58,354 nucleotides of DNA from an uncultured Bacteroidia bacterium (GTDB taxonomy: Bacteria; Bacteroidota; Bacteroidia; Bacteroidales; UBA932). Position 1 is the stretch's first letter, and every line of letters starts with the position of its first letter. The stretch lies in NCBI GenBank assembly GCA_902781705.1, contig CACZKE010000017.1:1-58354 (forward strand). Reading direction: 5' to 3'. Positions 1 to 58,354 of this stretch are shown one piece after another. Below the pieces are notes generated by a model, which was not told the DNA's origin, did not search any database, and was given only the letters and a program-made list of their open reading frames with translations. The position numbers and the translations under genes were made by a program.

Positions 1-81
1 CGTGTTAGGTGTTATATCCTCGTAACCACCAACACTCGGCGATAGCCGCTCGCCAACAGGAAACGATGGTGCCGAGGGGAT

Positions 82-993
82 TTATAGAGGAAAGATAAGC
101 AAAATCGCCGAAGCCACAAGGATGTCCGCCGGATTCTTGTCGATGAAATGGCGATAGAAAACAATCAGGTAACGATGGAAGCCCAACGTTACGACGGATC
201 CCACGGCCAGCGTCCTGATCCAGCCGACCGGGAAGTCGAGCAGTTTGGACACGAAAAAGAGCAGCGCCGTTCCGGCCATTCCGCCCAACAGGCACAAGGC
301 GAGATGATTTCCGAAGATGAAACGATAGAGAAAAACCTCACCGTTCGCCCGCACGATGAAAAACAGTGCAGCCATGGACAGGAGCATTCCGGCGATGCAC
401 GCCCACCAGGGCAGCGGTTTTTCCGCGAAGCCACCCGCCTTGACCAGATGTCCGATCACGAAGAATGGATAGGCCGGCAATACGCACAGCACTGCATTCC
501 TCCAGTCATAGGCCTGGATCACCGCTGCAAGAAAGAAGGCGGCCACCAGGAAAATGACAGCCAGCAGAATCCGGAGCCCGTTCCTGCGCACAAAGAAACT
601 GATGATCTTGAGCAGGATCAGGGTGTAAATGAACCAGCAGACGTCCAGAAACCGATGCTCCCCCGCCAGCATACCCAGCGGGAAAAGAAACCGCGATGTA
701 TCCAGTCGATGGTGCAGCAGGTCATTGACAATCAAATAGGTATTATTCAGCACGCAGATGGCCAGCATAGGCACGGCCAATTGCCACCACAACTTCCGCC
801 AGAATTCGGATGCTGACTGGTCTTCCTTGAACAGAAACCCGGAAAGGACGAAGAAAACCGGGACATTGAAGGCATAGGCATACTGATACCCATAAGTGAA
901 CAGATGTCCGTAGATGATGAAGAACATTCCCAGCACCTTCATGACATCGACCCAGTGGAGACGGGACCGGGCAACAACCGCAGTTGCGTTCAT
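82..993 (-). CDS. Acyltransferase family 3 (polysaccharide O-acyltransferase-like)
   Basis: A 303-residue, highly hydrophobic protein with about nine to ten membrane segments. The N-terminus (HWVDVMKVLGMFFIIYGH) carries the acyltransferase-3 hallmark in which a basic or Asp-containing start leads to a membrane helix ending in Gly-His, the family's proposed catalytic His. Members transfer acetyl or other acyl groups to exported sugars. It is the last gene of the capsule operon and overlaps the deacetylase gene by 4 bases (ATGA), so O-acylation of the polysaccharide is the likely job. It is somewhat shorter than usual (about 330-350), and the C-terminus stops just after the last hydrophobic stretch, so slight C-terminal shortening is possible. 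The acyl group and substrate cannot be read from the sequence. Confidence 0.85.
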   Translation of the reverse strand: MNATAVVARSRLHWVDVMKVLGMFFIIYGHLFTYGYQYAYAFNVPVFFVLSGFLFKEDQSASEFWRKLWWQLAVPMLAICVLNNTYLIVNDLLHHRLDTSRFLFPLGMLAGEHRFLDVCWFIYTLILLKIISFFVRRNGLRILLAVIFLVAAFFLAAVIQAYDWRNAVLCVLPAYPFFVIGHLVKAGGFAEKPLPWWACIAGMLLSMAALFFIVRANGEVFLYRFIFGNHLALCLLGGMAGTALLFFVSKLLDFPVGWIRTLAVGSVVTLGFHRYLIVFYRHFIDKNPADILVASAILLIFPL

Positions 994-1880
994 AAGGTAA
1001 TCACTTCTGTCCGGGTCCAGTCGACAGACTGTTCCGCAGAGCGTAAATCGACAGACGGGAATTCAGTCAGGTACCGGCGGAGTTTGTCTTCCGCCCCGGC
1101 CAGGCCGTAATAGGACTTGAATTGCCGCACCAGACTGAGGCCCGGGACCATCGGCTGGCCGGGATCCAGATCGCGCGGGTGGATATAACTGATGCTGTAA
1201 TCTGGATGTTCCCGGGTCCAACGGCGCAGGAGCGGATAGGGACAAAGGCGGAAATAACCACCTCCGGAGAACACGAAAGAGCGGCCGGCAAAGCGCTTCA
1301 TTGTTATAGGAAACTCTTTGATAGTGAATCCATCACCTTGTACGAGCACGGGCTTTTCGGACGGGAATCCCGGCCATCCTCCGTGGGACGCATGGGCCGG
1401 AAAAATGGAACTGTCCACGGCAATTCCCTCCTCCGCAAGGATCTCGAAAGCCCATGCTTCCGAGGGCCGGATGGAGAATCCGGGCGCCCGGAAAGCATCG
1501 ACCCGCTTTCCCGTAATATCCTCCAGACGGTGGATGGAGGAACGGAGATCTTCCCGGAACTGTTCCGGCGTCTGCTGCCAGATCAGTTGGTGGTTCTCCG
1601 TATGGCTGCCAACAGGATACTTTTCGGCGATCCGCTTCACCAGGTCCGGATAGGTCCTGGCTATCCAGCCGATGACGAAGAAAGTGGCGGAAGATCCCGT
1701 TTCTTCCAGGAGACGGAGCAGGCGCCCGGTGTTTTCGTAGATCCGTACTTCGAACTTTTCCCATTCCGCTTCCGTCCGGGTCGCATCATGGTCCAGCAAG
1801 TGGAACCATTCTTCCAAGTCGACAGTAAGGATACGAGAACCAGTCTTTTCCAACATATTCGCCATGATACGTGTAGTCAA
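990..1880 (-). CDS. Polysaccharide deacetylase (NodB-type, exosortase-system-like)
   Basis: A 296-residue carbohydrate esterase family 4 protein. Visible motifs: TVDLEEW with catalytic/metal Asp21, metal-binding His93 and His97 in SHTENH, and the RAPGFS motif near Arg131. After the NodB barrel is a C-terminal part with YIHPRDLDPGQP, resembling the DUF3473-type end of XrtA-system and PuuE-like deacetylases. It probably removes N-acetyl groups from a polysaccharide or lipid-linked precursor. There is no signal peptide, so it may act on cytoplasmic lipid-linked sugar. Met6 or Met9 are alternative starts. It lies 17 bases after the ATP-grasp gene and overlaps the acyltransferase gene. Confidence 0.88.
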   Translation of the reverse strand: MTTRIMANMLEKTGSRILTVDLEEWFHLLDHDATRTEAEWEKFEVRIYENTGRLLRLLEETGSSATFFVIGWIARTYPDLVKRIAEKYPVGSHTENHQLIWQQTPEQFREDLRSSIHRLEDITGKRVDAFRAPGFSIRPSEAWAFEILAEEGIAVDSSIFPAHASHGGWPGFPSEKPVLVQGDGFTIKEFPITMKRFAGRSFVFSGGGYFRLCPYPLLRRWTREHPDYSISYIHPRDLDPGQPMVPGLSLVRQFKSYYGLAGAEDKLRRYLTEFPSVDLRSAEQSVDWTRTEVITL

Positions 1881-1897
1881 TCCGTTGTCGCCTGACT

Positions 1898-3079
1898 TTA
1901 TTGTCTCTTTTCCAGCATTTTACGTCGGTAATCCTTGACCCCGCCCAAGAGGAATGCGAACCAGGGAAGCGGATCGTCCCAATAAAACATCTGCTCCTTG
2001 ACATGCCGGTATCCCAGTTTCCGGGGTTGTCTCGAGAAACGGTCGGGCGACGAAAGGAACCACAGGACGTCGGTCTGCAGGATGCGCAGACAGGTATCGG
2101 TCGGATTGGTCGGCATGTCCGTCACCGGCAGGCAGAAAGCGTCTTCGAACACCTGACGGGCATGATCGACACCGCAAAGATACCCCAGGGCTATTCCGTG
2201 GACGGGACGGACATTGATCTCGATGACCTTGCCTTGTCCATCCCTGCGGTCGATCATCAGGTCGACGCCGACGACACCGCGAAGGTCCATCCGCCCGACC
2301 AATTCTCGGCAGGTACGCTCGATATCCTCGCGAACAAACAAGGCGTTCAACGTACTTGTCCCCCCTTGCTCGGGATACAGATGCTCGCAAATATACAGGT
2401 AAGAACTCCTGATCTCACCGTCCCGGTCCACAAACAGATTCCCACCCATTACGGGACTCCCTTCCGGGATACATTCCTGGACCACGTAACCCGACAGGTC
2501 CAACTGCCGTTCCTTCAGATACGCTTCCATCTCGTCCGCGTTTTCGAAGCGATGGAAGCCGCGGGCGCCATACATCCGCCTCGGCTTGATAATCACCGGG
2601 AACGGGATACCACTGCGTCGCACATCGTCCATATCGACGGCGTCCGGCAGCGTCCGTGGGCATGGGAGTCCGTTTTCCATGCATACCCGCATGACATTCG
2701 ACTTGTCGTTGGCAGCATCGAATACGGCAGGGTCGTTTGCATAAATGATTGCATACGGAGCGAGTTCGTCCTTATGGTGCGACAGGATCCGCGCCGAGAA
2801 ATCAAACAAGGGGAACACCAGGTCATAATGTCCTTCCTTGATCAGTTTGACGATATACGCCTCCGATTCCTCGGGGCGTTTCAAGTCACAGATTCCCAAA
2901 ATCTTATGATCCGGAAGACGGGAGGCGTACCCGCAGTCCAGCCGGGATCCGCACAGGATGCTCACTTCGCATCCAAGGTTCTTGAAACCTCGGATGAAAG
3001 GAAGGCACTGCTTGCAGTATCCTTCCAGAATCAGGACATGCTTTCCAACCCCGATCTTATCTGTGTACAGTTTGTCCAT
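1898..3079 (-). CDS. ATP-grasp ligase of the capsule locus
   Basis: A 393-residue ATP-grasp protein related to the carbamoyl-phosphate-synthase large-subunit fold. Visible are an N-terminal Rossmann-like part (KHVLILEGYCKQCLPFIRGFK), a nucleotide-binding lysine segment (FPVIIKPRRMYGARG, about residues 160-174), and the metal-binding tail of the fold (VIEINVRPVHG, about residue 290). Such enzymes couple a carboxylate to an amine using ATP. In a capsule cluster, decoration of a uronic acid or amino sugar with an amino acid is a reasonable inference, but the substrate is unknown. It overlaps the WecG-family gene by 23 bases, which implies co-translation. Confidence 0.83.
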   Translation of the reverse strand: MDKLYTDKIGVGKHVLILEGYCKQCLPFIRGFKNLGCEVSILCGSRLDCGYASRLPDHKILGICDLKRPEESEAYIVKLIKEGHYDLVFPLFDFSARILSHHKDELAPYAIIYANDPAVFDAANDKSNVMRVCMENGLPCPRTLPDAVDMDDVRRSGIPFPVIIKPRRMYGARGFHRFENADEMEAYLKERQLDLSGYVVQECIPEGSPVMGGNLFVDRDGEIRSSYLYICEHLYPEQGGTSTLNALFVREDIERTCRELVGRMDLRGVVGVDLMIDRRDGQGKVIEINVRPVHGIALGYLCGVDHARQVFEDAFCLPVTDMPTNPTDTCLRILQTDVLWFLSSPDRFSRQPRKLGYRHVKEQMFYWDDPLPWFAFLLGGVKDYRRKMLEKRQ

Positions 3080-3821
3080 GGAGTCTTTTCCAAACGATCG
3101 AACAGAGATAACCCATCAAATGACAGGCATGGGAGACATACCATTTCATTTCCTTCCACAACGTCGTGTTCCGAAGCATCTTCAGACCGCCGAGCCCCAT
3201 CTTCTGGAGGATTCCCCGATCCAACTGATATTCGCCCAGATACAAGCGGAAAGCAGCGCCGACTCCGACGAAAACCACGCCATCCTCCACGAAGGGGAGA
3301 AGCCGGGAAGCCAGGATATCCTGCTTCGGCGCCCGGAGGGAAGTCCAGACAATCCGGGCGCCGGAATCCGTAATCCGCTTTGCAATTCCCTGCAAGTCAA
3401 AGTCTTCCAGCGGGGCGAAAGGAGGAGAATATGCACCGGCGACCGGGCATCCGCCGGTCGACGCCTTCGCCGTGACAGCACCCAGCGTTTCTTCCGTATC
3501 GCCCAGGAAAAACTGAGGGACGCCGGCCTGCAGAAGAGCCGTGAACAGGTCAAGTCCCACGACACGTTCGACTCCTTTTTTCCCCCATGCCTTTCCGCAC
3601 CAGACGAGCGGTGTCCCGTCCGGAACATTCAGGAGCGAATGTTCCATCACGTCCAGGTATTCAGGGTCCCGGTTCGCCTCGACCACCGTCCGCATGTTCG
3701 ATACGCAGACATACCCCTTCTCCCCTGCCGCAACGGCGGCGAGGATCCGGTCCCGCGCATCGGAAACGGAAGTGACATGGACGGGAACCTTCCCGATCGG
3801 ATATGACTCAGGCATGGTCAC
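3057..3821 (-). CDS. WecG/TagA/CpsF family glycosyltransferase
   Basis: A 254-residue member of glycosyltransferase family 26. The family pattern is clear: VSNMRTVVEANRDPEY, then NVPDGTPLVW with the conserved catalytic Asp68, then a VGVGAAFRLYLGE segment matching the family's G-VGAAF-F-G block. Known members add the second sugar (ManNAc(A) or Glc) onto undecaprenyl-PP-GlcNAc. The WecA-like enzyme encoded just upstream would supply that acceptor, so the two probably make the first lipid-linked disaccharide. Met3 is an alternative start. It overlaps the WecA-like gene by 14 bases. Confidence 0.9.
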   Translation of the reverse strand: MTMPESYPIGKVPVHVTSVSDARDRILAAVAAGEKGYVCVSNMRTVVEANRDPEYLDVMEHSLLNVPDGTPLVWCGKAWGKKGVERVVGLDLFTALLQAGVPQFFLGDTEETLGAVTAKASTGGCPVAGAYSPPFAPLEDFDLQGIAKRITDSGARIVWTSLRAPKQDILASRLLPFVEDGVVFVGVGAAFRLYLGEYQLDRGILQKMGLGGLKMLRNTTLWKEMKWYVSHACHLMGYLCSIVWKRLHGQTVHR

Positions 3822-4926
3822 GATTCCTGGGGGAGACGATCCGGTCCGTCAGGAAACGGATCGCCAGATAATAGATGAGGATATCCGCGACGAACAGGAC
3901 GTTCACGTTCACGTACATCGAGAAGAAGGCGTTCAGCAGGATCAGGACGACATCCGCTGCAAGCAGCGCAAACAGCGCCTGCCGGGGCGTCAGGCCCAAC
4001 TGCAGGAGTTTGTGATGGATGTGGTTCATGTCCGGCTTAAATGGGTTCTTATGATGTTTGATCCGATAGAAGACAAGCCGGACGACGTCCAGCAACGGTA
4101 TCATCAGGGAAGCGAAGGCGATGATGAAATACTTGCAGTTCCGCGTCGGGCCGTTATGACCGACAAAGGTTCCGAGCCCCAGGATCAAGAAACAGAGGAT
4201 AAGCCCCAGTGTCAGGGAGCCCGTGTCACCCATGTACAGTTTCGTCTTCCTTTCCGGACTGCCGAACATGTTGAACATCCAGAAAGCGAGGACCACGCCC
4301 AGGGTGGACAACGAGGTCATCGCATAGACAAACTTCCTTTCATAGAGGAAGATGGCGGAGAAACAGGCCAGCGACACGATTGCCAGGCCGGATGCCAGGC
4401 CGTCGATGCCGTCGATCAAGTTCAGGGCGTTCATCACGAAAACCAGCAGGACGACCGTCAGCGGAATCCCCGCCCAGTCCGGAATCTCATGCACGCCGAA
4501 CAGGCCGTAAAGATTCCTGATCCATAAACCCGAAATAACGAGGATCAGTGCCGACAGTAACTGGAAGGCAAACTTGGTCTTGTAACCGATATCGCTCAGG
4601 TCATCCGCCACACCGACGACATAAAGGACCATGGCGGCCCCCATCAGATAAGCCACACGGACGAAAAGGACATTGTTGGCAAAACTATTGTGGACCAAAT
4701 CGAACCGGTACAGACTGCCGATGGTGAAAGCAATGACGATGACGATGGTGGGAAGGAAAGCCATTCCCCCCAAACGAGGCACAGGAATTTCATGGACCTT
4801 CCTGGCACCGGGCTGGTCGAACAACCGGTTATGGTAAGCGATGCGCAGCAGCAACTTGATCATCGCACCGCCCAACAGGAAAGCGGCGATAAAATCCAGC
4901 GTTATGATCAGGATAGAGGCATCCAT
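3808..4926 (-). CDS. WecA/MraY-like undecaprenyl-phosphate sugar-1-phosphate transferase
   Basis: A 372-residue polytopic membrane protein of the glycosyltransferase 4 (PNPT) superfamily. Hallmarks: VADDLSDI (the Asp-Asp Mg/substrate motif), NALNLIDGIDGLASG, MGDTGSLTLG, and the HIHHKLL loop typical of WecA/TagO rather than MraY. It should transfer a sugar-1-phosphate, typically GlcNAc-1-P, from a UDP-sugar onto undecaprenyl phosphate, starting the repeat unit. The ATG at 4926 was chosen because it overlaps the gmhA stop by one base (TGATG) and starts directly with a hydrophobic helix. An upstream in-frame start at 4959 would lie inside gmhA. Confidence 0.92.
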   Translation of the reverse strand: MDASILIITLDFIAAFLLGGAMIKLLLRIAYHNRLFDQPGARKVHEIPVPRLGGMAFLPTIVIVIAFTIGSLYRFDLVHNSFANNVLFVRVAYLMGAAMVLYVVGVADDLSDIGYKTKFAFQLLSALILVISGLWIRNLYGLFGVHEIPDWAGIPLTVVLLVFVMNALNLIDGIDGLASGLAIVSLACFSAIFLYERKFVYAMTSLSTLGVVLAFWMFNMFGSPERKTKLYMGDTGSLTLGLILCFLILGLGTFVGHNGPTRNCKYFIIAFASLMIPLLDVVRLVFYRIKHHKNPFKPDMNHIHHKLLQLGLTPRQALFALLAADVVLILLNAFFSMYVNVNVLFVADILIYYLAIRFLTDRIVSPRNRDHA

Positions 4927-5504
4927 CAGGCAAAAAGGGACTGTTCGACCAGATAACACAGGATATGGCCGATGAGTGTCTGGCTCTCCTGGATGCGGGG
5001 AGTCACCGTGGACGGCACGTGGATTACATAATCGGCGTCATCCAGCGGACAAGGGGCCGCCCCGACAATGGCGACGGAGGTGATTCCTTTCTCGCGGCAA
5101 ACCGTCAGCGCTTCGACGATATTCTTGGAACGACCTGATGTGGAAATGCCGATGAAGACATCCCCCGGACATCCCTGGGCCTCCACCTGCCGGGCGAAGA
5201 GCCGGTCAAAACCATAGTCATTTCCCACGGCCGTGATGATGGATGTATCCGTGGAAAGCGACAGCGCCGGGAGACCCGGCCGGTCGAATGTGAATTTGTT
5301 CACCAGTTCTCCTGCCATATGCTGGGCGTCGGCCGCACTGCCGCCATTGCCGGCCCACAAGGTCTTGTGACCGGTCTTGTAAGCATCGATCATTACTTGG
5401 GCAATGGTGTCGATCTTCCTGACTAACGCCTCATCGTCGAGCAGCGCCTGCTTGACGCGGATGGATTCGGAGATATGGGCTCTGATGTTTTCTGTTCTGT
5501 TCAT
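4926..5504 (-). CDS. gmhA: Phosphoheptose isomerase
   Basis: A 192-residue SIS-domain protein of the GmhA type. AGNGGSAADAQHMAGEL contains the phosphate-binding loop and metal-binding His/Glu. It is followed by TAVGNDYG, STSGRSKNI and the C-terminal RIQESQTLIGHILCYLVE with conserved Gln and His. It converts D-sedoheptulose 7-phosphate to D-glycero-D-manno-heptose 7-phosphate, the first step of activated heptose synthesis. No partner kinase/adenylyltransferase (HddA/HddC or HldE) is nearby, so either those lie elsewhere or the capsule uses heptose made jointly with LPS. It overlaps the WecA-like gene by one base. Confidence 0.93.
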   Translation of the reverse strand: MNRTENIRAHISESIRVKQALLDDEALVRKIDTIAQVMIDAYKTGHKTLWAGNGGSAADAQHMAGELVNKFTFDRPGLPALSLSTDTSIITAVGNDYGFDRLFARQVEAQGCPGDVFIGISTSGRSKNIVEALTVCREKGITSVAIVGAAPCPLDDADYVIHVPSTVTPRIQESQTLIGHILCYLVEQSLFA

Positions 5505-5527
5505 ATGTTATCGGTTTCTATGGTTGA

Positions 5528-6529
5528 TCAATTGTTGATTCCGTCGACCAGCTCCGCCAGGCAATCCTTGAAACGGTACGGATGCAAATTGTCCCGCAGG
5601 GTAAGCGGACGATCCGCAGGGAGCGTATCCAGCAACTGGCCGATCCGCCCGGTCAGGCCCGCCACGTCCGTCGGCTCCACCAGGAACCCGTTTTGTCCTT
5701 CCCGGACCAGGTCCGTCGACCCTGCCTTCCGGGAAACGATGACCTTCGCACCTGCCATCAGCGCTTCTCCCGTAACAGCGCCATATGCCTCCTGCGTGCT
5801 GGGAAGCACCAGGATGTCGATGAGGTTGTACCATGCGAGCAGATCGTCCCCGTACACCATGCCCGGGAATATGGCATCCGGCGCCTGGATTTCCAGTTGT
5901 GGCCGCAACGGCCCGTCCCCGATCAAAACCAACTGCGCACGGTCCCTCCATGGCTGGAAGGCCTCGATCAAAGCCGGGATATTCTTCAGACCGACAAAAC
6001 GTCCCACGAAAGCGACGACGGGCTTCCGCGAAGGTCTGAGTGAGGCCGAGAGCGGGAGCAACCGTTCCAGTTCGGGGCGGATACGGCATTCGTCGGCCAT
6101 GATGGGCATCCAGAGCGGTTTCAACCCGAAACGTTCCTCATACCATCGTGCGACTGCCGGACTCAGGGTGATGATGCCATCCAGAAGACCGGGCACCAGC
6201 CGGCGGGCCGCCCGGTGCATCAGACTGAAATCATTCCCCTGGATCATGTCCAGACTGTCATCGCAGAAGGAGACGACTTTGAAACCGAAACGCTTCCGAA
6301 GCATCGCCATCTGAACGGCCATGCCCGAAAACTCCGGAACGAGGATGTGCGAAGGATGTTCCCGGCTAAGCAAGTCGACCGGGTTCCTCAAGACTGCCTT
6401 TCCCGCCACGTTCCGTACGGGTATATCGCCTTCTTCGTAGCGGAATACCTTGTATCCTGCCGCCGAAAGGCCCCGGCACAGATCGGTCCGATAAGGAACG
6501 GTCCGATTGGTGATGTAAAGGTCAGACAT
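5528..6529 (-). CDS. Glycosyltransferase, GT4 family
   Basis: A 333-residue GT-B fold glycosyltransferase. The C-terminal Rossmann domain has VVAFVGRFVGLKNIPALIEAF (about residues 170-190), VLIGDGPLRPQLE, and the nucleotide-sugar-binding block VLPSTQEAYGAVTGEALMAGAKVIVS, in which the E-x7-E pattern is recognisable (Glu then GEALMAG). It presumably adds one hexose to the growing repeat unit on the cytoplasmic side. Donor and acceptor cannot be assigned. The C-terminus is shorter than average. It overlaps the next upstream glycosyltransferase gene by 8 bases. Confidence 0.9.
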   Translation of the reverse strand: MSDLYITNRTVPYRTDLCRGLSAAGYKVFRYEEGDIPVRNVAGKAVLRNPVDLLSREHPSHILVPEFSGMAVQMAMLRKRFGFKVVSFCDDSLDMIQGNDFSLMHRAARRLVPGLLDGIITLSPAVARWYEERFGLKPLWMPIMADECRIRPELERLLPLSASLRPSRKPVVAFVGRFVGLKNIPALIEAFQPWRDRAQLVLIGDGPLRPQLEIQAPDAIFPGMVYGDDLLAWYNLIDILVLPSTQEAYGAVTGEALMAGAKVIVSRKAGSTDLVREGQNGFLVEPTDVAGLTGRIGQLLDTLPADRPLTLRDNLHPYRFKDCLAELVDGINN

Positions 6530-7613
6530 AGGACTGAAGGATTTCTGTCAACCGCCGTTCGAAACAGGATGCGGAAAAAAGACGTTCATAGCGTTCGCGG
6601 CCGGCACGGCCCATCCGCTCCCGAAGCGCAGCGTCTTCCATCAGGTGTTTCAAGGCATCGGCCAAGGCGGCCGGATTCCTCTTTTCACACAGGATACCGG
6701 TAATGCCGTCTTCCACCTCGTCGGGGATTCCCCCTTCCCGCGTGCTGATGACGGGCAATCCTGCCGCCATCGCTTCCAGGATGACCAGCGGGAAACAGTC
6801 CTCCCGGGTCGGATGGACGAGGACATCGGCCTTATGGAGGGCGTCCATCTTGTCAGGTCCATATTTCGGTCCCTCATAAACGACGGTTTCTTCCAGATGA
6901 CGGACCTCCACGCAACGCAGGAAATCCGCTTCGGAGACGGAGGCGGAGCGTGCGCCGACAAAGTGGCAGCGGAAAGGCATGCCTTCCTTCCGAAGGATGG
7001 CGCATGCATCCAGCAAATCTTCGTATCCTTTATCCTCCAACAGGTTGGAAAGGAAAAGGATCTGCAATGGGCCGTTCCCCGATTCCAACCGCTTCCCTTC
7101 CGGGAAGTCCAGGCCATTGGGGCATATGGCGATCCTTTCGGCCGGGACATACTTCGTCACATCGGGACGAAGCAGATCGGACAGGAGGATCACATCGGCT
7201 CCGTCGAACAGCCGGCGGTACACCCAGTCGTCCAACCTGTGTCCGGACCGGTTCGCAACACCTTTGTTATGGAAATGAAGGACACGCCTGCATCCATACC
7301 GCCGTACCAGACGGACAATGGAATAATCCTTGAACAGGGCCGGGAGCGTGGAGGTAGGCGTCAGATACACCAAATCCGGTTTCCATGTCCGCAGTTCCTG
7401 ACGTACGCTGCGGATCAGGCCCAACACAAAGCGTATTTTCCGGAGGCGACCTTTACCGATTTCTTCCAGGGAGGAAGAGGCGGACAAGTTGAGAAAACGG
7501 CATTCGAACTTGTCTGCGACCAGTTTGCTGGCACGGATCTGCGCCCCCATCACGGCGGCGCCGTGAACGGGAGGCGGCATGTGCATCACGAACAGGATCC
7601 TTGGCTTTTTCAT
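6522..7613 (-). CDS. Glycosyltransferase, GT4 family
   Basis: A 363-residue GT-B glycosyltransferase. It starts with the typical N-terminal strand MKKPRILFVMHMPPPVHGAAVMG and has the C-terminal donor site LVHPTREDCFPLVILEAMAAGLPVISTREGGIPDEVEDGITG, with the E-x7-E motif spanning ED and LEAMAAG. The ATG at 7613 overlaps the stop of the upstream GT2 gene as ATGA, which fixes the start; the open frame runs 71 codons further upstream only because it shadows that GT2 gene. It is part of the capsule repeat-unit assembly line. Confidence 0.92.
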   Translation of the reverse strand: MKKPRILFVMHMPPPVHGAAVMGAQIRASKLVADKFECRFLNLSASSSLEEIGKGRLRKIRFVLGLIRSVRQELRTWKPDLVYLTPTSTLPALFKDYSIVRLVRRYGCRRVLHFHNKGVANRSGHRLDDWVYRRLFDGADVILLSDLLRPDVTKYVPAERIAICPNGLDFPEGKRLESGNGPLQILFLSNLLEDKGYEDLLDACAILRKEGMPFRCHFVGARSASVSEADFLRCVEVRHLEETVVYEGPKYGPDKMDALHKADVLVHPTREDCFPLVILEAMAAGLPVISTREGGIPDEVEDGITGILCEKRNPAALADALKHLMEDAALRERMGRAGRERYERLFSASCFERRLTEILQSYV

Positions 7614-8518
7614 TCGAATCGCATCTTCAGTTCTTTCATCCGATAGAAGAGCGGATAACCGATATTCAGCAGGCATGCGGCGAGACGCCCTCTTTTCATC
7701 GACGTAACCGGAATCGGAAGCGCTTTGTCCAAACAGGTAAGCCGCCTGACTTCCGATGGGGAGCGCCCCGTTCCGATCGCGACACGGGTCATTTCCTGAA
7801 TGATGCTCAGGCGTACCCGGGCGCACATTCCCGTGTCGGGAATCATTTCCGGCGCACGGGTCAATGCGGCTGAAAGCCGGGTAAAAAAGGAATCGTCATA
7901 ACGGCGGGAAGCGCTTCCCGGACGTTCGTCCACCTGATAGAACGGGATGTCCTTGAAACGGATCCGCCCGCCATAAGCGATGGCGGCATTCAGGAACAAT
8001 TGGTCCTCCGCCATACTGATTCCCTCCGGGAAACGGAGCGATGTCCTGAGAAGGTAGTCCCGTTTGAAAAGGCACCCGCAGACGGACCCACGCATATATC
8101 CTTCTTTTTTGATATCTTCCAGCGAATAATCCCTGCCGGGTTTGAATCGTCTTTCCCAGGGATAATGCTCTTGGTCGGCGCCAAAACTCCGGAGAATAAG
8201 GATATCTGGATCGGCCTCTTCCGCTGCAGCCCGAGCAGCCCGGAGGGCATCGGGGAAAAGCCGGTCGTCCGCATCGACAAAAGCGACATAATCCCCTGTT
8301 GCGGCTTTCAAACCGGCATTCCTGGCGGCGGATACGCCCCGGTTCGACTGCCGGAGGACAGACGCGCCGGGAAAGGACCTACGGACCATATCGGCCGTAC
8401 CATCCGTAGAGCCGTCATCGACCACGATGGTCTCAACGGATACGTCGACGGCCGAATCCAGGCAGGACGAAATGGTTTCAGCCGCATTGAAGGCCGGAAT
8501 GATGACGCTTACTCGCAT
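7610..8518 (-). CDS. Glycosyltransferase, GT2 family
   Basis: A 302-residue GT-A glycosyltransferase. MRVSVIIPAFNAAETISSCLDS is the classic GT2 opening, followed by VVDDGSTDGTADMV and RNAGLKAATGDYVAFVDADDRLFPDAL, where the DAD triad binds the metal and nucleotide sugar. GISMAEDQLFLNAA supplies the ED motif containing the likely catalytic base. It adds one sugar to the capsule repeat unit; linkage unknown. Its start overlaps the end of the beta-helix gene by 10 bases and its stop overlaps the next GT4 start. Confidence 0.93.
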   Translation of the reverse strand: MRVSVIIPAFNAAETISSCLDSAVDVSVETIVVDDGSTDGTADMVRRSFPGASVLRQSNRGVSAARNAGLKAATGDYVAFVDADDRLFPDALRAARAAAEEADPDILILRSFGADQEHYPWERRFKPGRDYSLEDIKKEGYMRGSVCGCLFKRDYLLRTSLRFPEGISMAEDQLFLNAAIAYGGRIRFKDIPFYQVDERPGSASRRYDDSFFTRLSAALTRAPEMIPDTGMCARVRLSIIQEMTRVAIGTGRSPSEVRRLTCLDKALPIPVTSMKRGRLAACLLNIGYPLFYRMKELKMRFE

Positions 8519-9975
8519 ACCTTCCTGTTCTCTCCGATATAGGAGGTCGGATCGTCCTTCCGGATAAAAAGCCGGATATCGCCGTCATAGACGTTATTCC
8601 GAACGATGTTTCCCGTATTGGGCGCGGTTACCTTGGTATCCGGAAGCCACTTCACCCGGAGACACTTTCTCAGGTCGATGCAATAGCCGTTCCGGATCCG
8701 CAGCACCGTATTCCCTTCGATGGTGACATTCATGGTACCGTCATCGGCAAAGATGCCGCGGTTCCCATGAGGGCCGTCGATATCATGGATATAATTGTTC
8801 CGGACCACGGTCCGTTTGTTGCCTGTGCCGATGTAGATGGCACCGGAATCGATCAGTGACCGCATGGGATGCTGGCGGAAGGATTCCGACTGACAGATCT
8901 CATTCTGCTCCACTACACCGGATGTACCATAAGTATCCACCTCGGTATAGTGGACGCCGAGAATGAGAGCGGCATAGGAAAAATCCTCGAAATAATTGTC
9001 AGCAATCCGGTAATCCGCGCCGGCGCAACTGACGAGAGGGACATTGGTCATCATCCGGCCGTTCCCGATAAACCGGTTCCCGGTGATGGATGTATTCCGG
9101 CAATCCTGGGCGACGCGGAGACAGCCCTGGTAGTTACCGGTGAACAGACAGTCTTCCAGACGGAAACCGTCCATCCTGTCGATTTTGATACAGGAGGAGC
9201 GGATATGGCTGAAACGGCATCGGCCGATCACGGTCGAACCGGCCTGGAGACCGTCGAGCCAGATGAGATATTTTCCGTCGGCATTCCCCAGGAAAGAGAC
9301 ATCCTCCATCGTGAATGCTCCCAGCCGGGAGTTGCTCAGAGACAGGAAATTCGTCGCCGTACATGCATGAAGTCCTTCCCGCTGCGGCTGCTTGCAAAGC
9401 AGGTAACGAGGCAGGCAACGTCCGAATCGGAGTTCGGACCACATGGCAGTACCCGGATCTTCCTCTTTCCGGAAATACAACCAGCCGTCCTTGATCCGGA
9501 CAACCGGATAGAACGGTCCGAGGAACCATTGGGAGATATGCAGCCAAAGGTCTTCCGCATCTTCCTCGGAAAGGTCAGGTTCATGACAACGAATCTTATA
9601 GACCCCTTTCCGGGAAAAGACGGGGATCGGCCAACTGCCGGCTTTTTTCACCGCCGTCCATGTGTCCACCCCCTTCAAGGTATTCAAATCCACATAGTTG
9701 TATTTCATCGCATACCCGCTTCCATCATCCTTTGCCACCAGCGTACAGTCATCACCACGAATGACGATGCGGGTGTCCGGAAGGTCCAGCCCGTTCAAGT
9801 CCAGATGCCGCTCGCCGTAAAGGTAGATTCCGGGACCGATGGACACTTCCACCAGTTCCGGCGGGTCCGCGGTTCGCAATGCGCTGTCCAGGCGGGCTGG
9901 AAGAGCGTCAAAATCCTGCTGGGAACGGACAGACAGGAGGACGGACAGACAAACAAGGACGAAAGGATGGATCAT
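8509..9975 (-). CDS. Secreted right-handed parallel beta-helix protein
   Basis: A 488-residue protein with an N-terminal hydrophobic signal segment (residues 1-18, ending near SVRSQQ). It is built of repeated short strand motifs such as FRLEDCLFTGN, NTSITGNRFIGN, YRIADNYFEDFSYAALILG, TVVRNNYIHDID and VTIEGNTVLRIRNG, the ladder of Asn/Val-rich turns characteristic of pectate-lyase-like beta-helices. Within a capsule operon it could be a periplasmic or surface polysaccharide lyase, epimerase or binding protein. No catalytic residues can be assigned with confidence. It overlaps both neighbours by 4-10 bases, so it is certainly co-transcribed with the assembly genes. Confidence 0.85.
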   Translation of the reverse strand: MIHPFVLVCLSVLLSVRSQQDFDALPARLDSALRTADPPELVEVSIGPGIYLYGERHLDLNGLDLPDTRIVIRGDDCTLVAKDDGSGYAMKYNYVDLNTLKGVDTWTAVKKAGSWPIPVFSRKGVYKIRCHEPDLSEEDAEDLWLHISQWFLGPFYPVVRIKDGWLYFRKEEDPGTAMWSELRFGRCLPRYLLCKQPQREGLHACTATNFLSLSNSRLGAFTMEDVSFLGNADGKYLIWLDGLQAGSTVIGRCRFSHIRSSCIKIDRMDGFRLEDCLFTGNYQGCLRVAQDCRNTSITGNRFIGNGRMMTNVPLVSCAGADYRIADNYFEDFSYAALILGVHYTEVDTYGTSGVVEQNEICQSESFRQHPMRSLIDSGAIYIGTGNKRTVVRNNYIHDIDGPHGNRGIFADDGTMNVTIEGNTVLRIRNGYCIDLRKCLRVKWLPDTKVTAPNTGNIVRNNVYDGDIRLFIRKDDPTSYIGENRKVCE

Positions 9976-11216
9976 GACCGCACGAGGGACCGATTATAGA
10001 GATACTGCGCCCTGTTCTGCTTGGCGAGAGGTTCCTGGAACTGGGGAGAACTGCTTGCGTAATACAGGTACAAATAGCAGGAAAACCACAACAGGGTTTC
10101 TCCAAAGGCGAAATATGACAGGGACAGGATTCCTGTCAGCGTATAGATGGCTGAGGCTTTGACCAGGAAAGTCTTCTTGCGCGAGAAGCCCCTGAAAGTA
10201 ATGATCAGGACGGTAAGGACCGGGATGACCCCGAACTGATGCCATACCCCGAGAAGGCCCACATCCGAGTGGTCGATACCGCTCTCCTGCAAGACATGGA
10301 TAATAGGGTTCACCTCGGCCGAAATGAATCCGTCTCCCAAAAGATACCGCAAGAAATCGCGGCTTCCCACCATATAGACCAGGGACTTGATCCGATTATA
10401 CTCCGGATTGTTGAGTTGGTCGACGGTCTCATGATACAAGGCGACCCACTGGTCGGCCGTGTACATGAACATCACGAAGGCCGAGAGAAACAGCACGGTC
10501 ACCAAGATCAGTTTCCGGGAACTCATCTTCATCGAAATGAGGGCATAGCAACACACGAAGATGGCGGCGATCAGCGAAGTCCGGTTTTGTGCCAGAAACA
10601 ATACCAGGAAAAGGAAAACGACCCATCCATAATACTTGACGGAGCCCTGTCTTATCGCCCGGTGCAAGGCAAAGATGAAAGCCAGAAATACATGCCGGAC
10701 TCCGGCCAGGACGTGGATATAATCTCCGTTTTCGACCAAGTTCCGTTTTTCGGGAATGACTATCAGGCCGGGTGCGATAAAAGTGACGGTCAGACAGAGA
10801 AGCAGGAAAAGGACCGAGAAAGCATACAAGGACGTACGCATTTCCTTTTCGTTCGGCCGGAGTGCGATGAGGATGAGGAAAGCCGCCATCTCGAAGAAGC
10901 GCCGGTATGTAAAGAAAGACTGCAAAAAACTCTGTCCATAATAAATCTGCGCAGGGATGAAGGAGAGCACGATGCCGAAGAGAAACCACCAAAGAGGGAC
11001 CAGCCAATGCATGGACTCGCCGATCAGAGCCCTCCTGTTGAAAGTGAACATGAAGAACAAAGACAACAGGTAGAATGCGAACGGGCCGTTGACTCCGACC
11101 AGCCGGGTAATGGGGACAATGTCGAAAAAGTTCACGGAGCAGATAAGGAGCAGGAAAACCCACACCTCGATGTAACTCCTTCTTTTTCGGGGAACTCCCC
11201 AGACGGACCGGCTCAT
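9972..11216 (-). CDS. O-antigen/capsule polymerase-like membrane protein (Wzy)
   Basis: A 414-residue polytopic membrane protein with about ten to twelve hydrophobic segments. It has a large loop before the last helices (residues about 270-330, containing NPEYNRIKSLVYMVGSRDFLRYLLGDGFIS), like the periplasmic loop of O-antigen ligase/polymerase family proteins. It probably polymerises lipid-linked repeat units in the periplasm. Wzy sequences diverge strongly, so the call rests on topology, the loop and the presence of wzx, wza and wzc in the same operon. The ATG at 11216 makes an ATGA overlap with the upstream GT2 gene. Confidence 0.82.
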   Translation of the reverse strand: MSRSVWGVPRKRRSYIEVWVFLLLICSVNFFDIVPITRLVGVNGPFAFYLLSLFFMFTFNRRALIGESMHWLVPLWWFLFGIVLSFIPAQIYYGQSFLQSFFTYRRFFEMAAFLILIALRPNEKEMRTSLYAFSVLFLLLCLTVTFIAPGLIVIPEKRNLVENGDYIHVLAGVRHVFLAFIFALHRAIRQGSVKYYGWVVFLFLVLFLAQNRTSLIAAIFVCCYALISMKMSSRKLILVTVLFLSAFVMFMYTADQWVALYHETVDQLNNPEYNRIKSLVYMVGSRDFLRYLLGDGFISAEVNPIIHVLQESGIDHSDVGLLGVWHQFGVIPVLTVLIITFRGFSRKKTFLVKASAIYTLTGILSLSYFAFGETLLWFSCYLYLYYASSSPQFQEPLAKQNRAQYLYNRSLVRS

Positions 11217-12052
11217 CTGATTCGCAAGATCAATCGGAACAGGACAGACAGTACATGGACGGAGAAGGACCCATACCCACGATATTTCCGGTAATAATAA
11301 GCCATGCTCTCGAACTGCTGCATGTCCTGACGGTGTGAGCTCAGGACCTTCCCGATGGTCTGTCCCTGCTGGTGGAGAACCCGGACGGCCGGGCAGAACC
11401 AACAGCATTTGCCGATAGCGGCCATCCTGTCGGACAGGATGTTCTCCTCGGCATAAAGGAATGTTCCTTCGTCGAAAAGACCCGCGTTTACCATGGATTC
11501 CGTATCGACGACCATGAAGGCGCCGACCAGTTTGTCCTGTCTTCCTTCGGTTGCGTTTTCCGCATAATCCAGGTCGAAAATGCGGCGTTTCGTCTCTCGG
11601 CTGAGGAAAGGGGTGGAAACATACATCCAGAAGAAGCGCTTCCACATGCCCTGGTAAGGTTCCGGCCCTTGCCGGTGTCCGTCCGGGCCGATCACTTCCG
11701 GCCCGACAACTCCCACCTCGGGATTCGAATCCAGGACATGGACGAGTGTCTCGACCACCCGGTCGGAAACAAATTCGATGTCATTGTTGGCCAGCAAGAT
11801 CCGATCCGGGCGTTCATGTTCGAGCAAATACCGGATTCCGATATTGTTCCCTGCCGCAAAACCCTTGTTTTCTGCGGGCAGGACCACCGTCCCGGGGATG
11901 CGCCGCTGCAAGGCAGCCGCTTCTTCGGCCGTTGCACCGTTATCCACGACAACGACCTGGCAAGGGATCGTAATCCGACCGAGTTGGTCATCTACGAACC
12001 GGACGGTCAGATCATCGGAACGATAACTGACGATGACGACTCCCAGCATCAA
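11213..12052 (-). CDS. Glycosyltransferase, GT2 family (rhamnosyltransferase-like)
   Basis: A 279-residue GT-A enzyme. LGVVIVSYRSDDLTVRFVDDQL, VVVDNGATAEEAAAL, NKGFAAGNNIGIRYLL and ILLANNDIEF follow the pattern of dTDP-rhamnosyl transferases such as WbbL (N-N-D in place of D-x-D). The product of the rfbBCD genes in the same operon would be a suitable donor, but specificity is inferred. The C-terminal hydrophobic stretch SVHVLSVLFRLILRI may touch the membrane. It overlaps the fucosyltransferase-like and polymerase genes by 4 bases each. Confidence 0.9.
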   Translation of the reverse strand: MMLGVVIVSYRSDDLTVRFVDDQLGRITIPCQVVVVDNGATAEEAAALQRRIPGTVVLPAENKGFAAGNNIGIRYLLEHERPDRILLANNDIEFVSDRVVETLVHVLDSNPEVGVVGPEVIGPDGHRQGPEPYQGMWKRFFWMYVSTPFLSRETKRRIFDLDYAENATEGRQDKLVGAFMVVDTESMVNAGLFDEGTFLYAEENILSDRMAAIGKCCWFCPAVRVLHQQGQTIGKVLSSHRQDMQQFESMAYYYRKYRGYGSFSVHVLSVLFRLILRIR

Positions 12053-13062
12053 CTGAACAATTTACCGAAACCTCTGCGGATACGGCCGAGCCAAAGACTG
12101 AAAAGCTTTTTCCGATGGGACCACCTGTCCAGAACCAGACGGCTGTCCAGATACATCCTGCCCTTGTTCGCCCTGTTCCGTCTTTGTGCCTTTTCCAGCG
12201 GCTGTTCGAAGATGGAAAGCAGCCATTCCTCCAGCCGGGCATACTCTTCTTCCAGCGAAGGGGCATCCGGCCTCATCGCCGGATGACGGAGCATTCGAAG
12301 GTACTGCTTGTCATCCCGGTCCAATTCCTCGACACGCCGAAGCGCCTCGGAAAAGGAAGATCCGTCTTTTACCTGAATGAAACTCTCGGTATCGAACACC
12401 TTTCCAACCTCCGGATCCCCCCAATAAACAGGTATGGTCCGTGCAGCGAACGCTTCCATCAGTTTTTCGGTGGTATAGCCCGGATGAGAGCCGTTTTCGA
12501 AGCAGAGCGAGAACTTGTGTCTCCGTTCGAAGGCCAGTTTATCCTCGACTGGACCTCCCACATTATTCATGAACTGTCCTCCGGAATCCACTTTCCTGTA
12601 AGCGGACATCCTGCGGAAGGCATCGTTCCGAACCGGGTTGTCCGGATTGCTCACCACAAAACTGCAGAAGCCGTCTTTTTCTGCGGCAAGGTTCCAGTCC
12701 GGCCCGATTTCATGCTTGTGAAGCATGGCCTGCAGCAACTCCTCCTGATAAAAAAGATATATGGGGAAACGGATATAGCGGTCCCCATAGTCCATCCATT
12801 CGAAACCGATGGCATAGTCGCATGCGTTGAAATCCGGGACGAGGTTCTCCCCTGTGTGGCAAATCTTGATACACCTGTCCGGAACGCCCCAATGCGTCTC
12901 TCCCATAACGGAAAAGAACACGTAGTCCGGATCTTCGCAAATCTGGACATCATAATGCTTCCTCAATATCCTCAAGAGAAGGTACTGTTCGCGTTTTTGC
13001 TGAAAATCAGCCCAGTAGTCCATAAACTGGACCCTGACGGTCCGCTTTACCGTTTCTTCCAT
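12049..13062 (-). CDS. GT10 family alpha-1,3/1,4-fucosyltransferase-like enzyme
   Basis: A 337-residue protein with the GT10 signature FSLCFENGSHPGYTTEKLMEAFAARTIPVYWGDP (about residues 190-225), including the FEN and YxTEK donor-site motifs of alpha-1,3-fucosyltransferases. The N-terminal half, VQFMDYWADFQQKREQYLLLRILRKHYDVQ, fits bacterial members. It probably transfers fucose or a related sugar onto the repeat unit. The start at 13062 overlaps the flippase gene by 16 bases. GDP-fucose synthesis genes (gmd/fcl or fkp) are absent here, so the donor must come from elsewhere. Confidence 0.88.
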   Translation of the reverse strand: MEETVKRTVRVQFMDYWADFQQKREQYLLLRILRKHYDVQICEDPDYVFFSVMGETHWGVPDRCIKICHTGENLVPDFNACDYAIGFEWMDYGDRYIRFPIYLFYQEELLQAMLHKHEIGPDWNLAAEKDGFCSFVVSNPDNPVRNDAFRRMSAYRKVDSGGQFMNNVGGPVEDKLAFERRHKFSLCFENGSHPGYTTEKLMEAFAARTIPVYWGDPEVGKVFDTESFIQVKDGSSFSEALRRVEELDRDDKQYLRMLRHPAMRPDAPSLEEEYARLEEWLLSIFEQPLEKAQRRNRANKGRMYLDSRLVLDRWSHRKKLFSLWLGRIRRGFGKLFS

Positions 13063-14489
13063 GACAACAGGGATTGCAACAAGCCCATGACGACAGGGTC
13101 CTTGACGACCCGGCAGGATACAAAAAGGAAATACGAACCCGCCACCATCCCGTTGACGATACACCGTAACAGGGCAGTCGGGATGGGGATCAGGCGGATG
13201 GCCCACAGCAGGACCAGCAACGGCAGGTAGAGCACGATATCCTTCAACAGCCGCTTCCCGGGAAATCCTTTCAAGGAATATCCGAAAACGGCAAACGCGG
13301 CAGACAGAAGGACGGCAGTCTCCGAACAGAGCCACACGATGGCCGATCCTTCCGCCTTCAGGAGGCGGACAAGGAGCAGGTTCAGTGACAATCCGACGAT
13401 GGCACCATACACGGAATTGCGGAGGATCCGCCTGTCCATTTTACGGGGCATCATGACCTGGACGATCAGAATCTCCTCCAGGCCGACAATCAGGATCAGG
13501 GGCGCGACGATCATCAGCGGGACGTTCGATCCTTCATATCCTGCTCCGGACAGGACACGGATAATATCCCCTGCCGTCATTTCTATCAGGATGACCAGCG
13601 GAACCCCGGCAAGGAACAGGATATTGAACGTCTTCTCCACAAAAGACCTGAACACATCCTCTTTCCCCTCGGACAGGACGGCACTCATGCGGGGCAGAAG
13701 GACGGTCGTACAGGCCGTAAAGAATGCTGTGACGATCGATAGGATTTTGGTAGCGGAGGTATAGTAACCCACTTGTTCCGGATCATGCACCATGCCCAGG
13801 AAGATGACATTGAACGACGTGTACATCGATGTCAGGACATAATTCAAACCCAACACCAGATAGGGCATTACCAAAGGTCCCGGACTCAATCCGCGGAAGG
13901 TGACCCGGACATACTTCCCGGAATAGAGAATGTTCACCAGCGCGTTCAATACGGCGGAAAGGGTCAGCAGGAGGAAATAGACGCCATAGTCCTCGGCTTT
14001 CCGGACAAACAGGAAAATGGAGACGATATATAGGATCTTGATCAGGACGGAACGATAGGTAATATACCCGAACTCCTCGACCCCTCGGTAGAGCCAATCC
14101 AGGAACAGACTGTTGGCCAGAAGTTTAGCCACACCGACCAGCAACAGTTTCCGATATGGGACCAAGGAAGGGACCACAAAGATGGAAACCAGCAGGACTG
14201 CGGTGGCGATCAGCGTGGTAAGGACATTCAGGAAAAGCAGGCTGGAGAATACCCGGTTGCGTTCCTCCCTGTCATCTCTCGCCGCAGCGATCTCGCGTAC
14301 ACCCAGGACAGAAATGCCCATCGTCGAAAACACCAGGAAATAGTTGATGATATTGTCGACGAAGTTGCACATTCCTATGTTCGTCACCCCCAACACCCTG
14401 GACACGTAGGGATACGTGATCAGGGGGAACACGTAGTTGGCGACGGTAAGGAGCGCGCTGTAAAAAAAGTTCTTCTTCAGACTGGGCAT
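13047..14489 (-). CDS. Wzx-type polysaccharide flippase
   Basis: A 480-residue membrane protein with 12-14 hydrophobic segments, of the MOP superfamily (polysaccharide biosynthesis/flippase). The N-terminus LKKNFFYSALLTVANYVFPLITYPYVSRVLGVTNIGMCNFVDNIINYF is highly typical of Wzx: a basic cap, then a YVSRVLG block. It should move the undecaprenyl-PP-linked repeat unit across the inner membrane to the polymerase. It starts directly after the rfbB stop (adjacent at 14489/14490). Confidence 0.94.
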   Translation of the reverse strand: MPSLKKNFFYSALLTVANYVFPLITYPYVSRVLGVTNIGMCNFVDNIINYFLVFSTMGISVLGVREIAAARDDREERNRVFSSLLFLNVLTTLIATAVLLVSIFVVPSLVPYRKLLLVGVAKLLANSLFLDWLYRGVEEFGYITYRSVLIKILYIVSIFLFVRKAEDYGVYFLLLTLSAVLNALVNILYSGKYVRVTFRGLSPGPLVMPYLVLGLNYVLTSMYTSFNVIFLGMVHDPEQVGYYTSATKILSIVTAFFTACTTVLLPRMSAVLSEGKEDVFRSFVEKTFNILFLAGVPLVILIEMTAGDIIRVLSGAGYEGSNVPLMIVAPLILIVGLEEILIVQVMMPRKMDRRILRNSVYGAIVGLSLNLLLVRLLKAEGSAIVWLCSETAVLLSAAFAVFGYSLKGFPGKRLLKDIVLYLPLLVLLWAIRLIPIPTALLRCIVNGMVAGSYFLFVSCRVVKDPVVMGLLQSLLSWKKR

Positions 14490-15647
14490 CTACCGCCCCT
14501 TGTACATCTCCTCGTAATACTTCTGGTAATCCCCGCTGGTGACGTTGTCCAGCCAGTCCTGGTTGTCCAGGTACCAGCGGACGGTCTTCTCGATGCCTTC
14601 CTCGAACTGGAGGGAGGGTTCCCAGCCCAGTTCGCGCTGGAGTTTGGTGCTGTCGATGGCGTAGCGGAGGTCATGGCCGGCACGGTCGGTCACGTAGGTG
14701 ATCAGGTCCATGTCGGCGCCTTCGGGACGGCCCAGCAGGCGGTCCACCGTATGGATGAGGACCTTGATGATGTCGATGTTCTTCCACTCGTTGAAACCGC
14801 CGATGTTGTAGGTCTCGGCCACCTTCCCTTCGTGGAAGATGAGGTCGATGGCACGGGCGTGGTCCTCCACATAGAGCCAGTCGCGGACGTTCTCGCCCTT
14901 TCCATAGACGGGAAGCGGCTTGCGGTGGCGGATGTTATTGACAAAGAGCGGGATGAGTTTCTCCGGGAACTGGTAGGGTCCGTAATTGTTGGAGCAGTTC
15001 GTGACGATGGTGGGCATCCCGAAGGTGTCGTGGAAGGCCCGCACGAAGTGGTCGCTGGACGCCTTGGCGGCGCTGTACGGGCTGTGCGGCTGATACTTCA
15101 GGTCCTCGGTGAAGAACTTCTCGCCGTAGGCCAGGTGGTGTTTCCCGCTGGAGGCCTTGGTCGTGAACGGAGGTTCGATACCTTCCGGGTGGGTCATTTC
15201 CAGGGCGCCGTACACTTCGTCGGTGGAGATGTGGTAAAAGCGGCAGGGAATAGATGCCCGGTCGGAGCCGGGCATGACGTAGCCCATCGGCTCCCAGTAC
15301 GCCTTGGCGGCCTGCAGCATGGACAGGGTCCCCATGACGTTGGTCCGGGCGAAGGTGAAAGGATCCTTGATGGAGCGGTCCACGTGGGACTCCGCGGCGA
15401 GATGGATGATGCCGTCCACCTGCTCTTCCTGCATGAGTTTCAGGACGCCTTCGAAGTCGCAGATGTCCATCCGGACAAAGCGGTAGTTGGGTTTGTCCTC
15501 GATGTCTTTCAGGTTCGCGAGATTCCCCGCATAGGTAAGTTTGTCCAGGTTGATGATCCGGTAATCCGGATATTTGTTGACGAGCAGCCGGACTACGTGG
15601 CTGCCGATGAAACCGGCTCCGCCGGTGACGATGATGGTTCTACGCAT
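14490..15647 (-). CDS. rfbB: dTDP-glucose 4,6-dehydratase
   Basis: A 385-residue extended short-chain dehydrogenase. TGGAGFIGSHVVRLL binds NAD; STDEVYG and YSAAKASSDHFVRAF carry the catalytic Thr/Asp-Glu and Tyr-x3-Lys residues. It makes dTDP-4-keto-6-deoxyglucose from dTDP-glucose. The ATG at 15647 overlaps the rfbC end by 8 bases. Slightly longer than the usual 350 because of an insertion around the substrate loop (PGSDRASIPCRFYHIS and the segment PPFTTKASSGKHHLAYGEKFF), as in many Bacteroidales. rfbA, which supplies dTDP-glucose, is not in the window. Confidence 0.97.
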   Translation of the reverse strand: MRRTIIVTGGAGFIGSHVVRLLVNKYPDYRIINLDKLTYAGNLANLKDIEDKPNYRFVRMDICDFEGVLKLMQEEQVDGIIHLAAESHVDRSIKDPFTFARTNVMGTLSMLQAAKAYWEPMGYVMPGSDRASIPCRFYHISTDEVYGALEMTHPEGIEPPFTTKASSGKHHLAYGEKFFTEDLKYQPHSPYSAAKASSDHFVRAFHDTFGMPTIVTNCSNNYGPYQFPEKLIPLFVNNIRHRKPLPVYGKGENVRDWLYVEDHARAIDLIFHEGKVAETYNIGGFNEWKNIDIIKVLIHTVDRLLGRPEGADMDLITYVTDRAGHDLRYAIDSTKLQRELGWEPSLQFEEGIEKTVRWYLDNQDWLDNVTSGDYQKYYEEMYKGR

Positions 15648-16173
15648 GGAGGAAAGGATGATGTTTGTCTTTTTCGGAAAGGATGATGTCGCCGGCCGGC
15701 AGGCGCCAGTCGATGGCGAGGTCCGGATCGTTCCAGGCGATGCCGCCTTCGGAGGCCGGGCAATAGAGGTTGTCGCACTTGTACTGGAACACGACATCCT
15801 CCGAGAGAACGGCGAAACCATGGGCAAAGCCCCGCGGAATGAACATCATCCGGTGGTTTTCCCCGGAAAGTTCCTCCGCATGCCATTTCCCGTAGGTGGG
15901 AGAACCTTCGCGAAGGTCCACGGCGACGTCCAGCACGGCACCGCTCACCACACGGACGAGTTTCGCCTGGGCGTGTTCCCCTTTCTGGAAATGCAGGCCC
16001 CGGACGACCCCGTAGCGGGATTTGCTCTCGTTGTCCTGCACGAAGTGGACGGGTCCCACCTTTCCGGTGAACTCCCGTTCATTGAAAACCTCGAAGAAAT
16101 AGCCCCGCTCGTCCCCGAACACCTTCGGTTCGATCACGACGAGACCTCCGATACCTGTCTGGATGATATTCAT
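15640..16173 (-). CDS. rfbC: dTDP-4-dehydrorhamnose 3,5-epimerase
   Basis: A 177-residue cupin-fold epimerase. ERGYFFEVFNEREF, VVRGLHFQKGEHAQAKLVRVVSGAVLDVAVDLR (with the catalytic His), FIPRGFAHGFAVL and FQYKCDNLYCPASEGGIAWNDPDLAIDW are all RmlC signature blocks. It converts dTDP-4-keto-6-deoxyglucose to the L-lyxo epimer. The ATG at 16173 forms an ATGA overlap with rfbD, fixing the start. Confidence 0.97.
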   Translation of the reverse strand: MNIIQTGIGGLVVIEPKVFGDERGYFFEVFNEREFTGKVGPVHFVQDNESKSRYGVVRGLHFQKGEHAQAKLVRVVSGAVLDVAVDLREGSPTYGKWHAEELSGENHRMMFIPRGFAHGFAVLSEDVVFQYKCDNLYCPASEGGIAWNDPDLAIDWRLPAGDIILSEKDKHHPFLHA

Positions 16174-17042
16174 AGTCTGTCGATACATTTTTTCAAGGAA
16201 GCATACCAGTGCGGGACCTCCACGCCGAAGGTCTCCTTCACCTTGGTCTTGTCCAGGACCGAGAAGTGCGGCCGGCGTACCTTGGAGGGGAATTCGTCGG
16301 AATGGCAGGGCCGGATGTCGCAGGTGTTTCCGCTGAGGTCCCGGATGGCGCAGGCGAAATCGAACCAGGAACACACGCCTTCATCGGAGAAATGGTAGAT
16401 ACCCTGCCGGTCCGTCAGCCGCTCCGTAATGACCTTATGGATAAGCGCGGCAAGGTCCGCCGCATAGGTGGGCGTACCGACCTGGTCGAAAACGACCTTG
16501 AGCTGCGGCCTTTCGGCGGTGAGTTGCCGCATGGTCTTCACGAAGTTCTTCCCGTAGGGCGAATAGAGCCAGGCCGTCCGGAAGATCTGATGGCTGCAGC
16601 CGGCTTCCTGCACCGCCTGCTCGCCCTGGAGTTTGGTCGCTCCGTACACGCCGTTCGGATGCACCGGCCAGTCTTCCCGGCACGGAAGGGCGATGTCTCC
16701 CTGGAACACATAGTCCGTGGAAATGTGGATCATGTGCGCGCCCCTTTCCGCCGCCACCGAGGCGAGGATGCCCGGGGCCACGTGGTTCAGGAGATCGGCC
16801 ATCGGCAGGTCCTCCTCCGCCTTGTCCACATTCGTGTAGGCCGCGCAGTTGACGATGACATCCACCTTCTCCGACTCACAGATGAGCCGTACCGCATCGC
16901 GGTTGGTGATGTCCAGATAGACCGTTTCCACGCCCGGAAGAGAGGCGACGTCCGTGAAAATGTAACGGTCGGAGGACCCGGCGGAAACATGGCGCATTTC
17001 CGTCCCGAGTTGTCCGTTGGCACCGCAAACCAGTATGTTCAT
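16170..17042 (-). CDS. rfbD: dTDP-4-dehydrorhamnose reductase
   Basis: A 290-residue short-chain reductase with the NAD(P)-binding motif LVCGANGQLGTEM, STDYVFQGD, and the catalytic YGATKLQGE (Tyr-x3-Lys). It reduces the 4-keto group to complete dTDP-L-rhamnose. First of the D-C-B trio. A 92-base gap with a hairpin separates it from the phosphatase gene, the largest gap inside the operon. Confidence 0.97.
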   Translation of the reverse strand: MNILVCGANGQLGTEMRHVSAGSSDRYIFTDVASLPGVETVYLDITNRDAVRLICESEKVDVIVNCAAYTNVDKAEEDLPMADLLNHVAPGILASVAAERGAHMIHISTDYVFQGDIALPCREDWPVHPNGVYGATKLQGEQAVQEAGCSHQIFRTAWLYSPYGKNFVKTMRQLTAERPQLKVVFDQVGTPTYAADLAALIHKVITERLTDRQGIYHFSDEGVCSWFDFACAIRDLSGNTCDIRPCHSDEFPSKVRRPHFSVLDKTKVKETFGVEVPHWYASLKKCIDRL

Positions 17043-17134
17043 AAAAGCATAAGTTTATATTCCTCCGCCTATTTCGCATAGACGAAGCAGGAAAGCCGGA
17101 GCCGCTTCCCTGTCCAAGGAAACCGTTCTCCGGC
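17043..17134 (-). promoter_or_regulatory. Intercistronic hairpin between phosphatase and rfbD
   Basis: The only sizeable gap of the operon. On the transcribed strand, GCCGGAG (17134-17128) can pair with CTCCGGC (17101-17095), and TTTCC/GGGAA can pair inside, giving a long stem-loop followed by TTTCC and an AT-rich run up to the rfbD ATG. It could be an attenuator, a partial terminator or an mRNA-processing point separating export/control genes from sugar-synthesis genes. The T-run is weak, so full termination is unlikely. Confidence 0.45.
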
Positions 17135-17863
17135 CTATATGTCTTCGCGGAGACCGCCCATCAAGGGGGCAAGTTTCCGAAGCGTATCTTTCTTCAGTTC
17201 CCGTGCCTTATACTGGGCCTGCAGGGCCCGGAAGCGGTGGCAGTCGGAACCGATCATGCAATACCAACCTCTGTCGAGCAGGTCCAGGGCACGGACCCGG
17301 GCAGATTCCCCGTAGAAACCGACGATGGAAGGGAGGTTCAGTTGCAGCAGGCAGCCCATGTCGTGCAGCCGCTCATAGTCATCCGGATCCATGTAACGGT
17401 ACCGTTCGGGATGCGCAATGAGCGGACGGATGCCTCCCTTGAGCATGCTTTCGAGGATCTCCCACAGGTTGATGGGCGGTGCGACGGACGAAGTCTCCAC
17501 CAGCACCGTATCCTCACCGTGGTAGAGAAGATCCCGCGCGGCGAGACGTTTCTCGAAGAGGGTGTCGATCATGTATTCGGCCGCAAGATGGAACTGCATA
17601 TAACCGTCGTAAACGGATTTGAGTTCCTCGAATCTCGCCCGGATCCCCTCCGTGGTATTGGGGACATCCTCCATGACGTGGGGCGTGAACCAGACTTCGG
17701 AAACGCCCTCCTCCTCCAGGAACCGGAGGATGGAAAGCGCGTCTTCCTGTGTCTTTACGCCGTCGTCCAGGCCGTAAAGGATATGGCTGTGATTGTCCAC
17801 GGCTCCCTTCAGGAGTCCGCCTTCGAGGATGGATTTGTGCCGATGGAAAAACAGACCCATCAC
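17135..17863 (-). CDS. PHP-family tyrosine-protein phosphatase (CpsB/YwqE type)
   Basis: A 242-residue PHP-fold metallophosphatase. Metal ligands are visible in DNHSHILYGLDDG (His25 and His27), TPHVMED, LIAHPERY and GSDCHRF. CpsB/YwqE proteins dephosphorylate the tyrosine-rich tail of bacterial tyrosine kinases. Its start directly follows the wzc stop, so this is the matching phosphatase for the (GY)10 tail of Wzc. Together they should cycle Wzc phosphorylation and set polymer length or export. Confidence 0.93.
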   Translation of the reverse strand: MMGLFFHRHKSILEGGLLKGAVDNHSHILYGLDDGVKTQEDALSILRFLEEEGVSEVWFTPHVMEDVPNTTEGIRARFEELKSVYDGYMQFHLAAEYMIDTLFEKRLAARDLLYHGEDTVLVETSSVAPPINLWEILESMLKGGIRPLIAHPERYRYMDPDDYERLHDMGCLLQLNLPSIVGFYGESARVRALDLLDRGWYCMIGSDCHRFRALQAQYKARELKKDTLRKLAPLMGGLREDI

Positions 17864-20299
17864 TTACTTTTTCTCTTCGTTGCCATAGCCGTAGCCATAG
17901 CCGTAACCATAGCCGTAGCCATAACCATACCCGTAACCATACCCATGGCGGCCAGAGTAACCGTCCACGCCGTTCAGGATAATGGCCATCCGGTTGTACT
18001 TGTTCTCGTTGTACATCTGCTCGACGGCAGGGAGGGCCCGCTTGTCGAACAAGCCGGCGCGCACGATGAAGATGGTAATGTCGGCATGCGGGGCGATGAT
18101 GCTGGTATCGGCGACAAGATCCACCGGGGCGCAGTCCAGGAACACGTAGTCATAGCGCTCCTTCATGGCCGCGATGAGCATGCCCAGACGCTCGGAGACC
18201 AAAAGTTCGGCCGGGTTCGGAGGCAGGGAGCCCACCGGAAGGAGATCCAGGTTATCCTTGATTTTCACGACATGCTCAAACGGATCCTCATACTTGGCGT
18301 TCAAGTAAGAGGCGACACCGGTCGAATTCTTGCCCAGGGACTTCGAAAGGGTGGCCTTCCGGAGGTCCATGTCCAGGATGACGACCTTCTTGTTGCCCTT
18401 CAGGGCCATGGAGGCCGCAAGGTTCATCAAGGTGAACGTCTTACCGGCGTTCGGATTGAAGGAGGTGACCATGATGGCCTGCGTCTCGGTCTCACGGTGG
18501 ATCATGAGGTCCAGATTCGTACGGAGGACACGGAAAGCCTCATTGATGGGGTCGCGCTTGCCGTGCTGGACGATGATCTTGTTGTTCTTGCTGTCAAAGC
18601 GGTTGAGGCGGAAACGTTGCCAGTAATTCTTGGTGAGGCCCATCTGCGGCAGTTCGGCCAGGAAAGGAACGGAAAGCTTTCCGAGGTCTCCCCGACCCTT
18701 GACGGTGGTGTCCATGACCTTCATCACGTAGAACACGGCGAACGGAAGTCCGAAACCCAGGATGAGGGCGACCAGCAGGATCATCATCTTGTTCGGAGCG
18801 ACCGGAGCGTTGGCGCCGGTGGCGCGCTGGATGAGCCGGGTGTTTCCTACGGTCAGCAGGCCCTGGAGTTCATTTTCCTCACGCTTCTGGAGGAGGAAGA
18901 TATACAACTGCTCCTTGACTTTCTGCTGACGCTCGATGGAGAGGAGTTCCAGTTCTTGGCCGGAAGTGGAGGACAGGCGGCCCAGGATGGCGTTTTCCTG
19001 CGCTTCGATCTTGTTCACCTGCAGTTGCAGGGTGGAAATGAGGTTGTCGATGGAGCGGTTCACGGCGAGTTTGTACATCTCCAGACTCTTGTTCAGGTCC
19101 TGGACGTACGGGTTGTTCTCGCTGGACAGGGACAGGGACCGGTCACGCTCCAGGAGAGCCGTGTTATAGTCCCGGATCTGGGATTCGATGTTCGCGCTCG
19201 AGAGGCCGGAATTCGCCGGCATGAGGTCGTTCACATGGGCCGGGTCGTTGATGAACTGCTTGATCATCTTCGCGATCGCGAGTTGGTTGGATGCCTCGAA
19301 TCCCTGGGCCGAATAGGCCGTGGACTGCTGCATGTAGGCGCTTCCCACCTGCTGGACGTTCGTGATGTTGTGACTCTGCTTGTAGTCCTTGAGGTCCTGT
19401 TCGATGCCGCCGAGTTCACGTTCGATGACGTTCAGACGGTCGTTGATGAACAAGGAGGTGTTCCGGACGGACTGGTTCTTGTTCTCCACCCACTCCTCGT
19501 TGTAGATGTCCAGGAGCGTGCCGAGAACGGCCTCCGCCCGGGACGGGAAGACGTCCTTCAGGGAGAGGACCACGACGGAGGACTGCTTGCTGGAGAGGCC
19601 GGCGGAGAGGCGGGCGCAGTAACTCTTGGCCCGGCTGGCGGCATTCACCCAGGAGACCGTGATGTCGTTCTTCCACTTGCCGTAGTTTGCCGTGGGATAG
19701 ATGACAATCCGGCCGATGGGCGTATCCAGGGTATCCTTCACGTGCCCGGTAGCCTTGAAACCCTTGTACTCGCTGGAACCGATGAAGAAATCGCGGATGG
19801 TAAAAGTGCTGTCCTTCCCGTTGGAGATGTTGAAGGAAAAACTCGAGGCGGCGATCTCATCCGTCAGTTGGAGTTCGATCGGGGAGTTCTTGTACATCTC
19901 GCGGACGCGGAGGAACTGGTTGTCGATATAGGAGGTTTCCAGTCCGAGGCGGGAGACGACACGCTGCATCAGGTCGGGAGCGGCGAAGGCTTCGATCTCA
20001 TTGTCCACGTTGGTACCGGAGGAATACCGGCGGGCGGTCCCGGCGAAGGAAGTGAGATCGCGCATCATGGAAGCCTGCGAATCCTCGTCCACGATGACCT
20101 TTTCCGTACGGCTGTAAGTCTTCGGAGTCTTGTACAGATAGAAGCCGGCGATGAAAAGGGCGGCGAGGATGCAGGAAACGTACCACCATTTGTGGTCCCA
20201 CACGAGGGACCAAAGGTCGGCGAGTTGGAGGGACTGTTCCTCTTCCTGCCCCTGCTGGCCGGTCGAGAGCGGAAGGTTGTTCTGAAGATTGTCTGCCAT
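17864..20299 (-). CDS. Wzc-type tyrosine autokinase / polysaccharide co-polymerase
   Basis: An 811-residue protein. A Wzz domain is flanked by membrane helices at about residues 38-56 and 505-527. The cytoplasmic BY-kinase domain has Walker A (TSFNPNAGKTFT, about 612-620), Walker A' (VVILDMDLRK, about 642) and Walker B (YDYVFLDCAPVD, about 720). It ends in an unusual tail with Tyr781 and ten consecutive Gly-Tyr units (tyrosines 787-805 at every second residue) before NEEKK. The tail is the autophosphorylation cluster. The ATG at 20299 lies 4 bases after wza. It controls chain length and couples synthesis to Wza export. Confidence 0.96.
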   Translation of the reverse strand: MADNLQNNLPLSTGQQGQEEEQSLQLADLWSLVWDHKWWYVSCILAALFIAGFYLYKTPKTYSRTEKVIVDEDSQASMMRDLTSFAGTARRYSSGTNVDNEIEAFAAPDLMQRVVSRLGLETSYIDNQFLRVREMYKNSPIELQLTDEIAASSFSFNISNGKDSTFTIRDFFIGSSEYKGFKATGHVKDTLDTPIGRIVIYPTANYGKWKNDITVSWVNAASRAKSYCARLSAGLSSKQSSVVVLSLKDVFPSRAEAVLGTLLDIYNEEWVENKNQSVRNTSLFINDRLNVIERELGGIEQDLKDYKQSHNITNVQQVGSAYMQQSTAYSAQGFEASNQLAIAKMIKQFINDPAHVNDLMPANSGLSSANIESQIRDYNTALLERDRSLSLSSENNPYVQDLNKSLEMYKLAVNRSIDNLISTLQLQVNKIEAQENAILGRLSSTSGQELELLSIERQQKVKEQLYIFLLQKREENELQGLLTVGNTRLIQRATGANAPVAPNKMMILLVALILGFGLPFAVFYVMKVMDTTVKGRGDLGKLSVPFLAELPQMGLTKNYWQRFRLNRFDSKNNKIIVQHGKRDPINEAFRVLRTNLDLMIHRETETQAIMVTSFNPNAGKTFTLMNLAASMALKGNKKVVILDMDLRKATLSKSLGKNSTGVASYLNAKYEDPFEHVVKIKDNLDLLPVGSLPPNPAELLVSERLGMLIAAMKERYDYVFLDCAPVDLVADTSIIAPHADITIFIVRAGLFDKRALPAVEQMYNENKYNRMAIILNGVDGYSGRHGYGYGYGYGYGYGYGYGYGYGNEEKK
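17885..17944 (-). repeat. Hexanucleotide repeat encoding (Gly-Tyr)10
   Basis: Ten tandem GGN-TAY units (6 bases each) near the 3' end of wzc. Glycine codons alternate between GGC, GGT and GGG and tyrosine codons between TAC and TAT, so the array is imperfect at DNA level although perfect at protein level. Copy number could change by recombination or slippage in frame-preserving 6-base steps. Confidence 0.95.
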
Positions 20300-20303
20300 A
20301 GTC

Positions 20304-21125
20304 TTACTTGTTGACGCGGACGATATTGATGATGAGGGTGGCCATGGTGGCGCTGATGGAAGCGAGGGAAATCCAGAAACTTCCGGACTTGAAGTAGTTC
20401 TCGTTGATCTCGCCCTGGCCGGCACGGACCGTGGACGGAGTGACGTACACGACATCGTTCTGCTGGAGATAGTAGGCCGGGGAATCGAAGATGTCGCTCC
20501 GGGTAAGGTCCATCTGGAAGATCTGGCGCCGTCCGTTCTGTTCGCGGATCACCTTCACGTCTTCGCGCTGGCCATAGATGGTGAGGTCACGGGCCAGGGC
20601 CAGGGCCTGGAGGATGGTAATCTTGTCACCCTGGACGGTATAAGTGCCGGGAGCCGTGACTTCACCGAGGACGGAAACCTTGAAATTCAGGAACTCGACC
20701 GTCACGATGGCATCCTTCAGCAGCCCCTCGTCGGCCAGTTTCTGCTTGATCAGTTCCTGGAGTTCCCACCGGTTGAGCCCGCCCACATGGATAAGGCCGA
20801 GGGACGGGAAATCAATCATGCCCGAATTGTCCACGACATAACCGGTAATGCGCTGGCTCCCGCCGGTCACTCCCATTTCCGTGCCTGCATAGAAAGACGC
20901 GACAGAAAGGTTGAAAGGAACCGCCATCTTGGGATCGCGGCTGGTCACGACGATGGAGAGTTGGTCCTGCGGCTGGATGATGATGCCCTTGTTCACCTTC
21001 ATGGTCATTGTGGTATCCTGCCGGACATCCTGCAGATAATTGATTTTCTTGTATGTCTGCGGATTGCAGGAAGCGAGTGCGGCTATCAGGACCGCTGCCA
21101 CAACGGCATGTAGAATCTTCTTCAT
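20304..21125 (-). CDS. Polysaccharide export lipoprotein (Wza family)
   Basis: A 273-residue outer-membrane export protein. The signal peptide MKKILHAVVAAVLIAALASC ends in a lipobox (LASC). The body contains the Poly_export domain (IIIQPQDQLSIVVTSRDP, then SGMIDFPSLGLIHVGGLNRWELQELIKQKL) and SLBB-type repeats (VSVLGEVTAPGTYTVQGDKITILQAL). The C-terminus ends in a hydrophobic helix, SFWISLASISATMATLIINIV. It forms the capsule export channel with Wzc. ATG 21125 is preferred over a GTG at 21143. It is the first gene of the operon, about 28 bases after its -7 element. Confidence 0.95.
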   Translation of the reverse strand: MKKILHAVVAAVLIAALASCNPQTYKKINYLQDVRQDTTMTMKVNKGIIIQPQDQLSIVVTSRDPKMAVPFNLSVASFYAGTEMGVTGGSQRITGYVVDNSGMIDFPSLGLIHVGGLNRWELQELIKQKLADEGLLKDAIVTVEFLNFKVSVLGEVTAPGTYTVQGDKITILQALALARDLTIYGQREDVKVIREQNGRRQIFQMDLTRSDIFDSPAYYLQQNDVVYVTPSTVRAGQGEINENYFKSGSFWISLASISATMATLIINIVRVNK

Positions 21126-21153
21126 TCTAAATTCGATTAACACTATAAGTGTG

Positions 21154-21185
21154 CAAATTTACGGTTTTTCCGTAAGGAAAGCAAA
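21154..21185 (-). promoter_or_regulatory. Capsule operon promoter with inverted repeat
   Basis: On the minus strand TTTG (21185-21182) is followed after exactly 20 bases by TAAATTTG (21161-21154), matching the Bacteroidota -33/-7 consensus (TTTG / TAnnTTTG). An inverted repeat, TTACGG-TTTTT-CCGTAA (21159-21175), overlaps the upstream edge of the -7 element and could be an operator for a repressor. Confidence 0.8.
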
Positions 21186-21203
21186 TTATTGGCCGGAAAG
21201 TGC

Positions 21204-21211
21204 TATCTTTG
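21204..21211 (+). promoter_or_regulatory. rnhA -7 promoter element
   Basis: TATCTTTG matches TAnnTTTG and ends 7 bases before the rnhA ATG, so the transcript would have almost no 5' leader. No clear -33 element is seen at the usual distance. Confidence 0.6.
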
Positions 21212-21218
21212 CAATACC

Positions 21219-21707
21219 ATGGAGCAGAACAGACCGCCCATCTTCCTGTACACCGACGGGGCCGCCAGCGGCAACCCCGGTCCGGGAGGATATGGCGTGG
21301 TCCTTTGCTGCGGGAACCTCCGGAAGGAGATGTCGGAAGGATTCCGCCTCACCACGAACAACCGGATGGAACTTCTCGCCGTCGTGAAGGGACTCGAGGC
21401 CATCCGTTGGGACAATGCCGAAGTGCATGTCTGGAGCGACTCCTCCTACGTGGTGAAGGCCATCAACGAAGGCTGGCTCGAGAAGTGGAAGCGCACCGGC
21501 TTCGCCAAGAAGAAGAACGTGGACCTCTGGCTTCGGTTCGACGCCGTCTTCCGCCGCCACCGGGTCTCCTTCAACTGGCTCAAGGGCCATGCCGGACATC
21601 CCGAGAACGAGCGATGCGACGCCCTGGCCGTCGCGGCCTATCACGGAGAGAACCTGCAGGAAGACATGGGCTATATTGCTGAAACACAAGGATTGAACAT
21701 CATATGA
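21219..21707 (+). CDS. rnhA: Ribonuclease HI
   Basis: A 162-residue RNase HI. It has all the active-site acids: Asp13 in LYTDGAASGNPGPGG, Glu51 in NNRMEL, Asp74 in WSDSSYV, Asp134 in ERCDALA, and the catalytic-loop His124 in KGHAGHPEN. It degrades RNA in RNA-DNA hybrids (R-loops, primers). The ATG at 21219 was chosen over an upstream TTG that would precede the promoter element. It overlaps pdxA as ATGA, so the two are translationally coupled. Confidence 0.96.
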   Translation: MEQNRPPIFLYTDGAASGNPGPGGYGVVLCCGNLRKEMSEGFRLTTNNRMELLAVVKGLEAIRWDNAEVHVWSDSSYVVKAINEGWLEKWKRTGFAKKKNVDLWLRFDAVFRRHRVSFNWLKGHAGHPENERCDALAVAAYHGENLQEDMGYIAETQGLNII

Positions 21708-22735
21708 GCAAACCCAGACTCGTCGTCGGCATCACCCAGGGTGATTCCAACGGCATCGGATACGAAGTCATCATCAAGTCCCTTGCGGACTCCCGCATCC
21801 TGGACTCCTTCACCCCGGTGGTGTACGGGTCCTCCAAGATTTTCGGATTCTACCGGAAAGGCCTCCACGACATCGACCAGATGGACACGTACGTGATCCA
21901 GAGCGCCCGGGACATCCAGCAGCGGAAGGTCAACATCGTCAACTGCCTTCCGGACAATTTCTACGCGGAGCCCGGCCAGTCCACGCCGGATGCCGCCAAG
22001 GCGGCGATCCTCGCCCTGGAAGCCGCCGTTCGCGACCTCAAGGAAGGCAACATCGACGTCCTCGTAACAGGCCCCATCAACAAGCGGGCGATGGCCGGCG
22101 AGGGATTCCGCTTTACCGGCCATACGGAATACCTGCAGGAGGCCTTCGGGGCGCAGGATATCGCCATGATCATGATTTCCAGTCAGTTGAAGGTGGCTGT
22201 CGCCACGGGGCACATTCCCCTCGCCGATGTAGCCGGCACCCTGACCAAGGAAGGCATCCTCAAGAAACTTCGCCTGATGCACGCCTCGCTGGAGCGGGAT
22301 TTCGGCATCGTCAGCCCCAAGATCGCCGTCCTGGGCCTGAATCCCCACTGCGGGGACGGCGGCCTGCTCGGCGACGAGGAGAAGGACGTCATCCTGCCGG
22401 CCGTGCTGGAAGCGCAGGCGGAGGGCATCCTCGCCTTCGGCCCCTACTCCCCCGACGGATTCTTCGGCCTGGGGAACTATGCCAAGTTCGACGCCACCCT
22501 GGCGATGTACCACGACCAGGGCCTGGCTCCGTTCAAGGCCCTCGCCTTCCATGACGGGGTGAACTTCACGGCAGGCCTCCCGGTCATCCGCACGTCTCCG
22601 GACCACGGCACGGCCTACGACCTCGCCGGCCGCGACGAAGCGGACCCGCGTTCCATGATGCACGCCATCTACGCGGCGATAGACATCTTCCACCACCGGC
22701 TCGCTTACGACGAGTTGCACCAGGGAAGGGACTAG
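21704..22735 (+). CDS. pdxA: 4-hydroxythreonine-4-phosphate dehydrogenase
   Basis: A 343-residue PdxA. GITQGDSNGIGYEVIIK, VTGPINKRAM, FTGHTEYLQE (metal His), TGHIPLADV and MYHDQGLAPFKAL (metal His) match the family over full length. It oxidises 4-phosphohydroxythreonine in the pyridoxal phosphate pathway (DXP-dependent). Its stop codon overlaps the stop of the convergent ABC-transporter gene by 4 bases. Confidence 0.96.
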   Translation: MSKPRLVVGITQGDSNGIGYEVIIKSLADSRILDSFTPVVYGSSKIFGFYRKGLHDIDQMDTYVIQSARDIQQRKVNIVNCLPDNFYAEPGQSTPDAAKAAILALEAAVRDLKEGNIDVLVTGPINKRAMAGEGFRFTGHTEYLQEAFGAQDIAMIMISSQLKVAVATGHIPLADVAGTLTKEGILKKLRLMHASLERDFGIVSPKIAVLGLNPHCGDGGLLGDEEKDVILPAVLEAQAEGILAFGPYSPDGFFGLGNYAKFDATLAMYHDQGLAPFKALAFHDGVNFTAGLPVIRTSPDHGTAYDLAGRDEADPRSMMHAIYAAIDIFHHRLAYDELHQGRD

Positions 22736-24372
22736 GCGAGCCGCTGGACCGGACAGGTCCTTTTGCAATACTGCGCGATCTTTTCGCGGTGGGTAATGAA
22801 GATCATCGTCTTGCCCGCCGCTTTTTTCGTGAGGTTTTCCATCAGTTGCGCCTCGGTGGCGGGATCCAGCGAGGAACTGAACTCGTCCAGCAGGAGGATG
22901 CTGCCCGGGCGGAGGAGCCCCCGGGCGATGGCGATGCGCTGTGCCTGGCCTTCGCTCAGGCCCGCGCCCCCTTCCCCGCATCGCGTGTCCAGCCCGTCGG
23001 GAAGTTCCAGCACGAAATCCGCCACGGCGGTCCGTAAGGCGTCCACCATCTGGGTTTCCGTCGCCTCGGAATTGCCCATGAGGAGGTTTTCCCGGACGGT
23101 TCCGCTGAAGAGGGTATTCCCCTGCGGGACATAGACGAGGTTGCAGCGGGTGGCCGGAGAGGCCTCCACTTCGCGATGGGCATCATACAGGGTGACCGAC
23201 CCCTTTATCGGCTTCAGGAGAGCCAGCATGAGGCGGATGAGGGTACTCTTCCCCGCCCCGGTCTCGCCGACGATGGCCGTCCGGGAGAGCGGCGGGAAAT
23301 CGAAGTCCATGTCCTTCAGGATCATCCGCGATCCGTCGGGATACCGGTATCCCAGTCCCCGGACACGGATACCGGCCGGACCGTCCAGTTTGACAGGGTC
23401 TCCGGCTTCGGCCCTGGGGGCGTCCTCCAGTTCCATCAAGCGGTCGATGGAGGCCGTCGCATAGACAAAGGACGGGATCTGCCGGGTCAGGTTCACGACC
23501 GGACGCTGGATCTGACCGACAAGTTGCAGGAACGCCGTCATGACACCGAAGGTGATATTCCCCTCCGATATGCCGTACACGCCCCACAGGAAGGCGGCGA
23601 TATACCCGAACGAGAAAGCGGCACTGACCATCGTCCGGGCGATGACATTGAAGCGGGTACGCTCCACGATCTGCCCGTATTCCCGGTCCTGGAGCCCGTC
23701 CAGACGGTCTTCCATCCGGCTTTCGTTCTCCATGGACTGGATGACCATCCGGTGCTGGAGACTTTCCTGCAGGTGGCTCTGCACTTCGCTCTCGGTTTCC
23801 CGGATGCCCCGGGTCATCTCCCGCAGGCGCCGGAAGAACAGTTTGCTGAACAGGACGAAGAGCGGCGTCACCACGACCAGCAGAAGCGCCAGCCGCCAGT
23901 CCATCGTACACAGGAAAACAATGGCCGCCACCAACTGGACGAGCGTCGTGAAGATTTGCGGGACATCGGAGCAGATCACCCCGGTCACCGTACTCACGTC
24001 CGTTTCCAGCCTGTTCACGGTATCACCCGTGTGCCGGCGTTCCTTACCCAGCCATTCGGACTGCAGGAGGCAGGAATAGAGCCCTTTCCGGATGACGAAA
24101 TTCATCCTGGAATTCGTCAGGTTCTCCAGGCGCACGTTGATGGCCGATACGGCCAGCCGAAGGGCCACCACCCCGAGGATGATGCCCGTATACATGGGAA
24201 GACTTCCCGGCACCACCCCGGTGGCGATGTCCACCAGGTGCTTGCACAGCCAGATGAAAAACAGGTTCAGGCCCACGTTCACGGAGCCCAGGAGGATGTT
24301 CACGAGGACGGCGCCCCGCGCCCCCTCCGAATGCGCCCAGAGCCAGCGCAGGTATTTCAGGATCGTTTTCAT
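22732..24372 (-). CDS. ABC exporter, fused membrane and ATPase domains
   Basis: A 546-residue half-transporter. Residues about 15-300 hold six membrane helices; the ATPase domain follows with Walker A (VGETGAGKST), Q-loop VPQGN, signature LSEGQAQR, Walker B (SILLLDEFSSSLD) and switch His (ITHRE). There is no C39 peptidase domain. It closes a cassette with a nucleotidyltransferase, a PqqD protein and an S24/S26 peptidase, so it may export a small modified peptide; a general lipid or drug exporter cannot be excluded. Start at 24372 (ATGA overlap with the nucleotidyltransferase gene). Confidence 0.9.
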   Translation of the reverse strand: MKTILKYLRWLWAHSEGARGAVLVNILLGSVNVGLNLFFIWLCKHLVDIATGVVPGSLPMYTGIILGVVALRLAVSAINVRLENLTNSRMNFVIRKGLYSCLLQSEWLGKERRHTGDTVNRLETDVSTVTGVICSDVPQIFTTLVQLVAAIVFLCTMDWRLALLLVVVTPLFVLFSKLFFRRLREMTRGIRETESEVQSHLQESLQHRMVIQSMENESRMEDRLDGLQDREYGQIVERTRFNVIARTMVSAAFSFGYIAAFLWGVYGISEGNITFGVMTAFLQLVGQIQRPVVNLTRQIPSFVYATASIDRLMELEDAPRAEAGDPVKLDGPAGIRVRGLGYRYPDGSRMILKDMDFDFPPLSRTAIVGETGAGKSTLIRLMLALLKPIKGSVTLYDAHREVEASPATRCNLVYVPQGNTLFSGTVRENLLMGNSEATETQMVDALRTAVADFVLELPDGLDTRCGEGGAGLSEGQAQRIAIARGLLRPGSILLLDEFSSSLDPATEAQLMENLTKKAAGKTMIFITHREKIAQYCKRTCPVQRLA

Positions 24373-25499
24373 TCGCCGTCGGAAAGTCTTTGGAGTCCAT
24401 AGCCGAAAGCCCCGAGGAAGAAACGCAGGGATTCTTTCGGGAAGGTGCGGAAATGGCGCAGGCGGTCGCAGACCACCTTCTGCCAGAAGGAGTGGACCTT
24501 CCGGACCAGGTAGGCTTCTTTCCCCCGGGAGCGGGCCCTGTTCTTGCCGAAGTTTCCGCAGCGGCGGATGTAGCGCCAGATGCGGGCGTTCTTCGCGGAA
24601 TCGGGTCGGGCGGCAAGCGGAAGTTTCTCCGCGGGACAGCCCAGATACTCCTGCACAAAACCAGTGAATACTTTCCACAAGTTCTTGATTCCCAGTTTAT
24701 CAAGGTCGTTCTCCAGAAGTATCGGATGAATATCCCGCTTATGGACCGATATGAAGGTCATCCAGTCGGTGAGTTGCCTCAGGCCCACACCACCGGACCA
24801 GTAATGCTGCAGGAAATGGACGAAGATATAGACCGCGTTGAAGTTCGCCTCCGGAACAGGGATCTCCGCCTCGCCAATGGAGACGGCGGGAAGCGGCCGG
24901 CCGTCGAACTGTTCCTCGAGCATCGCCGCAAGTTGCCGGTCCAACTTCCTGGACATCAGCGTACTGATACTTCCGTGAAGTTCGACTTCGATGCTGTGGA
25001 AATACATTCCCTGATGATAGATCGCAGGGGCTTCCTCCTCCACCTTCGTGGCCTTGGGAAGCAGGACCGCCTTCGCCGCCTCATAGGAAGCCGGCGGCAG
25101 GAGGAGGTCGATGTCGCCGGGCTGCCGGCGGGCGGGATCCGGATAATCCTGCGCGAGGGACTGTCCCTTGACCAGGACGGCGGGGATTCCATCCAATGCC
25201 TTGAACACCTTGGGGATGAAGGCCTCCAACTGTGCATTCCGGCGGGCCGTACTCATCATGTCCCCAAGGAAAGGGTCCAGCCGTTCCGGCGCCGCGGGCA
25301 GGCACTCCTTCGGCAGACGGTTGATTCCGTCGGTCACGAGCCCGACCGACGTCTGCTCGTAGGAAAGGCGGTAGAGGGCCTTCCAATCGGTCTCGCCGGA
25401 GGCAAAAAGCGTCCTGTCCGGGACTTCATTCCAAAGCCCGGAGCGCAGGAGCGTGAAGAACTGTCCTTCTACTCGTCGATGATCCCGATTTCCTTCCAC
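24369..25499 (-). CDS. Nucleotidyltransferase family protein (NTP_transf_5 type)
   Basis: A protein of about 376 residues with VLVKGQSLAQDYPDPARRQPGDIDLLLPP (about residues 108-136), the G-S/D-x-D-like core of uncharacterised nucleotidyltransferases (PF14907) that occur in lasso-peptide and other RiPP-like clusters. The C-terminal part is basic. No ATG fits. GTG at 25499 is preferred, and TTG at 25508 is possible; both overlap the PqqD gene by 30-40 bases. Function unknown: it may add a nucleotide or phosphate to a peptide or small molecule handled by the cassette. Confidence 0.82.
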   Translation of the reverse strand: MEGNRDHRRVEGQFFTLLRSGLWNEVPDRTLFASGETDWKALYRLSYEQTSVGLVTDGINRLPKECLPAAPERLDPFLGDMMSTARRNAQLEAFIPKVFKALDGIPAVLVKGQSLAQDYPDPARRQPGDIDLLLPPASYEAAKAVLLPKATKVEEEAPAIYHQGMYFHSIEVELHGSISTLMSRKLDRQLAAMLEEQFDGRPLPAVSIGEAEIPVPEANFNAVYIFVHFLQHYWSGGVGLRQLTDWMTFISVHKRDIHPILLENDLDKLGIKNLWKVFTGFVQEYLGCPAEKLPLAARPDSAKNARIWRYIRRCGNFGKNRARSRGKEAYLVRKVHSFWQKVVCDRLRHFRTFPKESLRFFLGAFGYGLQRLSDGE

Positions 25500-25738
25500 G
25501 TCTTGCAAAGGACGGTCGCGTCCTTCAGGGCCGTCGCCTCGTCCACCTCGTACTCCTCCAGCAGCAGCGCCGCCAGGGATTCCGGAGTGAATTCCTTCCC
25601 TTGCACCGCCTTGAACAGATAGGCGGCGGAGTCGTTCAGACTCACCAGTTTGGAGAAATTGACGTTGGCCGCCCCCTCGCCGGAGACGACATGCTGGCCA
25701 CAGATGGTCCGTAACACAAACCCTTCCTTGATTTTCAT
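25469..25738 (-). CDS. PqqD-family protein (possible RiPP recognition element)
   Basis: An 89-residue protein, the full size for a PqqD domain. MKIKEGFVLRTICGQHVVSGEG, then NFSKLVSLNDSAAYLFKAVQGKEFTPESLAALLLEEYEV, then a helical end. PqqD-like winged-helix domains bind leader peptides of ribosomally made, modified peptides. No precursor peptide or modification enzyme is seen alongside, so its partner is unknown. Start at 25738 (ATGA overlap with the peptidase gene). Confidence 0.88.
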   Translation of the reverse strand: MKIKEGFVLRTICGQHVVSGEGAANVNFSKLVSLNDSAAYLFKAVQGKEFTPESLAALLLEEYEVDEATALKDATVLCKTWKEIGIIDE

Positions 25739-26226
25739 ATATTCGCGTTTTCTTTGATCCAACTTCGGTTCCAGGGCAGGTGGCGGTAGACGAACAGGAG
25801 ATACCGCCTCAGCGGGAGGATTCCCTGCCAAAACCGTACCTTGCGCAGTTCCCCGGGGCTGCACGGGTCCACGGGCCGTTTTCCGTCCCGGAGGATGGTG
25901 ACGGCTTTCGCGTAGATCTGGCGGCGGTGCACATGCTCATGGGCCTTGGGGACCCCGTCGCCCATGATGTCCACGGCATCCCCGTCGATGGAAAGGATCC
26001 GGTGCATCACCCAGCGGCCGCCGTCTGCCGGACCTACCCGGAAAAGGACGATGTCGCCGGCCTTCAGATCCGCCGGGGCTTTCTCCAGGACCACGAGGTC
26101 CTTGCCGCCGCGGATGAACGGCAGCATGCTGTACCCCTTGACGGGAATGGTCGCCTGCCGGCCTTCCTCGAGGACGCCGAGGACGTCGGCGAAAAACGAG
26201 TCGTTGTCCACTACCATCTTTTCCAT
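25735..26226 (-). CDS. S24/S26-family signal-peptidase-like protein
   Basis: A 163-residue protein. GYSMLPFIRGGKDLVVLEK contains the catalytic-Ser motif (Ser33 in SMLP), GDIVLFR is the family's second block, and WVMHRILSIDGD places His75 where Ser-His (SipW/ER-type) signal peptidases have their general base. There is no N-terminal membrane anchor; the C-terminus, FWQGILPLRRYLLFVYRHLPW, could bind the membrane peripherally. First gene of the PqqD cassette; it might cleave the leader of an exported peptide. Confidence 0.85.
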   Translation of the reverse strand: MEKMVVDNDSFFADVLGVLEEGRQATIPVKGYSMLPFIRGGKDLVVLEKAPADLKAGDIVLFRVGPADGGRWVMHRILSIDGDAVDIMGDGVPKAHEHVHRRQIYAKAVTILRDGKRPVDPCSPGELRKVRFWQGILPLRRYLLFVYRHLPWNRSWIKENANI

Positions 26227-26233
26227 ACGGATG

Positions 26234-26262
26234 CAAAGTTAACAAAGATTTTATTAATTTTG
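26234..26262. promoter_or_regulatory. Back-to-back promoters of peptidase cassette and recG
   Basis: Within the 40-base gap, TAACTTTG on the minus strand (26241-26234) ends 7 bases before the peptidase ATG, and TAATTTTG on the plus strand (26255-26262) ends 4 bases before the recG ATG. Each promoter's upstream region overlaps the other's core, so their use may be mutually exclusive and both transcripts would be leaderless. Confidence 0.65.
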
Positions 26263-26266
26263 CGCT

Positions 26267-28402
26267 ATGAGCAAGGCGATGGAGACGGATGTGCAGTACC
26301 TTCCCGGGGTGGGGCCCAAGCGGGCCGCACTCCTGAGGAGCGAACTGGAGGTCGCCACGGTGGGTGACCTGCTGCACCTGTATCCTTTCCGCTACATCGA
26401 CCGGAGTACGGTCCAGAAGATCGCGGACGTCCATCCGGACCAGGCCTACGTCCAGATCATGGGTACCGTCCTGAAGGTCCGGCTCTTCGCGAAGAACGGC
26501 GCGGAAATCACCGCGGAGCAGGTGAAATACAACCTCGCGAACCGGCTCTCGGTCATCATCGGCGACGATTCCGGGGAAATGGAAGTCGTCTTCTTCAAGG
26601 GCGTCAAGTGGATGCACGGCCGGCTCATCCCCGGCAAGACCTTCCTCTTCTTCGGGAAACCCCAGACGTTCAACGGACGGATCAACATGGTCCACCCCGA
26701 GTTCGACGCCCCCGAATCGGCCCAGGCCGGTGTCCTCACCGGCATCTACCCCTCCACGGAGAAACTCAAGACAGGCGGAATCACCGGAAAGGTGATGGTG
26801 CGGCTGATGTCGGCCGCGCTGGAACTGGTCCTGCCCACGCTGGAAGATCCGCTGCCAGACTATGTCCTGAAGGAAAAAGGGCTGGTACCGCTGAGTTTCG
26901 CCCTCCGGCAGATCCATTTCCCGGCCGACCAGAACGCGCTCGCGAAGGCCACCTACCGGCTCAAGTTCGAGGAACTCTTCCTCCTGCAACTGTCCCTCCT
27001 CAAGCAGAAGTACGTCCGCAGCCGGAGCGCCGTGGGTCTTCCGATGCCGCGGGTGGGAGAGGCGTTCCACCGCTGCTACCAGGCACTCCCCTACGACCTC
27101 ACCGGCGCGCAGAAGCGCGTCATCAAGGAAATCCGGGAGGACCTGAGGAGCGGCCACCAGATGAACCGGCTCCTGCAGGGCGATGTGGGCAGCGGCAAGA
27201 CCATGGTCGCCGTACTCACTTCCCTGATTGCCGTAGCCAATGGTTATCAAGCATGCTTGATGGCTCCTACTGAAGTACTTGCATTCCAGCACTTCAACAA
27301 TATCTCCAGGTACCTCGCCCCCACCGGGGTGAAGGCCGCGCTCCTGACCGGCTCCACCGGAACGGCCGCCCGGCGGGAGATCCATGCGGGGCTGGAGGAC
27401 GGCAGCATCGGCCTCATCGTGGGCACCCATGCCCTCATCGAGGACACGGTGACATTCAAGGCCCTGGGCCTCGCCATCGTGGATGAGCAGCACCGGTTCG
27501 GGGTGGACCAGCGGGCCCGCCTCTGGGCCAAGGGTGCCGGCGGGGTGCATCCACACGTGCTCGTCATGACCGCCACCCCGATCCCCCGCACCCTGGCGAT
27601 GACCTTGTACGGGGACCTGGACGTCTCCGTCATCGACGAGATGCCCCCGGGCCGGAAACCGGTCCAGACCCTCTGCGTGGGCGAGAACAAGCGCATCGCG
27701 ATGTACAATTTCATCCGCGACGAGATCGAGAAGGGCCGGCAGGCGTTCATCGTGTACCCGCTCATCTTCGAAAGCGAGAAAGTGGACTACAAGAATCTGG
27801 AACTGGGTTACGAGGAGGTCATCAAGCAGTTCCCGCAGCCCCGCTACCAGGTGGCGATGGTCCACGGGAAACAGTCGGCGGAGGAGAAGGCCTTCCACAT
27901 GGACGCCTTCGTCGCCGGACGGGCGAACATCCTCGTGTCCACCACGGTCATCGAGGTGGGCGTTGACGTTCCCAACGCCTCGGTCATGGTCATCGAGAGT
28001 GCCGAACGCTTCGGCCTGAGCCAGTTGCACCAACTTCGCGGCCGGGTGGGCCGGGGCGCCGAGAAGTCCTTCTGTATCCTGATGAAGGGCTACAAGGTGT
28101 CCAAGGAGTCCCAGAAGCGCCTGGACCTGATGTGCGCCACCGAGAACGGCTTCGAGATCGCCGAGGAGGACATGAAGATGCGCGGCCCCGGGGACCTCGA
28201 AGGTACCCAGCAGTCCGGCCTTCCCATCTCCCTGAACATCGCCTCCCTTGCCAAGGACGGCCTCATTCTCTCCGACGCCCGCCTCTACGCGGAGCACGTC
28301 CTGGAGCAGGACCCGGCATTGGAAAAGCCCGGCAACGCATCTCTCGCTGCCGAGCTTCGAAAGGACAAATACGTCCGGAAAGACTATTCCCAGATCAGTT
28401 AG
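26267..28402 (+). CDS. recG: ATP-dependent DNA helicase RecG
   Basis: A 711-residue superfamily 2 helicase/branch migration enzyme. N-terminal wedge/OB domain (LPGVGPKRAALLRSELEVATVGDLLHLYPFRYIDR), Walker A LLQGDVGSGKT (about residue 305), DEQH box (IVDEQHRFGVDQR), TATPIPRTLAMTLYGDLDVSVIDEMPPGRKPV, and the TRG-like QLRGRVGRG motif. It remodels stalled forks and Holliday junctions. A short AT-richer patch around 27230-27310 uses codons unlike the rest of the gene and contains a 16-base palindrome. The stop overlaps the convergent S9 peptidase gene by 8 bases. Confidence 0.97.
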   Translation: MSKAMETDVQYLPGVGPKRAALLRSELEVATVGDLLHLYPFRYIDRSTVQKIADVHPDQAYVQIMGTVLKVRLFAKNGAEITAEQVKYNLANRLSVIIGDDSGEMEVVFFKGVKWMHGRLIPGKTFLFFGKPQTFNGRINMVHPEFDAPESAQAGVLTGIYPSTEKLKTGGITGKVMVRLMSAALELVLPTLEDPLPDYVLKEKGLVPLSFALRQIHFPADQNALAKATYRLKFEELFLLQLSLLKQKYVRSRSAVGLPMPRVGEAFHRCYQALPYDLTGAQKRVIKEIREDLRSGHQMNRLLQGDVGSGKTMVAVLTSLIAVANGYQACLMAPTEVLAFQHFNNISRYLAPTGVKAALLTGSTGTAARREIHAGLEDGSIGLIVGTHALIEDTVTFKALGLAIVDEQHRFGVDQRARLWAKGAGGVHPHVLVMTATPIPRTLAMTLYGDLDVSVIDEMPPGRKPVQTLCVGENKRIAMYNFIRDEIEKGRQAFIVYPLIFESEKVDYKNLELGYEEVIKQFPQPRYQVAMVHGKQSAEEKAFHMDAFVAGRANILVSTTVIEVGVDVPNASVMVIESAERFGLSQLHQLRGRVGRGAEKSFCILMKGYKVSKESQKRLDLMCATENGFEIAEEDMKMRGPGDLEGTQQSGLPISLNIASLAKDGLILSDARLYAEHVLEQDPALEKPGNASLAAELRKDKYVRKDYSQIS
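27246..27261. repeat. 16-base perfect palindrome inside recG
   Basis: ATCAAGCATGCTTGAT reads the same on both strands. It lies in the helicase core coding region, within a patch of A/T-ending codons. Confidence 0.9.
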
Positions 28403-30617
28403 CCTTGACCAGCCAGCGGTCCAGCCACTCGAAGTAGCTGCGGTGCCAGTACAGGGCGTTCTGCGGCTGGAGGATCCAGTGGTTCTCGCCCGGGAAGACG
28501 ATGAGTTTGGAAGGGACGCCCATCATCTGCGCAGCGTTGAAAGCGGCCATGCCCTCGTCGTAAGGGACGCGGAAGTCCATGCCGCCGTGGATGCAAAGGA
28601 TCGGGGTGTGCCAGTTCTGGACCAGTTTGTGCGGGGAGTTCGCGTAATGGCGCACGGCCTTGGGGGCATTGGACCAGGGGGAACCGGCCTGCTGGAGTCC
28701 ACCGAAGGTGATGCCGTCGCCGGCAGGGCCCATCTGGCCCGCCTCGTAGGCGTACTCGTGCGGAATGCCGCCGTTGTCCCAGTTCGGGAACCACATCTCC
28801 TCGGTGGTCATGTACATGTGCTCCTCGTTGAAGATGCCCGCGTGGGCGATGAAGCAGTCGTAGAGGTCACCGTGGATACCGGCCAGATAATAAACGCTGT
28901 AGCCGCCGTAGGAAGCGCCGCAGGCAGCCAGTTTCCCGACATAGGGTTCGGCCTTGATCATCTTGCCGGCGGCGAGATAGTCCTGCATGTTCAGCCCGAT
29001 GTAGTCGCCGGAAATCTGTTCGCACCAAGGCTGGCCGAAAGCGGTCGTGCCGTGGCGGTTCGGGAGGACGACGATGTAACCCTGATGGGCCATCAGGCAA
29101 TAGTTCCAACGGTAGGACCAACCCTGCGACAGGGTGCCCTGCGGGCCGCCCAGACAGATCTCGATGGCGGGATACTCCTTGGTGGGGTCGAACTGCGGCG
29201 GATAGAGGACCCAGGTGAGCATCTGGCCGCCGTCGGCGGTCGGAACCATCCGGGCTTCGGTCTCGTGCTTGTCCAACTGGTCCAGGATGCGGGCGTTCTC
29301 GTAGGTGAGTTGGTGGATGGAATTGTCATTGACCGCGACCAGTTCGGTCGGGAAGTCCATGGAGCAGTAGGTCGTGAGGAGGGTTCCGTCCTGCAGCACG
29401 GCGAACGGGGAACCGAAGTCGAACCACAGGCTCGGGGCGGTGAGACGGATGAAGGCCGGTTCGGGTCCGGGAATGACGTTGAAGATGCCCTGGACACCCT
29501 CCACGAGGGAATTGAAGTAGAGGGACTTCCCGTCGGCCGCCCAGACGGGGCCGTCGGCATTGTAGTCGAAACCGGCGGTCAGGTCCCGGATGCTTTCGAC
29601 GGAAGGATTGGCGGTCTGCCCCTCCCCTTCCGGCGCATAAATGACATCGGCCAGCATCAGGCGGACCTTGTCGGCCTCGTAGCCGTCACGCGCCATGGAG
29701 AGCCAGGCGATCTGACTGCCGTCGGGGCTCCAGACGGGGACGGTGTCGTAGCCGCCGGCCATCGGGATGACGGTGGTCTCGCCGGTGAGGATGCAGTAGA
29801 TGTAGATCTCGGTGTCGGTGGAGAAGGCGTACTCCTTCCCCGCCTTCTTCTTGCAGGAGTAGGCGATGTAGCGGCCGTCCGGGCTCCAGGAAAGGTTCTC
29901 GATGCCGCCGTAGGGAGCGTTCGGGAGGTGGAACGGGACATCGGCACCGCCCAGGATGTCCAGGCCTTCAGTGATGACGCCGTTCGAGAGCGGGGCGACG
30001 AAGGTATGGTTCAGGTCGGTGGCCCAGTGGTCCCAGTGGCGGTACATCAGGTCTTCGGTGGCATAGGCGTCGGCCTTGTCCAGCGCCGGGTCGGAATCCG
30101 AGGGACGCTTGACGGCGCTCGGGACGGTACTCACGTACATGAGTTGGGCGCCGTCCGGAGAGAGCGTAAACTCATCGACACCGCGCGGGATGTCGGTGAC
30201 CTGGGTGCGCTTGCCGAGTTTGCCGGCCTTGTAAGCGGCCTTCCAGACCTGGCCGCCCTGGAGGAAATAGATGGCATCGCCTTCCGGGGACCAGCGGGCG
30301 TTCGAAAGACTCTTCCCGTCCATGGTGAGTTGCGTGGGATCGCCGCCGCCCACAGGGATGGTGAAGAGGTTACGGACGCTGCGGTTGTCCGGGATGCTGG
30401 TGTAACTCACCCCGTAAAGGATGGTCTTTCCGTCGGGGGAAATCTGGGGGTCGCCGAGGCGTCCCAGGGAAAGGAGGACCTCCGGGGACATCCGGCCGTC
30501 GGTGACCTGGATGTCGGAGGGGCCGATGTAGCCTGGCTGCGGTTTCATCTGTTCCTGCTGGTTGCACGCGAGGACCGAAAAAGCGGCCGCCGCGAGGGTT
30601 AACATTTTTGTTTTCAT
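28395..30617 (-). CDS. S9 family prolyl oligopeptidase-like lipoprotein
   Basis: A 740-residue serine peptidase. A lipoprotein signal peptide ends in FSVLAC. The N-terminal beta-propeller has TolB-like repeats (SPDGKTILYGVSY, SPEGDAIYFLQGG, SPDGAQLMYVS, SPDGRYIAYS). The alpha/beta-hydrolase domain has GASYGGYS (catalytic Ser about 571), GGMDFRVPYDEG (Asp about 680) and GENHWI (His about 714). It probably trims dipeptides in the periplasm. Start at 30617 (MKTKML) is favoured because the signal peptide then has normal length; ATG 30641 overlaps the stop of the WYL gene and is possible. Confidence 0.93.
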   Translation of the reverse strand: MKTKMLTLAAAAFSVLACNQQEQMKPQPGYIGPSDIQVTDGRMSPEVLLSLGRLGDPQISPDGKTILYGVSYTSIPDNRSVRNLFTIPVGGGDPTQLTMDGKSLSNARWSPEGDAIYFLQGGQVWKAAYKAGKLGKRTQVTDIPRGVDEFTLSPDGAQLMYVSTVPSAVKRPSDSDPALDKADAYATEDLMYRHWDHWATDLNHTFVAPLSNGVITEGLDILGGADVPFHLPNAPYGGIENLSWSPDGRYIAYSCKKKAGKEYAFSTDTEIYIYCILTGETTVIPMAGGYDTVPVWSPDGSQIAWLSMARDGYEADKVRLMLADVIYAPEGEGQTANPSVESIRDLTAGFDYNADGPVWAADGKSLYFNSLVEGVQGIFNVIPGPEPAFIRLTAPSLWFDFGSPFAVLQDGTLLTTYCSMDFPTELVAVNDNSIHQLTYENARILDQLDKHETEARMVPTADGGQMLTWVLYPPQFDPTKEYPAIEICLGGPQGTLSQGWSYRWNYCLMAHQGYIVVLPNRHGTTAFGQPWCEQISGDYIGLNMQDYLAAGKMIKAEPYVGKLAACGASYGGYSVYYLAGIHGDLYDCFIAHAGIFNEEHMYMTTEEMWFPNWDNGGIPHEYAYEAGQMGPAGDGITFGGLQQAGSPWSNAPKAVRHYANSPHKLVQNWHTPILCIHGGMDFRVPYDEGMAAFNAAQMMGVPSKLIVFPGENHWILQPQNALYWHRSYFEWLDRWLVKAN

Positions 30618-30633
30618 ATTAAACATATTTGTT

Positions 30634-31539
30634 TTATTCATACATTTTCAAAGCGTTGCGTAATTCATCCGCCACCTGATGCCGGAGAGACTCCGGTTCC
30701 AGTACTTCCAGCCGGTTTCCATGCTTGCAGAGTTCCATGACGAAGTTCGGATTGGGGATGAGGCGAAGCGCGAAGATGCTCCGGCCCCCTTCGTCAGTCC
30801 CCAGGAACACCTGGCTCTGGTGGAGCGGAAGGTCCCGCAGGTAGGCTGCTTCGCGGGCCGTCGTACGCAGTTTCACGAGCACGGGTTCCTCCCCTTCCGG
30901 CGGATAGATTCCGTAACTGTCCTCGAACAGTTCATCGACCCGGAAGCCCGGGGGCATCCGGAACTTTCCGTCCGATATCTCCAGGGAAAGGATGCGGTCC
31001 ATCGCATAGACGCGGACGGCGCCGGCCTCCTCGCTGAAGGCGACGACATACCAGCGCTTGGCGAATTCCTTCACGGCATAGGGACGGATGTGGCGGACCT
31101 CCTCCTCGCCCATGTAACGGCGATAGCGGAGGGTCATCTTCCGGTCGTCGAGCATGGCCTGCATCACCGTCGTCAGGTACTTCTGCCCGGAGGGGATGTC
31201 TTCCACGGAGACACGGCCGGAAAGCCGCTCCTTCCCGAGGGTGAGCAGGTTGTTGACCGTAAAGGTGTTCACCAGCCAGTTCACGGATTCGCGTCCGTCC
31301 ACGGCGCTCTCCCCCTCGTCGATATAATAGCGGTTCGTCGCCCGGTTGCAGGCGATGGTGATGCCGAAGATCTCGCCGATGGCCTCCCGGTGGTTGTTGA
31401 ACGAACGGCGCGCATATTCCGATCCGCCGTAGCGGGAGCACCAGCGCGCGGAAATCTCGCCGAGGGAAAGCCCCCGCGGCCCCGCGTCGATGAAGGTCTG
31501 GACCAGCCAGATGTATTTGTCGATGAGTTCGGAAACCAT
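30634..31539 (-). CDS. WYL-domain transcriptional regulator
   Basis: A 301-residue regulator. The N-terminus contains a winged-helix-like region (LSLGEISARWCSRYGGSEYARRSFNNHREAIGEIFG). The middle is the WYL domain (MTLRYRRYMGEEEVRHIRPYAVKEFAKRWYVVAFSEEAGAVRVYAMDRILSLEI), and a WCX-like C-terminal part follows. WYL proteins sense nucleic acid or small ligands. Start at 31539 (ATG) follows TACATTTG by 15 bases. The S9 peptidase frame can begin inside its last codons, so the two may be co-regulated. Confidence 0.9.
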   Translation of the reverse strand: MVSELIDKYIWLVQTFIDAGPRGLSLGEISARWCSRYGGSEYARRSFNNHREAIGEIFGITIACNRATNRYYIDEGESAVDGRESVNWLVNTFTVNNLLTLGKERLSGRVSVEDIPSGQKYLTTVMQAMLDDRKMTLRYRRYMGEEEVRHIRPYAVKEFAKRWYVVAFSEEAGAVRVYAMDRILSLEISDGKFRMPPGFRVDELFEDSYGIYPPEGEEPVLVKLRTTAREAAYLRDLPLHQSQVFLGTDEGGRSIFALRLIPNPNFVMELCKHGNRLEVLEPESLRHQVADELRNALKMYE

Positions 31540-31602
31540 TGTGCCTCGTTTTGGCAAATGTACGCATATTTCGGGAAATAGGAAAGAAAACGAGGGATGC
31601 TC

Positions 31603-31633
31603 TTGCGTTTATAAAATAATTTAATTAAGTTTG
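31603..31633 (+). promoter_or_regulatory. gdhA promoter
   Basis: TTG at 31603-31605, exactly 20 bases, then TAAGTTTG at 31626-31633, fitting the Bacteroidota consensus. The predicted leader is about 25 bases. Confidence 0.7.
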
Positions 31634-31663
31634 CGACGGTTAGTTATCTTAAGTGTATATAAA

Positions 31664-33019
31664 ATGGACATATTCACCCAGAACTACATCGACGGGTTCA
31701 TGGCCGGCGTGATCGCGCGCAACCCGGGCGAGAAGGAATTCCACCAGGCCGTCCGCGAAGTGGTGGAAAGCGTGGCCTCCTACGTGACCGCCTATCCCCA
31801 CCTGATGGACCTCAAGATCCTGGAGAGGATGGTCGAGCCCGAGCGTGTCGTCATGTTCCGTGTCCCCTGGACGGACGACCGCGGCAGCATCCACATCAAC
31901 CGCGGCTACCGCGTGCAGATGAACAGCGCCATCGGCCCCTACAAGGGCGGCATCCGCTTCCACGAGAGCGTGAACCTCTCCATCATGAAGTTCCTCGCTT
32001 TCGAACAGACCTTCAAGAACAGTCTCACCACCCTCCCCATGGGCGGGGCCAAAGGCGGATCGGACTTCAACCCCAAGGGCCGTTCCGACGCGGAAGTCAT
32101 GCGGTTCTGCCAGAGTTTCATGACCGAACTCCAGCGCCACATCGGCCAGGACACCGACGTTCCGGCGGGTGACATCGGCGTGGGCGGCCGCGAGATCGGC
32201 TACCTGTTCGGCCAGTACAAGCGCCTGCGGGACGAGTTTACCGGCACCCTCACCGGCAAGGGGCTGGGCTGGGGCGGTTCCCGCCTCCGTCCGGAAGCCA
32301 CCGGCTACGGGCTGTGCTACTTCACCGAGCAGATGCTCGCCACCCGCGGCGAGACCTTCGAGGGGAAGACCGTCCTCGTCTCCGGCTCCGGCAACGTGGC
32401 CCAGTACGCCGCCCAGAAGGCGATGCGTCTCGGGGCGAAGGTCGTCACCCTGTCCGACTCCAACGGCTTCATCCACGACCCGGAAGGCCTGGACGAGGAG
32501 AAGATGCAGTTCGTCTTCGAACTCAAGAACTACCGCCGCGGCCGGATCAGGGAATACGCCGAGCGTTATCCTTCCGCCACCTACTACCAGGACGAGCGCC
32601 CGTGGAGAATCCCCTGCGACATCGCCCTCCCCTGCGCCACGCAGAATGAGATCGAAAAGGCCGATGCGGAGAACCTCGTCGCCGGCGGCTGCCGCTGCGT
32701 CGCGGAAGGGGCCAACATGCCCTCTACCCCGGAAGCTATCCGCGTCTTCCAGGGAGCGGGCCTGCTCTACGCCCCCGGCAAGGCCTCGAACGCGGGCGGA
32801 GTCGCCACCTCCGGCCTGGAGATGACGCAGAATTCCATCCGCCAGAAGTGGACCGCCGAGGAGGTGGACGCCCAGCTGCACCGCATCATGTCCGACATCC
32901 ATGCCGCCTGTCTCCAGTACGGCACGGGCGAGGACGGCACCGTGAACTACGTCAAGGGCGCCAACATCGCCGGCTTCATCAAGGTTGCGAACGCGATGGT
33001 GGATCAGGGACTTGTCTGA
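31664..33019 (+). CDS. gdhA: NADP-type glutamate dehydrogenase
   Basis: A 451-residue hexameric-type glutamate dehydrogenase. GPYKGGIRFH carries the substrate-binding lysine (about residue 92), PMGGAKGGSDFNPKGRS the catalytic lysine region, and VLVSGSGNVAQYAAQKAM the dinucleotide-binding fold. The length and the GGSDFNPKGRS block match the NADP-dependent anabolic family I form. It assimilates ammonium into glutamate. It has its own promoter and is the only gene in its transcription unit unless it reads through to rplY. Confidence 0.96.
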   Translation: MDIFTQNYIDGFMAGVIARNPGEKEFHQAVREVVESVASYVTAYPHLMDLKILERMVEPERVVMFRVPWTDDRGSIHINRGYRVQMNSAIGPYKGGIRFHESVNLSIMKFLAFEQTFKNSLTTLPMGGAKGGSDFNPKGRSDAEVMRFCQSFMTELQRHIGQDTDVPAGDIGVGGREIGYLFGQYKRLRDEFTGTLTGKGLGWGGSRLRPEATGYGLCYFTEQMLATRGETFEGKTVLVSGSGNVAQYAAQKAMRLGAKVVTLSDSNGFIHDPEGLDEEKMQFVFELKNYRRGRIREYAERYPSATYYQDERPWRIPCDIALPCATQNEIEKADAENLVAGGCRCVAEGANMPSTPEAIRVFQGAGLLYAPGKASNAGGVATSGLEMTQNSIRQKWTAEEVDAQLHRIMSDIHAACLQYGTGEDGTVNYVKGANIAGFIKVANAMVDQGLV

Positions 33020-33034
33020 TTGAAAAAAAGTGCG

Positions 33035-33127
33035 TATCTTTGCGCGCTTAAAAAAGCGCAAGGCTTTTTGGTGCAATGGGGTCTGTGAAAAATCAGACTG
33101 AGTAACACATTTTTAAAACAAAAAACA
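33035..33127 (+). promoter_or_regulatory. rplY promoter and structured 5' leader
   Basis: TATCTTTG at 33035-33042 gives a leader of about 80 bases before rplY. The leader holds a 6-bp hairpin, GCGCTT-AAAA-AAGCGC (33044-33059), followed by AAGGCTTTTT, and a second hairpin GTCTG-(8)-CAGAC (33081-33098). This could be an autoregulatory ribosomal-protein leader. Confidence 0.5.
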
Positions 33128-33715
33128 ATGAAGCATTTTCAGCTGAACGGCCAGATCCGTGAGAAAGGTAACAAGGCCGTGATCAAGGCGTTCCGCCGCC
33201 AGGGCCTCGTCCCCTGCAACCTCTACGGCGCCGGTGTCGACAACATTCTTTTCACCGTGGTGGAGAAAGAGCTCCAGGGCCTGACCCATACGCCCGCCTC
33301 CTTCATCGTGGACCTGAACCTGGACGGCAAGGTGTACACCGCTGTCGCCCACGAGTATCAGTGGCACCCGGTGGATGACAACTGCCTGCACGTGGATTTC
33401 CTCGCCGTGAACGAGGAGAAGCCCATCGTCATCAGCGTTCCCCTGAACATCTACGGTCACCCGGTGGGCGTCCAGGCCGGTGGTAAGTTCACCCAGCTTT
33501 CCCGCTCCCTGAAGGTCAAGGCCCTCATGAAGGACCTCCCCGACCAGCTCGACGTGGATGTCACCCCGCTGGACATCGACAAGCGTCTGACCGCCGGCGA
33601 CCTCAAGTATGACGGTCTCCAGATCGTGTCCGACAAGAACACCATCATCTGCCGCGTCACCGCCACCCGTGCGATGCAGCAGGCTGCCGCCGAGGCCGCG
33701 AAGGCCGCGAAATAA
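33128..33715 (+). CDS. rplY: 50S ribosomal protein L25 (CTC type)
   Basis: A 195-residue L25/TL5/CTC protein: an N-terminal 5S-rRNA-binding domain (KGNKAVIKAFRRQGLVPCNLYG) and a C-terminal CTC beta domain (KPIVISVPLNIYGHPVGVQAGGKFTQLSRSLKVKALMKDLPDQLDVDVTPLDI), with an Ala-rich tail. It binds 5S rRNA in the large subunit. Its stop overlaps the pth start by one base (TAATG), so the two are translationally coupled, a common arrangement. Confidence 0.97.
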   Translation: MKHFQLNGQIREKGNKAVIKAFRRQGLVPCNLYGAGVDNILFTVVEKELQGLTHTPASFIVDLNLDGKVYTAVAHEYQWHPVDDNCLHVDFLAVNEEKPIVISVPLNIYGHPVGVQAGGKFTQLSRSLKVKALMKDLPDQLDVDVTPLDIDKRLTAGDLKYDGLQIVSDKNTIICRVTATRAMQQAAAEAAKAAK

Positions 33716-34329
33716 TGGCGGAGTACCTCGTTGTCGGCCTGGGGAACATCGGTGCGGAATACGCCCGGACCCGCCACAACATGGGATTTATGATATTGGA
33801 TGCCTGGGCACAGGCATCCAATGTCGTTTTTTCCGTGGAGCGCTACGGCGCCGTCGCGGAGGTTTCGTTCAAGGGACGGCATTTCACCCTGCTCAAGCCC
33901 TCGACCTACATGAACCTCAGCGGAAACGCCGTCCGTTACTGGCTGCAGCGTCTGAATCTCCCGCTGGAGAACCTCATCGTCATCTGCGACGACCTGAACC
34001 TTCCGTTCGGGACCACCCGGATGCGCCAGCGGGGCAGCGACGGCGGACACAACGGCCTGGAGAACATCATCTGGACCCTGGAGTCCGAAGACTGGGCCCG
34101 GATCCGCGTGGGTATCGGCAACGGTTTCGCCCGGGGCGGCCAGGTGGACTTCGTCCTGGGCGCACTTTCCGACGAGGAAATGTCGGAGATGCCCTCCATC
34201 GCCGCCCGGGTCATCCAGGGAATTAAGGATTTTTCCACCATCGGGCCCGCCAGAGCCATGAACTTCCTGAACAGCAAGCCCAAAACAGAAGAAAAGAAGC
34301 CGGAAAACCCGCCTGAGAACCAGGCATAG
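33715..34329 (+). CDS. pth: Peptidyl-tRNA hydrolase
   Basis: A 204-residue Pth. LVVGLGNIGAEYARTRHNMGF contains conserved Asn11 and catalytic His21; VICDDLNLPFG holds the catalytic Asp (about 94), followed by RQRGSDGGHNGLENI. It recycles peptidyl-tRNAs dropped from ribosomes. The last ~20 residues form a charged, proline-rich extension (KPKTEEKKPENPPENQA) beyond the usual end. Confidence 0.96.
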   Translation: MAEYLVVGLGNIGAEYARTRHNMGFMILDAWAQASNVVFSVERYGAVAEVSFKGRHFTLLKPSTYMNLSGNAVRYWLQRLNLPLENLIVICDDLNLPFGTTRMRQRGSDGGHNGLENIIWTLESEDWARIRVGIGNGFARGGQVDFVLGALSDEEMSEMPSIAARVIQGIKDFSTIGPARAMNFLNSKPKTEEKKPENPPENQA

Positions 34330-34372
34330 TAAAAATTTTCGGTTTTTTTTGGATTTTTTGCGTTTTTATTGC

Positions 34373-34380
34373 TATCTTGC
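34373..34380 (+). promoter_or_regulatory. Probable promoter of the histone H1-like gene
   Basis: TATCTTGC resembles TAnnTTTG with one mismatch and lies in a T-rich tract after pth. The predicted leader is about 50 bases and very AT-rich. Confidence 0.4.
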
Positions 34381-34434
34381 GTCAAAGTTGTGATAATTAA
34401 CGTTTAACGAACACTAATAATTAATTCTGTCACC

Positions 34435-34608
34435 ATGAAAGAGCTTGTTGAAAAAATCAACGCGGAAGCCGCTGAGTTCGCCAAGAACGCCGAAGCGCAG
34501 ATCGTAAAGGGTAACAAAGCCGCCGGTGCCCGTGCCCGCAAGGCCGCCCTCAACCTGATGAAGGACCTCAAGGAGTTCCGCAAGGTTTCCGTGGACGCCG
34601 CGAAATAA
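34435..34608 (+). CDS. Histone H1-like (Hc1 family) small basic protein
   Basis: A 57-residue, Lys/Ala/Glu-rich helical protein: MKELVEKINAEAAEFAKNAE, then GNKAAGARARKAALNLMKDLKEFRKVSVDAAK. This matches the short histone H1-like/Hc1 proteins found almost universally in Bacteroidales, which probably bind DNA as nucleoid proteins. It has its own AT-rich promoter region and is followed by a strong terminator, so it is a monocistronic, probably highly expressed unit. Confidence 0.92.
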   Translation: MKELVEKINAEAAEFAKNAEAQIVKGNKAAGARARKAALNLMKDLKEFRKVSVDAAK

Positions 34609-34627
34609 GCGGTTTCCTACCGAATGA

Positions 34628-34659
34628 GCGACTGCTGCGGCAGCCGCTTTATTTTTTTT
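34628..34659 (+). terminator. Rho-independent terminator after histone-like gene
   Basis: Stem GCG-A-CTGC / GCAG-C-CGC with loop TGCG (34628-34647), directly followed by a T-rich run (TTTATTTTTTTT). Confidence 0.85.
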
Positions 34660-34819
34660 GAAAGTTTTTTCATTTTCGTGCAACAAAGCCGCAATCACTT
34701 GCATCTATAAGACAGGTTTAGGTTTTAGTACACGTCAAAGAATCGGTTTCCACTCGTTGGGGCCGGTTTTTTGCATATACCCTTGCGAATGCGCAAAAAT
34801 TTGCCGTACTTTGGACTGT

Positions 34820-37045
34820 ATGAAACCTGAACCCGGCACTTTGCGGCGCTGGCCGCTTGTCATATATCTGCTCGCCTGCACCCTGATCCTGCAGGCCTCC
34901 CCTGCCCGCAGGGGGCTCGTGAATCTCACCCAGCCGGACGGCTCCGTCGTCCAGGCCTTCCTGTCCGGAGACGAACACGGTCACCTCACCACCACGATGG
35001 ACGGCTGCGCCCTCACCCAGGATGGGGATGGCTGGTGGTGCTATGCCCGCTTCGATTATTACGGAAACCGCCTGAACACGGGCGTACGCGCCGGGGTTCC
35101 GGACGTCCCGGGCGAAGTCATTGCCGCCAGCCGGAACATTCCTTACGACCTCCTGTCGCAGAAACGCCACCGCCGGCTCGCCCGCCTGGCCCCGCTGCAG
35201 GCCCGGGAAAGGGCCCGTACGCGCAGTTTCGGCGCAGAGGGAAGCACCCGGCCGCTGCGCCACGGACTCATCATCCTCGCCGAGTTCCAGGACCTCAAAT
35301 TCACATACACGCGCGACAGGTTCGAGGAAATCGTGAACGGAACCGGAGCCAAGACCGCCATTTCCTATTTCAAGGACCAGTGGAAAGACGCCTGCGACTT
35401 CAGGTTCGACATCACTCCCATCGTCACGCTGCCGCAGGATTACGCCTATTACGGCACCAACAACGATGACGACGAGGACCAGAACGCCGCCCAACTCATC
35501 ATCGACGCCTGCAAGCAGGCGGATCAGGACTGGGATTTTTCGATCTATGACAACGACGGGGACGGAGAGGTGGACAACGTCTTCGTCTTCTTCGCCGGCC
35601 CCAACGAAGCGGAGGGTGCCGGGGAGAAATACATGTGGCCGCACATGTGGTACGTCCAGGACGGGGCGGGCATCACCTTTTCCTGCGACGGGGTTCTCGT
35701 GAACAACTACGCCTGCACCTCGGAACTGATGCTGGACGACAACTACACGACCTTCACGACGCTCGCTTCCATTGGCACGTTCTGTCACGAATACACGCAC
35801 ACCTTCGGCATCCCGGACCTGTACGACTCGGACAGCGAGGGCAGCGGCGGCTATGCGGAGGCGATGTGGAACTGCATCGACCTCATGGACGCGGGAAACC
35901 ACAACGACCGGGGCCGCACGCCGCCGAACTACAGCGCCGTGGAGCGCTGGTATTTCGGAATGGGCGAAGGGAAGGAACTCACGGAAGGGAGGCACACTCT
36001 CCGGCCCGTGCAGGAGAACAACGACTATTTCTATCTCAAGACGGACGATGAGTCCGAAATCTGGCTCCTGGAGTGCCGCCGCGCGGCGGGCTGGGATGCA
36101 CACATCGGCGGAAACGGTCTCCTGGTGTACCACATCGACTATTCCGAGCGGCCCGCCGGCGAGTCCACATCGGCGTCGAAGGTGGTGACGGCCCTGGAAC
36201 GCTGGTCGCTGAACGAAGTCAACGCCCGTCCGGACCACCAGTGCATAGACCTGGTCGAACCTGACCCGGCGACCCGGCAGAACTACCAGAACGCCGTCAA
36301 GAACCGCAACTACGACGCCATCTATACCCTGGCCTCGCATGCCTTCTGGCCCTTCGGGGACGTGAACATCCTCACCTGCGACACGGAGCCCGCCTTCCGG
36401 TTCTGGAGCGGGGCCGATTCTCCCCTGGGCATCTCCGACATCCGCCTGAACGCCGACGGCAGCGTCTCCTTCATCGCCTTCAACGACCTCGAGGAGAAGG
36501 CCCCGGCCGTAAAGGTGGAAAGCCAGGCCGTCTTCCAGGATGCCACCATCATCCAGTGGAGCGCCGTGGATCCCACCTTCGAGGGGAACAGCATCCTCCG
36601 CTGGGGTCTCGCGGACGACACCCGCCTCACCGAAGTGGAAGTGACTCCGTATGAAACCGGCCGCTACGCCTGCGTCCTCGAAGGGCTCAAGCCTACGACC
36701 GCCTACAAGGTCCAACTCCTGTGCCGCAGGGGCGCCGTCCCCGGCCCGGTGAACGGCAACGCCTCCTTCACCACCAAGTCCGACAAGAAGGCCGGCAGTT
36801 GGCCCTACATCTACCTGAAGGATGTGGCGCGCGGCACCGGCGGCTCCTTCGCCCCGGACACGCCCCTCCCCTTGCGCGTCTATAACGCTCCCGAGGCCGA
36901 CGGTGTCTCCTGGTACTTCGACGGCCAGTCCATCACCCCGGGTCCCGACGGCTACTGGCACATCGCCCGCAGCGGCGAACTCAAGGCCGTCATCCACCGG
37001 AGCGGGGAAACGGAAGTCATTACCAAAAAGATGATCGTGAAATGA
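34820..37045 (+). CDS. Secreted M6-family metalloprotease
   Basis: A 741-residue protein with a signal peptide (LVIYLLACTLILQASPARRG). The propeptide-like region (residues about 30-110) precedes the M6 domain with the zinc motif CHEYTHTFGIPDLYD (HExxHxxGxxD, about residue 323) and an upstream YDNDGDGEVDNVFVFFAG stretch with a calcium-loop look. A fibronectin-like module follows (about 560-660), then a C-terminal beta domain. No sorting (T9SS) signal is obvious. It probably degrades extracellular protein. ATG 34820 lies 7 bases after a TACTTTG element. It overlaps the next lipoprotein gene by 4 bases. Confidence 0.93.
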   Translation: MKPEPGTLRRWPLVIYLLACTLILQASPARRGLVNLTQPDGSVVQAFLSGDEHGHLTTTMDGCALTQDGDGWWCYARFDYYGNRLNTGVRAGVPDVPGEVIAASRNIPYDLLSQKRHRRLARLAPLQARERARTRSFGAEGSTRPLRHGLIILAEFQDLKFTYTRDRFEEIVNGTGAKTAISYFKDQWKDACDFRFDITPIVTLPQDYAYYGTNNDDDEDQNAAQLIIDACKQADQDWDFSIYDNDGDGEVDNVFVFFAGPNEAEGAGEKYMWPHMWYVQDGAGITFSCDGVLVNNYACTSELMLDDNYTTFTTLASIGTFCHEYTHTFGIPDLYDSDSEGSGGYAEAMWNCIDLMDAGNHNDRGRTPPNYSAVERWYFGMGEGKELTEGRHTLRPVQENNDYFYLKTDDESEIWLLECRRAAGWDAHIGGNGLLVYHIDYSERPAGESTSASKVVTALERWSLNEVNARPDHQCIDLVEPDPATRQNYQNAVKNRNYDAIYTLASHAFWPFGDVNILTCDTEPAFRFWSGADSPLGISDIRLNADGSVSFIAFNDLEEKAPAVKVESQAVFQDATIIQWSAVDPTFEGNSILRWGLADDTRLTEVEVTPYETGRYACVLEGLKPTTAYKVQLLCRRGAVPGPVNGNASFTTKSDKKAGSWPYIYLKDVARGTGGSFAPDTPLPLRVYNAPEADGVSWYFDGQSITPGPDGYWHIARSGELKAVIHRSGETEVITKKMIVK

Positions 37046-37452
37046 CAAAAAGGATTCTATATATCGTCTGCTTCGTCCTGGTCCTGGCCGCCTGCGACCA
37101 GACGCACAAGATCGACCCGGAACTCTCGGGAATGACCGAGGTGGGCCTGAAGGTCAAGGGGAAGAGCGTCTTCACCTATACGGAGGGGACGATGCAGCTC
37201 TCTTTCAACCGCAGCCTGCGCCAGTTCCGCGCCGGGAACGACGACATGACGAGTTACTTCGTCATCACCTGCGACCAGCTTCCCACCCGGGAGGGCCAGC
37301 AGGTCAAGGCCGATGTCCAGTGGAGATCCGGCAGTTCCGTCAAGACCACCACGGGAATCACCTTCGAGGTGGAGAAATACGACGGCACCGGCCTTGTCTG
37401 GCTTTGGAATGCCTCCGACAAGACCGGTGCGGTAGTAAAAATCCTGAATTAG
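37042..37452 (+). CDS. Small lipoprotein of unknown function
   Basis: A 136-residue protein not recognised as a known family. MTKRILYIVCFVLVLAAC is a lipoprotein signal with the lipobox LAAC. The mature part is mostly beta strand (VGLKVKGKSVFTYTEGTMQLSFNRSLRQFRAGNDDMTSYFVITCD) with no visible catalytic motif. It is co-translated with the M6 protease (ATGA overlap), so an inhibitor, chaperone or surface partner of the protease is a reasonable guess. Its stop overlaps the convergent tpiA stop by 4 bases. Confidence 0.85.
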   Translation: MTKRILYIVCFVLVLAACDQTHKIDPELSGMTEVGLKVKGKSVFTYTEGTMQLSFNRSLRQFRAGNDDMTSYFVITCDQLPTREGQQVKADVQWRSGSSVKTTTGITFEVEKYDGTGLVWLWNASDKTGAVVKILN

Positions 37453-38204
37453 AAGCTCAGGGCGATCTGGATGAAGTCGTCGGCCTTCAGGGCGGCGCCG
37501 CCGATCAGACCACCGTCGATATCCTTCTGGGCGAAGAGTTCCTTCGCGTTGGACGGCTTGCAGGAACCGCCGTACAGGATGGTCATATCCTCGGCGACCT
37601 CCAGGCCGAACTTCTCGGCGATGACGGTGCGGATGCAGGCGTGGATCTCCTCGGCCTGCTCAGCGGTCGCGGTCTTGCCGGTGCCGATGGCCCAGACGGG
37701 CTCGTAGGCGATCACGATGTTCTTCATGTCCTCGGCGGTGAAGTTGTACAGGACAGCCTTGGTCTGCTCCGTGACCACGTCGAAGTGCTTGCCGGCCTCG
37801 CGCTCCTCAAGGTTCTCACCCACGCAGAGGATGACCTTCAGACCGGCCTCGAGGGCGAGCTTCGTCTTGACGACGAGCTTCTCGTCGGTCTCACCGTAGT
37901 ACTGGCGGCGCTCGGAGTGACCGAGGATCGTGTACTGGCAGCCGATGGAAGTGAGCATGTTCACGGCGACTTCGCCGGTGTAGGCACCCTTCTCATGGTC
38001 GGCGCAGTTCTGCGCGGAAAGGGCGACCTTGGAACCCTTCAGGACGTCGGCGACGCAAGCGAGGTGCGTGAACGGCGGAGCCACGACGAGTTCAACATTG
38101 GCGGGAAGGTCCTTGCCCTTCTCCACGACGGCCTTGGCGAGTTCGACGCCTTCAGGAACTGTGGTGTTCATCTTCCAGTTGCCTGCAACAATGTACTTTC
38201 TCAT
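37449..38204 (-). CDS. tpiA: Triosephosphate isomerase
   Basis: A 251-residue TIM barrel. VAGNWKMN (catalytic Lys), ILGHSERRQYYGE (catalytic His), VIAYEPVWAIGTGKTAT (catalytic Glu) and YGGSCKPSNAKELFAQKDIDGGLIGGAALK (phosphate loop) are complete. It interconverts dihydroxyacetone phosphate and glyceraldehyde 3-phosphate. Its promoter TAAATTTG lies at 38243-38236 (minus strand). Confidence 0.98.
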   Translation of the reverse strand: MRKYIVAGNWKMNTTVPEGVELAKAVVEKGKDLPANVELVVAPPFTHLACVADVLKGSKVALSAQNCADHEKGAYTGEVAVNMLTSIGCQYTILGHSERRQYYGETDEKLVVKTKLALEAGLKVILCVGENLEEREAGKHFDVVTEQTKAVLYNFTAEDMKNIVIAYEPVWAIGTGKTATAEQAEEIHACIRTVIAEKFGLEVAEDMTILYGGSCKPSNAKELFAQKDIDGGLIGGAALKADDFIQIALSF

Positions 38205-38235
38205 TTTATCTGTTATTTAAGTTGTTTCAAGTCTG

Positions 38236-38308
38236 CAAATTTACGCATTCCGGGGGAATTTCCCAAACAGTAAACCCTTGGATTATTCGCCCGCGAGGCG
38301 TATCTTTG
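38236..38308. promoter_or_regulatory. Divergent promoters of tpiA and asnA
   Basis: For tpiA, TAAATTTG on the minus strand at 38243-38236, about 31 bases before the ATG. For asnA, TTG (38278-38280), 20 bases, then TATCTTTG (38301-38308), 26 bases before its ATG. Confidence 0.7.
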
Positions 38309-38334
38309 CACGATTGAAACGAACTGAACAAGAT

Positions 38335-39372
38335 ATGTCCCTCTATCTTCCCAAGAATTACCGCAACCTGCTTGGCGGTGTCGAGCAGACGGAAAAAGCC
38401 ATCAAGTCCGTCAAGGACATGTTCCAGGACAACCTCTCCGCCCAACTCGCGCTGCTGCGCGTGACGGCACCGATGACGGTCCTGTCCGGAACGGGTATCA
38501 ATGATGACCTGAACGGCGTGGAGCGGCCCGTCCGCTTCCCCGTCCGGAGCCTGGAAGAGCGTCCGGCGGAAGTGGTCCATTCCCTCGCGAAGTGGAAGCG
38601 GCTGAAACTCGCGGAACTCGGCATCACCCCGGGCCGCGGCATCTATACCGACATGAACGCCCTGCGTCCCGACGAGGACCTGGACAACCTCCATTCCATC
38701 TATGTGGACCAGTGGGACTGGGAGAAGGTCATCCGCCCCGAAGACCGGAACCTGGACTTCCTGAAGCGCACCGTCCGCCGCATCTACGAAGCGGTGAAGG
38801 TGACGGAGAACAAACTGTATGTGGAGTTCCCGCAACTGGTGCCCGCCCTTCCGGACGAGATCTTCTTCATCCATTCCGAAGAACTACTGCAGCGGTATCC
38901 GAACCTCAGCCCGAAGGAACGCGAAAACGCCATCGTAAAGGAACACAAGGCCGTTTTCATCATCGGCATCGGCGGGAAACTCTCCGACGGGAGCATCCAC
39001 GACGGCCGCGCCGCGGACTATGACGACTGGAGCACCCCGAACAGCGACGGCTACGAAGGCCTCAACGGCGACATCCTCCTGTGGAATCCGGTGCTGGAGA
39101 GCGCCTTCGAGATTTCCTCCATGGGCATCCGGGTCGATGCGGACGCGATGCGCCGGCAGCTCCGGGAACGGGGCCAGGAGGAAAAGGCCTCGCTGTACTT
39201 CCACCGCCGGCTTCTCGCGGGCGAACTCCCGCAGACCATCGGCGGCGGCATCGGCCAGTCCCGGCTGTGCATGTACCTCCTCCGCAAAGCCCATATCGGC
39301 GAGATCCAGTCCTCCCTCTGGCCGGAGGACATGCGGGCCCGATGCCACGCCGCCGGCATCGAACTGGCATAG
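38335..39372 (+). CDS. asnA: Aspartate-ammonia ligase
   Basis: A 345-residue class-II-synthetase-like enzyme. YLPKNYRNLLGGVEQTEKAIKSVKDMFQDNLS is the typical AsnA opening; RPVRFPV, VYVDQWDWE-like IYVDQWDWEKVI and the C-terminal GGGIGQSRLCMYLLRKAHIGEIQ (ATP-binding motif 3) confirm it. It makes asparagine from aspartate and ammonia using ATP. The ATG at 38335 was chosen over an upstream frame start that overlaps the promoter. Confidence 0.97.
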   Translation: MSLYLPKNYRNLLGGVEQTEKAIKSVKDMFQDNLSAQLALLRVTAPMTVLSGTGINDDLNGVERPVRFPVRSLEERPAEVVHSLAKWKRLKLAELGITPGRGIYTDMNALRPDEDLDNLHSIYVDQWDWEKVIRPEDRNLDFLKRTVRRIYEAVKVTENKLYVEFPQLVPALPDEIFFIHSEELLQRYPNLSPKERENAIVKEHKAVFIIGIGGKLSDGSIHDGRAADYDDWSTPNSDGYEGLNGDILLWNPVLESAFEISSMGIRVDADAMRRQLRERGQEEKASLYFHRRLLAGELPQTIGGGIGQSRLCMYLLRKAHIGEIQSSLWPEDMRARCHAAGIELA

Positions 39373-39384
39373 GAATCCTTACGG

Positions 39385-39415
39385 AAAACCGTCCTTTGGA
39401 GAAGGGCGGTTTTTT
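39385..39415 (+). terminator. Rho-independent terminator after asnA
   Basis: AAAACCGTCCTT pairs with GAAGGGCGGTTTT around a TGGA loop (one G-T wobble), then more T. The tyrS -7 element begins 4 bases later, so termination and re-initiation are packed together. Confidence 0.88.
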
Positions 39416-39418
39416 GTT

Positions 39419-39426
39419 TATCTTTG
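39419..39426 (+). promoter_or_regulatory. tyrS -7 promoter element
   Basis: TATCTTTG, matching TAnnTTTG, 14 bases before the tyrS ATG and overlapping the tail of the asnA terminator. Confidence 0.65.
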
Positions 39427-39440
39427 CAAGATAAGATTGA

Positions 39441-40742
39441 ATGAATCAAACGATGAAGAATTTTGTTGAAGAACTGACCTGGAGAGGCATGATCCAAGAC
39501 ATCATGCCCGGAACGGAAGAGAAACTCATGGAAGGCCCCAAAGCCGCCTACGTAGGCATCGACCCCACGGCCGACTCTCTGCATATCGGTCATCTCGTGA
39601 GCGTGATGATCCTCAAGCACTTCCAGAACTGCGGGCACAAGCCCTTCGCCCTCGTGGGCGGGGCCACCGGCATGATCGGCGACCCGTCCATGAAGTCCGC
39701 CGAGCGCAACCTCCTGGACGAGGAAACCCTGAACCACAACGTTGCCTGCATCAAGGCGCAACTCGCCCGCTTCCTGGACTTCGACTCCGACGCCCCCAAC
39801 AAGGCCGAACTCGTGAACAACTACGACTGGATGAAGGACTACAGTTTCATCAATTTCATCCGCGACATCGGCAAGCACATCACCGTCAATTACATGATGG
39901 CGAAGGATTCCGTGAAGAAGCGCCTCCAGCGTGATTCCTCCGAGGGCATGTCCTTCACCGAGTTCAGTTACCAACTCATGCAGGGCTACGACTTCTACTG
40001 GCTGTGGAAGAACAAGGGCTGCGTGCTGCAGTTGGGCGGATCGGACCAGTGGGGCAACATCACCACCGGCACCGAACTCATCCGCCGCATCGACGGCGGC
40101 GAGGCCTTCGCCCTCACCTGCCCCCTCATCCGCAAGGCCGACGGCACCAAGTTCGGCAAGACCGAGAAAGGCAACATCTGGCTGGACGCCGAGCGCACCT
40201 CCCCGTACGAGTTCTACCAGTTCTGGCTGAACGTCGCCGACGACGACGCCGAGCGCTACATCAAGATCTTCACGATGCTGGACCGCCCGACCATCGAAGG
40301 CCTCATCGCCGAGCACCGCGAGGATCCCGGCCAGCGCAAACTCCAGAAGGTCCTCGCCCGCGAGATCACCATCATGGTCCATGGGCAGGAAGCCTACGAC
40401 AATGCCGTCGCGGCCTCCCAACTCCTGTTCGGCAACGTTTCCGCCGAGGTCTTCCGCAAGATGGATGAGCGCACCGTCCGCGAGGTCTTCGCCAACGTCC
40501 CCTCCTTCGAGGTCAAGGCCGACGAACTCCCCTGCAACATCCTCGACTTCCTCGCCGTCAAGACGGCCGTCTTCCCCTCCAAGGGCGAGGCCCGCAAGAT
40601 GCTCCAGGGCGGCGGCGTGTCCCTGAACAAGGGCAAGGTCGGTGACATCAACTACGAAGTCACGGAGGCCGATGTGATCAACGGGCACTATATCCTGGCG
40701 CAGAAGGGGAAGAAGAACTATTTCATTGTCAATATCATTTAG
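39441..40742 (+). CDS. tyrS: Tyrosyl-tRNA synthetase
   Basis: A 433-residue class I synthetase. The HIGH motif appears in [12 protein letters not shown] (about residue 47), the KMSKS-equivalent as [11 protein letters not shown] (about 237), with tyrosine-pocket residues in YDFYWLWKN and [15 protein letters not shown]-terminal S4-type RNA-binding domain follows ([18 protein letters not shown]). It charges tRNA-Tyr. Met5 is an alternative start. A palindromic repeat begins in its stop codon. Confidence 0.97.
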
Positions 40743-40823
40743 ATTTCTCGACTCCGCCCTACGGGCTCCGCTCGAAATGACAAGTGGTGTCATTTCGACC
40801 GAGCGAAGCGAGTGGAGAAATCT
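40741..40823. repeat. REP-like inverted repeat between tyrS and rbfA
   Basis: An 83-base imperfect palindrome. The outer arms AGATTTCTC (40741-40749) and GAGAAATCT (40815-40823) pair, as do the inner arms TCGAAATGACA and TGTCATTTCGA around a short AGTGG loop, with GC-rich mismatched middles. It resembles the widespread ATTTCTC...TCATTTCGA interspersed repeats of many bacterial genomes. It begins inside the tyrS stop codon and may also act as a terminator or mRNA stabiliser. Confidence 0.88.
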
Positions 40824-40838
40824 CATAATTGCAAGGAT

Positions 40839-41186
40839 ATGGAAAAACCGGCTAGCACAAGACAGTTGAAGGTGGGCCGCGAGATCCAGAAGGACCTCGC
40901 GGAGATCATCCGCGCCAAGGGGATGGCCGCTTTCGGCGGGGCGATGGTCACGGTGAGCGAGGTCCGGGTGAGTCCGGACCTGTCGGTCGCCAAGGTGTAT
41001 GTGAGCATCTTCCCGTCCGAGAAGCAGGAAGCCGTCATGGGTCTCCTGAACGAAAACAACAAGGCCCTCCGCGGCGAACTCGGCCGCGTCGTGGGCAAGC
41101 AACTCCGCATCGTGCCGGAACTCGTGTTCTACCTGGACACCAGCCTGGACTATGCGGCGCATATCGAGGAACTGCTGAAGAAATGA
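40839..41186 (+). CDS. rbfA: Ribosome-binding factor A
   Basis: A 115-residue KH-fold protein. RQLKVGREIQKDLAEIIRAKG, VTVSEVRVSPDLSVAKVYVSIFP, and LRGELGRVVGKQLRIVPELVFYLDTSLDYAAHIEELL match RbfA throughout. It helps 16S rRNA 5'-end maturation in the 30S subunit. Start at 40839; the frame's earlier ATG lies in the repeat. It overlaps the LolC/E-like permease gene (ATGA), a linkage common in Bacteroidales. Confidence 0.95.
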   Translation: MEKPASTRQLKVGREIQKDLAEIIRAKGMAAFGGAMVTVSEVRVSPDLSVAKVYVSIFPSEKQEAVMGLLNENNKALRGELGRVVGKQLRIVPELVFYLDTSLDYAAHIEELLKK

Positions 41187-42403
41187 GCCACCTGCCGCTC
41201 AGATTCGCCCTCCGCTACCTGTTCGCCCGGAAGTCACACAATGTGATCAACATCATTTCGGGGATCAGCGTCGCGGGCATGGCCATCGGAACGGCGGCGC
41301 TGATCATCATCCTGTCCGTCTTCAACGGATTCAACAAACTCATTTCCGACTCCCTGGACGACGCCCAGCCGGACCTCGTGGTGAAGCCCGCGGCCGGAAA
41401 GGCGTTCGTACCCGACAGTCCGGCCTTCAACTGGCTCTATGAACAGGACGCGGTGTACAACATGTCCAGCGTCATCGAGGAGCAGGCCTTCGTCTCCTTC
41501 GACGGCAAACAGAGCCTCGCCCGCGTCAAAGGCGTGGACAGCGTCTATGAGGAGGAAACGCCGATCCGGGAACACATGACCGACGGCGTATTCGCCCTGC
41601 ACCGGGGAACGCTCCCCCGTGCGGTGGTCGGGAGCGCCCTGGCCTGGTCCATGGACATCAATCCCCGGTTCGTCGCCCCGCTGGAGATCTACTATCCGGA
41701 CCGGGAAGGGAACGTGTCCCTGTCCAATCCGGCCGCATCCCTGCGGAGCGTGAAGATGGGCGTTTCGGGTCTCTTTGCCCTGAATGCGGAACTGGACGCC
41801 GAACTGGTCCTCGTGCCCATCGAAACGATGCGGGAACTGATGGACTATGACGACGAGGTATCGGCCGTGGAGATCCGGCTCACGAAGGACCTGTCCGAAA
41901 AGGGCGCCCGGCAACTGGTCCGGGACCTGGAGGAACGGCTGGGAGCGGATTACACCGTCCTGGACCGGTACCGCCAGAACGAGGCCCTGTACAAGATGAT
42001 GCGCTACGAGAAACTCGCCATCTACATGATCCTGATTTTCATCGTCATCATCATTGCTTTCAACATCTACAGTTCCCTGACGATGCTCATCATCGAGAAG
42101 CGCGGTGACATCGACACGCTCCGGAGCCTCGGCGCTCCCGAGACGATGACCCGGCGGATCTTCCTCCTGGAAGGGTGGCTCATTTCGCTGCTGGGGCTGC
42201 TCATCGGCCTTGTCATCGGCATCGGCTGCGTCCTCCTGCAGCAGAAGTTCGGCATCATCCGGATGCCGGGGAACTACATCATCAACGCCTATCCCGTCAT
42301 CCTCAAGGCCTCCGACATCCTGTGGACGGCGGCGGGCGTCGCGGGAGTGGGCTATCTCATCGCCCTCCTCCCCTCCCTCACGAAAACAACTGATAACCCA
42401 TAA
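41183..42403 (+). CDS. LolC/LolE-like ABC transporter permease
   Basis: A 406-residue FtsX-type permease: one N-terminal membrane helix (HNVINIISGISVAGMAIGTAALIIILSVFNGFNKLI), a periplasmic domain of about 220 residues, then three C-terminal helices (IYMILIFIVIIIAFNIYSSLTMLIIEKRGDIDTLRSLGA). This is the architecture of lipoprotein-releasing LolC/E. It likely extracts lipoproteins from the inner membrane for transfer to the outer membrane; the ATPase partner is not in the window. Confidence 0.9.
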   Translation: MSHLPLRFALRYLFARKSHNVINIISGISVAGMAIGTAALIIILSVFNGFNKLISDSLDDAQPDLVVKPAAGKAFVPDSPAFNWLYEQDAVYNMSSVIEEQAFVSFDGKQSLARVKGVDSVYEEETPIREHMTDGVFALHRGTLPRAVVGSALAWSMDINPRFVAPLEIYYPDREGNVSLSNPAASLRSVKMGVSGLFALNAELDAELVLVPIETMRELMDYDDEVSAVEIRLTKDLSEKGARQLVRDLEERLGADYTVLDRYRQNEALYKMMRYEKLAIYMILIFIVIIIAFNIYSSLTMLIIEKRGDIDTLRSLGAPETMTRRIFLLEGWLISLLGLLIGLVIGIGCVLLQQKFGIIRMPGNYIINAYPVILKASDILWTAAGVAGVGYLIALLPSLTKTTDNP

Positions 42404-42407
42404 GTTT

Positions 42408-43841
42408 ATGAAAAAGATCCTGACTCTCCTTGCCACACTCGCCGGTGCCCTTACCCTGGGCGCCCAGAACCCCGGCGGACTCTCCGAAAACGTCCTTGCC
42501 GAAATCGCCAAGGGGTATGAAGGGACGGCTGCGGACAAAGCCCTCCGCAACGCCCTCAACACCACTCCGATCAACACCCTGGCCCTGAATGCGGACAACA
42601 TCCCCATGGACACCCGCTTCTCCGACATGGTGAAGACCAAGGGCCGCACGAACCAACTCTCCTCCGGCCGCTGCTGGCTGTTCACGGGCCTCAACGTCAT
42701 CCGCGCCAAGATGATCGACAAGTACGACATGGGCCCGGTCATCCTTTCCCAGAACTACAACTTCTTCTGGGACCAGTTGGAGAAGGCCAACCTGTTCCTG
42801 CAGGGCATCATCGACACGAAGGACCTTCCGGACGACGACCGGAAAGTGGACTGGCTCTTCGCCCACCCCATCGGTGACGGCGGACAGTTCACCGGCGTCT
42901 CCAACCTCATCATGAAATACGGCGTGGTTCCTTCCGAGGTGTTCCCGGAGAGCATGAACGCCAACAGCACCTCCCAGATGCGCGCCCAGCTCACCCTGAA
43001 ACTCCGCGAGGACGGCCTGCGTCTCCGCCAGGCCGCGAAGGCCGCCGGTCTGGAAGGGCTCAAGGGCAGGAAACTGGAGAAGGCATCCGCCGACCTCGCC
43101 GCCAAACTCCAGGCCATGAAGGTGGAGCAGCTCAAGGAGATCTACCGCATCCTCGTCCTCTGCCTCGGCGAACCGCCGAAGGAGTTCACCTGGACCCGGA
43201 CCGATTCGAAGGGCAACGTGGTCTCCACGGAGAAATACACCCCGAAGTCCTTCTATGACAAGTACATCGGCGAGGACCTCGAGAACAACTACATCATGGT
43301 CATGAACGACCCTTGCCGCGAGTACTACAAGGTCTATGAGATCGACTATGACCGCCATGTCTATGACGGCGAGAACTGGGTCTACCTGAACCTCCCGATC
43401 GAGGAGATCAAGCAGATGGCCATCGCCTCCATCAAGGACAACACCGCCCTTTACTTCTCCTGCGACGTGAACAAGTTCCTCCTGCGGAAGGAAGGCTTCG
43501 CCGACCTGAACAACTACGACTACGAATCCCTGATGGGCGTCACCTTCGGGATGAACAAGCAGGAGCGCATCTACACCCACGCCAGCGGCTCCACGCACGC
43601 GATGACGCTCATCGCCGTGGACCTGAAGGACGGAAAGCCCGTGAAGTGGATGGTGGAGAACAGTTGGGGCGCCACCTCCGGCTACCAGGGCAACATCATC
43701 ATGACCGACGAGTGGTTCAACGAGTACATGTTCCGTCTCGTGGTCGATAAGAAATACGTCCCGGCCTCCATCATGAAGTACTTCGACCAGAAGCCCATCA
43801 TGCTCCCGGCCTGGGATCCCATGTTTATGCCGGAAGAATAA
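42408..43841 (+). CDS. Secreted C1-family aminopeptidase (bleomycin-hydrolase type)
   Basis: A 477-residue papain-fold peptidase with signal peptide MKKILTLLATLAGALTLGAQ. Catalytic Cys89 is in QLSSGRCWLFTGLNVIR, His about 397 in GSTHAMTLIAVD, and Asn about 417 in MVENSWG, as in PepC/BLMH. Intracellular relatives lack signal peptides, so export to the periplasm is a Bacteroidota trait. It probably trims peptides. It starts 4 bases after the permease stop and is followed by a palindromic element. Confidence 0.93.
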   Translation: MKKILTLLATLAGALTLGAQNPGGLSENVLAEIAKGYEGTAADKALRNALNTTPINTLALNADNIPMDTRFSDMVKTKGRTNQLSSGRCWLFTGLNVIRAKMIDKYDMGPVILSQNYNFFWDQLEKANLFLQGIIDTKDLPDDDRKVDWLFAHPIGDGGQFTGVSNLIMKYGVVPSEVFPESMNANSTSQMRAQLTLKLREDGLRLRQAAKAAGLEGLKGRKLEKASADLAAKLQAMKVEQLKEIYRILVLCLGEPPKEFTWTRTDSKGNVVSTEKYTPKSFYDKYIGEDLENNYIMVMNDPCREYYKVYEIDYDRHVYDGENWVYLNLPIEEIKQMAIASIKDNTALYFSCDVNKFLLRKEGFADLNNYDYESLMGVTFGMNKQERIYTHASGSTHAMTLIAVDLKDGKPVKWMVENSWGATSGYQGNIIMTDEWFNEYMFRLVVDKKYVPASIMKYFDQKPIMLPAWDPMFMPEE

Positions 43842-43854
43842 GCTTTTAGGTTCC

Positions 43855-43980
43855 GGAAAGGTAGTATTCTGAAAACCGTCGACTCCGTCGACCCCTCCCA
43901 AAGCCGGCTTGCGCCGGCTTCGGGCCCCTCCCTCTTATATGGCCGAGGGTGGCCATAGGTTTTCAGAATACTACCTTTCC
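43855..43980. repeat. 126-base element with 23-base terminal inverted repeats
   Basis: Positions 43855-43877 and 43958-43980 are perfect inverted copies (23 bases). Between them are three smaller palindromes: GTCGAC-TCC-GTCGAC, AAGCCGGC-TTGC-GCCGGCTT (43901-43920) and TATGGCC-GAGGGT-GGCCATA. No open frame. It looks like a MITE or complex REP element; a target-site duplication is not evident. It fills nearly the whole gap between the C1 peptidase and the FecCD permease. Confidence 0.9.
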
Positions 43981-44000
43981 TCCACAAAATAACCTTCAAT

Positions 44001-44945
44001 TTGAGCCGCTCTCTTGCTTTATATTTATGGATCTTACTGATCTGCTGCTGCTTCTTTGACCTGATGGTCGGAGGAGGTGGAGTATCCGTGGCGACGGGAG
44101 CGGTGCTGTGGAAGTTGAGGGTGCCGAGGGTGCTGACGGCGGTGATCGCCGGGGGCGCCCTGGCGGCAAGCGGAGCGCAGATGCAGGCGGTGTTCCGGAA
44201 TCCGCTGGCCGATCCGCACATCATGGGCGTAAGCGGCGGGGCAGGGCTCGGGGCGGCCATCGCGACGATGGCGATCGGAAGTGCATCGGCCTGGTTCACG
44301 GGATTCAGCGTGGCGGTGGCGGCGTTCCTGGGAGCGTTCGTCGCGGCCCTCCTGGTGGTGGCCGTATCGGCCCGGTTCCGGTCCTCGACGACGCTGCTGG
44401 TGTTCGGCGTGATGCTGGGGTTCATCTTCAGCGCGCTGAGTTCGATGCTGCAATACACGGCCGGGGAAGAGAGTCTGAAACTGTTCTACAGTTGGATGGC
44501 GGGCAGTTTTTCCGGCAGCCGGTATCTGGAAATCATCCTCATGGCGGCGGCACTCTCCGTCGGCCTCGGGCTGGCTACGGTCAATGGCAAAGGCCTGGAC
44601 CTCATCCTGTTCGGGGATGAATATGCCACGCTTTCGGGGGCATCGACCCGGCGGATCCTGGTCCTGTCCATGCTGTCCTGCTGCCTGATGACAGGTACGG
44701 TGACGGCCTTCTGCGGTCCCCTCGGCTTCGTGGGGATCGTCGCCCCGCACATTGCCCGGCGGATCACGGGCTCGTCGGCCCACCGGCAGGTCCTCCCCTG
44801 GTCCCTCGCCACCGGCGCCGTCCTCGCCCTCGCCGCCGACATCCTCGCCAACCTCTGGCGGGTCCCCCTCCCCGTGGGCTCCACCCTCGCCCTCATCGGC
44901 ATCCCCCTGATCCTCGTCCTCCTGTTACGGCAAAATCATGCTTGA
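44001..44945 (+). CDS. FecCD-family ABC transporter permease
   Basis: A 314-residue, polytopic BtuC/FecD-like permease. LWKLRVPRVLTAVIAGGALAASGAQMQAVFRNPLADPHIMGVSGGAGLGAAIA is the diagnostic block, followed by FCGPLGFVGIVAPHIARRITG (the ATPase-contacting loop). It moves iron-siderophore, heme or cobalamin. The start appears to be TTG at 44001, only 20 bases after the upstream palindromic element; the next ATG (44064) would remove the first membrane helix. No substrate-binding protein gene is nearby. Confidence 0.9.
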   Translation: MSRSLALYLWILLICCCFFDLMVGGGGVSVATGAVLWKLRVPRVLTAVIAGGALAASGAQMQAVFRNPLADPHIMGVSGGAGLGAAIATMAIGSASAWFTGFSVAVAAFLGAFVAALLVVAVSARFRSSTTLLVFGVMLGFIFSALSSMLQYTAGEESLKLFYSWMAGSFSGSRYLEIILMAAALSVGLGLATVNGKGLDLILFGDEYATLSGASTRRILVLSMLSCCLMTGTVTAFCGPLGFVGIVAPHIARRITGSSAHRQVLPWSLATGAVLALAADILANLWRVPLPVGSTLALIGIPLILVLLLRQNHA

Positions 44946-45663
44946 AATCAACGGCCTTCATATCGGGTACGGCGACCGTATCCTGGTCCGGGACATCTCT
45001 TTCGGGATCGCCCCGGGCGAGATCATCCTCCTCGCCGGGCCGAACGGTTCCGGGAAGACGACGCTGCTGAAGGCTTTGGCCGAAGGGAGCCGTCCCTCCC
45101 CAAAACAGATGGCCGATCAAGTCGGCCATGACGGAGGCCATCGTCATTCCCGGCTCGACCGGGAATCTCCAAGGGCAATTCTCATCCCGACGAACATCCC
45201 CAAGGTGAAGGGCTTCACGGTGGAGGCATTCATCCAGACGGGATGCTATGCGGAGAGCGACTGGCGGGGAAGGATATCGGCCGATGCGGCAGGGCGGCTG
45301 GATGCAGCGCTGGAACTGCTTGGAATCAAGCATCTTAAGGAGCGAGACATCGCGACGCTCAGCGACGGGGAATTCCAAAAGGCATGCCTCGCCGTCGGCC
45401 TCACCCGGAAGGCGGAGGTGCTGCTGCTGGACGAGCCCACGGCGTTCCTGGACGTGGAAAACCGCATCGGCGTCCTGCAGGCGCTGCGGGACATCGCCCG
45501 CAAGACCGGAACGGCCGTCCTCTTCTCCAGCCACGACATCCACGACGCCGTGCAGGTGGCCGACCGCGTCTTCGCCCTCACCCGCGACGGACGGTTCATC
45601 GATTCGGCCGACAAGGCAGCGGCCTTACAGGAAGCGTTTCCGGACATCCATCTGATCTATTGA
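44938..45663 (+). CDS. FecE-type ABC transporter ATPase with palindromic insertion
   Basis: A 241-residue ATPase. Walker A GPNGSGKTTLLK (about 34-45), signature LSDGEFQKACLA (degenerate for LSGGQ), Walker B VLLLDEPTAFLD, and switch His in SSHDIHD. Between Walker A and ILIPTNIPKVKGFTVEAF is a segment (residues 58-77, MADQVGHDGGHRHSRLDRES) encoded entirely by two adjacent hairpin repeats, replacing the usual G-x-I-x-x-x-G strand region. It pairs with the FecCD permease (8-base overlap). Activity may be affected by the insertion, though the frame is intact. Confidence 0.88.
   Translation: MLEINGLHIGYGDRILVRDISFGIAPGEIILLAGPNGSGKTTLLKALAEGSRPSPKQMADQVGHDGGHRHSRLDRESPRAILIPTNIPKVKGFTVEAFIQTGCYAESDWRGRISADAAGRLDAALELLGIKHLKERDIATLSDGEFQKACLAVGLTRKAEVLLLDEPTAFLDVENRIGVLQALRDIARKTGTAVLFSSHDIHDAVQVADRVFALTRDGRFIDSADKAAALQEAFPDIHLIY
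45109..45166. repeat. Two hairpin repeats inside the ABC ATPase gene
   Basis: ATGGCCGA-TCAAG-TCGGCCAT (45109-45129) and ATTCCCGG-CTCGA-CCGGGAAT (45146-45166), each an 8-bp perfect stem with a 5-base loop, 16 bases apart. The second resembles the widespread TCATTCCCGG..CCGGGAATCTCC intergenic repeat. Both are read in frame as protein. Confidence 0.9.
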
Positions 45664-45667
45664 ATCC

Positions 45668-46873
45668 ATGAAAAAACAAAACAAGCAACTCCTCTGGTGG
45701 ATCGGCGCCCTGGCGGCGGGAACGGTCCTGGGCCTTTTGCACGTGAAACCCATCGATGCTGTCTGCCAATTCGTCGCGACGGTCTATACGCGGCTTTTCC
45801 AGTTCCTCGCCATCCCGACGGTTGCCCTGGCCATCATGACGACCCTCATCTCCTTCGGAAAGCAGAGGAGCACCCGCCGGATCTTCGCCCATACCATCAC
45901 CTATACGCTGCTCACGACCCTTGTCGCGGCGCTCGTGGGCCTGGGCATGTATGTCCTGATTGCACCGGAGAACCTTCCTGAGAGCATGCTCTCCACCGCC
46001 TCGGCAGTGACGGAAGGCCCGGTCTCCTTCTACGACCACATCATCTCGGTCATCCCGAACAATGTCGTCCAGCCGTTCCTTTCCGGGAATGTCCTGTCGA
46101 TCCTCCTCATCGCGATCGCCGTCGGCCTGGCCCTGGCGTGGATGCCGGAGACGGACGGGAAAACCGTACTGGTAAAGGGCATCCAGGGGCTTCAGGAACT
46201 GTTTTTGACCTTGATCAAGGCCCTGATATGGACCTTGCCGCTGGGCATTGCAGCCTTTGCGGCCCAGTTGTCCGGACAGCTCAGCGGTGGCATCATCCTG
46301 GGGTCCCTCGGCAAATACACGGCGGTGATCCTCGCCGGCAACGCCATCCAGTTCTTCATCGTCCTTCCCCTATTCCTCCTCGCAAGGGGGATCAATCCCT
46401 GGAAGGTGCTCAAGGCCATGAGTCCGGCCGTGGCGATGGCCCTGTTCACCAAGAGTTCCGCCGCCACCCTCCCCGTGACCCTGTCGTCGGCGGAGAACCG
46501 GCTGGGCGTGAATCCCAAAGTGTCCCGCTTCGTGCTCCCCATCTGCACGACCATCAACATGAACGGCTGTGCGGCCTTCATCCTCGTCAGTTCGCTCTTC
46601 GTGATGCAGAACGGCGGAATCACCCTGGGCATCGGGTCCATGCTCCTCTGGGTCCTCGTTTCCGTCATCTCAGCCATAGGCAATGCCGGCGTGCCGATGG
46701 GCTGTTTCTTCCTGACGGTCTCCCTGATGACGGGCATCGGTGAGCCTGTCGAGGTCATGGGCCTCATCCTCCCCATCTACACCATCATCGACATGGTGGA
46801 AACGGCCGAGAATGTCTGGTCGGACTCCTGCGTCTGCGCCATGACCGACAGGGATCTTGCCGGGAAGGACTAA
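45668..46873 (+). CDS. Dicarboxylate/amino-acid:cation symporter (DAACS)
   Basis: A 401-residue GltP/DctA-type carrier with eight membrane helices and two re-entrant loops. FTKSSAATLPVTLSSAE is the serine-rich re-entrant motif, and LPICTTINMNGCAAFI is the conserved NMNG-type sodium/substrate motif. IDMVETAENVWSDSCVCAMTDR ends the transport core. It imports glutamate/aspartate or C4-dicarboxylates with Na+ or H+. It sits 4 bases after the ATPase, possibly in the same transcript although functionally separate. Confidence 0.93.
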   Translation: MKKQNKQLLWWIGALAAGTVLGLLHVKPIDAVCQFVATVYTRLFQFLAIPTVALAIMTTLISFGKQRSTRRIFAHTITYTLLTTLVAALVGLGMYVLIAPENLPESMLSTASAVTEGPVSFYDHIISVIPNNVVQPFLSGNVLSILLIAIAVGLALAWMPETDGKTVLVKGIQGLQELFLTLIKALIWTLPLGIAAFAAQLSGQLSGGIILGSLGKYTAVILAGNAIQFFIVLPLFLLARGINPWKVLKAMSPAVAMALFTKSSAATLPVTLSSAENRLGVNPKVSRFVLPICTTINMNGCAAFILVSSLFVMQNGGITLGIGSMLLWVLVSVISAIGNAGVPMGCFFLTVSLMTGIGEPVEVMGLILPIYTIIDMVETAENVWSDSCVCAMTDRDLAGKD

Positions 46874-47015
46874 TCGAAGTGATTGTAGATGACGACCGAC
46901 CGCAAGGGCAAGCAGGTGGTATGTCAGTTTGATCCGGGGCACAAAGGGGGATAATTCTTTGCGAAGATAATGAAAATCCGTAAATTTACGCTGCGAAACG
47001 TAAAACACATCGAAC

Positions 47016-47465
47016 ATGACACTCGAACAACAGATTCAGGAAGATATCAAGGCCGCGATGAAGGCCAAGGACAACGTAGCCCTCGCCGCCACCCGCGCCG
47101 TCAAGGGAGAAATCCTCCTTTTCAAGACCTCCGAGGGCGGCAGCAAGGAAGTGACCGACGCGGATGTCCTCAAGATGATCCAGAAACTCATCAAGCAGCG
47201 CAAGGAATCCGCCGAGCAGTACACGGCCGCCGGCCGCCAGGAACTGGCCGACAACGAATTGGCCGAGGCCGCCGCCATGGAGAAGTATCTCCCCAAGCAA
47301 CTTTCCGTGGAGGAAGTGAAGGCGAAGGTCCGGGAGATCATCGCCCAGGTGGGCGCCACCTCCCTCAAGGACATGGGCAAAGTGATGGGCGCCGCGAACA
47401 AGGCCCTCGCCGGACAGTCTGACGGACGCACCATCTCCACGGTGGTCAAGGAACTGCTGGGCTAA
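47016..47465 (+). CDS. GatB/YqeY domain protein
   Basis: A 149-residue YqeY protein: MTLEQQIQEDIKAAMKAKDNVALAATRAVKGEI, then IQKLIKQRKESAEQYTAAGRQELADNELAEAAAMEKYLPKQLSVEEV, and a final MGKVMGAANKALAGQSDGRTISTVVKELL. This is the tRNA-binding tail domain of GatB as a stand-alone protein; cellular role not settled. The 142-base gap before it contains an AT-rich promoter-like region without a perfect TAnnTTTG. It sits 12 bases before the DIP1984-like gene. Confidence 0.94.
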   Translation: MTLEQQIQEDIKAAMKAKDNVALAATRAVKGEILLFKTSEGGSKEVTDADVLKMIQKLIKQRKESAEQYTAAGRQELADNELAEAAAMEKYLPKQLSVEEVKAKVREIIAQVGATSLKDMGKVMGAANKALAGQSDGRTISTVVKELLG

Positions 47466-47477
47466 AACCGAACGGAT

Positions 47478-47930
47478 ATGAAACTGGCAGAAGCGCTGAA
47501 TCAGCGGGCGGACCTGCAGAAGCGGATCGCCCAACTTCGGGAAAGACTCTCGAACAACGTGAAAGTGCAGGAAGGCGACACCCCGGCGGAAAAACCGGAA
47601 GACCTCTTCGCCGAACTGGACAAGTCCCTGAAGGAACTGGAATCCCTGATCGTCCGGATCAACCGGACCAACCAGGAAACCCTCTGGGAAGGCAAGACCC
47701 TGACGGAGATGATCGCGGCGAAGGACGTGCTGTCCCTGCACCTCTCTACCCTGCGTTCCACCCTGGATGCGGCCAATGTCCGCAGCGACCGGTTCTCCCG
47801 CAACGAGATCAAGTTCGTCCGCACCATCGACGTGAACGAACTGCAAAACCGGGTCGATGACCGTTCCCGGGACCTCCGCGAACTGGACTCCCGCCTCCAG
47901 CAGGCGAACTGGATGACAGACCTCTTGTAA
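47478..47930 (+). CDS. DIP1984-family protein
   Basis: A 150-residue, almost wholly helical, charged protein: MKLAEALNQRADLQKRIAQLRERLSNNVKVQEGD, then ELDKSLKELESLIVRINRTNQETLWEGKTLTEMIAAKDVL, and DVNELQNRVDDRSRDLRELDSRLQQANWMTDLL. It matches the DIP1984 (sometimes called septicolysin-like) family, predicted to form a coiled-coil bundle. Biochemical function unknown. No signal peptide. Probably co-transcribed with the YqeY gene. Confidence 0.85.
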   Translation: MKLAEALNQRADLQKRIAQLRERLSNNVKVQEGDTPAEKPEDLFAELDKSLKELESLIVRINRTNQETLWEGKTLTEMIAAKDVLSLHLSTLRSTLDAANVRSDRFSRNEIKFVRTIDVNELQNRVDDRSRDLRELDSRLQQANWMTDLL

Positions 47931-48136
47931 CCAAGCCCCGGGCAGGGCGGGCACACCTCCGGACGGGAGGTAAAAACGTCCACCCCACATTGCGTGATCA
48001 GGGAAACGGAGCCGTTCCCACCCGGTATCGTCCGGCTCAGCACCGCGTACAGGCGCACATTTTACGGCGCACATCTTACTACCGCGTGCCGGCTGCCCAG
48101 GCAGAGGCTGACTCACTTTGAGCCAGCCTCTTTTTT
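47931..48136 (+). ncRNA. Candidate structured RNA with terminator
   Basis: This 302-base gap (47931-48232) has no convincing gene, but its first 206 bases can form a compact structure. The closing stem pairs GGGCAG (47941-47946) with CTGCCC (48093-48098), and GGCAC (47951-47955) with GTGCC (48086-48090). Inside are ACCTCC-(5)-GGAGGT (47956-47972), GGGAA..CGG/CCG..TTCCC (48002-48020), CCGG-TATCGT-CCGG (48023-48036) and a direct repeat GGCGCACAT (48053 and 48066). A strong terminator follows. It could be a small RNA, a 3' UTR element of the upstream gene, or a repeat. No promoter is evident. The family is not recognised. Confidence 0.4.
48103..48136 (+). terminator. Rho-independent terminator
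   Basis: GAGGCTG (48104-48110) pairs with CAGCCTC (48124-48130), with CTCA/TGAG pairing inside, followed by six T. Oriented for plus-strand transcripts, so it ends the YqeY/DIP1984/structured-RNA unit. The remaining 96 bases to 48232 show nothing recognisable. Confidence 0.9.
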
Positions 48137-48232
48137 ATGGGATGTCCGAGAAACGCTTCCTTCCCCATTCAGCACGGCTGGGGGATCATTTTTATGGACC
48201 ATCGTTCCCTGCCGCGTGCAAATGAGGCCGAA

Positions 48233-49096
48233 CTATATGTTTCCCAGATGGACTGTCTGAATGCCGAATTTCAGGGCTACATCCCGTGCATTGAGAAGGG
48301 TCGCCTTGGGAGTCGGTCCGACGCCGGTGAACCTGTATCTCGGGAAGAAGCGGCTGAAGTGGAGCGGGATATCCTGCAGGTGGTTATCTGCCATCCAGGC
48401 ACATAAGTCCGTTATCTGCTTCTCTGAATCATTCACCCCGGTTACAAGCAGATTGGTCAGTTCCAGATGGACCCCGGCCTCTCGCATGGAAAGGATATTC
48501 TCCAGCACGGGCTCCGGAGATGCCCCGCAATACTTGCGACAGACCTCTTCGTCCATGGCCTTGATGTCGATGTTCGCTGCATCGAGGAAAGGCAAGATCC
48601 CGTTCAACGGCTCCTTTTCCACATAACCCGCCGAAACGAGGATGTTCTTGAGGCCGGCCTGATGTGCCAGAGAGGCGATGTCATGCATATACTCCCACCA
48701 GGTGAATGGCTCGGTGTAAGTATAGGCGACGGAGGGAAGGCCTCGCTGAAGGCAGAGCCCGACCATCTGCTCCGGAGTGACGAAGGAGGACTCCGCTGCT
48801 TCGGGGGCGACCTGGGAGATATCGCTGTTCTGGCACCATCGGCAGGAAAGATTGCAGCCCGTGCAGCTCAAGGACAGGCAGCGGGTCCCCGGAAGGAAAT
48901 GGTTCAGGGGCTTCTTCTCGACCGGGTCGACGGCAAGGGCGCATGGCCTTCCATACGAAAGCGCGAAGAGTTTGCCGTCCTGGCATTTCCGACTGCGGCA
49001 CGCTCCCCTTCCGCCTTCCCGGATGTGGCAATGATGCGGGCAGAGCAGGCACTCCACTCCGTCTTCCATCGTCTTGTAGAACCGTGCTTCGGTCAT
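48233..49096 (-). CDS. amrS: AmmeMemoRadiSam system radical SAM enzyme
   Basis: A 287-residue radical SAM protein. CNLSCRWCQN supplies the 4Fe-4S cysteines (Cys81, Cys85, Cys88). An N-terminal Cys-rich segment (CLLCPHHCHIREGGRGACRSRKC, from residue 16) is typical of AmrS/PflA-like activases. It is the radical SAM component of the Memo/AMMECR1 system, whose reaction is unknown. Start at 49096, overlapping the fusion gene's stop by one base (TGATG), so the two are translated together. Confidence 0.93.
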   Translation of the reverse strand: MTEARFYKTMEDGVECLLCPHHCHIREGGRGACRSRKCQDGKLFALSYGRPCALAVDPVEKKPLNHFLPGTRCLSLSCTGCNLSCRWCQNSDISQVAPEAAESSFVTPEQMVGLCLQRGLPSVAYTYTEPFTWWEYMHDIASLAHQAGLKNILVSAGYVEKEPLNGILPFLDAANIDIKAMDEEVCRKYCGASPEPVLENILSMREAGVHLELTNLLVTGVNDSEKQITDLCAWMADNHLQDIPLHFSRFFPRYRFTGVGPTPKATLLNARDVALKFGIQTVHLGNI

Positions 49097-50619
49097 CACA
49101 GTTCCGATTCCTTGACCACCTCGGTCTGATAGATATAAAGATCGGCCTCCTTCCAGCCGTACCAGCCGATGCCCGCCTTGTCCCGGGCACAGTGGCCGAG
49201 GAACTCTTCCGTGGTCCATCCGGTCTCCTCGGCGACCTGGGGCAGGAAGGTACCATGGTGCGGGCCTTTTATCATGTAGATGCCGTCCCTGCCCAGTTTG
49301 AACTCGTCGATGGACGATATCTTCTTCAGCGGAGACAGGACGGAAACCTCGATCTCGACCTTGTGCGCCTCGCTGCGGGACAACGAAGGGAACCGGGGGT
49401 CGGAGAAAGCCGCACTCCGAGCCATTTCCCGGATCGTGGCCTGGAGGGTATCACTGGAAGTGAACCTGCCGATACAACCCCGCAAACGGCCATTCAGATA
49501 GAGCGTCACGAAGACGCCGTAGCCTTTCTCTTTCAAGATGCCGACAGGCGCATCGTCTAATTCATGATCCAGCCGGAGGGATGAATAGATGGCCTTCCGG
49601 GCCGATGCAATCATCGCCGCCTTTTCCTCCGGAGAGAAGTGGAACAGAGGGTCAGCCGTCTCTTTCTTTCCGGTGTCCTCCATCCGGGTAACCGCAAAAG
49701 CGTTATACCCGACGACCGCATCCTTGTCTCCATACGGGGAGTCACCGGAGTTCCGGTACATCAGGTGTTCCACCGCGAAGCGGTCCCTCCCCTGTCTGTC
49801 CATCAGATCCAGCAGCACCGCGATGGCGCAGGCTCCGCAGGCGGCGGTGTCCTCCCCGGCATAGTCCATCTTCCGGATACGCGAAAGCGCCTCCAGGAAA
49901 TCGTCCAGCCCGCCGGAAGAGATGGTCTCCGCCAGGTAAAGGTCCGATTTCCTGGCATCGTCATAAGCCGGGTAATGCGAAAAGTCGGAACTGATGACGA
50001 ACAGGTTCTCTTCCGTAAAGAAGGGCTCCAATGTTTCGACCAGTTTCCGGAGGACGGGAAGGCGCTGTGTTCCGATGACGATCGGAACGACAGGAGGCAC
50101 CTCTTCGAATACCGTCTGGAGGAAAGGCAGCTGCACTTCAAGGCAATGCTCCCTGTCATGGGCGTCCGCCCGGAAGGTGAAGGTCCCATCTCCCATTTCA
50201 ATGAGTTCCTTCCCCGCAGATGTGTCAATGGCCACCTTTCCCAGCGGCGTCTCCGCAAGGGAATACAGCGTATCGACGCTGGCCCCGGTGAACCCTACCC
50301 GGTGGCTGGGGCCGATGAGGAAGATCCGTTTGTAGGGGTGGTCCTTCGGGATCCGGCTGAAAGCCGAAGCAGCCACCTCCCCGCTGAACACGTACCCGGC
50401 ATGGGGGACGATGATGGCCTGGGGCGCATTTCCATCGGCCGGATGCAACCAGCCGTCCAGCATCGATTTCAGCTCACGGGCGGATGAGGGGTAGAACGAC
50501 CCGGCGACAGCGGGTTTTCTTACTTTCTGGGGTTCTGGATAACGGGACATGGCAGAAGCGTTTAACGTGAATACGGCCAAAAGCAGTACGAGTCCGATAT
50601 GATGAAAGGGGGAACGCAT
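49096..50619 (-). CDS. Exported Memo-AMMECR1 fusion (AmrB-AmrA)
   Basis: A 507-residue fusion. Residues 1-23 form a signal peptide (HHIGLVLLLAVFTLNASA). Residues about 33-310 are the Memo domain (RKPAVAGSFYPSSARELKSMLDGWL, IIVPHAGYVFSGEVAA, SSDFSHYPAY, CGACAIAVLLDLM). Residues about 330-505 are AMMECR1 (YGVFVTLYLNGRLRGCIGRF, then PRFPSLSRSEAHKVEIEVSVLSPLKKI). Memo belongs to the non-heme-iron dioxygenase-like fold. The partner radical SAM enzyme has no signal peptide, so the two may act in different compartments, or the N-terminus is a membrane anchor. Confidence 0.93.
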   Translation of the reverse strand: MRSPFHHIGLVLLLAVFTLNASAMSRYPEPQKVRKPAVAGSFYPSSARELKSMLDGWLHPADGNAPQAIIVPHAGYVFSGEVAASAFSRIPKDHPYKRIFLIGPSHRVGFTGASVDTLYSLAETPLGKVAIDTSAGKELIEMGDGTFTFRADAHDREHCLEVQLPFLQTVFEEVPPVVPIVIGTQRLPVLRKLVETLEPFFTEENLFVISSDFSHYPAYDDARKSDLYLAETISSGGLDDFLEALSRIRKMDYAGEDTAACGACAIAVLLDLMDRQGRDRFAVEHLMYRNSGDSPYGDKDAVVGYNAFAVTRMEDTGKKETADPLFHFSPEEKAAMIASARKAIYSSLRLDHELDDAPVGILKEKGYGVFVTLYLNGRLRGCIGRFTSSDTLQATIREMARSAAFSDPRFPSLSRSEAHKVEIEVSVLSPLKKISSIDEFKLGRDGIYMIKGPHHGTFLPQVAEETGWTTEEFLGHCARDKAGIGWYGWKEADLYIYQTEVVKESEL

Positions 50620-50764
50620 CTGATAAAGGCCGAATCACAGTTACAGTTACAAATATAGCCCCAAAATCACATTTTCGGAAGCTATGACGGCATTAATTCT
50701 GCGCACTCCACGTACTCCGCAACGCACCTTGTGTTTTCCGGAATAATCCGTATCTTTGACAACT
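50620..50764. promoter_or_regulatory. Divergent promoters, Memo fusion and metallophosphatase
   Basis: Minus strand: TATATTTG at 50657-50650, 30 bases before the fusion gene ATG, preceded in the leader by a tandem CAGTTA repeat. Plus strand: TTG (50729-50731), 19 bases, TATCTTTG (50751-50758), ending 6 bases before the phosphatase ATG. Confidence 0.65.
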
Positions 50765-51583
50765 ATGAAACAATTGTTTATCCTGGCCATCACGCTGATG
50801 CTTGCTTCTGCCTGTCAGACTTTCGAGCCGTTCACCTTCGTCCAGATGAGCGACACCCAGATTGGATTCATTGACACGTCGCCGCGTTTCGCGCACTCGG
50901 ATTCCTTGATGAAGGCCGCCGTCGATGCGGCCAACGACCTGGGTCCGGCCTATGTATTCGTGACGGGAGACCTGGTGGACAATCCCGCCGATCCCGTTCA
51001 GGATTCCGTCTTCAGGACCCGCTTGGCGGAACTTCGCATGCCGGTTTACACCGTTCCCGGAAACCATGATTACCTGGGTTTTACACGGGAGAAGCAGGCG
51101 GCCTACGTCGCCCTTCGCGGCTATGACCGCTTCGCTTTTCGGGACAAGGGCTGTACCTTCATCGGGCTCGATTCCAACTGCATCAAGGATGGGGTGGAAG
51201 AAGCGGAAGCGGAGCAGTGGGATTGGCTGGTGAAGGAACTGGACGCCGCCCGTGGCAGCCGCTACATATTTGTTTTTCTGCACTGCCCGATCGTTCGGGA
51301 GCGCGAGGACGAACCGGAGGATTACTTCAATTTTTCCATCGAGAAGCGGCATCAGTATTTTTCTCTCTTCAAGGAGAAGGGGGTGAGCGCGGTCTTTGCC
51401 GGCCACACGCATCAGGAGTATGATGTCACCATCGACGGTATCCGTCTGGTCACGGCGGGTCCTGTCGGGAATGCCCTGGGACACGGGACTCCTGGATACA
51501 ATGTGGTCCGGGTGACCCGGGAGGGCTTCGAAGTACGCTATACGCCGACCCCGGGAGTTGATCCGGCGCACTGCCGTTTCTGA
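50765..51583 (+). CDS. Calcineurin-like metallophosphoesterase lipoprotein
   Basis: A 272-residue protein. Signal MKQLFILAITLMLASAC has a lipobox (SAC, Cys17). Metal motifs in order: MSDTQIG (Asp30), VTGDLVDN, VPGNHDYLG, FLHCPIV, and AGHTHQEYD. These match the CSTP1-like branch of calcineurin phosphatases. Being lipid-anchored, it acts in the periplasm or outer membrane on an unknown phosphoester. ATG 50765 is preferred to the TTG at 50756, which lies within the promoter element. Confidence 0.93.
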   Translation: MKQLFILAITLMLASACQTFEPFTFVQMSDTQIGFIDTSPRFAHSDSLMKAAVDAANDLGPAYVFVTGDLVDNPADPVQDSVFRTRLAELRMPVYTVPGNHDYLGFTREKQAAYVALRGYDRFAFRDKGCTFIGLDSNCIKDGVEEAEAEQWDWLVKELDAARGSRYIFVFLHCPIVREREDEPEDYFNFSIEKRHQYFSLFKEKGVSAVFAGHTHQEYDVTIDGIRLVTAGPVGNALGHGTPGYNVVRVTREGFEVRYTPTPGVDPAHCRF

Positions 51584-51610
51584 CCTGCGGAAAAGAATCA
51601 GGAAATCACG

Positions 51611-52246
51611 TCAGCGGACCGTCACATGGGTTGCACCCATGGGGCCGAAGGTATAGGTGCAACTGACGGCGAAAACTTCGTCCAGGTCCTTGCGGATGGC
51701 GGATGCGAGCACACCGTTCCCTACCCCGTGGATGAAGGTGATGCGTTTCCCTCTGTGCTTGAGGTTCTTCCGGAGGACCTGCCGGAAGTAGTTCATCTGG
51801 TACTCCAGGGCGGCCCATTCGGGGATCCCGTCACTGCCCGGGATGCGTTCGATGTGAAGGTCCACGGTCAGGTCTGCGAGCGGATCTTCCGATGCCAGAG
51901 GCTCCTCGGCGTCCTTGGGTCGCCGGGGCTGGATGGAGGAACGCAGTTTCCGGTCCTCATCCGGGTTGATCGGGATGAACTCGCTCCGGACGGCGCGGAT
52001 GACCAGACCGTCGAGTTCCAGTTCGTAATAGTCTTTTCCGAAACCCACGATGGTTGCCGTGTCATTGGTGTCCATCATCCGGACTTTCTGTCCCTTGACA
52101 AGCCCTTCGTTCCGGGCATGTTCCTCCTCCTTCGACTTAAGGATGACCGACTTGGAACGGAGTTTCTGGACGGGTGACTTATCCGGCTCCGCCGGAGCCA
52201 GATCCTTTTTGATGACCTTCAGGTCCTTGAGGCTGGATAGTTTCAT
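51611..52246 (-). CDS. Smr-domain protein (DUF2027-like)
   Basis: A 211-residue protein. After a basic N-terminus, residues about 50-92 form an SH3-like barrel (LVKGQKVRMMDTNDTATIVGFGKDYYELELDGLVIRAVRSEFIPI). The C-terminus has the Smr fold (TVDLHIERI, then FRQVLRKNLKHRGKRITFIHGVGNGVLASAIRKDLDE) with the HGxGxG motif and DLH. Smr domains nick or bind nucleic acid, as in MutS2. It ends 28 bases from the convergent metallophosphatase and overlaps the FKBP gene by 4 bases. Confidence 0.88.
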   Translation of the reverse strand: MKLSSLKDLKVIKKDLAPAEPDKSPVQKLRSKSVILKSKEEEHARNEGLVKGQKVRMMDTNDTATIVGFGKDYYELELDGLVIRAVRSEFIPINPDEDRKLRSSIQPRRPKDAEEPLASEDPLADLTVDLHIERIPGSDGIPEWAALEYQMNYFRQVLRKNLKHRGKRITFIHGVGNGVLASAIRKDLDEVFAVSCTYTFGPMGATHVTVR

Positions 52247-52662
52247 CTTTCGATCTTGACCAGTTCCAACTCGAATATGAGTGTGCTGTGGGCCGGGATA
52301 TCATCCAGTTTCATGGCACCATATCCCCACTTGGCGGGGATATAGACCTCCCACTTGTCCCCCTCGTGCATCCGGGTGAGGGCGATCTGCCAGCCCATGA
52401 TGAGGTCTCCGACCAGGAACATCGCCGGAAGCGGCTGCCCTTCCGTCGTGTCGAAGACGGTCCCGTCAATGAGGCGGCCGGTGTAGTGGGCATAGACAAT
52501 GCTCCGGGGCGTGGGTTTCCGCGTCCCGTTTCCTTCGCGGAGCACCCGGTACAACACACCGTTGTCCAGGGCCACGATTCCTTCCTCCTGCGCCTTTACC
52601 TGCAGGAAGGCCTCATTGGCTTCCTTGTAGGGGTTCGTTTTCTTCTTTTTCCTGAATGTCAT
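52243..52662 (-). CDS. FKBP-type peptidyl-prolyl isomerase
   Basis: A 139-residue FKBP domain protein without a signal peptide. VLYRVLREGNGTRKPTPRSIVYAHYTGRLIDGTVFDTT, LIMGWQIALTRMHEGDKWEVYIPAKWGYG and IPAHSTLIFELELVKI are the canonical FKBP blocks, the GWQ-AL and YGAM-like positions forming the active site. It accelerates prolyl cis-trans isomerisation in folding, probably in the cytoplasm. It has a very basic N-terminus (FRKKKKTNPYK). Confidence 0.93.
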   Translation of the reverse strand: MTFRKKKKTNPYKEANEAFLQVKAQEEGIVALDNGVLYRVLREGNGTRKPTPRSIVYAHYTGRLIDGTVFDTTEGQPLPAMFLVGDLIMGWQIALTRMHEGDKWEVYIPAKWGYGAMKLDDIPAHSTLIFELELVKIER

Positions 52663-52665
52663 ACG

Positions 52666-52825
52666 CTAAACCTTGAGTATTTCCTGGGAGGTAATGATGC
52701 CGTGGCCGGTCTTCCCGGATTTGGCGAGGCGGACCATGGCGGCCGCCCTGATGGTGGTGCCCAGGCAGCAGTTCTACAAGGTCTTTTCCTACGGCGCCGG
52801 TGGCGCCTATGACAAGTGCTTTCAT
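52666..52825 (-). pseudogene. Remnant of an NAD(P)-binding oxidoreductase gene
   Basis: Starting with an ATGA overlap of the aldo/keto reductase gene, the first 20 codons read MKALVIGATGAVGKDLVELL, a perfect Rossmann start with GATGAVG. Immediately after, a different frame reads LGTTIRAAAMVRLAKSGKTGHGIITSQEILKV and stops, resembling the C-terminus of atypical short-chain/HTATIP2-like NAD(P)-binding proteins. About 150 or more codons of the middle are missing. The best explanation is a single internal deletion with frame change, leaving both ends. Confidence 0.75.
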
Positions 52826-53670
52826 CGGTGGAAATCCTGAGGGTTATACTTCAGGGCATCCGACGGCCATCCTTCCAGGTTGTGGCCGGTGTCCAGGCCC
52901 CGGACGGCTTCCATTTCGTCATCCGAGAGGTCGAAGTCCAGCGTGTCCAGATTCTGGATCATCCGCTCCCGATGGACGGACTTGGGGATGACGATGACGC
53001 CCTGCTGTGTCAGGAAGCGGAGGGCAACCTGGGCGGCCGTCTTTCCATGCGCCGCTCCAACCTCGGTCAGGACAGGATTCGTGAAAATGCCATTCAGGCC
53101 TTCGGCCAGCGGCCCCCAGGATTCCACGGCAGTTCCGGCTTCGGCCATCCTGGCCATCATCGGCCGCTGCTGGTAGAAGACATGGGTCTCGATCTGGTTG
53201 ACCGCAGGGATGACCGAGGCGTTCCGGACCAGCCGGTCAAACTGCTCAGGATAGAAGTTGGATACGCCGATGCTCCTCAGGTATCCTTCTTTCACAAGGT
53301 CTTCGAAGGCCGCCCATATCTCTCCGTCGTTTCCCATCGGCCAATGGATGAGCATGAGATCCAGATAGTCCAGCCGCATCCGCTGAAGGGAACCTTTCAC
53401 GTTTTCCTTCGCCCGCTGGTAAGACGGCCTGGAGAGGCACAGTTTCGAGGTGATGAAAATCTCGTTGCGGGGGATGCCGGATTTCCGGACCGCCGCCCCC
53501 ACCATCGCCTCGTTTTCATAGTACTGGGCGGTGTCCAGCGAACGGTATCCTACGCTGAGCGCATCCGTTACGCAACGTTCCGTAACGGAAGGATCCACCA
53601 GATACACGCCGTACCCGATGATGGGCATGTCCATGCCGCTGTTAAGTTTGACCGTATCCATATCCATCAA
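52822..53670 (-). CDS. Aldo/keto reductase
   Basis: A 282-residue AKR-fold enzyme. The catalytic tetrad is visible: Asp46 (RSLDTAQYY), Tyr51, Lys76 (FITSKL), His109 (LMLIHWPMG). NADPH-binding residues are in VIPKSVHRERMIQNL. It is close to 2,5-diketo-gluconate reductase-like AKR5 enzymes and reduces aldehydes or ketones; substrate unknown. Met2 or Met4 are alternative starts. It was probably co-transcribed with the now-deleted oxidoreductase. Confidence 0.94.
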   Translation of the reverse strand: MMDMDTVKLNSGMDMPIIGYGVYLVDPSVTERCVTDALSVGYRSLDTAQYYENEAMVGAAVRKSGIPRNEIFITSKLCLSRPSYQRAKENVKGSLQRMRLDYLDLMLIHWPMGNDGEIWAAFEDLVKEGYLRSIGVSNFYPEQFDRLVRNASVIPAVNQIETHVFYQQRPMMARMAEAGTAVESWGPLAEGLNGIFTNPVLTEVGAAHGKTAAQVALRFLTQQGVIVIPKSVHRERMIQNLDTLDFDLSDDEMEAVRGLDTGHNLEGWPSDALKYNPQDFHR

Positions 53671-53728
53671 GTTATTCTGATCAGTAATTCCCTAAGGTTC
53701 GAAAATACACCCGGCCCGTCAATGGCAT

Positions 53729-54724
53729 TCATCTTTCTGCTTCATGACGGTCCAGGGCCCGGGACATCAGTTCCCGGCCCTTGTCGATAATTTCCCCGGC
53801 CCGGGCGTAGGCGGCCACTCCCTGGTAGGAATCGTAAGGGAGGCTCACCAGGATGTCGGGCGGGTTCAGGGCGATGCTCTGGCGCGCCATGGCGCAGTTC
53901 ATGATGCCGAAACTCCGGTCCAGGATGGTCGCCACGTTGTCGTCGGCCCCGGTCGGAATCCGTCTTTCCCGCCCGTCCAATTCCAGTTGATGGTCCTCCT
54001 GGGAAGTCTCGACACCGGTCATAATCAGTTCTTTCACCCGGCGGAGGGAATCGACTCCGGGAGCGGAAAGCGTCTCCTTGAGGACATGCTGCGCTTCCTC
54101 CTTCAGTGCGGTCCCTCTGTCGTCAAGTTCCCTCCGCGATTCGAGGAAGGACCGGATTTCCCTTGCGTCGATCTCGTTCACGTTGAAGCCGACGAGGATG
54201 TCACCCTCCGTCCGGACGGCACGGTTGAGCGGGAAGGTGTTGCAGATGCCGCCATCGATCAGCGTGTGCGTGCCCATGCGTACCGGCACGAACATCGACG
54301 GAATCGATATGCTGGCCCGGACGGCGTCGAAGAGCGGTCCCTCCCGGAAAAGGACTTCCTCCCCGGTATAAAGGTCCGTCGCCACGGCGGTGAAGGGAAT
54401 CGGAAGGTCTTCGATCCTGACATCCGGGACCCTTTTCCGGATTTCCCGCATCAGCCGCTCCCCTTTCACGAGGGCCGTCCGCGTGAACGACGGATCCATC
54501 AGCGTCATGACCTGGGCTGGCGTCAGGCCCATAACCCATTCCTTGAATGGCTCCAAGCCTCCGGCCGCGTAAACGCCTCCCACGAGGGAACCGGCAGAGG
54601 TCCCGGTAACGGACGATATGGCATAGCCCCGCCGGAGCAACTCTTCGATGGCCCCGATATAAGCGAAGCCCCTGGGGCCGCCGCTGGAGAGTACCAATGC
54701 TACCTTTTTCATTGACTTCATCAT
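53729..54724 (-). CDS. Patatin-like phospholipase
   Basis: A 331-residue patatin (RssA-type) protein. The oxyanion motif SSGGPRGFAYIG (residues 13-24), nucleophile GTSAGSLVGG (Ser43) and the dyad Asp in LIDGGICNTFP (about residue 155; DGG in place of DGA) are all present. It likely hydrolyses lipids. No signal peptide. The ATGA overlap with the DUF3810 gene supports the start at 54724; Met5 is also possible. Confidence 0.93.
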   Translation of the reverse strand: MMKSMKKVALVLSSGGPRGFAYIGAIEELLRRGYAISSVTGTSAGSLVGGVYAAGGLEPFKEWVMGLTPAQVMTLMDPSFTRTALVKGERLMREIRKRVPDVRIEDLPIPFTAVATDLYTGEEVLFREGPLFDAVRASISIPSMFVPVRMGTHTLIDGGICNTFPLNRAVRTEGDILVGFNVNEIDAREIRSFLESRRELDDRGTALKEEAQHVLKETLSAPGVDSLRRVKELIMTGVETSQEDHQLELDGRERRIPTGADDNVATILDRSFGIMNCAMARQSIALNPPDILVSLPYDSYQGVAAYARAGEIIDKGRELMSRALDRHEAER

Positions 54725-55752
54725 AACGTACGATCCATGGTCATGATCATCCCGACCACGCCGGCATAGTCCTGCGCTCCTTCGGATACACGGTTCGACT
54801 TGAGGAAAAGGTCCATCAGCCAGCGCTGGAGGTCATCGACAAACTTGATTTTCTTCCCGTCCCAGTAATCGCGGGACGCGGCATAATCGGCCTTGACGAC
54901 GGGTTCCAGCTTGCTTGCCCAGGCGGCGTATTCCTCTTCGGGGAGGAGTGCCGCCGCGTTGGATGCCACATAAGGGAGCAGGCCCAGGTAGCCGCTGTAC
55001 CGGACGAAGGGGCTCGAGGCCTGCCGGCAATAGGTGTAGGCCCAGTAATTGGCCTCGGCCTCGCTCGTCACCCCGGCAAGGTGCGCCAGCTCATGCGCCA
55101 GCGTGAACGGGTATTCGTTCTCCAGCAGGTCCAGGTTCAACTGCGATTCGCACAGGAACGGGCCCATGAAGCCCAGCACCCGCACGGAGGAATACAGCGG
55201 ATTCAGCAGCGGGTCCTTGACGTGCTGCCAATGATGGATGGGCGTGTATCCGAACCGGGTGACTTTGTCCGAATAAAACGCCTTCACATCCGCTTCCAGC
55301 GTGCTTCTGTCCACCGGAACGGCGCTGCCGGAGACGGCGTTCAGGGCTCTCGTATAGCCGGAAAGGAAGCCCTCGAATTCCGTCTTGTCGAAGGCCGCCC
55401 GTTCGATGCCCATGCGGGCATACAGCGGCGTCCGGAAGTAATTGTTCCCCCACCCCAGGTAGAACCATACGGCGAGCCACATCGCCACGCGGGCCGTCCG
55501 AGCGAGCCACCCGAAGAATCCCCGCTTCCGGATGAGGGATCCGATCAGCACGACCAGGAAGGCGAGGATGAAACAGATGACGACGACCTCCTCCAGGGAG
55601 ACCGGGCAGACGGAAGCGACCCGGGACAGGATCGCCGAAATGACCGGGTAGCAGCGCTCCGCATAAAAGTCCGCCATCGGCACCGAATAGCGGCATCCGA
55701 TGACGACGGCGAGCAGCGCCAGTCCTATGAAATCGGCCTTCCTCATGTCCAT
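54721..55752 (-). CDS. DUF3810 membrane protein with HExxH motif
   Basis: A 343-residue protein. Three N-terminal membrane helices (DFIGLALLAVVIGC, VVVICFILAFLVVLIGSLI, TARVAMWLAVWFYLGWGNNYF) are followed by a large domain containing FTLAHELAHLAGVTSEAEANYWAY, a zinc-metallopeptidase-like HExxH with a downstream Glu. The DUF3810 family has no assigned function; a membrane-bound protease is plausible. Start at 55752, 15 bases after a TATATTCG element. Coupled to the patatin gene. Confidence 0.9.
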   Translation of the reverse strand: MDMRKADFIGLALLAVVIGCRYSVPMADFYAERCYPVISAILSRVASVCPVSLEEVVVICFILAFLVVLIGSLIRKRGFFGWLARTARVAMWLAVWFYLGWGNNYFRTPLYARMGIERAAFDKTEFEGFLSGYTRALNAVSGSAVPVDRSTLEADVKAFYSDKVTRFGYTPIHHWQHVKDPLLNPLYSSVRVLGFMGPFLCESQLNLDLLENEYPFTLAHELAHLAGVTSEAEANYWAYTYCRQASSPFVRYSGYLGLLPYVASNAAALLPEEEYAAWASKLEPVVKADYAASRDYWDGKKIKFVDDLQRWLMDLFLKSNRVSEGAQDYAGVVGMIMTMDRTL

Positions 55753-55831
55753 CGAGCTTTGGTTTTGCGAATATACTTGTTTTTTCGTTTCGGTGCCCGG
55801 GGTTCCGTACCGATATTTGGAAAGAATTCGG

Positions 55832-55839
55832 TATTTTTG
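55832..55839 (+). promoter_or_regulatory. pgeF -7 promoter element
   Basis: TATTTTTG matches TAnnTTTG and ends 7 bases before the pgeF ATG, another nearly leaderless arrangement. A divergent TATATTCG for the DUF3810 gene lies about 65 bases upstream. Confidence 0.6.
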
Positions 55840-55846
55840 CAGGCCA

Positions 55847-56527
55847 ATGTATACCGAATCGATCAAATACGACCTGGGAAGCGGAGCGGAGGCGTTCTCC
55901 ACCCGAAGGGACAGCGTGCTTCCGTATCCCGTCATCCAGGGACATCAGGTCCACGGCGCGAGAGTCGCCGTCATCGACCGCCCGGATTATACCCGCGAGG
56001 AGCTGGAGGGATACGACGCCTTCGTGACCGCCCTTCCGGGCGTCGCGATCGGGGTACGGACGGCCGACTGCGTTCCCATCCTGCTGCATGATCCGGTCCG
56101 GCAGGTCGTGGCGGCCGTGCATTCCGGATGGAAAGGCACGGTCCTGCATATCGTCCGGGGGGCCATCGACGTCATGGAACAGCAGTTCGGGTGCAAGGCC
56201 GCGGACCTGCAAGCGGTCATCGGACCTTCCATCGGCCCGGACAGTTTCCAGGTGGGCGAAGAGGTGGCCCTGCAATTCAAGGACACGGGATTCCCGATGG
56301 AAGAGATCTGGTCTTTCCGGGGCCCGGGAGACGGCTCGCCCATGTCCGGAGGGCATCACATCGACCTTTGGAAGGCCAATGCATGGCTGCTGGAAAGCGC
56401 CGGAGTCCCGGCCGGGAACATCCGCTGCTGCGGCATCGACACCTACACCTCGGCCGATCTCTTCTCCGCCCGGCGGGAAGGCATCCAGTGCGGACGGATC
56501 ATCAACGCAATCAGGATAAACAGATAA
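55847..56527 (+). CDS. pgeF: Peptidoglycan editing factor / multicopper polyphenol oxidase (YfiH)
   Basis: A 226-residue YfiH-family protein. VIQGHQVHGARVAVI, VGVRTADCVPILLHDPV (here AIGVRTADCVPILL), VAAVHSGWKGTVLHIVRGAID, AVIGPSIGPDSFQVGEEV and NIRCCGIDTYTSADLFSARREG follow the family with its metal His and Cys. Members correct cell-wall precursor errors (L-Ser for L-Ala) and show purine nucleoside phosphorylase activity in vitro. Somewhat shorter than the usual 240-250. Confidence 0.94.
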   Translation: MYTESIKYDLGSGAEAFSTRRDSVLPYPVIQGHQVHGARVAVIDRPDYTREELEGYDAFVTALPGVAIGVRTADCVPILLHDPVRQVVAAVHSGWKGTVLHIVRGAIDVMEQQFGCKAADLQAVIGPSIGPDSFQVGEEVALQFKDTGFPMEEIWSFRGPGDGSPMSGGHHIDLWKANAWLLESAGVPAGNIRCCGIDTYTSADLFSARREGIQCGRIINAIRINR

Positions 56528-56533
56528 TCTGCC

Positions 56534-57115
56534 ATGAGCATCCGGGAAGAAATGATGTCCGGCCGCCTGTATGACGCCTCGAGCGGGGAACTCCTCGCCG
56601 AACTGTACCGGGCCCAGGAGCTTTGCCAGGAATACAACGCCCTGCGGATCACCGACTTCGAAGGCCGCGCCGCCCTCCTCGACAAGCTGCTGCCCCACAA
56701 AGGGAGCGGCCTCACCATCGTCCCGCCCTTCTTCTGCGACTACGGGTCCAACCTGGAATTCGGCGACAACGTCTTCATCAACGGCTATTGCGTATTCCTG
56801 GACGAGGCGAAAATCACGATCGGCAGCAACGTGTTCATCGCCCCGCAGTGCGGATTCTACACGGCTGGCCATCCGCTGGACAAGGACCTCCGACGCCAGA
56901 AGCTGGAGTACTCCCTGCCCATCACCATCGGGGACGATGTCTGGATCGGCGGGATGGTGTGCGTCATGCCCGGCGTCACCATCGGCAGCGGCTCCGTCAT
57001 CGCCGGAGGCTCCGTCGTCGTCAAGGACATCCCGCCCGGCGTCCTCGCCGCCGGCAACCCCTGCCGCGTCGTCCGCCCCCTCGCCCCCGGCGACCGCGAC
57101 CGGTACGTCCGGTAA
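56534..57115 (+). CDS. Maltose/galactoside O-acetyltransferase-like
   Basis: A 193-residue left-handed beta-helix acetyltransferase. The N-terminal Mac domain reads REEMMSGRLYDASSGELLAELYRAQELCQEYNAL. The hexapeptide repeats follow (ANVFINGYCVFLDEAKITIGSNVFIAPQCGFYTAGHPLD, with the catalytic His in GHPL; then IGDDVWIGGMVCVMPGVTIGSGSVIAGGSVVVKDIPPGVLAAGNPCRVV). It acetylates sugars with acetyl-CoA. It starts 6 bases after pgeF, so it is probably in the same transcript. Confidence 0.94.
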   Translation: MSIREEMMSGRLYDASSGELLAELYRAQELCQEYNALRITDFEGRAALLDKLLPHKGSGLTIVPPFFCDYGSNLEFGDNVFINGYCVFLDEAKITIGSNVFIAPQCGFYTAGHPLDKDLRRQKLEYSLPITIGDDVWIGGMVCVMPGVTIGSGSVIAGGSVVVKDIPPGVLAAGNPCRVVRPLAPGDRDRYVR

Positions 57116-57134
57116 CCGACGGACGACAGGTACC

Positions 57135-57404
57135 TCATTCTACGACCCTGACCAGCGGCTCGCCAAGCGCAGTCGAAATCTCAGCAATGGATTTCAGCGT
57201 CAGGTTGGGAAAACCTGTGGTCCATCTGGATATGACCGCTTCCGACCGTCCCATCTTTTTGGCAAGGTCCCGCTGAGTCATGTTCTTCTGCTTGAGGATG
57301 GTGTCGATTCGGGCAATGATGTCAGCCGACAACTGCACCTCGGACATAATCTCCGGAGGTACGGCAGCCATCTTTGTATTGAACCATTCCTGCTTATTTC
57401 TCAT
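57135..57404 (-). CDS. HTH antitoxin (XRE/HigA-like)
   Basis: An 89-residue protein. After about 28 residues of lead-in comes a Cro/CI helix-turn-helix: ADIIARIDTILKQKNMTQRDLAKKMGRSEAVISRWTTGFPNLTLKSIAEISTALG. It lies 8 bases downstream of the toxin-like gene, the toxin-first order of HigBA systems, and should both neutralise the toxin and repress the shared promoter. AT-rich relative to the neighbouring chromosome. Confidence 0.88.
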   Translation of the reverse strand: MRNKQEWFNTKMAAVPPEIMSEVQLSADIIARIDTILKQKNMTQRDLAKKMGRSEAVISRWTTGFPNLTLKSIAEISTALGEPLVRVVE

Positions 57405-57412
57405 AACGGAAT

Positions 57413-57898
57413 CTATATTTCGAATGAAACGTCCTCTATGCCGGAAAGTTCCTTCTCCTCTATGCTTACATACCCTTTGGCGATGTTTTCGTTAAGTATC
57501 TTCTCAAACTTTTGGAGGTCCAGGACATAACCGTACAGTTTGGGATCCTCCTCATATGTACGTGTTTTCTTCACCCCACCATTACCCAGTATTACTATCT
57601 GGTCCGATAGTCTCAAGCAATAAAGCCGGAGCTTTCCACTCTCGATAGGCAGCGCCTGCACACTATCGTGCATAACGCCTTCCGGGCGGAAAAACCGTTC
57701 AAGTGCACCTATACGAAGAATAGCTTGAAGCGCCGCGATGATACGCTGATAATCGCGGTTGAAAGTTGCATTCATTTCAAACTCCGCCACGAACTTTTCA
57801 AACTCCGTAGTCCCGTCCATCTCAAAGCTGATAGAGTACAAAGAAGCTTTCTCAGACTCATTCAGCAACTCAACTGTTGTTTTCTTCTTCACATTCAT
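57413..57898 (-). CDS. RelE/ParE-superfamily toxin-like protein
   Basis: A 161-residue protein. The C-terminal half, GKLRLYCLRLSDQIVILGNGGVKKTRTYEEDPKLYGYVLDLQKFEKIL, has the strand-strand-helix pattern of Bacteroidota HigB/phage Gp49-like toxins (R-L-Y-C-x-R followed by I-L-G-x-G-G). The N-terminal half is longer than in RelE (FEKFVAEFEMNATFNRDYQRIIAALQAIL). mRNA cleavage is inferred only from family. AT-rich codons point to recent acquisition. ATG 57898 is 4 bases after TATCTTTG. Confidence 0.82.
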   Translation of the reverse strand: MNVKKKTTVELLNESEKASLYSISFEMDGTTEFEKFVAEFEMNATFNRDYQRIIAALQAILRIGALERFFRPEGVMHDSVQALPIESGKLRLYCLRLSDQIVILGNGGVKKTRTYEEDPKLYGYVLDLQKFEKILNENIAKGYVSIEEKELSGIEDVSFEI

Positions 57899-57902
57899 GC
57901 GT

Positions 57903-57910
57903 CAAAGATA
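57903..57910 (-). promoter_or_regulatory. Toxin-antitoxin promoter -7 element
   Basis: TATCTTTG on the minus strand, ending 4 bases before the toxin ATG; the mRNA would be essentially leaderless. Confidence 0.65.
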
Positions 57911-58288
57911 CGAAAAGAAAACTTAACATACAAGCTAATTTTATTTGATCAATTTAAGAGCAGGCGAACCGTATGAGAAAAAACATCATTTATCATTGCA
58001 TGACAGACGACAAACGCATCCGGGGGTATCCGCTTCAGTAAGACCGACCTGAAAACCGATGAGAAGAAACTTGCCACACTGGAATTCTTTGACCGAGTGG
58101 CATCCTTCTTTCGCCCCCCAGACAATCTGACTCGAAAATGGACTTTCTGGCACTTCGTATGCCGTTTTGTCCACTTTTCCGGCATTGGTCCCGGGTTTGC
58201 AATTCCCTTAGGCGGTTCCGATAAGGAACTCCGGGAATAAGGGTCCGCAGGAGGACCTCCAAACCGGGACGATTAAAGTTTTTGAACT
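57911..58288 (+). other. Gene-poor stretch with possible decayed coding frame
   Basis: No gene can be assigned with confidence. On the plus strand a frame stays open from 58004 to 58240 without a start codon, reading KTDLKTDEKKLATLEFF, then DRVASFFRPPDNLTRKW, then TFWHFVCRFVHFSGIGPGF. A separate short frame with an ATG (57973, MRKNIIYHCMTDDKRIRGYPLQ) ends just before it one frame away, so a frameshifted remnant is possible. Composition changes from AT-rich at the toxin end to GC-richer. GGTCC-(6)-GGACC (58239-58254) is a small hairpin upstream of the Hsp20 gene. Confidence 0.3.
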
Positions 58289-58354
58289 ATGTTACCTGCA
58301 AGAAGAACGCATGATAGCTGGTTGCCGGACATTTTCAACGACTTTTTCGACAAC
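58289..58354 (+). CDS. Hsp20 small heat-shock protein, 5' end only
   Basis: Twenty-two codons before the window ends: MLPARRTHDSWLPDIFNDFFDN. The basic start plus W-L-P-x-I-F-N-D-F-F-D-N is the characteristic N-terminus of Bacteroidales Hsp20/alpha-crystallin proteins (ATP-independent holdases). The alpha-crystallin domain itself is outside the window. Confidence 0.8.
   Translation, partial: MLPARRTHDSWLPDIFNDFFDN

What the first reader, a model, noticed from the sequence alone, without database searches (positions are those of the whole stretch)
45100..45175. Interspersed palindromic repeats read in frame inside an ABC ATPase
Residues 58-77 of the FecE-type ATPase come from two hairpin repeats normally seen between genes. 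The frame continues and Walker A, signature and Walker B remain. In-frame palindromic insertions are known from Rickettsia (RPE) but are rare elsewhere. It falls in the strand region between Walker A and the Q-loop and may have replaced native sequence.
Basis: partly seen in the sequence, partly recalled or inferred. Interest (0 to 1): 0.75.

Follow-up and report, generated by a model that had tools for sequence, protein, structure and literature searches.

The report
Hairpin repeats swapped inside a gene
A short hairpin repeat sits in frame inside an ABC transporter ATPase, in a floppy loop where related species carry a different hairpin element, and similar insertions are found in many conserved genes of these bacteria, which suggests how repeated DNA can keep adding pieces to proteins.

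Summary
Window 45107-45168 is a head-to-head pair of CGTC-type palindromic repeats, read in frame as residues 57-77 of an intact FecE-like ATPase. The family is multicopy here (22 units at 18 places), and 13 of the 18 places lie inside ORFs, among them uvrA, wecB and metH. AlphaFold puts the insert in a disordered loop after the Walker A helix. Of 16 same-genus ATPase rows, the window's and its three closest have long inserts; 12 do not.

F2 has 22 model matches here and occurs in 32 of 37 same-genus genomes and 0 of 24 from other families of the order. The window insert keeps a probable F2 scrap. At 6 of 11 sites compared across four genomes, different palindromes occupy the same loop; all 17 occupied sites in relatives are in frame.

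In-frame palindromes are known (Rickettsia RPE, Wolbachia WPE, intragenic REPs), so this is a new variant of a known kind; I found no report of F2 or of the same-loop exchange in a few searches. Translation of the insert and how the elements move are not shown.

The parts
44938..45663 (+). FecE-like ABC ATPase gene (241 aa) carrying the insert
   Evidence: ORF; PF00005 E 7.3e-23; best NCBIfam matches FecE/heme ATPases, below their cut-offs
45107..45133 (+). CGTC-type palindromic unit 1 (hairpin 1), CGTC head towards the spacer
45134..45141 (+). 8-nt spacer of the head-to-head dimer
45142..45168 (-). CGTC-type palindromic unit 2 (hairpin 2), opposite orientation; followed by CCA at 45169-45171
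45090..45100 (+). probable remnant of an F2 element (CCGTCCCTCCC), matching the F2 insert of the G003 orthologue in sequence and frame
   Evidence: inferred
43855..43980 (-). intergenic copy of the F2 structured element, between a C1 peptidase gene and the FecCD permease gene; strand inferred from wobble pairs
44001..44945 (+). FecCD-type permease gene overlapping the start of the ATPase gene
   Evidence: PF01032 E 3.6e-70

Best explanation
The insert is a head-to-head dimer of a CGTC-tagged REP (a repetitive palindrome) that entered the ATPase gene with the reading frame kept. It adds about 21 residues and is tolerated because it lies in a flexible loop between the Walker A helix and the next strand. 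That loop had probably already been opened by an older palindromic element, F2, which two close relatives keep and of which a scrap remains here. Shown: repeat identity, copy number, frame, loop position in a model, different elements in relatives, purifying selection on the gene. Inferred: that the peptide is made, that it is nearly neutral, and that the repeats are moved by an enzyme in trans or by replication template switching.
For: Multicopy family with matching anatomy. 13 of 18 places in this genome inside ORFs, with Pfam or structure alignments covering both sides of the insert in several (WecB, MetH, HI0933-like, FabA-like, exonuclease, UvrA). Empty or near-empty orthologous sites: metH in G003, uvrA in G005 and G019. 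In the ATPase, 12 of 16 same-genus rows lack the insert. Insert predicted disordered, pLDDT under 50 at residues 53-65, with the rest of the domain mostly above 90. dN/dS 0.26 against G003. CGTCCCTCCC found once in the window, beside the dimer, expectation 0.41 in 58 kb.
Against: No expression data. The F2 remnant is 11 bases only. The clade of the four insert-bearing ATPases is not well supported. C1:103030 has no Pfam match and C2:259293 is an uncertain ORF, so 13 may be slightly high; C34:23624 looks in frame by eye but was not called, so it may also be low. 5 of 18 places are outside called ORFs. No target-site duplication was established.
Confidence: 0.8

Rival explanations
1. Exchange at palindromes: an existing palindrome in a loop attracts or templates the next one (insertion into hairpins, or template switching), so elements replace one another at the same sites.
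For: Different palindromes in the same loop at 6 of 11 sites; F2 in one genome and a REP-type unit in another at 4 of 11 (truA, trmB, ribF, ATPase). hutI of G003 has half of a CGTC unit joined to another hairpin; the window ATPase has an F2 scrap joined to a CGTC dimer. PMC3733652 describes REP dimers inside palindromic sequences in other hosts (passage seen).
Against: Nine of 28 sites in relatives have no element, so sites can also be empty. Permissive loops alone could give the same pattern. The test that F2 arms copy the host flank was inconclusive.
Confidence: 0.3
2. Neutral filter only: palindromes insert anywhere at a high rate, and shared sites are the few loops where an in-frame insert does no harm.
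For: All 17 element-bearing sites in relatives are in frame without a stop. Some other large indels in the same genes are palindromic too: murB of G005, metH of G003, uvrA of G019.
Against: In 12 syntenic genes not chosen for inserts only the ATPase carries a palindromic indel, so the rate is not high everywhere, and finding different families in one loop six times needs many permissive insertions.
Confidence: 0.5
3. The hairpins are selected: they regulate the mRNA or the peptide has a function.
For: F2 shows strong covariation: 96.8% of 1090 cells paired, 25 of 38 pairs with changes on both sides, 0 of 500 shuffles as high.
Against: Elements lie in both orientations relative to genes, in unrelated genes, and are replaced or absent in relatives. 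Template switching could keep arms complementary without selection.
Confidence: 0.08
4. The insert is an assembly artefact or a chance pair of hairpins.
For: The genome is a 43-contig draft.
Against: Similar CGTC units stand at orthologous sites in another genome (wecB and uvrA in G003); shuffles give none.
Confidence: 0.01

Closest known systems
CGTC-tagged REPs (Di Nocera et al. 2013, PMC3733652; opening part, section 15 and passages read)
   Same: CGTC tag at one end, 8-bp stem starting with AT, 5-nt loop, head-to-head heterodimers, CCA tail on one of the two units, some copies inside ORFs
   Different: There most REPs are intergenic; here 13 of 18 places are inside ORFs. I did not compare with that paper's family consensus figures, which are not held.
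Rickettsia palindromic elements (RPE)
   Same: Palindromes inserted in frame in unrelated genes (review PMC10969869, passages; PMC3733652 equates RPE-4 and RPE-6 with CGTC-4 and CGTC-1)
   Different: Host lineage; sequence kinship not tested; in the window genome two unlike families (CGTC and F2) do this, and relatives carry different ones in the same loop
Wolbachia palindromic elements (WPE-like inserts, PMC4224334, passages)
   Same: In-frame palindromic inserts in conserved genes
   Different: Another host; sequence not compared
RU elements of enterobacteria (PMC2759123, outline and abstract)
   Same: 100-170 bp MITE-like repeats, intergenic and inside genes, as F2
   Different: F2 arms differ in sequence from copy to copy while staying nearly complementary; RU sequences were not compared

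Membership tests
CGTC-tagged REP | CGTC tetranucleotide at one end | tested here: met
   both units have CGTCAT at the head
CGTC-tagged REP | Stem of 8-9 bp beginning with AT, loop of 4-5 nt | tested here: met
   8 bp, 5 nt, stems begin AT; feature from PMC3733652 passage
CGTC-tagged REP | Short unpaired tail, mostly CCA | tested here: inconclusive
   CCA follows unit 2; unit 1 has no CCA tail
CGTC-tagged REP | Multicopy and dispersed, often head-to-head dimers | tested here: met
   22 units at 18 places, 4 places with paired units
CGTC-tagged REP | Predominantly extragenic | tested here: not met
   13 of 18 places inside ORFs; this is a reported tendency of REPs, with exceptions in the same paper, not a sequence criterion
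Rickettsia palindromic element (RPE) | In-frame insertion in conserved ORFs | tested here: met
Rickettsia palindromic element (RPE) | Sequence kinship to an RPE family | not tested
   no RPE sequence was fetched
MITE (for F2) | Terminal inverted repeats shared between copies | tested here: not met
   arms are complementary within a copy but differ between copies except for an inner AACC/GGTT-like end
MITE (for F2) | Target-site duplication and a parent transposase | not tested
   no parent element or duplication was searched for systematically
RAYT-mobilised REP | Repeats next to a Y1 transposase gene | tested here: inconclusive
   two Y1_Tnp genes in G000; no exact unit within the fetched stretches around them, though one unit (C16:54805) is about 3 kb from one. 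Y1_Tnp is present in 19 of 21 genomes with the repeat and 8 of 16 without, Fisher p 0.009, not corrected for kinship or completeness
Known Rfam RNA (for F2) | Match above a gathering score | tested here: not met
   0 in the window; sub-threshold matches only, best mir-9223 at 39.7 bits against a cut-off of 53

The most novel reading that the evidence does not exclude
In this genus certain protein loops are standing docking sites at which different palindromic elements replace one another in frame. One of them, F2, is an undescribed structured element whose locus-specific, near-perfect arms are made at insertion, perhaps by hairpin-primed copying of the flank. Palindrome turnover would then be a steady source of new protein segments.
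Probability: 0.3. Interest if true: 0.87.

Novelty: new variant of a known kind. Interest (0 to 1): 0.72.

Why it matters
Protein-coding palindromes are best known from the obligate intracellular Rickettsia and Wolbachia, where relaxed selection can be blamed (recalled reasoning). Here they are frequent in another lineage, in housekeeping enzymes, and several palindrome families use the same loops. That gives many natural replicates for asking whether repeats build protein segments and how palindromes replace one another. F2 adds a strongly covarying structured element for which I found no described family.

Tried and rejected
Chance hairpins: rejected by shuffles and genome copies.

F2 as a known RNA: no Rfam match above a gathering score. 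The model R1 matches to the ATPase copies of G003 and G005 are by construction, since both were among its 29 training sequences; they were first seen by reading the inserts and by blastn with the G003 insert.

F2 arms as inverted copies of the host flank: tested on trmB, yggS, murB and truA. Some alignments look good (yggS of G005, p 0.0055), but 8 of 62 mismatched control comparisons also reach p 0.01, so it is not shown.

Every large indel in these genomes being a palindrome: not so. In 12 syntenic genes of the window and G003, a 19-aa and a 4-aa indel are ordinary and only the ATPase indel is palindromic. F2 inside genes everywhere: not so, 0 of 8 examined in G016, 2 of 6 in G011, 4 of 6 in G034.

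Fold comparison of the model: the VIA library was not on the machine; the other fold libraries were not tried.

Literature searches. Their listings showed neither F2 nor in-frame palindromes exchanged at one site in such a host; PMC3733652 does mention different REPs at about the same site of recB in two Xanthomonas species. The library is partial and the searches few.

Full report
What is there. ORF 44938-45663(+) encodes a 241-aa FecE-like ABC ATPase (PF00005, E 7.3e-23) whose gene overlaps a FecCD permease gene. Codons 57-77 are supplied by two hairpins, 45107-45133 and 45142-45168, each with an 8-bp perfect stem and a 5-nt loop. Read on the proper strands both have the form AGAT-stem-TCNAG-stem-ATGACG. 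They are one repeat family in opposite orientation, with the CGTC heads facing each other across an 8-nt spacer. That fits the head-to-head dimers described for CGTC-tagged REPs (PMC3733652; I read its opening part, section 15 and passages).

Copy number. Hairpin 2 has 13 genome matches with up to 3 mismatches, 0 on the control. Hairpin 1 alone has 27 with up to 3 mismatches, 6 on the control. The generic unit has 50 matches with up to 1 mismatch, control 1; I accept 21 (18 exact, 3 with paired stems) and dropped 29 by eye. With one more this is 22 units at 18 places. With the hairpin-2 pattern, 22 of 61 genomes have a match: 21 of 37 of the genus (the window's included) and 1 of 24 from other families.

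Gene context. A codon-usage gene caller trained on window genes put 13 of the 18 places inside an ORF and 5 outside. One of the 5, C34:23624, reads in frame into a ComF-like protein by eye. Among the 13, WecB (C4) and an exo/endonuclease (C5) have a weak codon score on one side, but a Pfam domain spans the insert in both; C2:259293 is uncertain and C1:103030 has no Pfam match. Identified by Pfam or solved relatives: UvrA, WecB, a MetH-type methyltransferase, an HI0933-like flavoprotein, an amidohydrolase (HutI-like by eye), a FabA-like protein, an exo/endonuclease, two MacB/FtsX permeases, an outer-membrane efflux protein and the window ATPase. In WecB the solved relative 1F6D runs on without the insert.

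The ATPase loop in relatives. Of 16 same-genus rows aligned (best hits with E 1e-44 or better), 12 have a short ordinary loop, down to LAGKDAIMVPT in G016. The window's row and the three with the best matches, G003, G005 and G019, have long inserts. In a tree of 13 rows (three truncated rows left out) these three are nearest to the window (paths 0.50, 0.84, 1.02), but the four are not a well-supported clade. Their inserts are not the CGTC dimer. The G003 insert has 27-nt perfectly complementary arms; G005 has 30-nt arms, 80% complementary; G019 35-nt arms, 74% complementary, family not assigned. The G003 insert has 16 blastn matches in the window genome, 14 in G003 (itself and its own arms included), 13 in G005 and 17 in G019 at E up to 10, the weakest chance-like. 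One is an intergenic element of this window, 43855-43980. The window ATPase keeps CCGTCCCTCCC beside its dimer, as in the G003 element and in the same frame. CGTCCCTCCC occurs nowhere else in the window; expectation 0.41 in 58 kb. The simplest history is an older F2 insert, mostly lost here, plus a CGTC dimer.

The F2 family. Twenty-nine copies from four genomes were aligned. They have an outer stem of about 20-30 bp whose sequence differs between copies, three inner hairpins, and a conserved CCCUC that can pair with GAGGG as a pseudoknot. The window copy folds at -77 kcal/mol, z -12, and its other strand at -83, z -11.6. On a structure that I named, 96.8% of 1090 cells pair, 25 of 38 pairs change on both sides, and the covariation score is 0.60 against 0.18 in shuffles (0 of 500 as high) and 0.07-0.12 in slid controls. 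Orthologous copies are not independent, and template switching could keep arms complementary, so this does not prove selection on an RNA. Wobbles favour one strand (one column pair has 9 GU there and 9 AC on the other). The G005 ATPase copy has a compensated pseudoknot change, a single case. A covariance model finds F2 in 32 of 37 same-genus genomes and 0 of 24 from other families of the order, with 22 matches in the window genome. Of the 15 of those 22 that were listed, 5 are inside called ORFs (RibF, a TrmB-like methyltransferase, a YggS-like protein, an acyltransferase linker, MurB) and a sixth is in TruA by eye. Elsewhere: 0 of 8 examined in G016 (of 35 matches), 2 of 6 in G011 (of 38), 4 of 6 in G034 (of 19).

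Same loop, different element. For ten genes chosen because the window genome has an insert, I sought orthologues in G003, G005 and G019 and printed the junctions. With the ATPase that is eleven sites and 28 orthologous junctions seen; 5 of the 33 possible were not found. Seventeen hold a palindromic element, 2 a remnant and 9 none. In all 17 the frame continues without a stop. (Two stops flagged lie where the joined query runs past a gene's end.) Different palindromes occur among the four genomes at 6 of 11 sites: truA, trmB, hutI, HI0933-like, ribF and the ATPase. At 4 of these (truA, trmB, ribF, ATPase) F2 stands in one genome and a REP-type unit in another, in ribF of G019 beside an F2 copy. 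In truA the window genome and G005 have F2 with different arms, G003 a CGTC dimer, G019 a hairpin without a core. In yggS F2 has opposite orientations in G000 and G003. Sites without an element include metH in G003, yggS in G019 and uvrA in G005 and G019. Assignments were made by eye. Several of the other palindromes recur in fetched loci and look like TGTC variants of the same broad class; TCATACCGAGCGAAG was seen once only. Some other indels in these genes are palindromic too: murB of G005, metH of G003, uvrA of G019. But in 12 syntenic genes not chosen for inserts, only the ATPase has one, and a 19-aa indel is ordinary.

Effect on the protein. An AlphaFold model from the window protein and 29 distant relatives has mean pLDDT 88.6. 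Residues 53-65 are under 50 and the ten-residue blocks from 51 to 80 average 45, 48 and 65, between helix 40-50 and strand 80-83. dN/dS to G003 outside the gaps is 0.26 (dN 0.265, dS 1.01), within the range of the 12 syntenic genes, 0.10-0.48. So the gene is kept and the loop is permissive. Translation of the insert is inferred.

Mechanism. Most likely the repeats spread with little site choice or with some preference for existing palindromes, and selection keeps in-frame cases in loops. The mover is unknown. [quoted passage not shown] The window genome has two Y1_Tnp genes without an exact unit in the stretches around them, though one unit lies about 3 kb from one. Y1_Tnp goes with the repeat across 37 genomes (19 of 21 against 8 of 16, p 0.009, uncorrected).

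Comparison with what is known. In-frame palindromes are known as RPE in Rickettsia (PMC10969869, passages), WPE-like inserts in Wolbachia (PMC4224334, passages), intragenic REPs in several species (PMC3733652), and RU elements in enterobacteria (PMC2759123, outline and abstract). The window case is a CGTC-REP dimer by the features tested and works like an RPE; kinship to RPE sequences was not tested. What looks new, within the searches made, is the lineage with its high intragenic share, the F2 element, and the repeated use of the same loops by different palindromes.

Noticed in passing
window 43855-43980: Intergenic copy of the F2 element: 23-nt perfect arms around three hairpins, RNA fold -77 kcal/mol, z -12, no Rfam match. 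The same arms stand at the syntenic place in G003 with different inner hairpins.
   Followed up: yes
window 45181-45192 (residues 82-85, LIPT): Where ABC ATPases usually have the Q-loop glutamine (motif recalled), this ATPase has threonine, and same-genus rows have T, S or A.
   Followed up: no
window 44938-45663: The ATPase is 67% identical to its G003 orthologue while most of the 11 other syntenic genes are 84-95% identical (two are 61% and 70%).
   Followed up: no
L195 and L313 (yggS-like gene of G000 and G003): F2 sits in the same loop in opposite orientations in the two genomes: core inversion between the arms or separate insertions.
   Followed up: partly
L287 (truA of G019): A bare hairpin without an F2 core stands where G000 and G005 have F2; it may be an excision footprint.
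   Followed up: no
L127 and L128 (G000 C11 and C16): Two Y1_Tnp transposase genes, candidates for moving the repeats, without an exact CGTC unit in the fetched stretches.
   Followed up: partly
window 42408-43841: The C1 peptidase has a 19-aa segment missing in G003 that is not palindromic, an ordinary indel for comparison.
   Followed up: no
window 17878-17937: Short direct repeat of 12-nt period, CGTAGCCATAGC-like.
   Followed up: no
loci L155, L193, L332, L334: Several F2-bearing genes look like RNA-modifying enzymes (TrmB-like, TruA, and by eye a TrmH-type and a MiaB-type protein). This may be chance.
   Followed up: no
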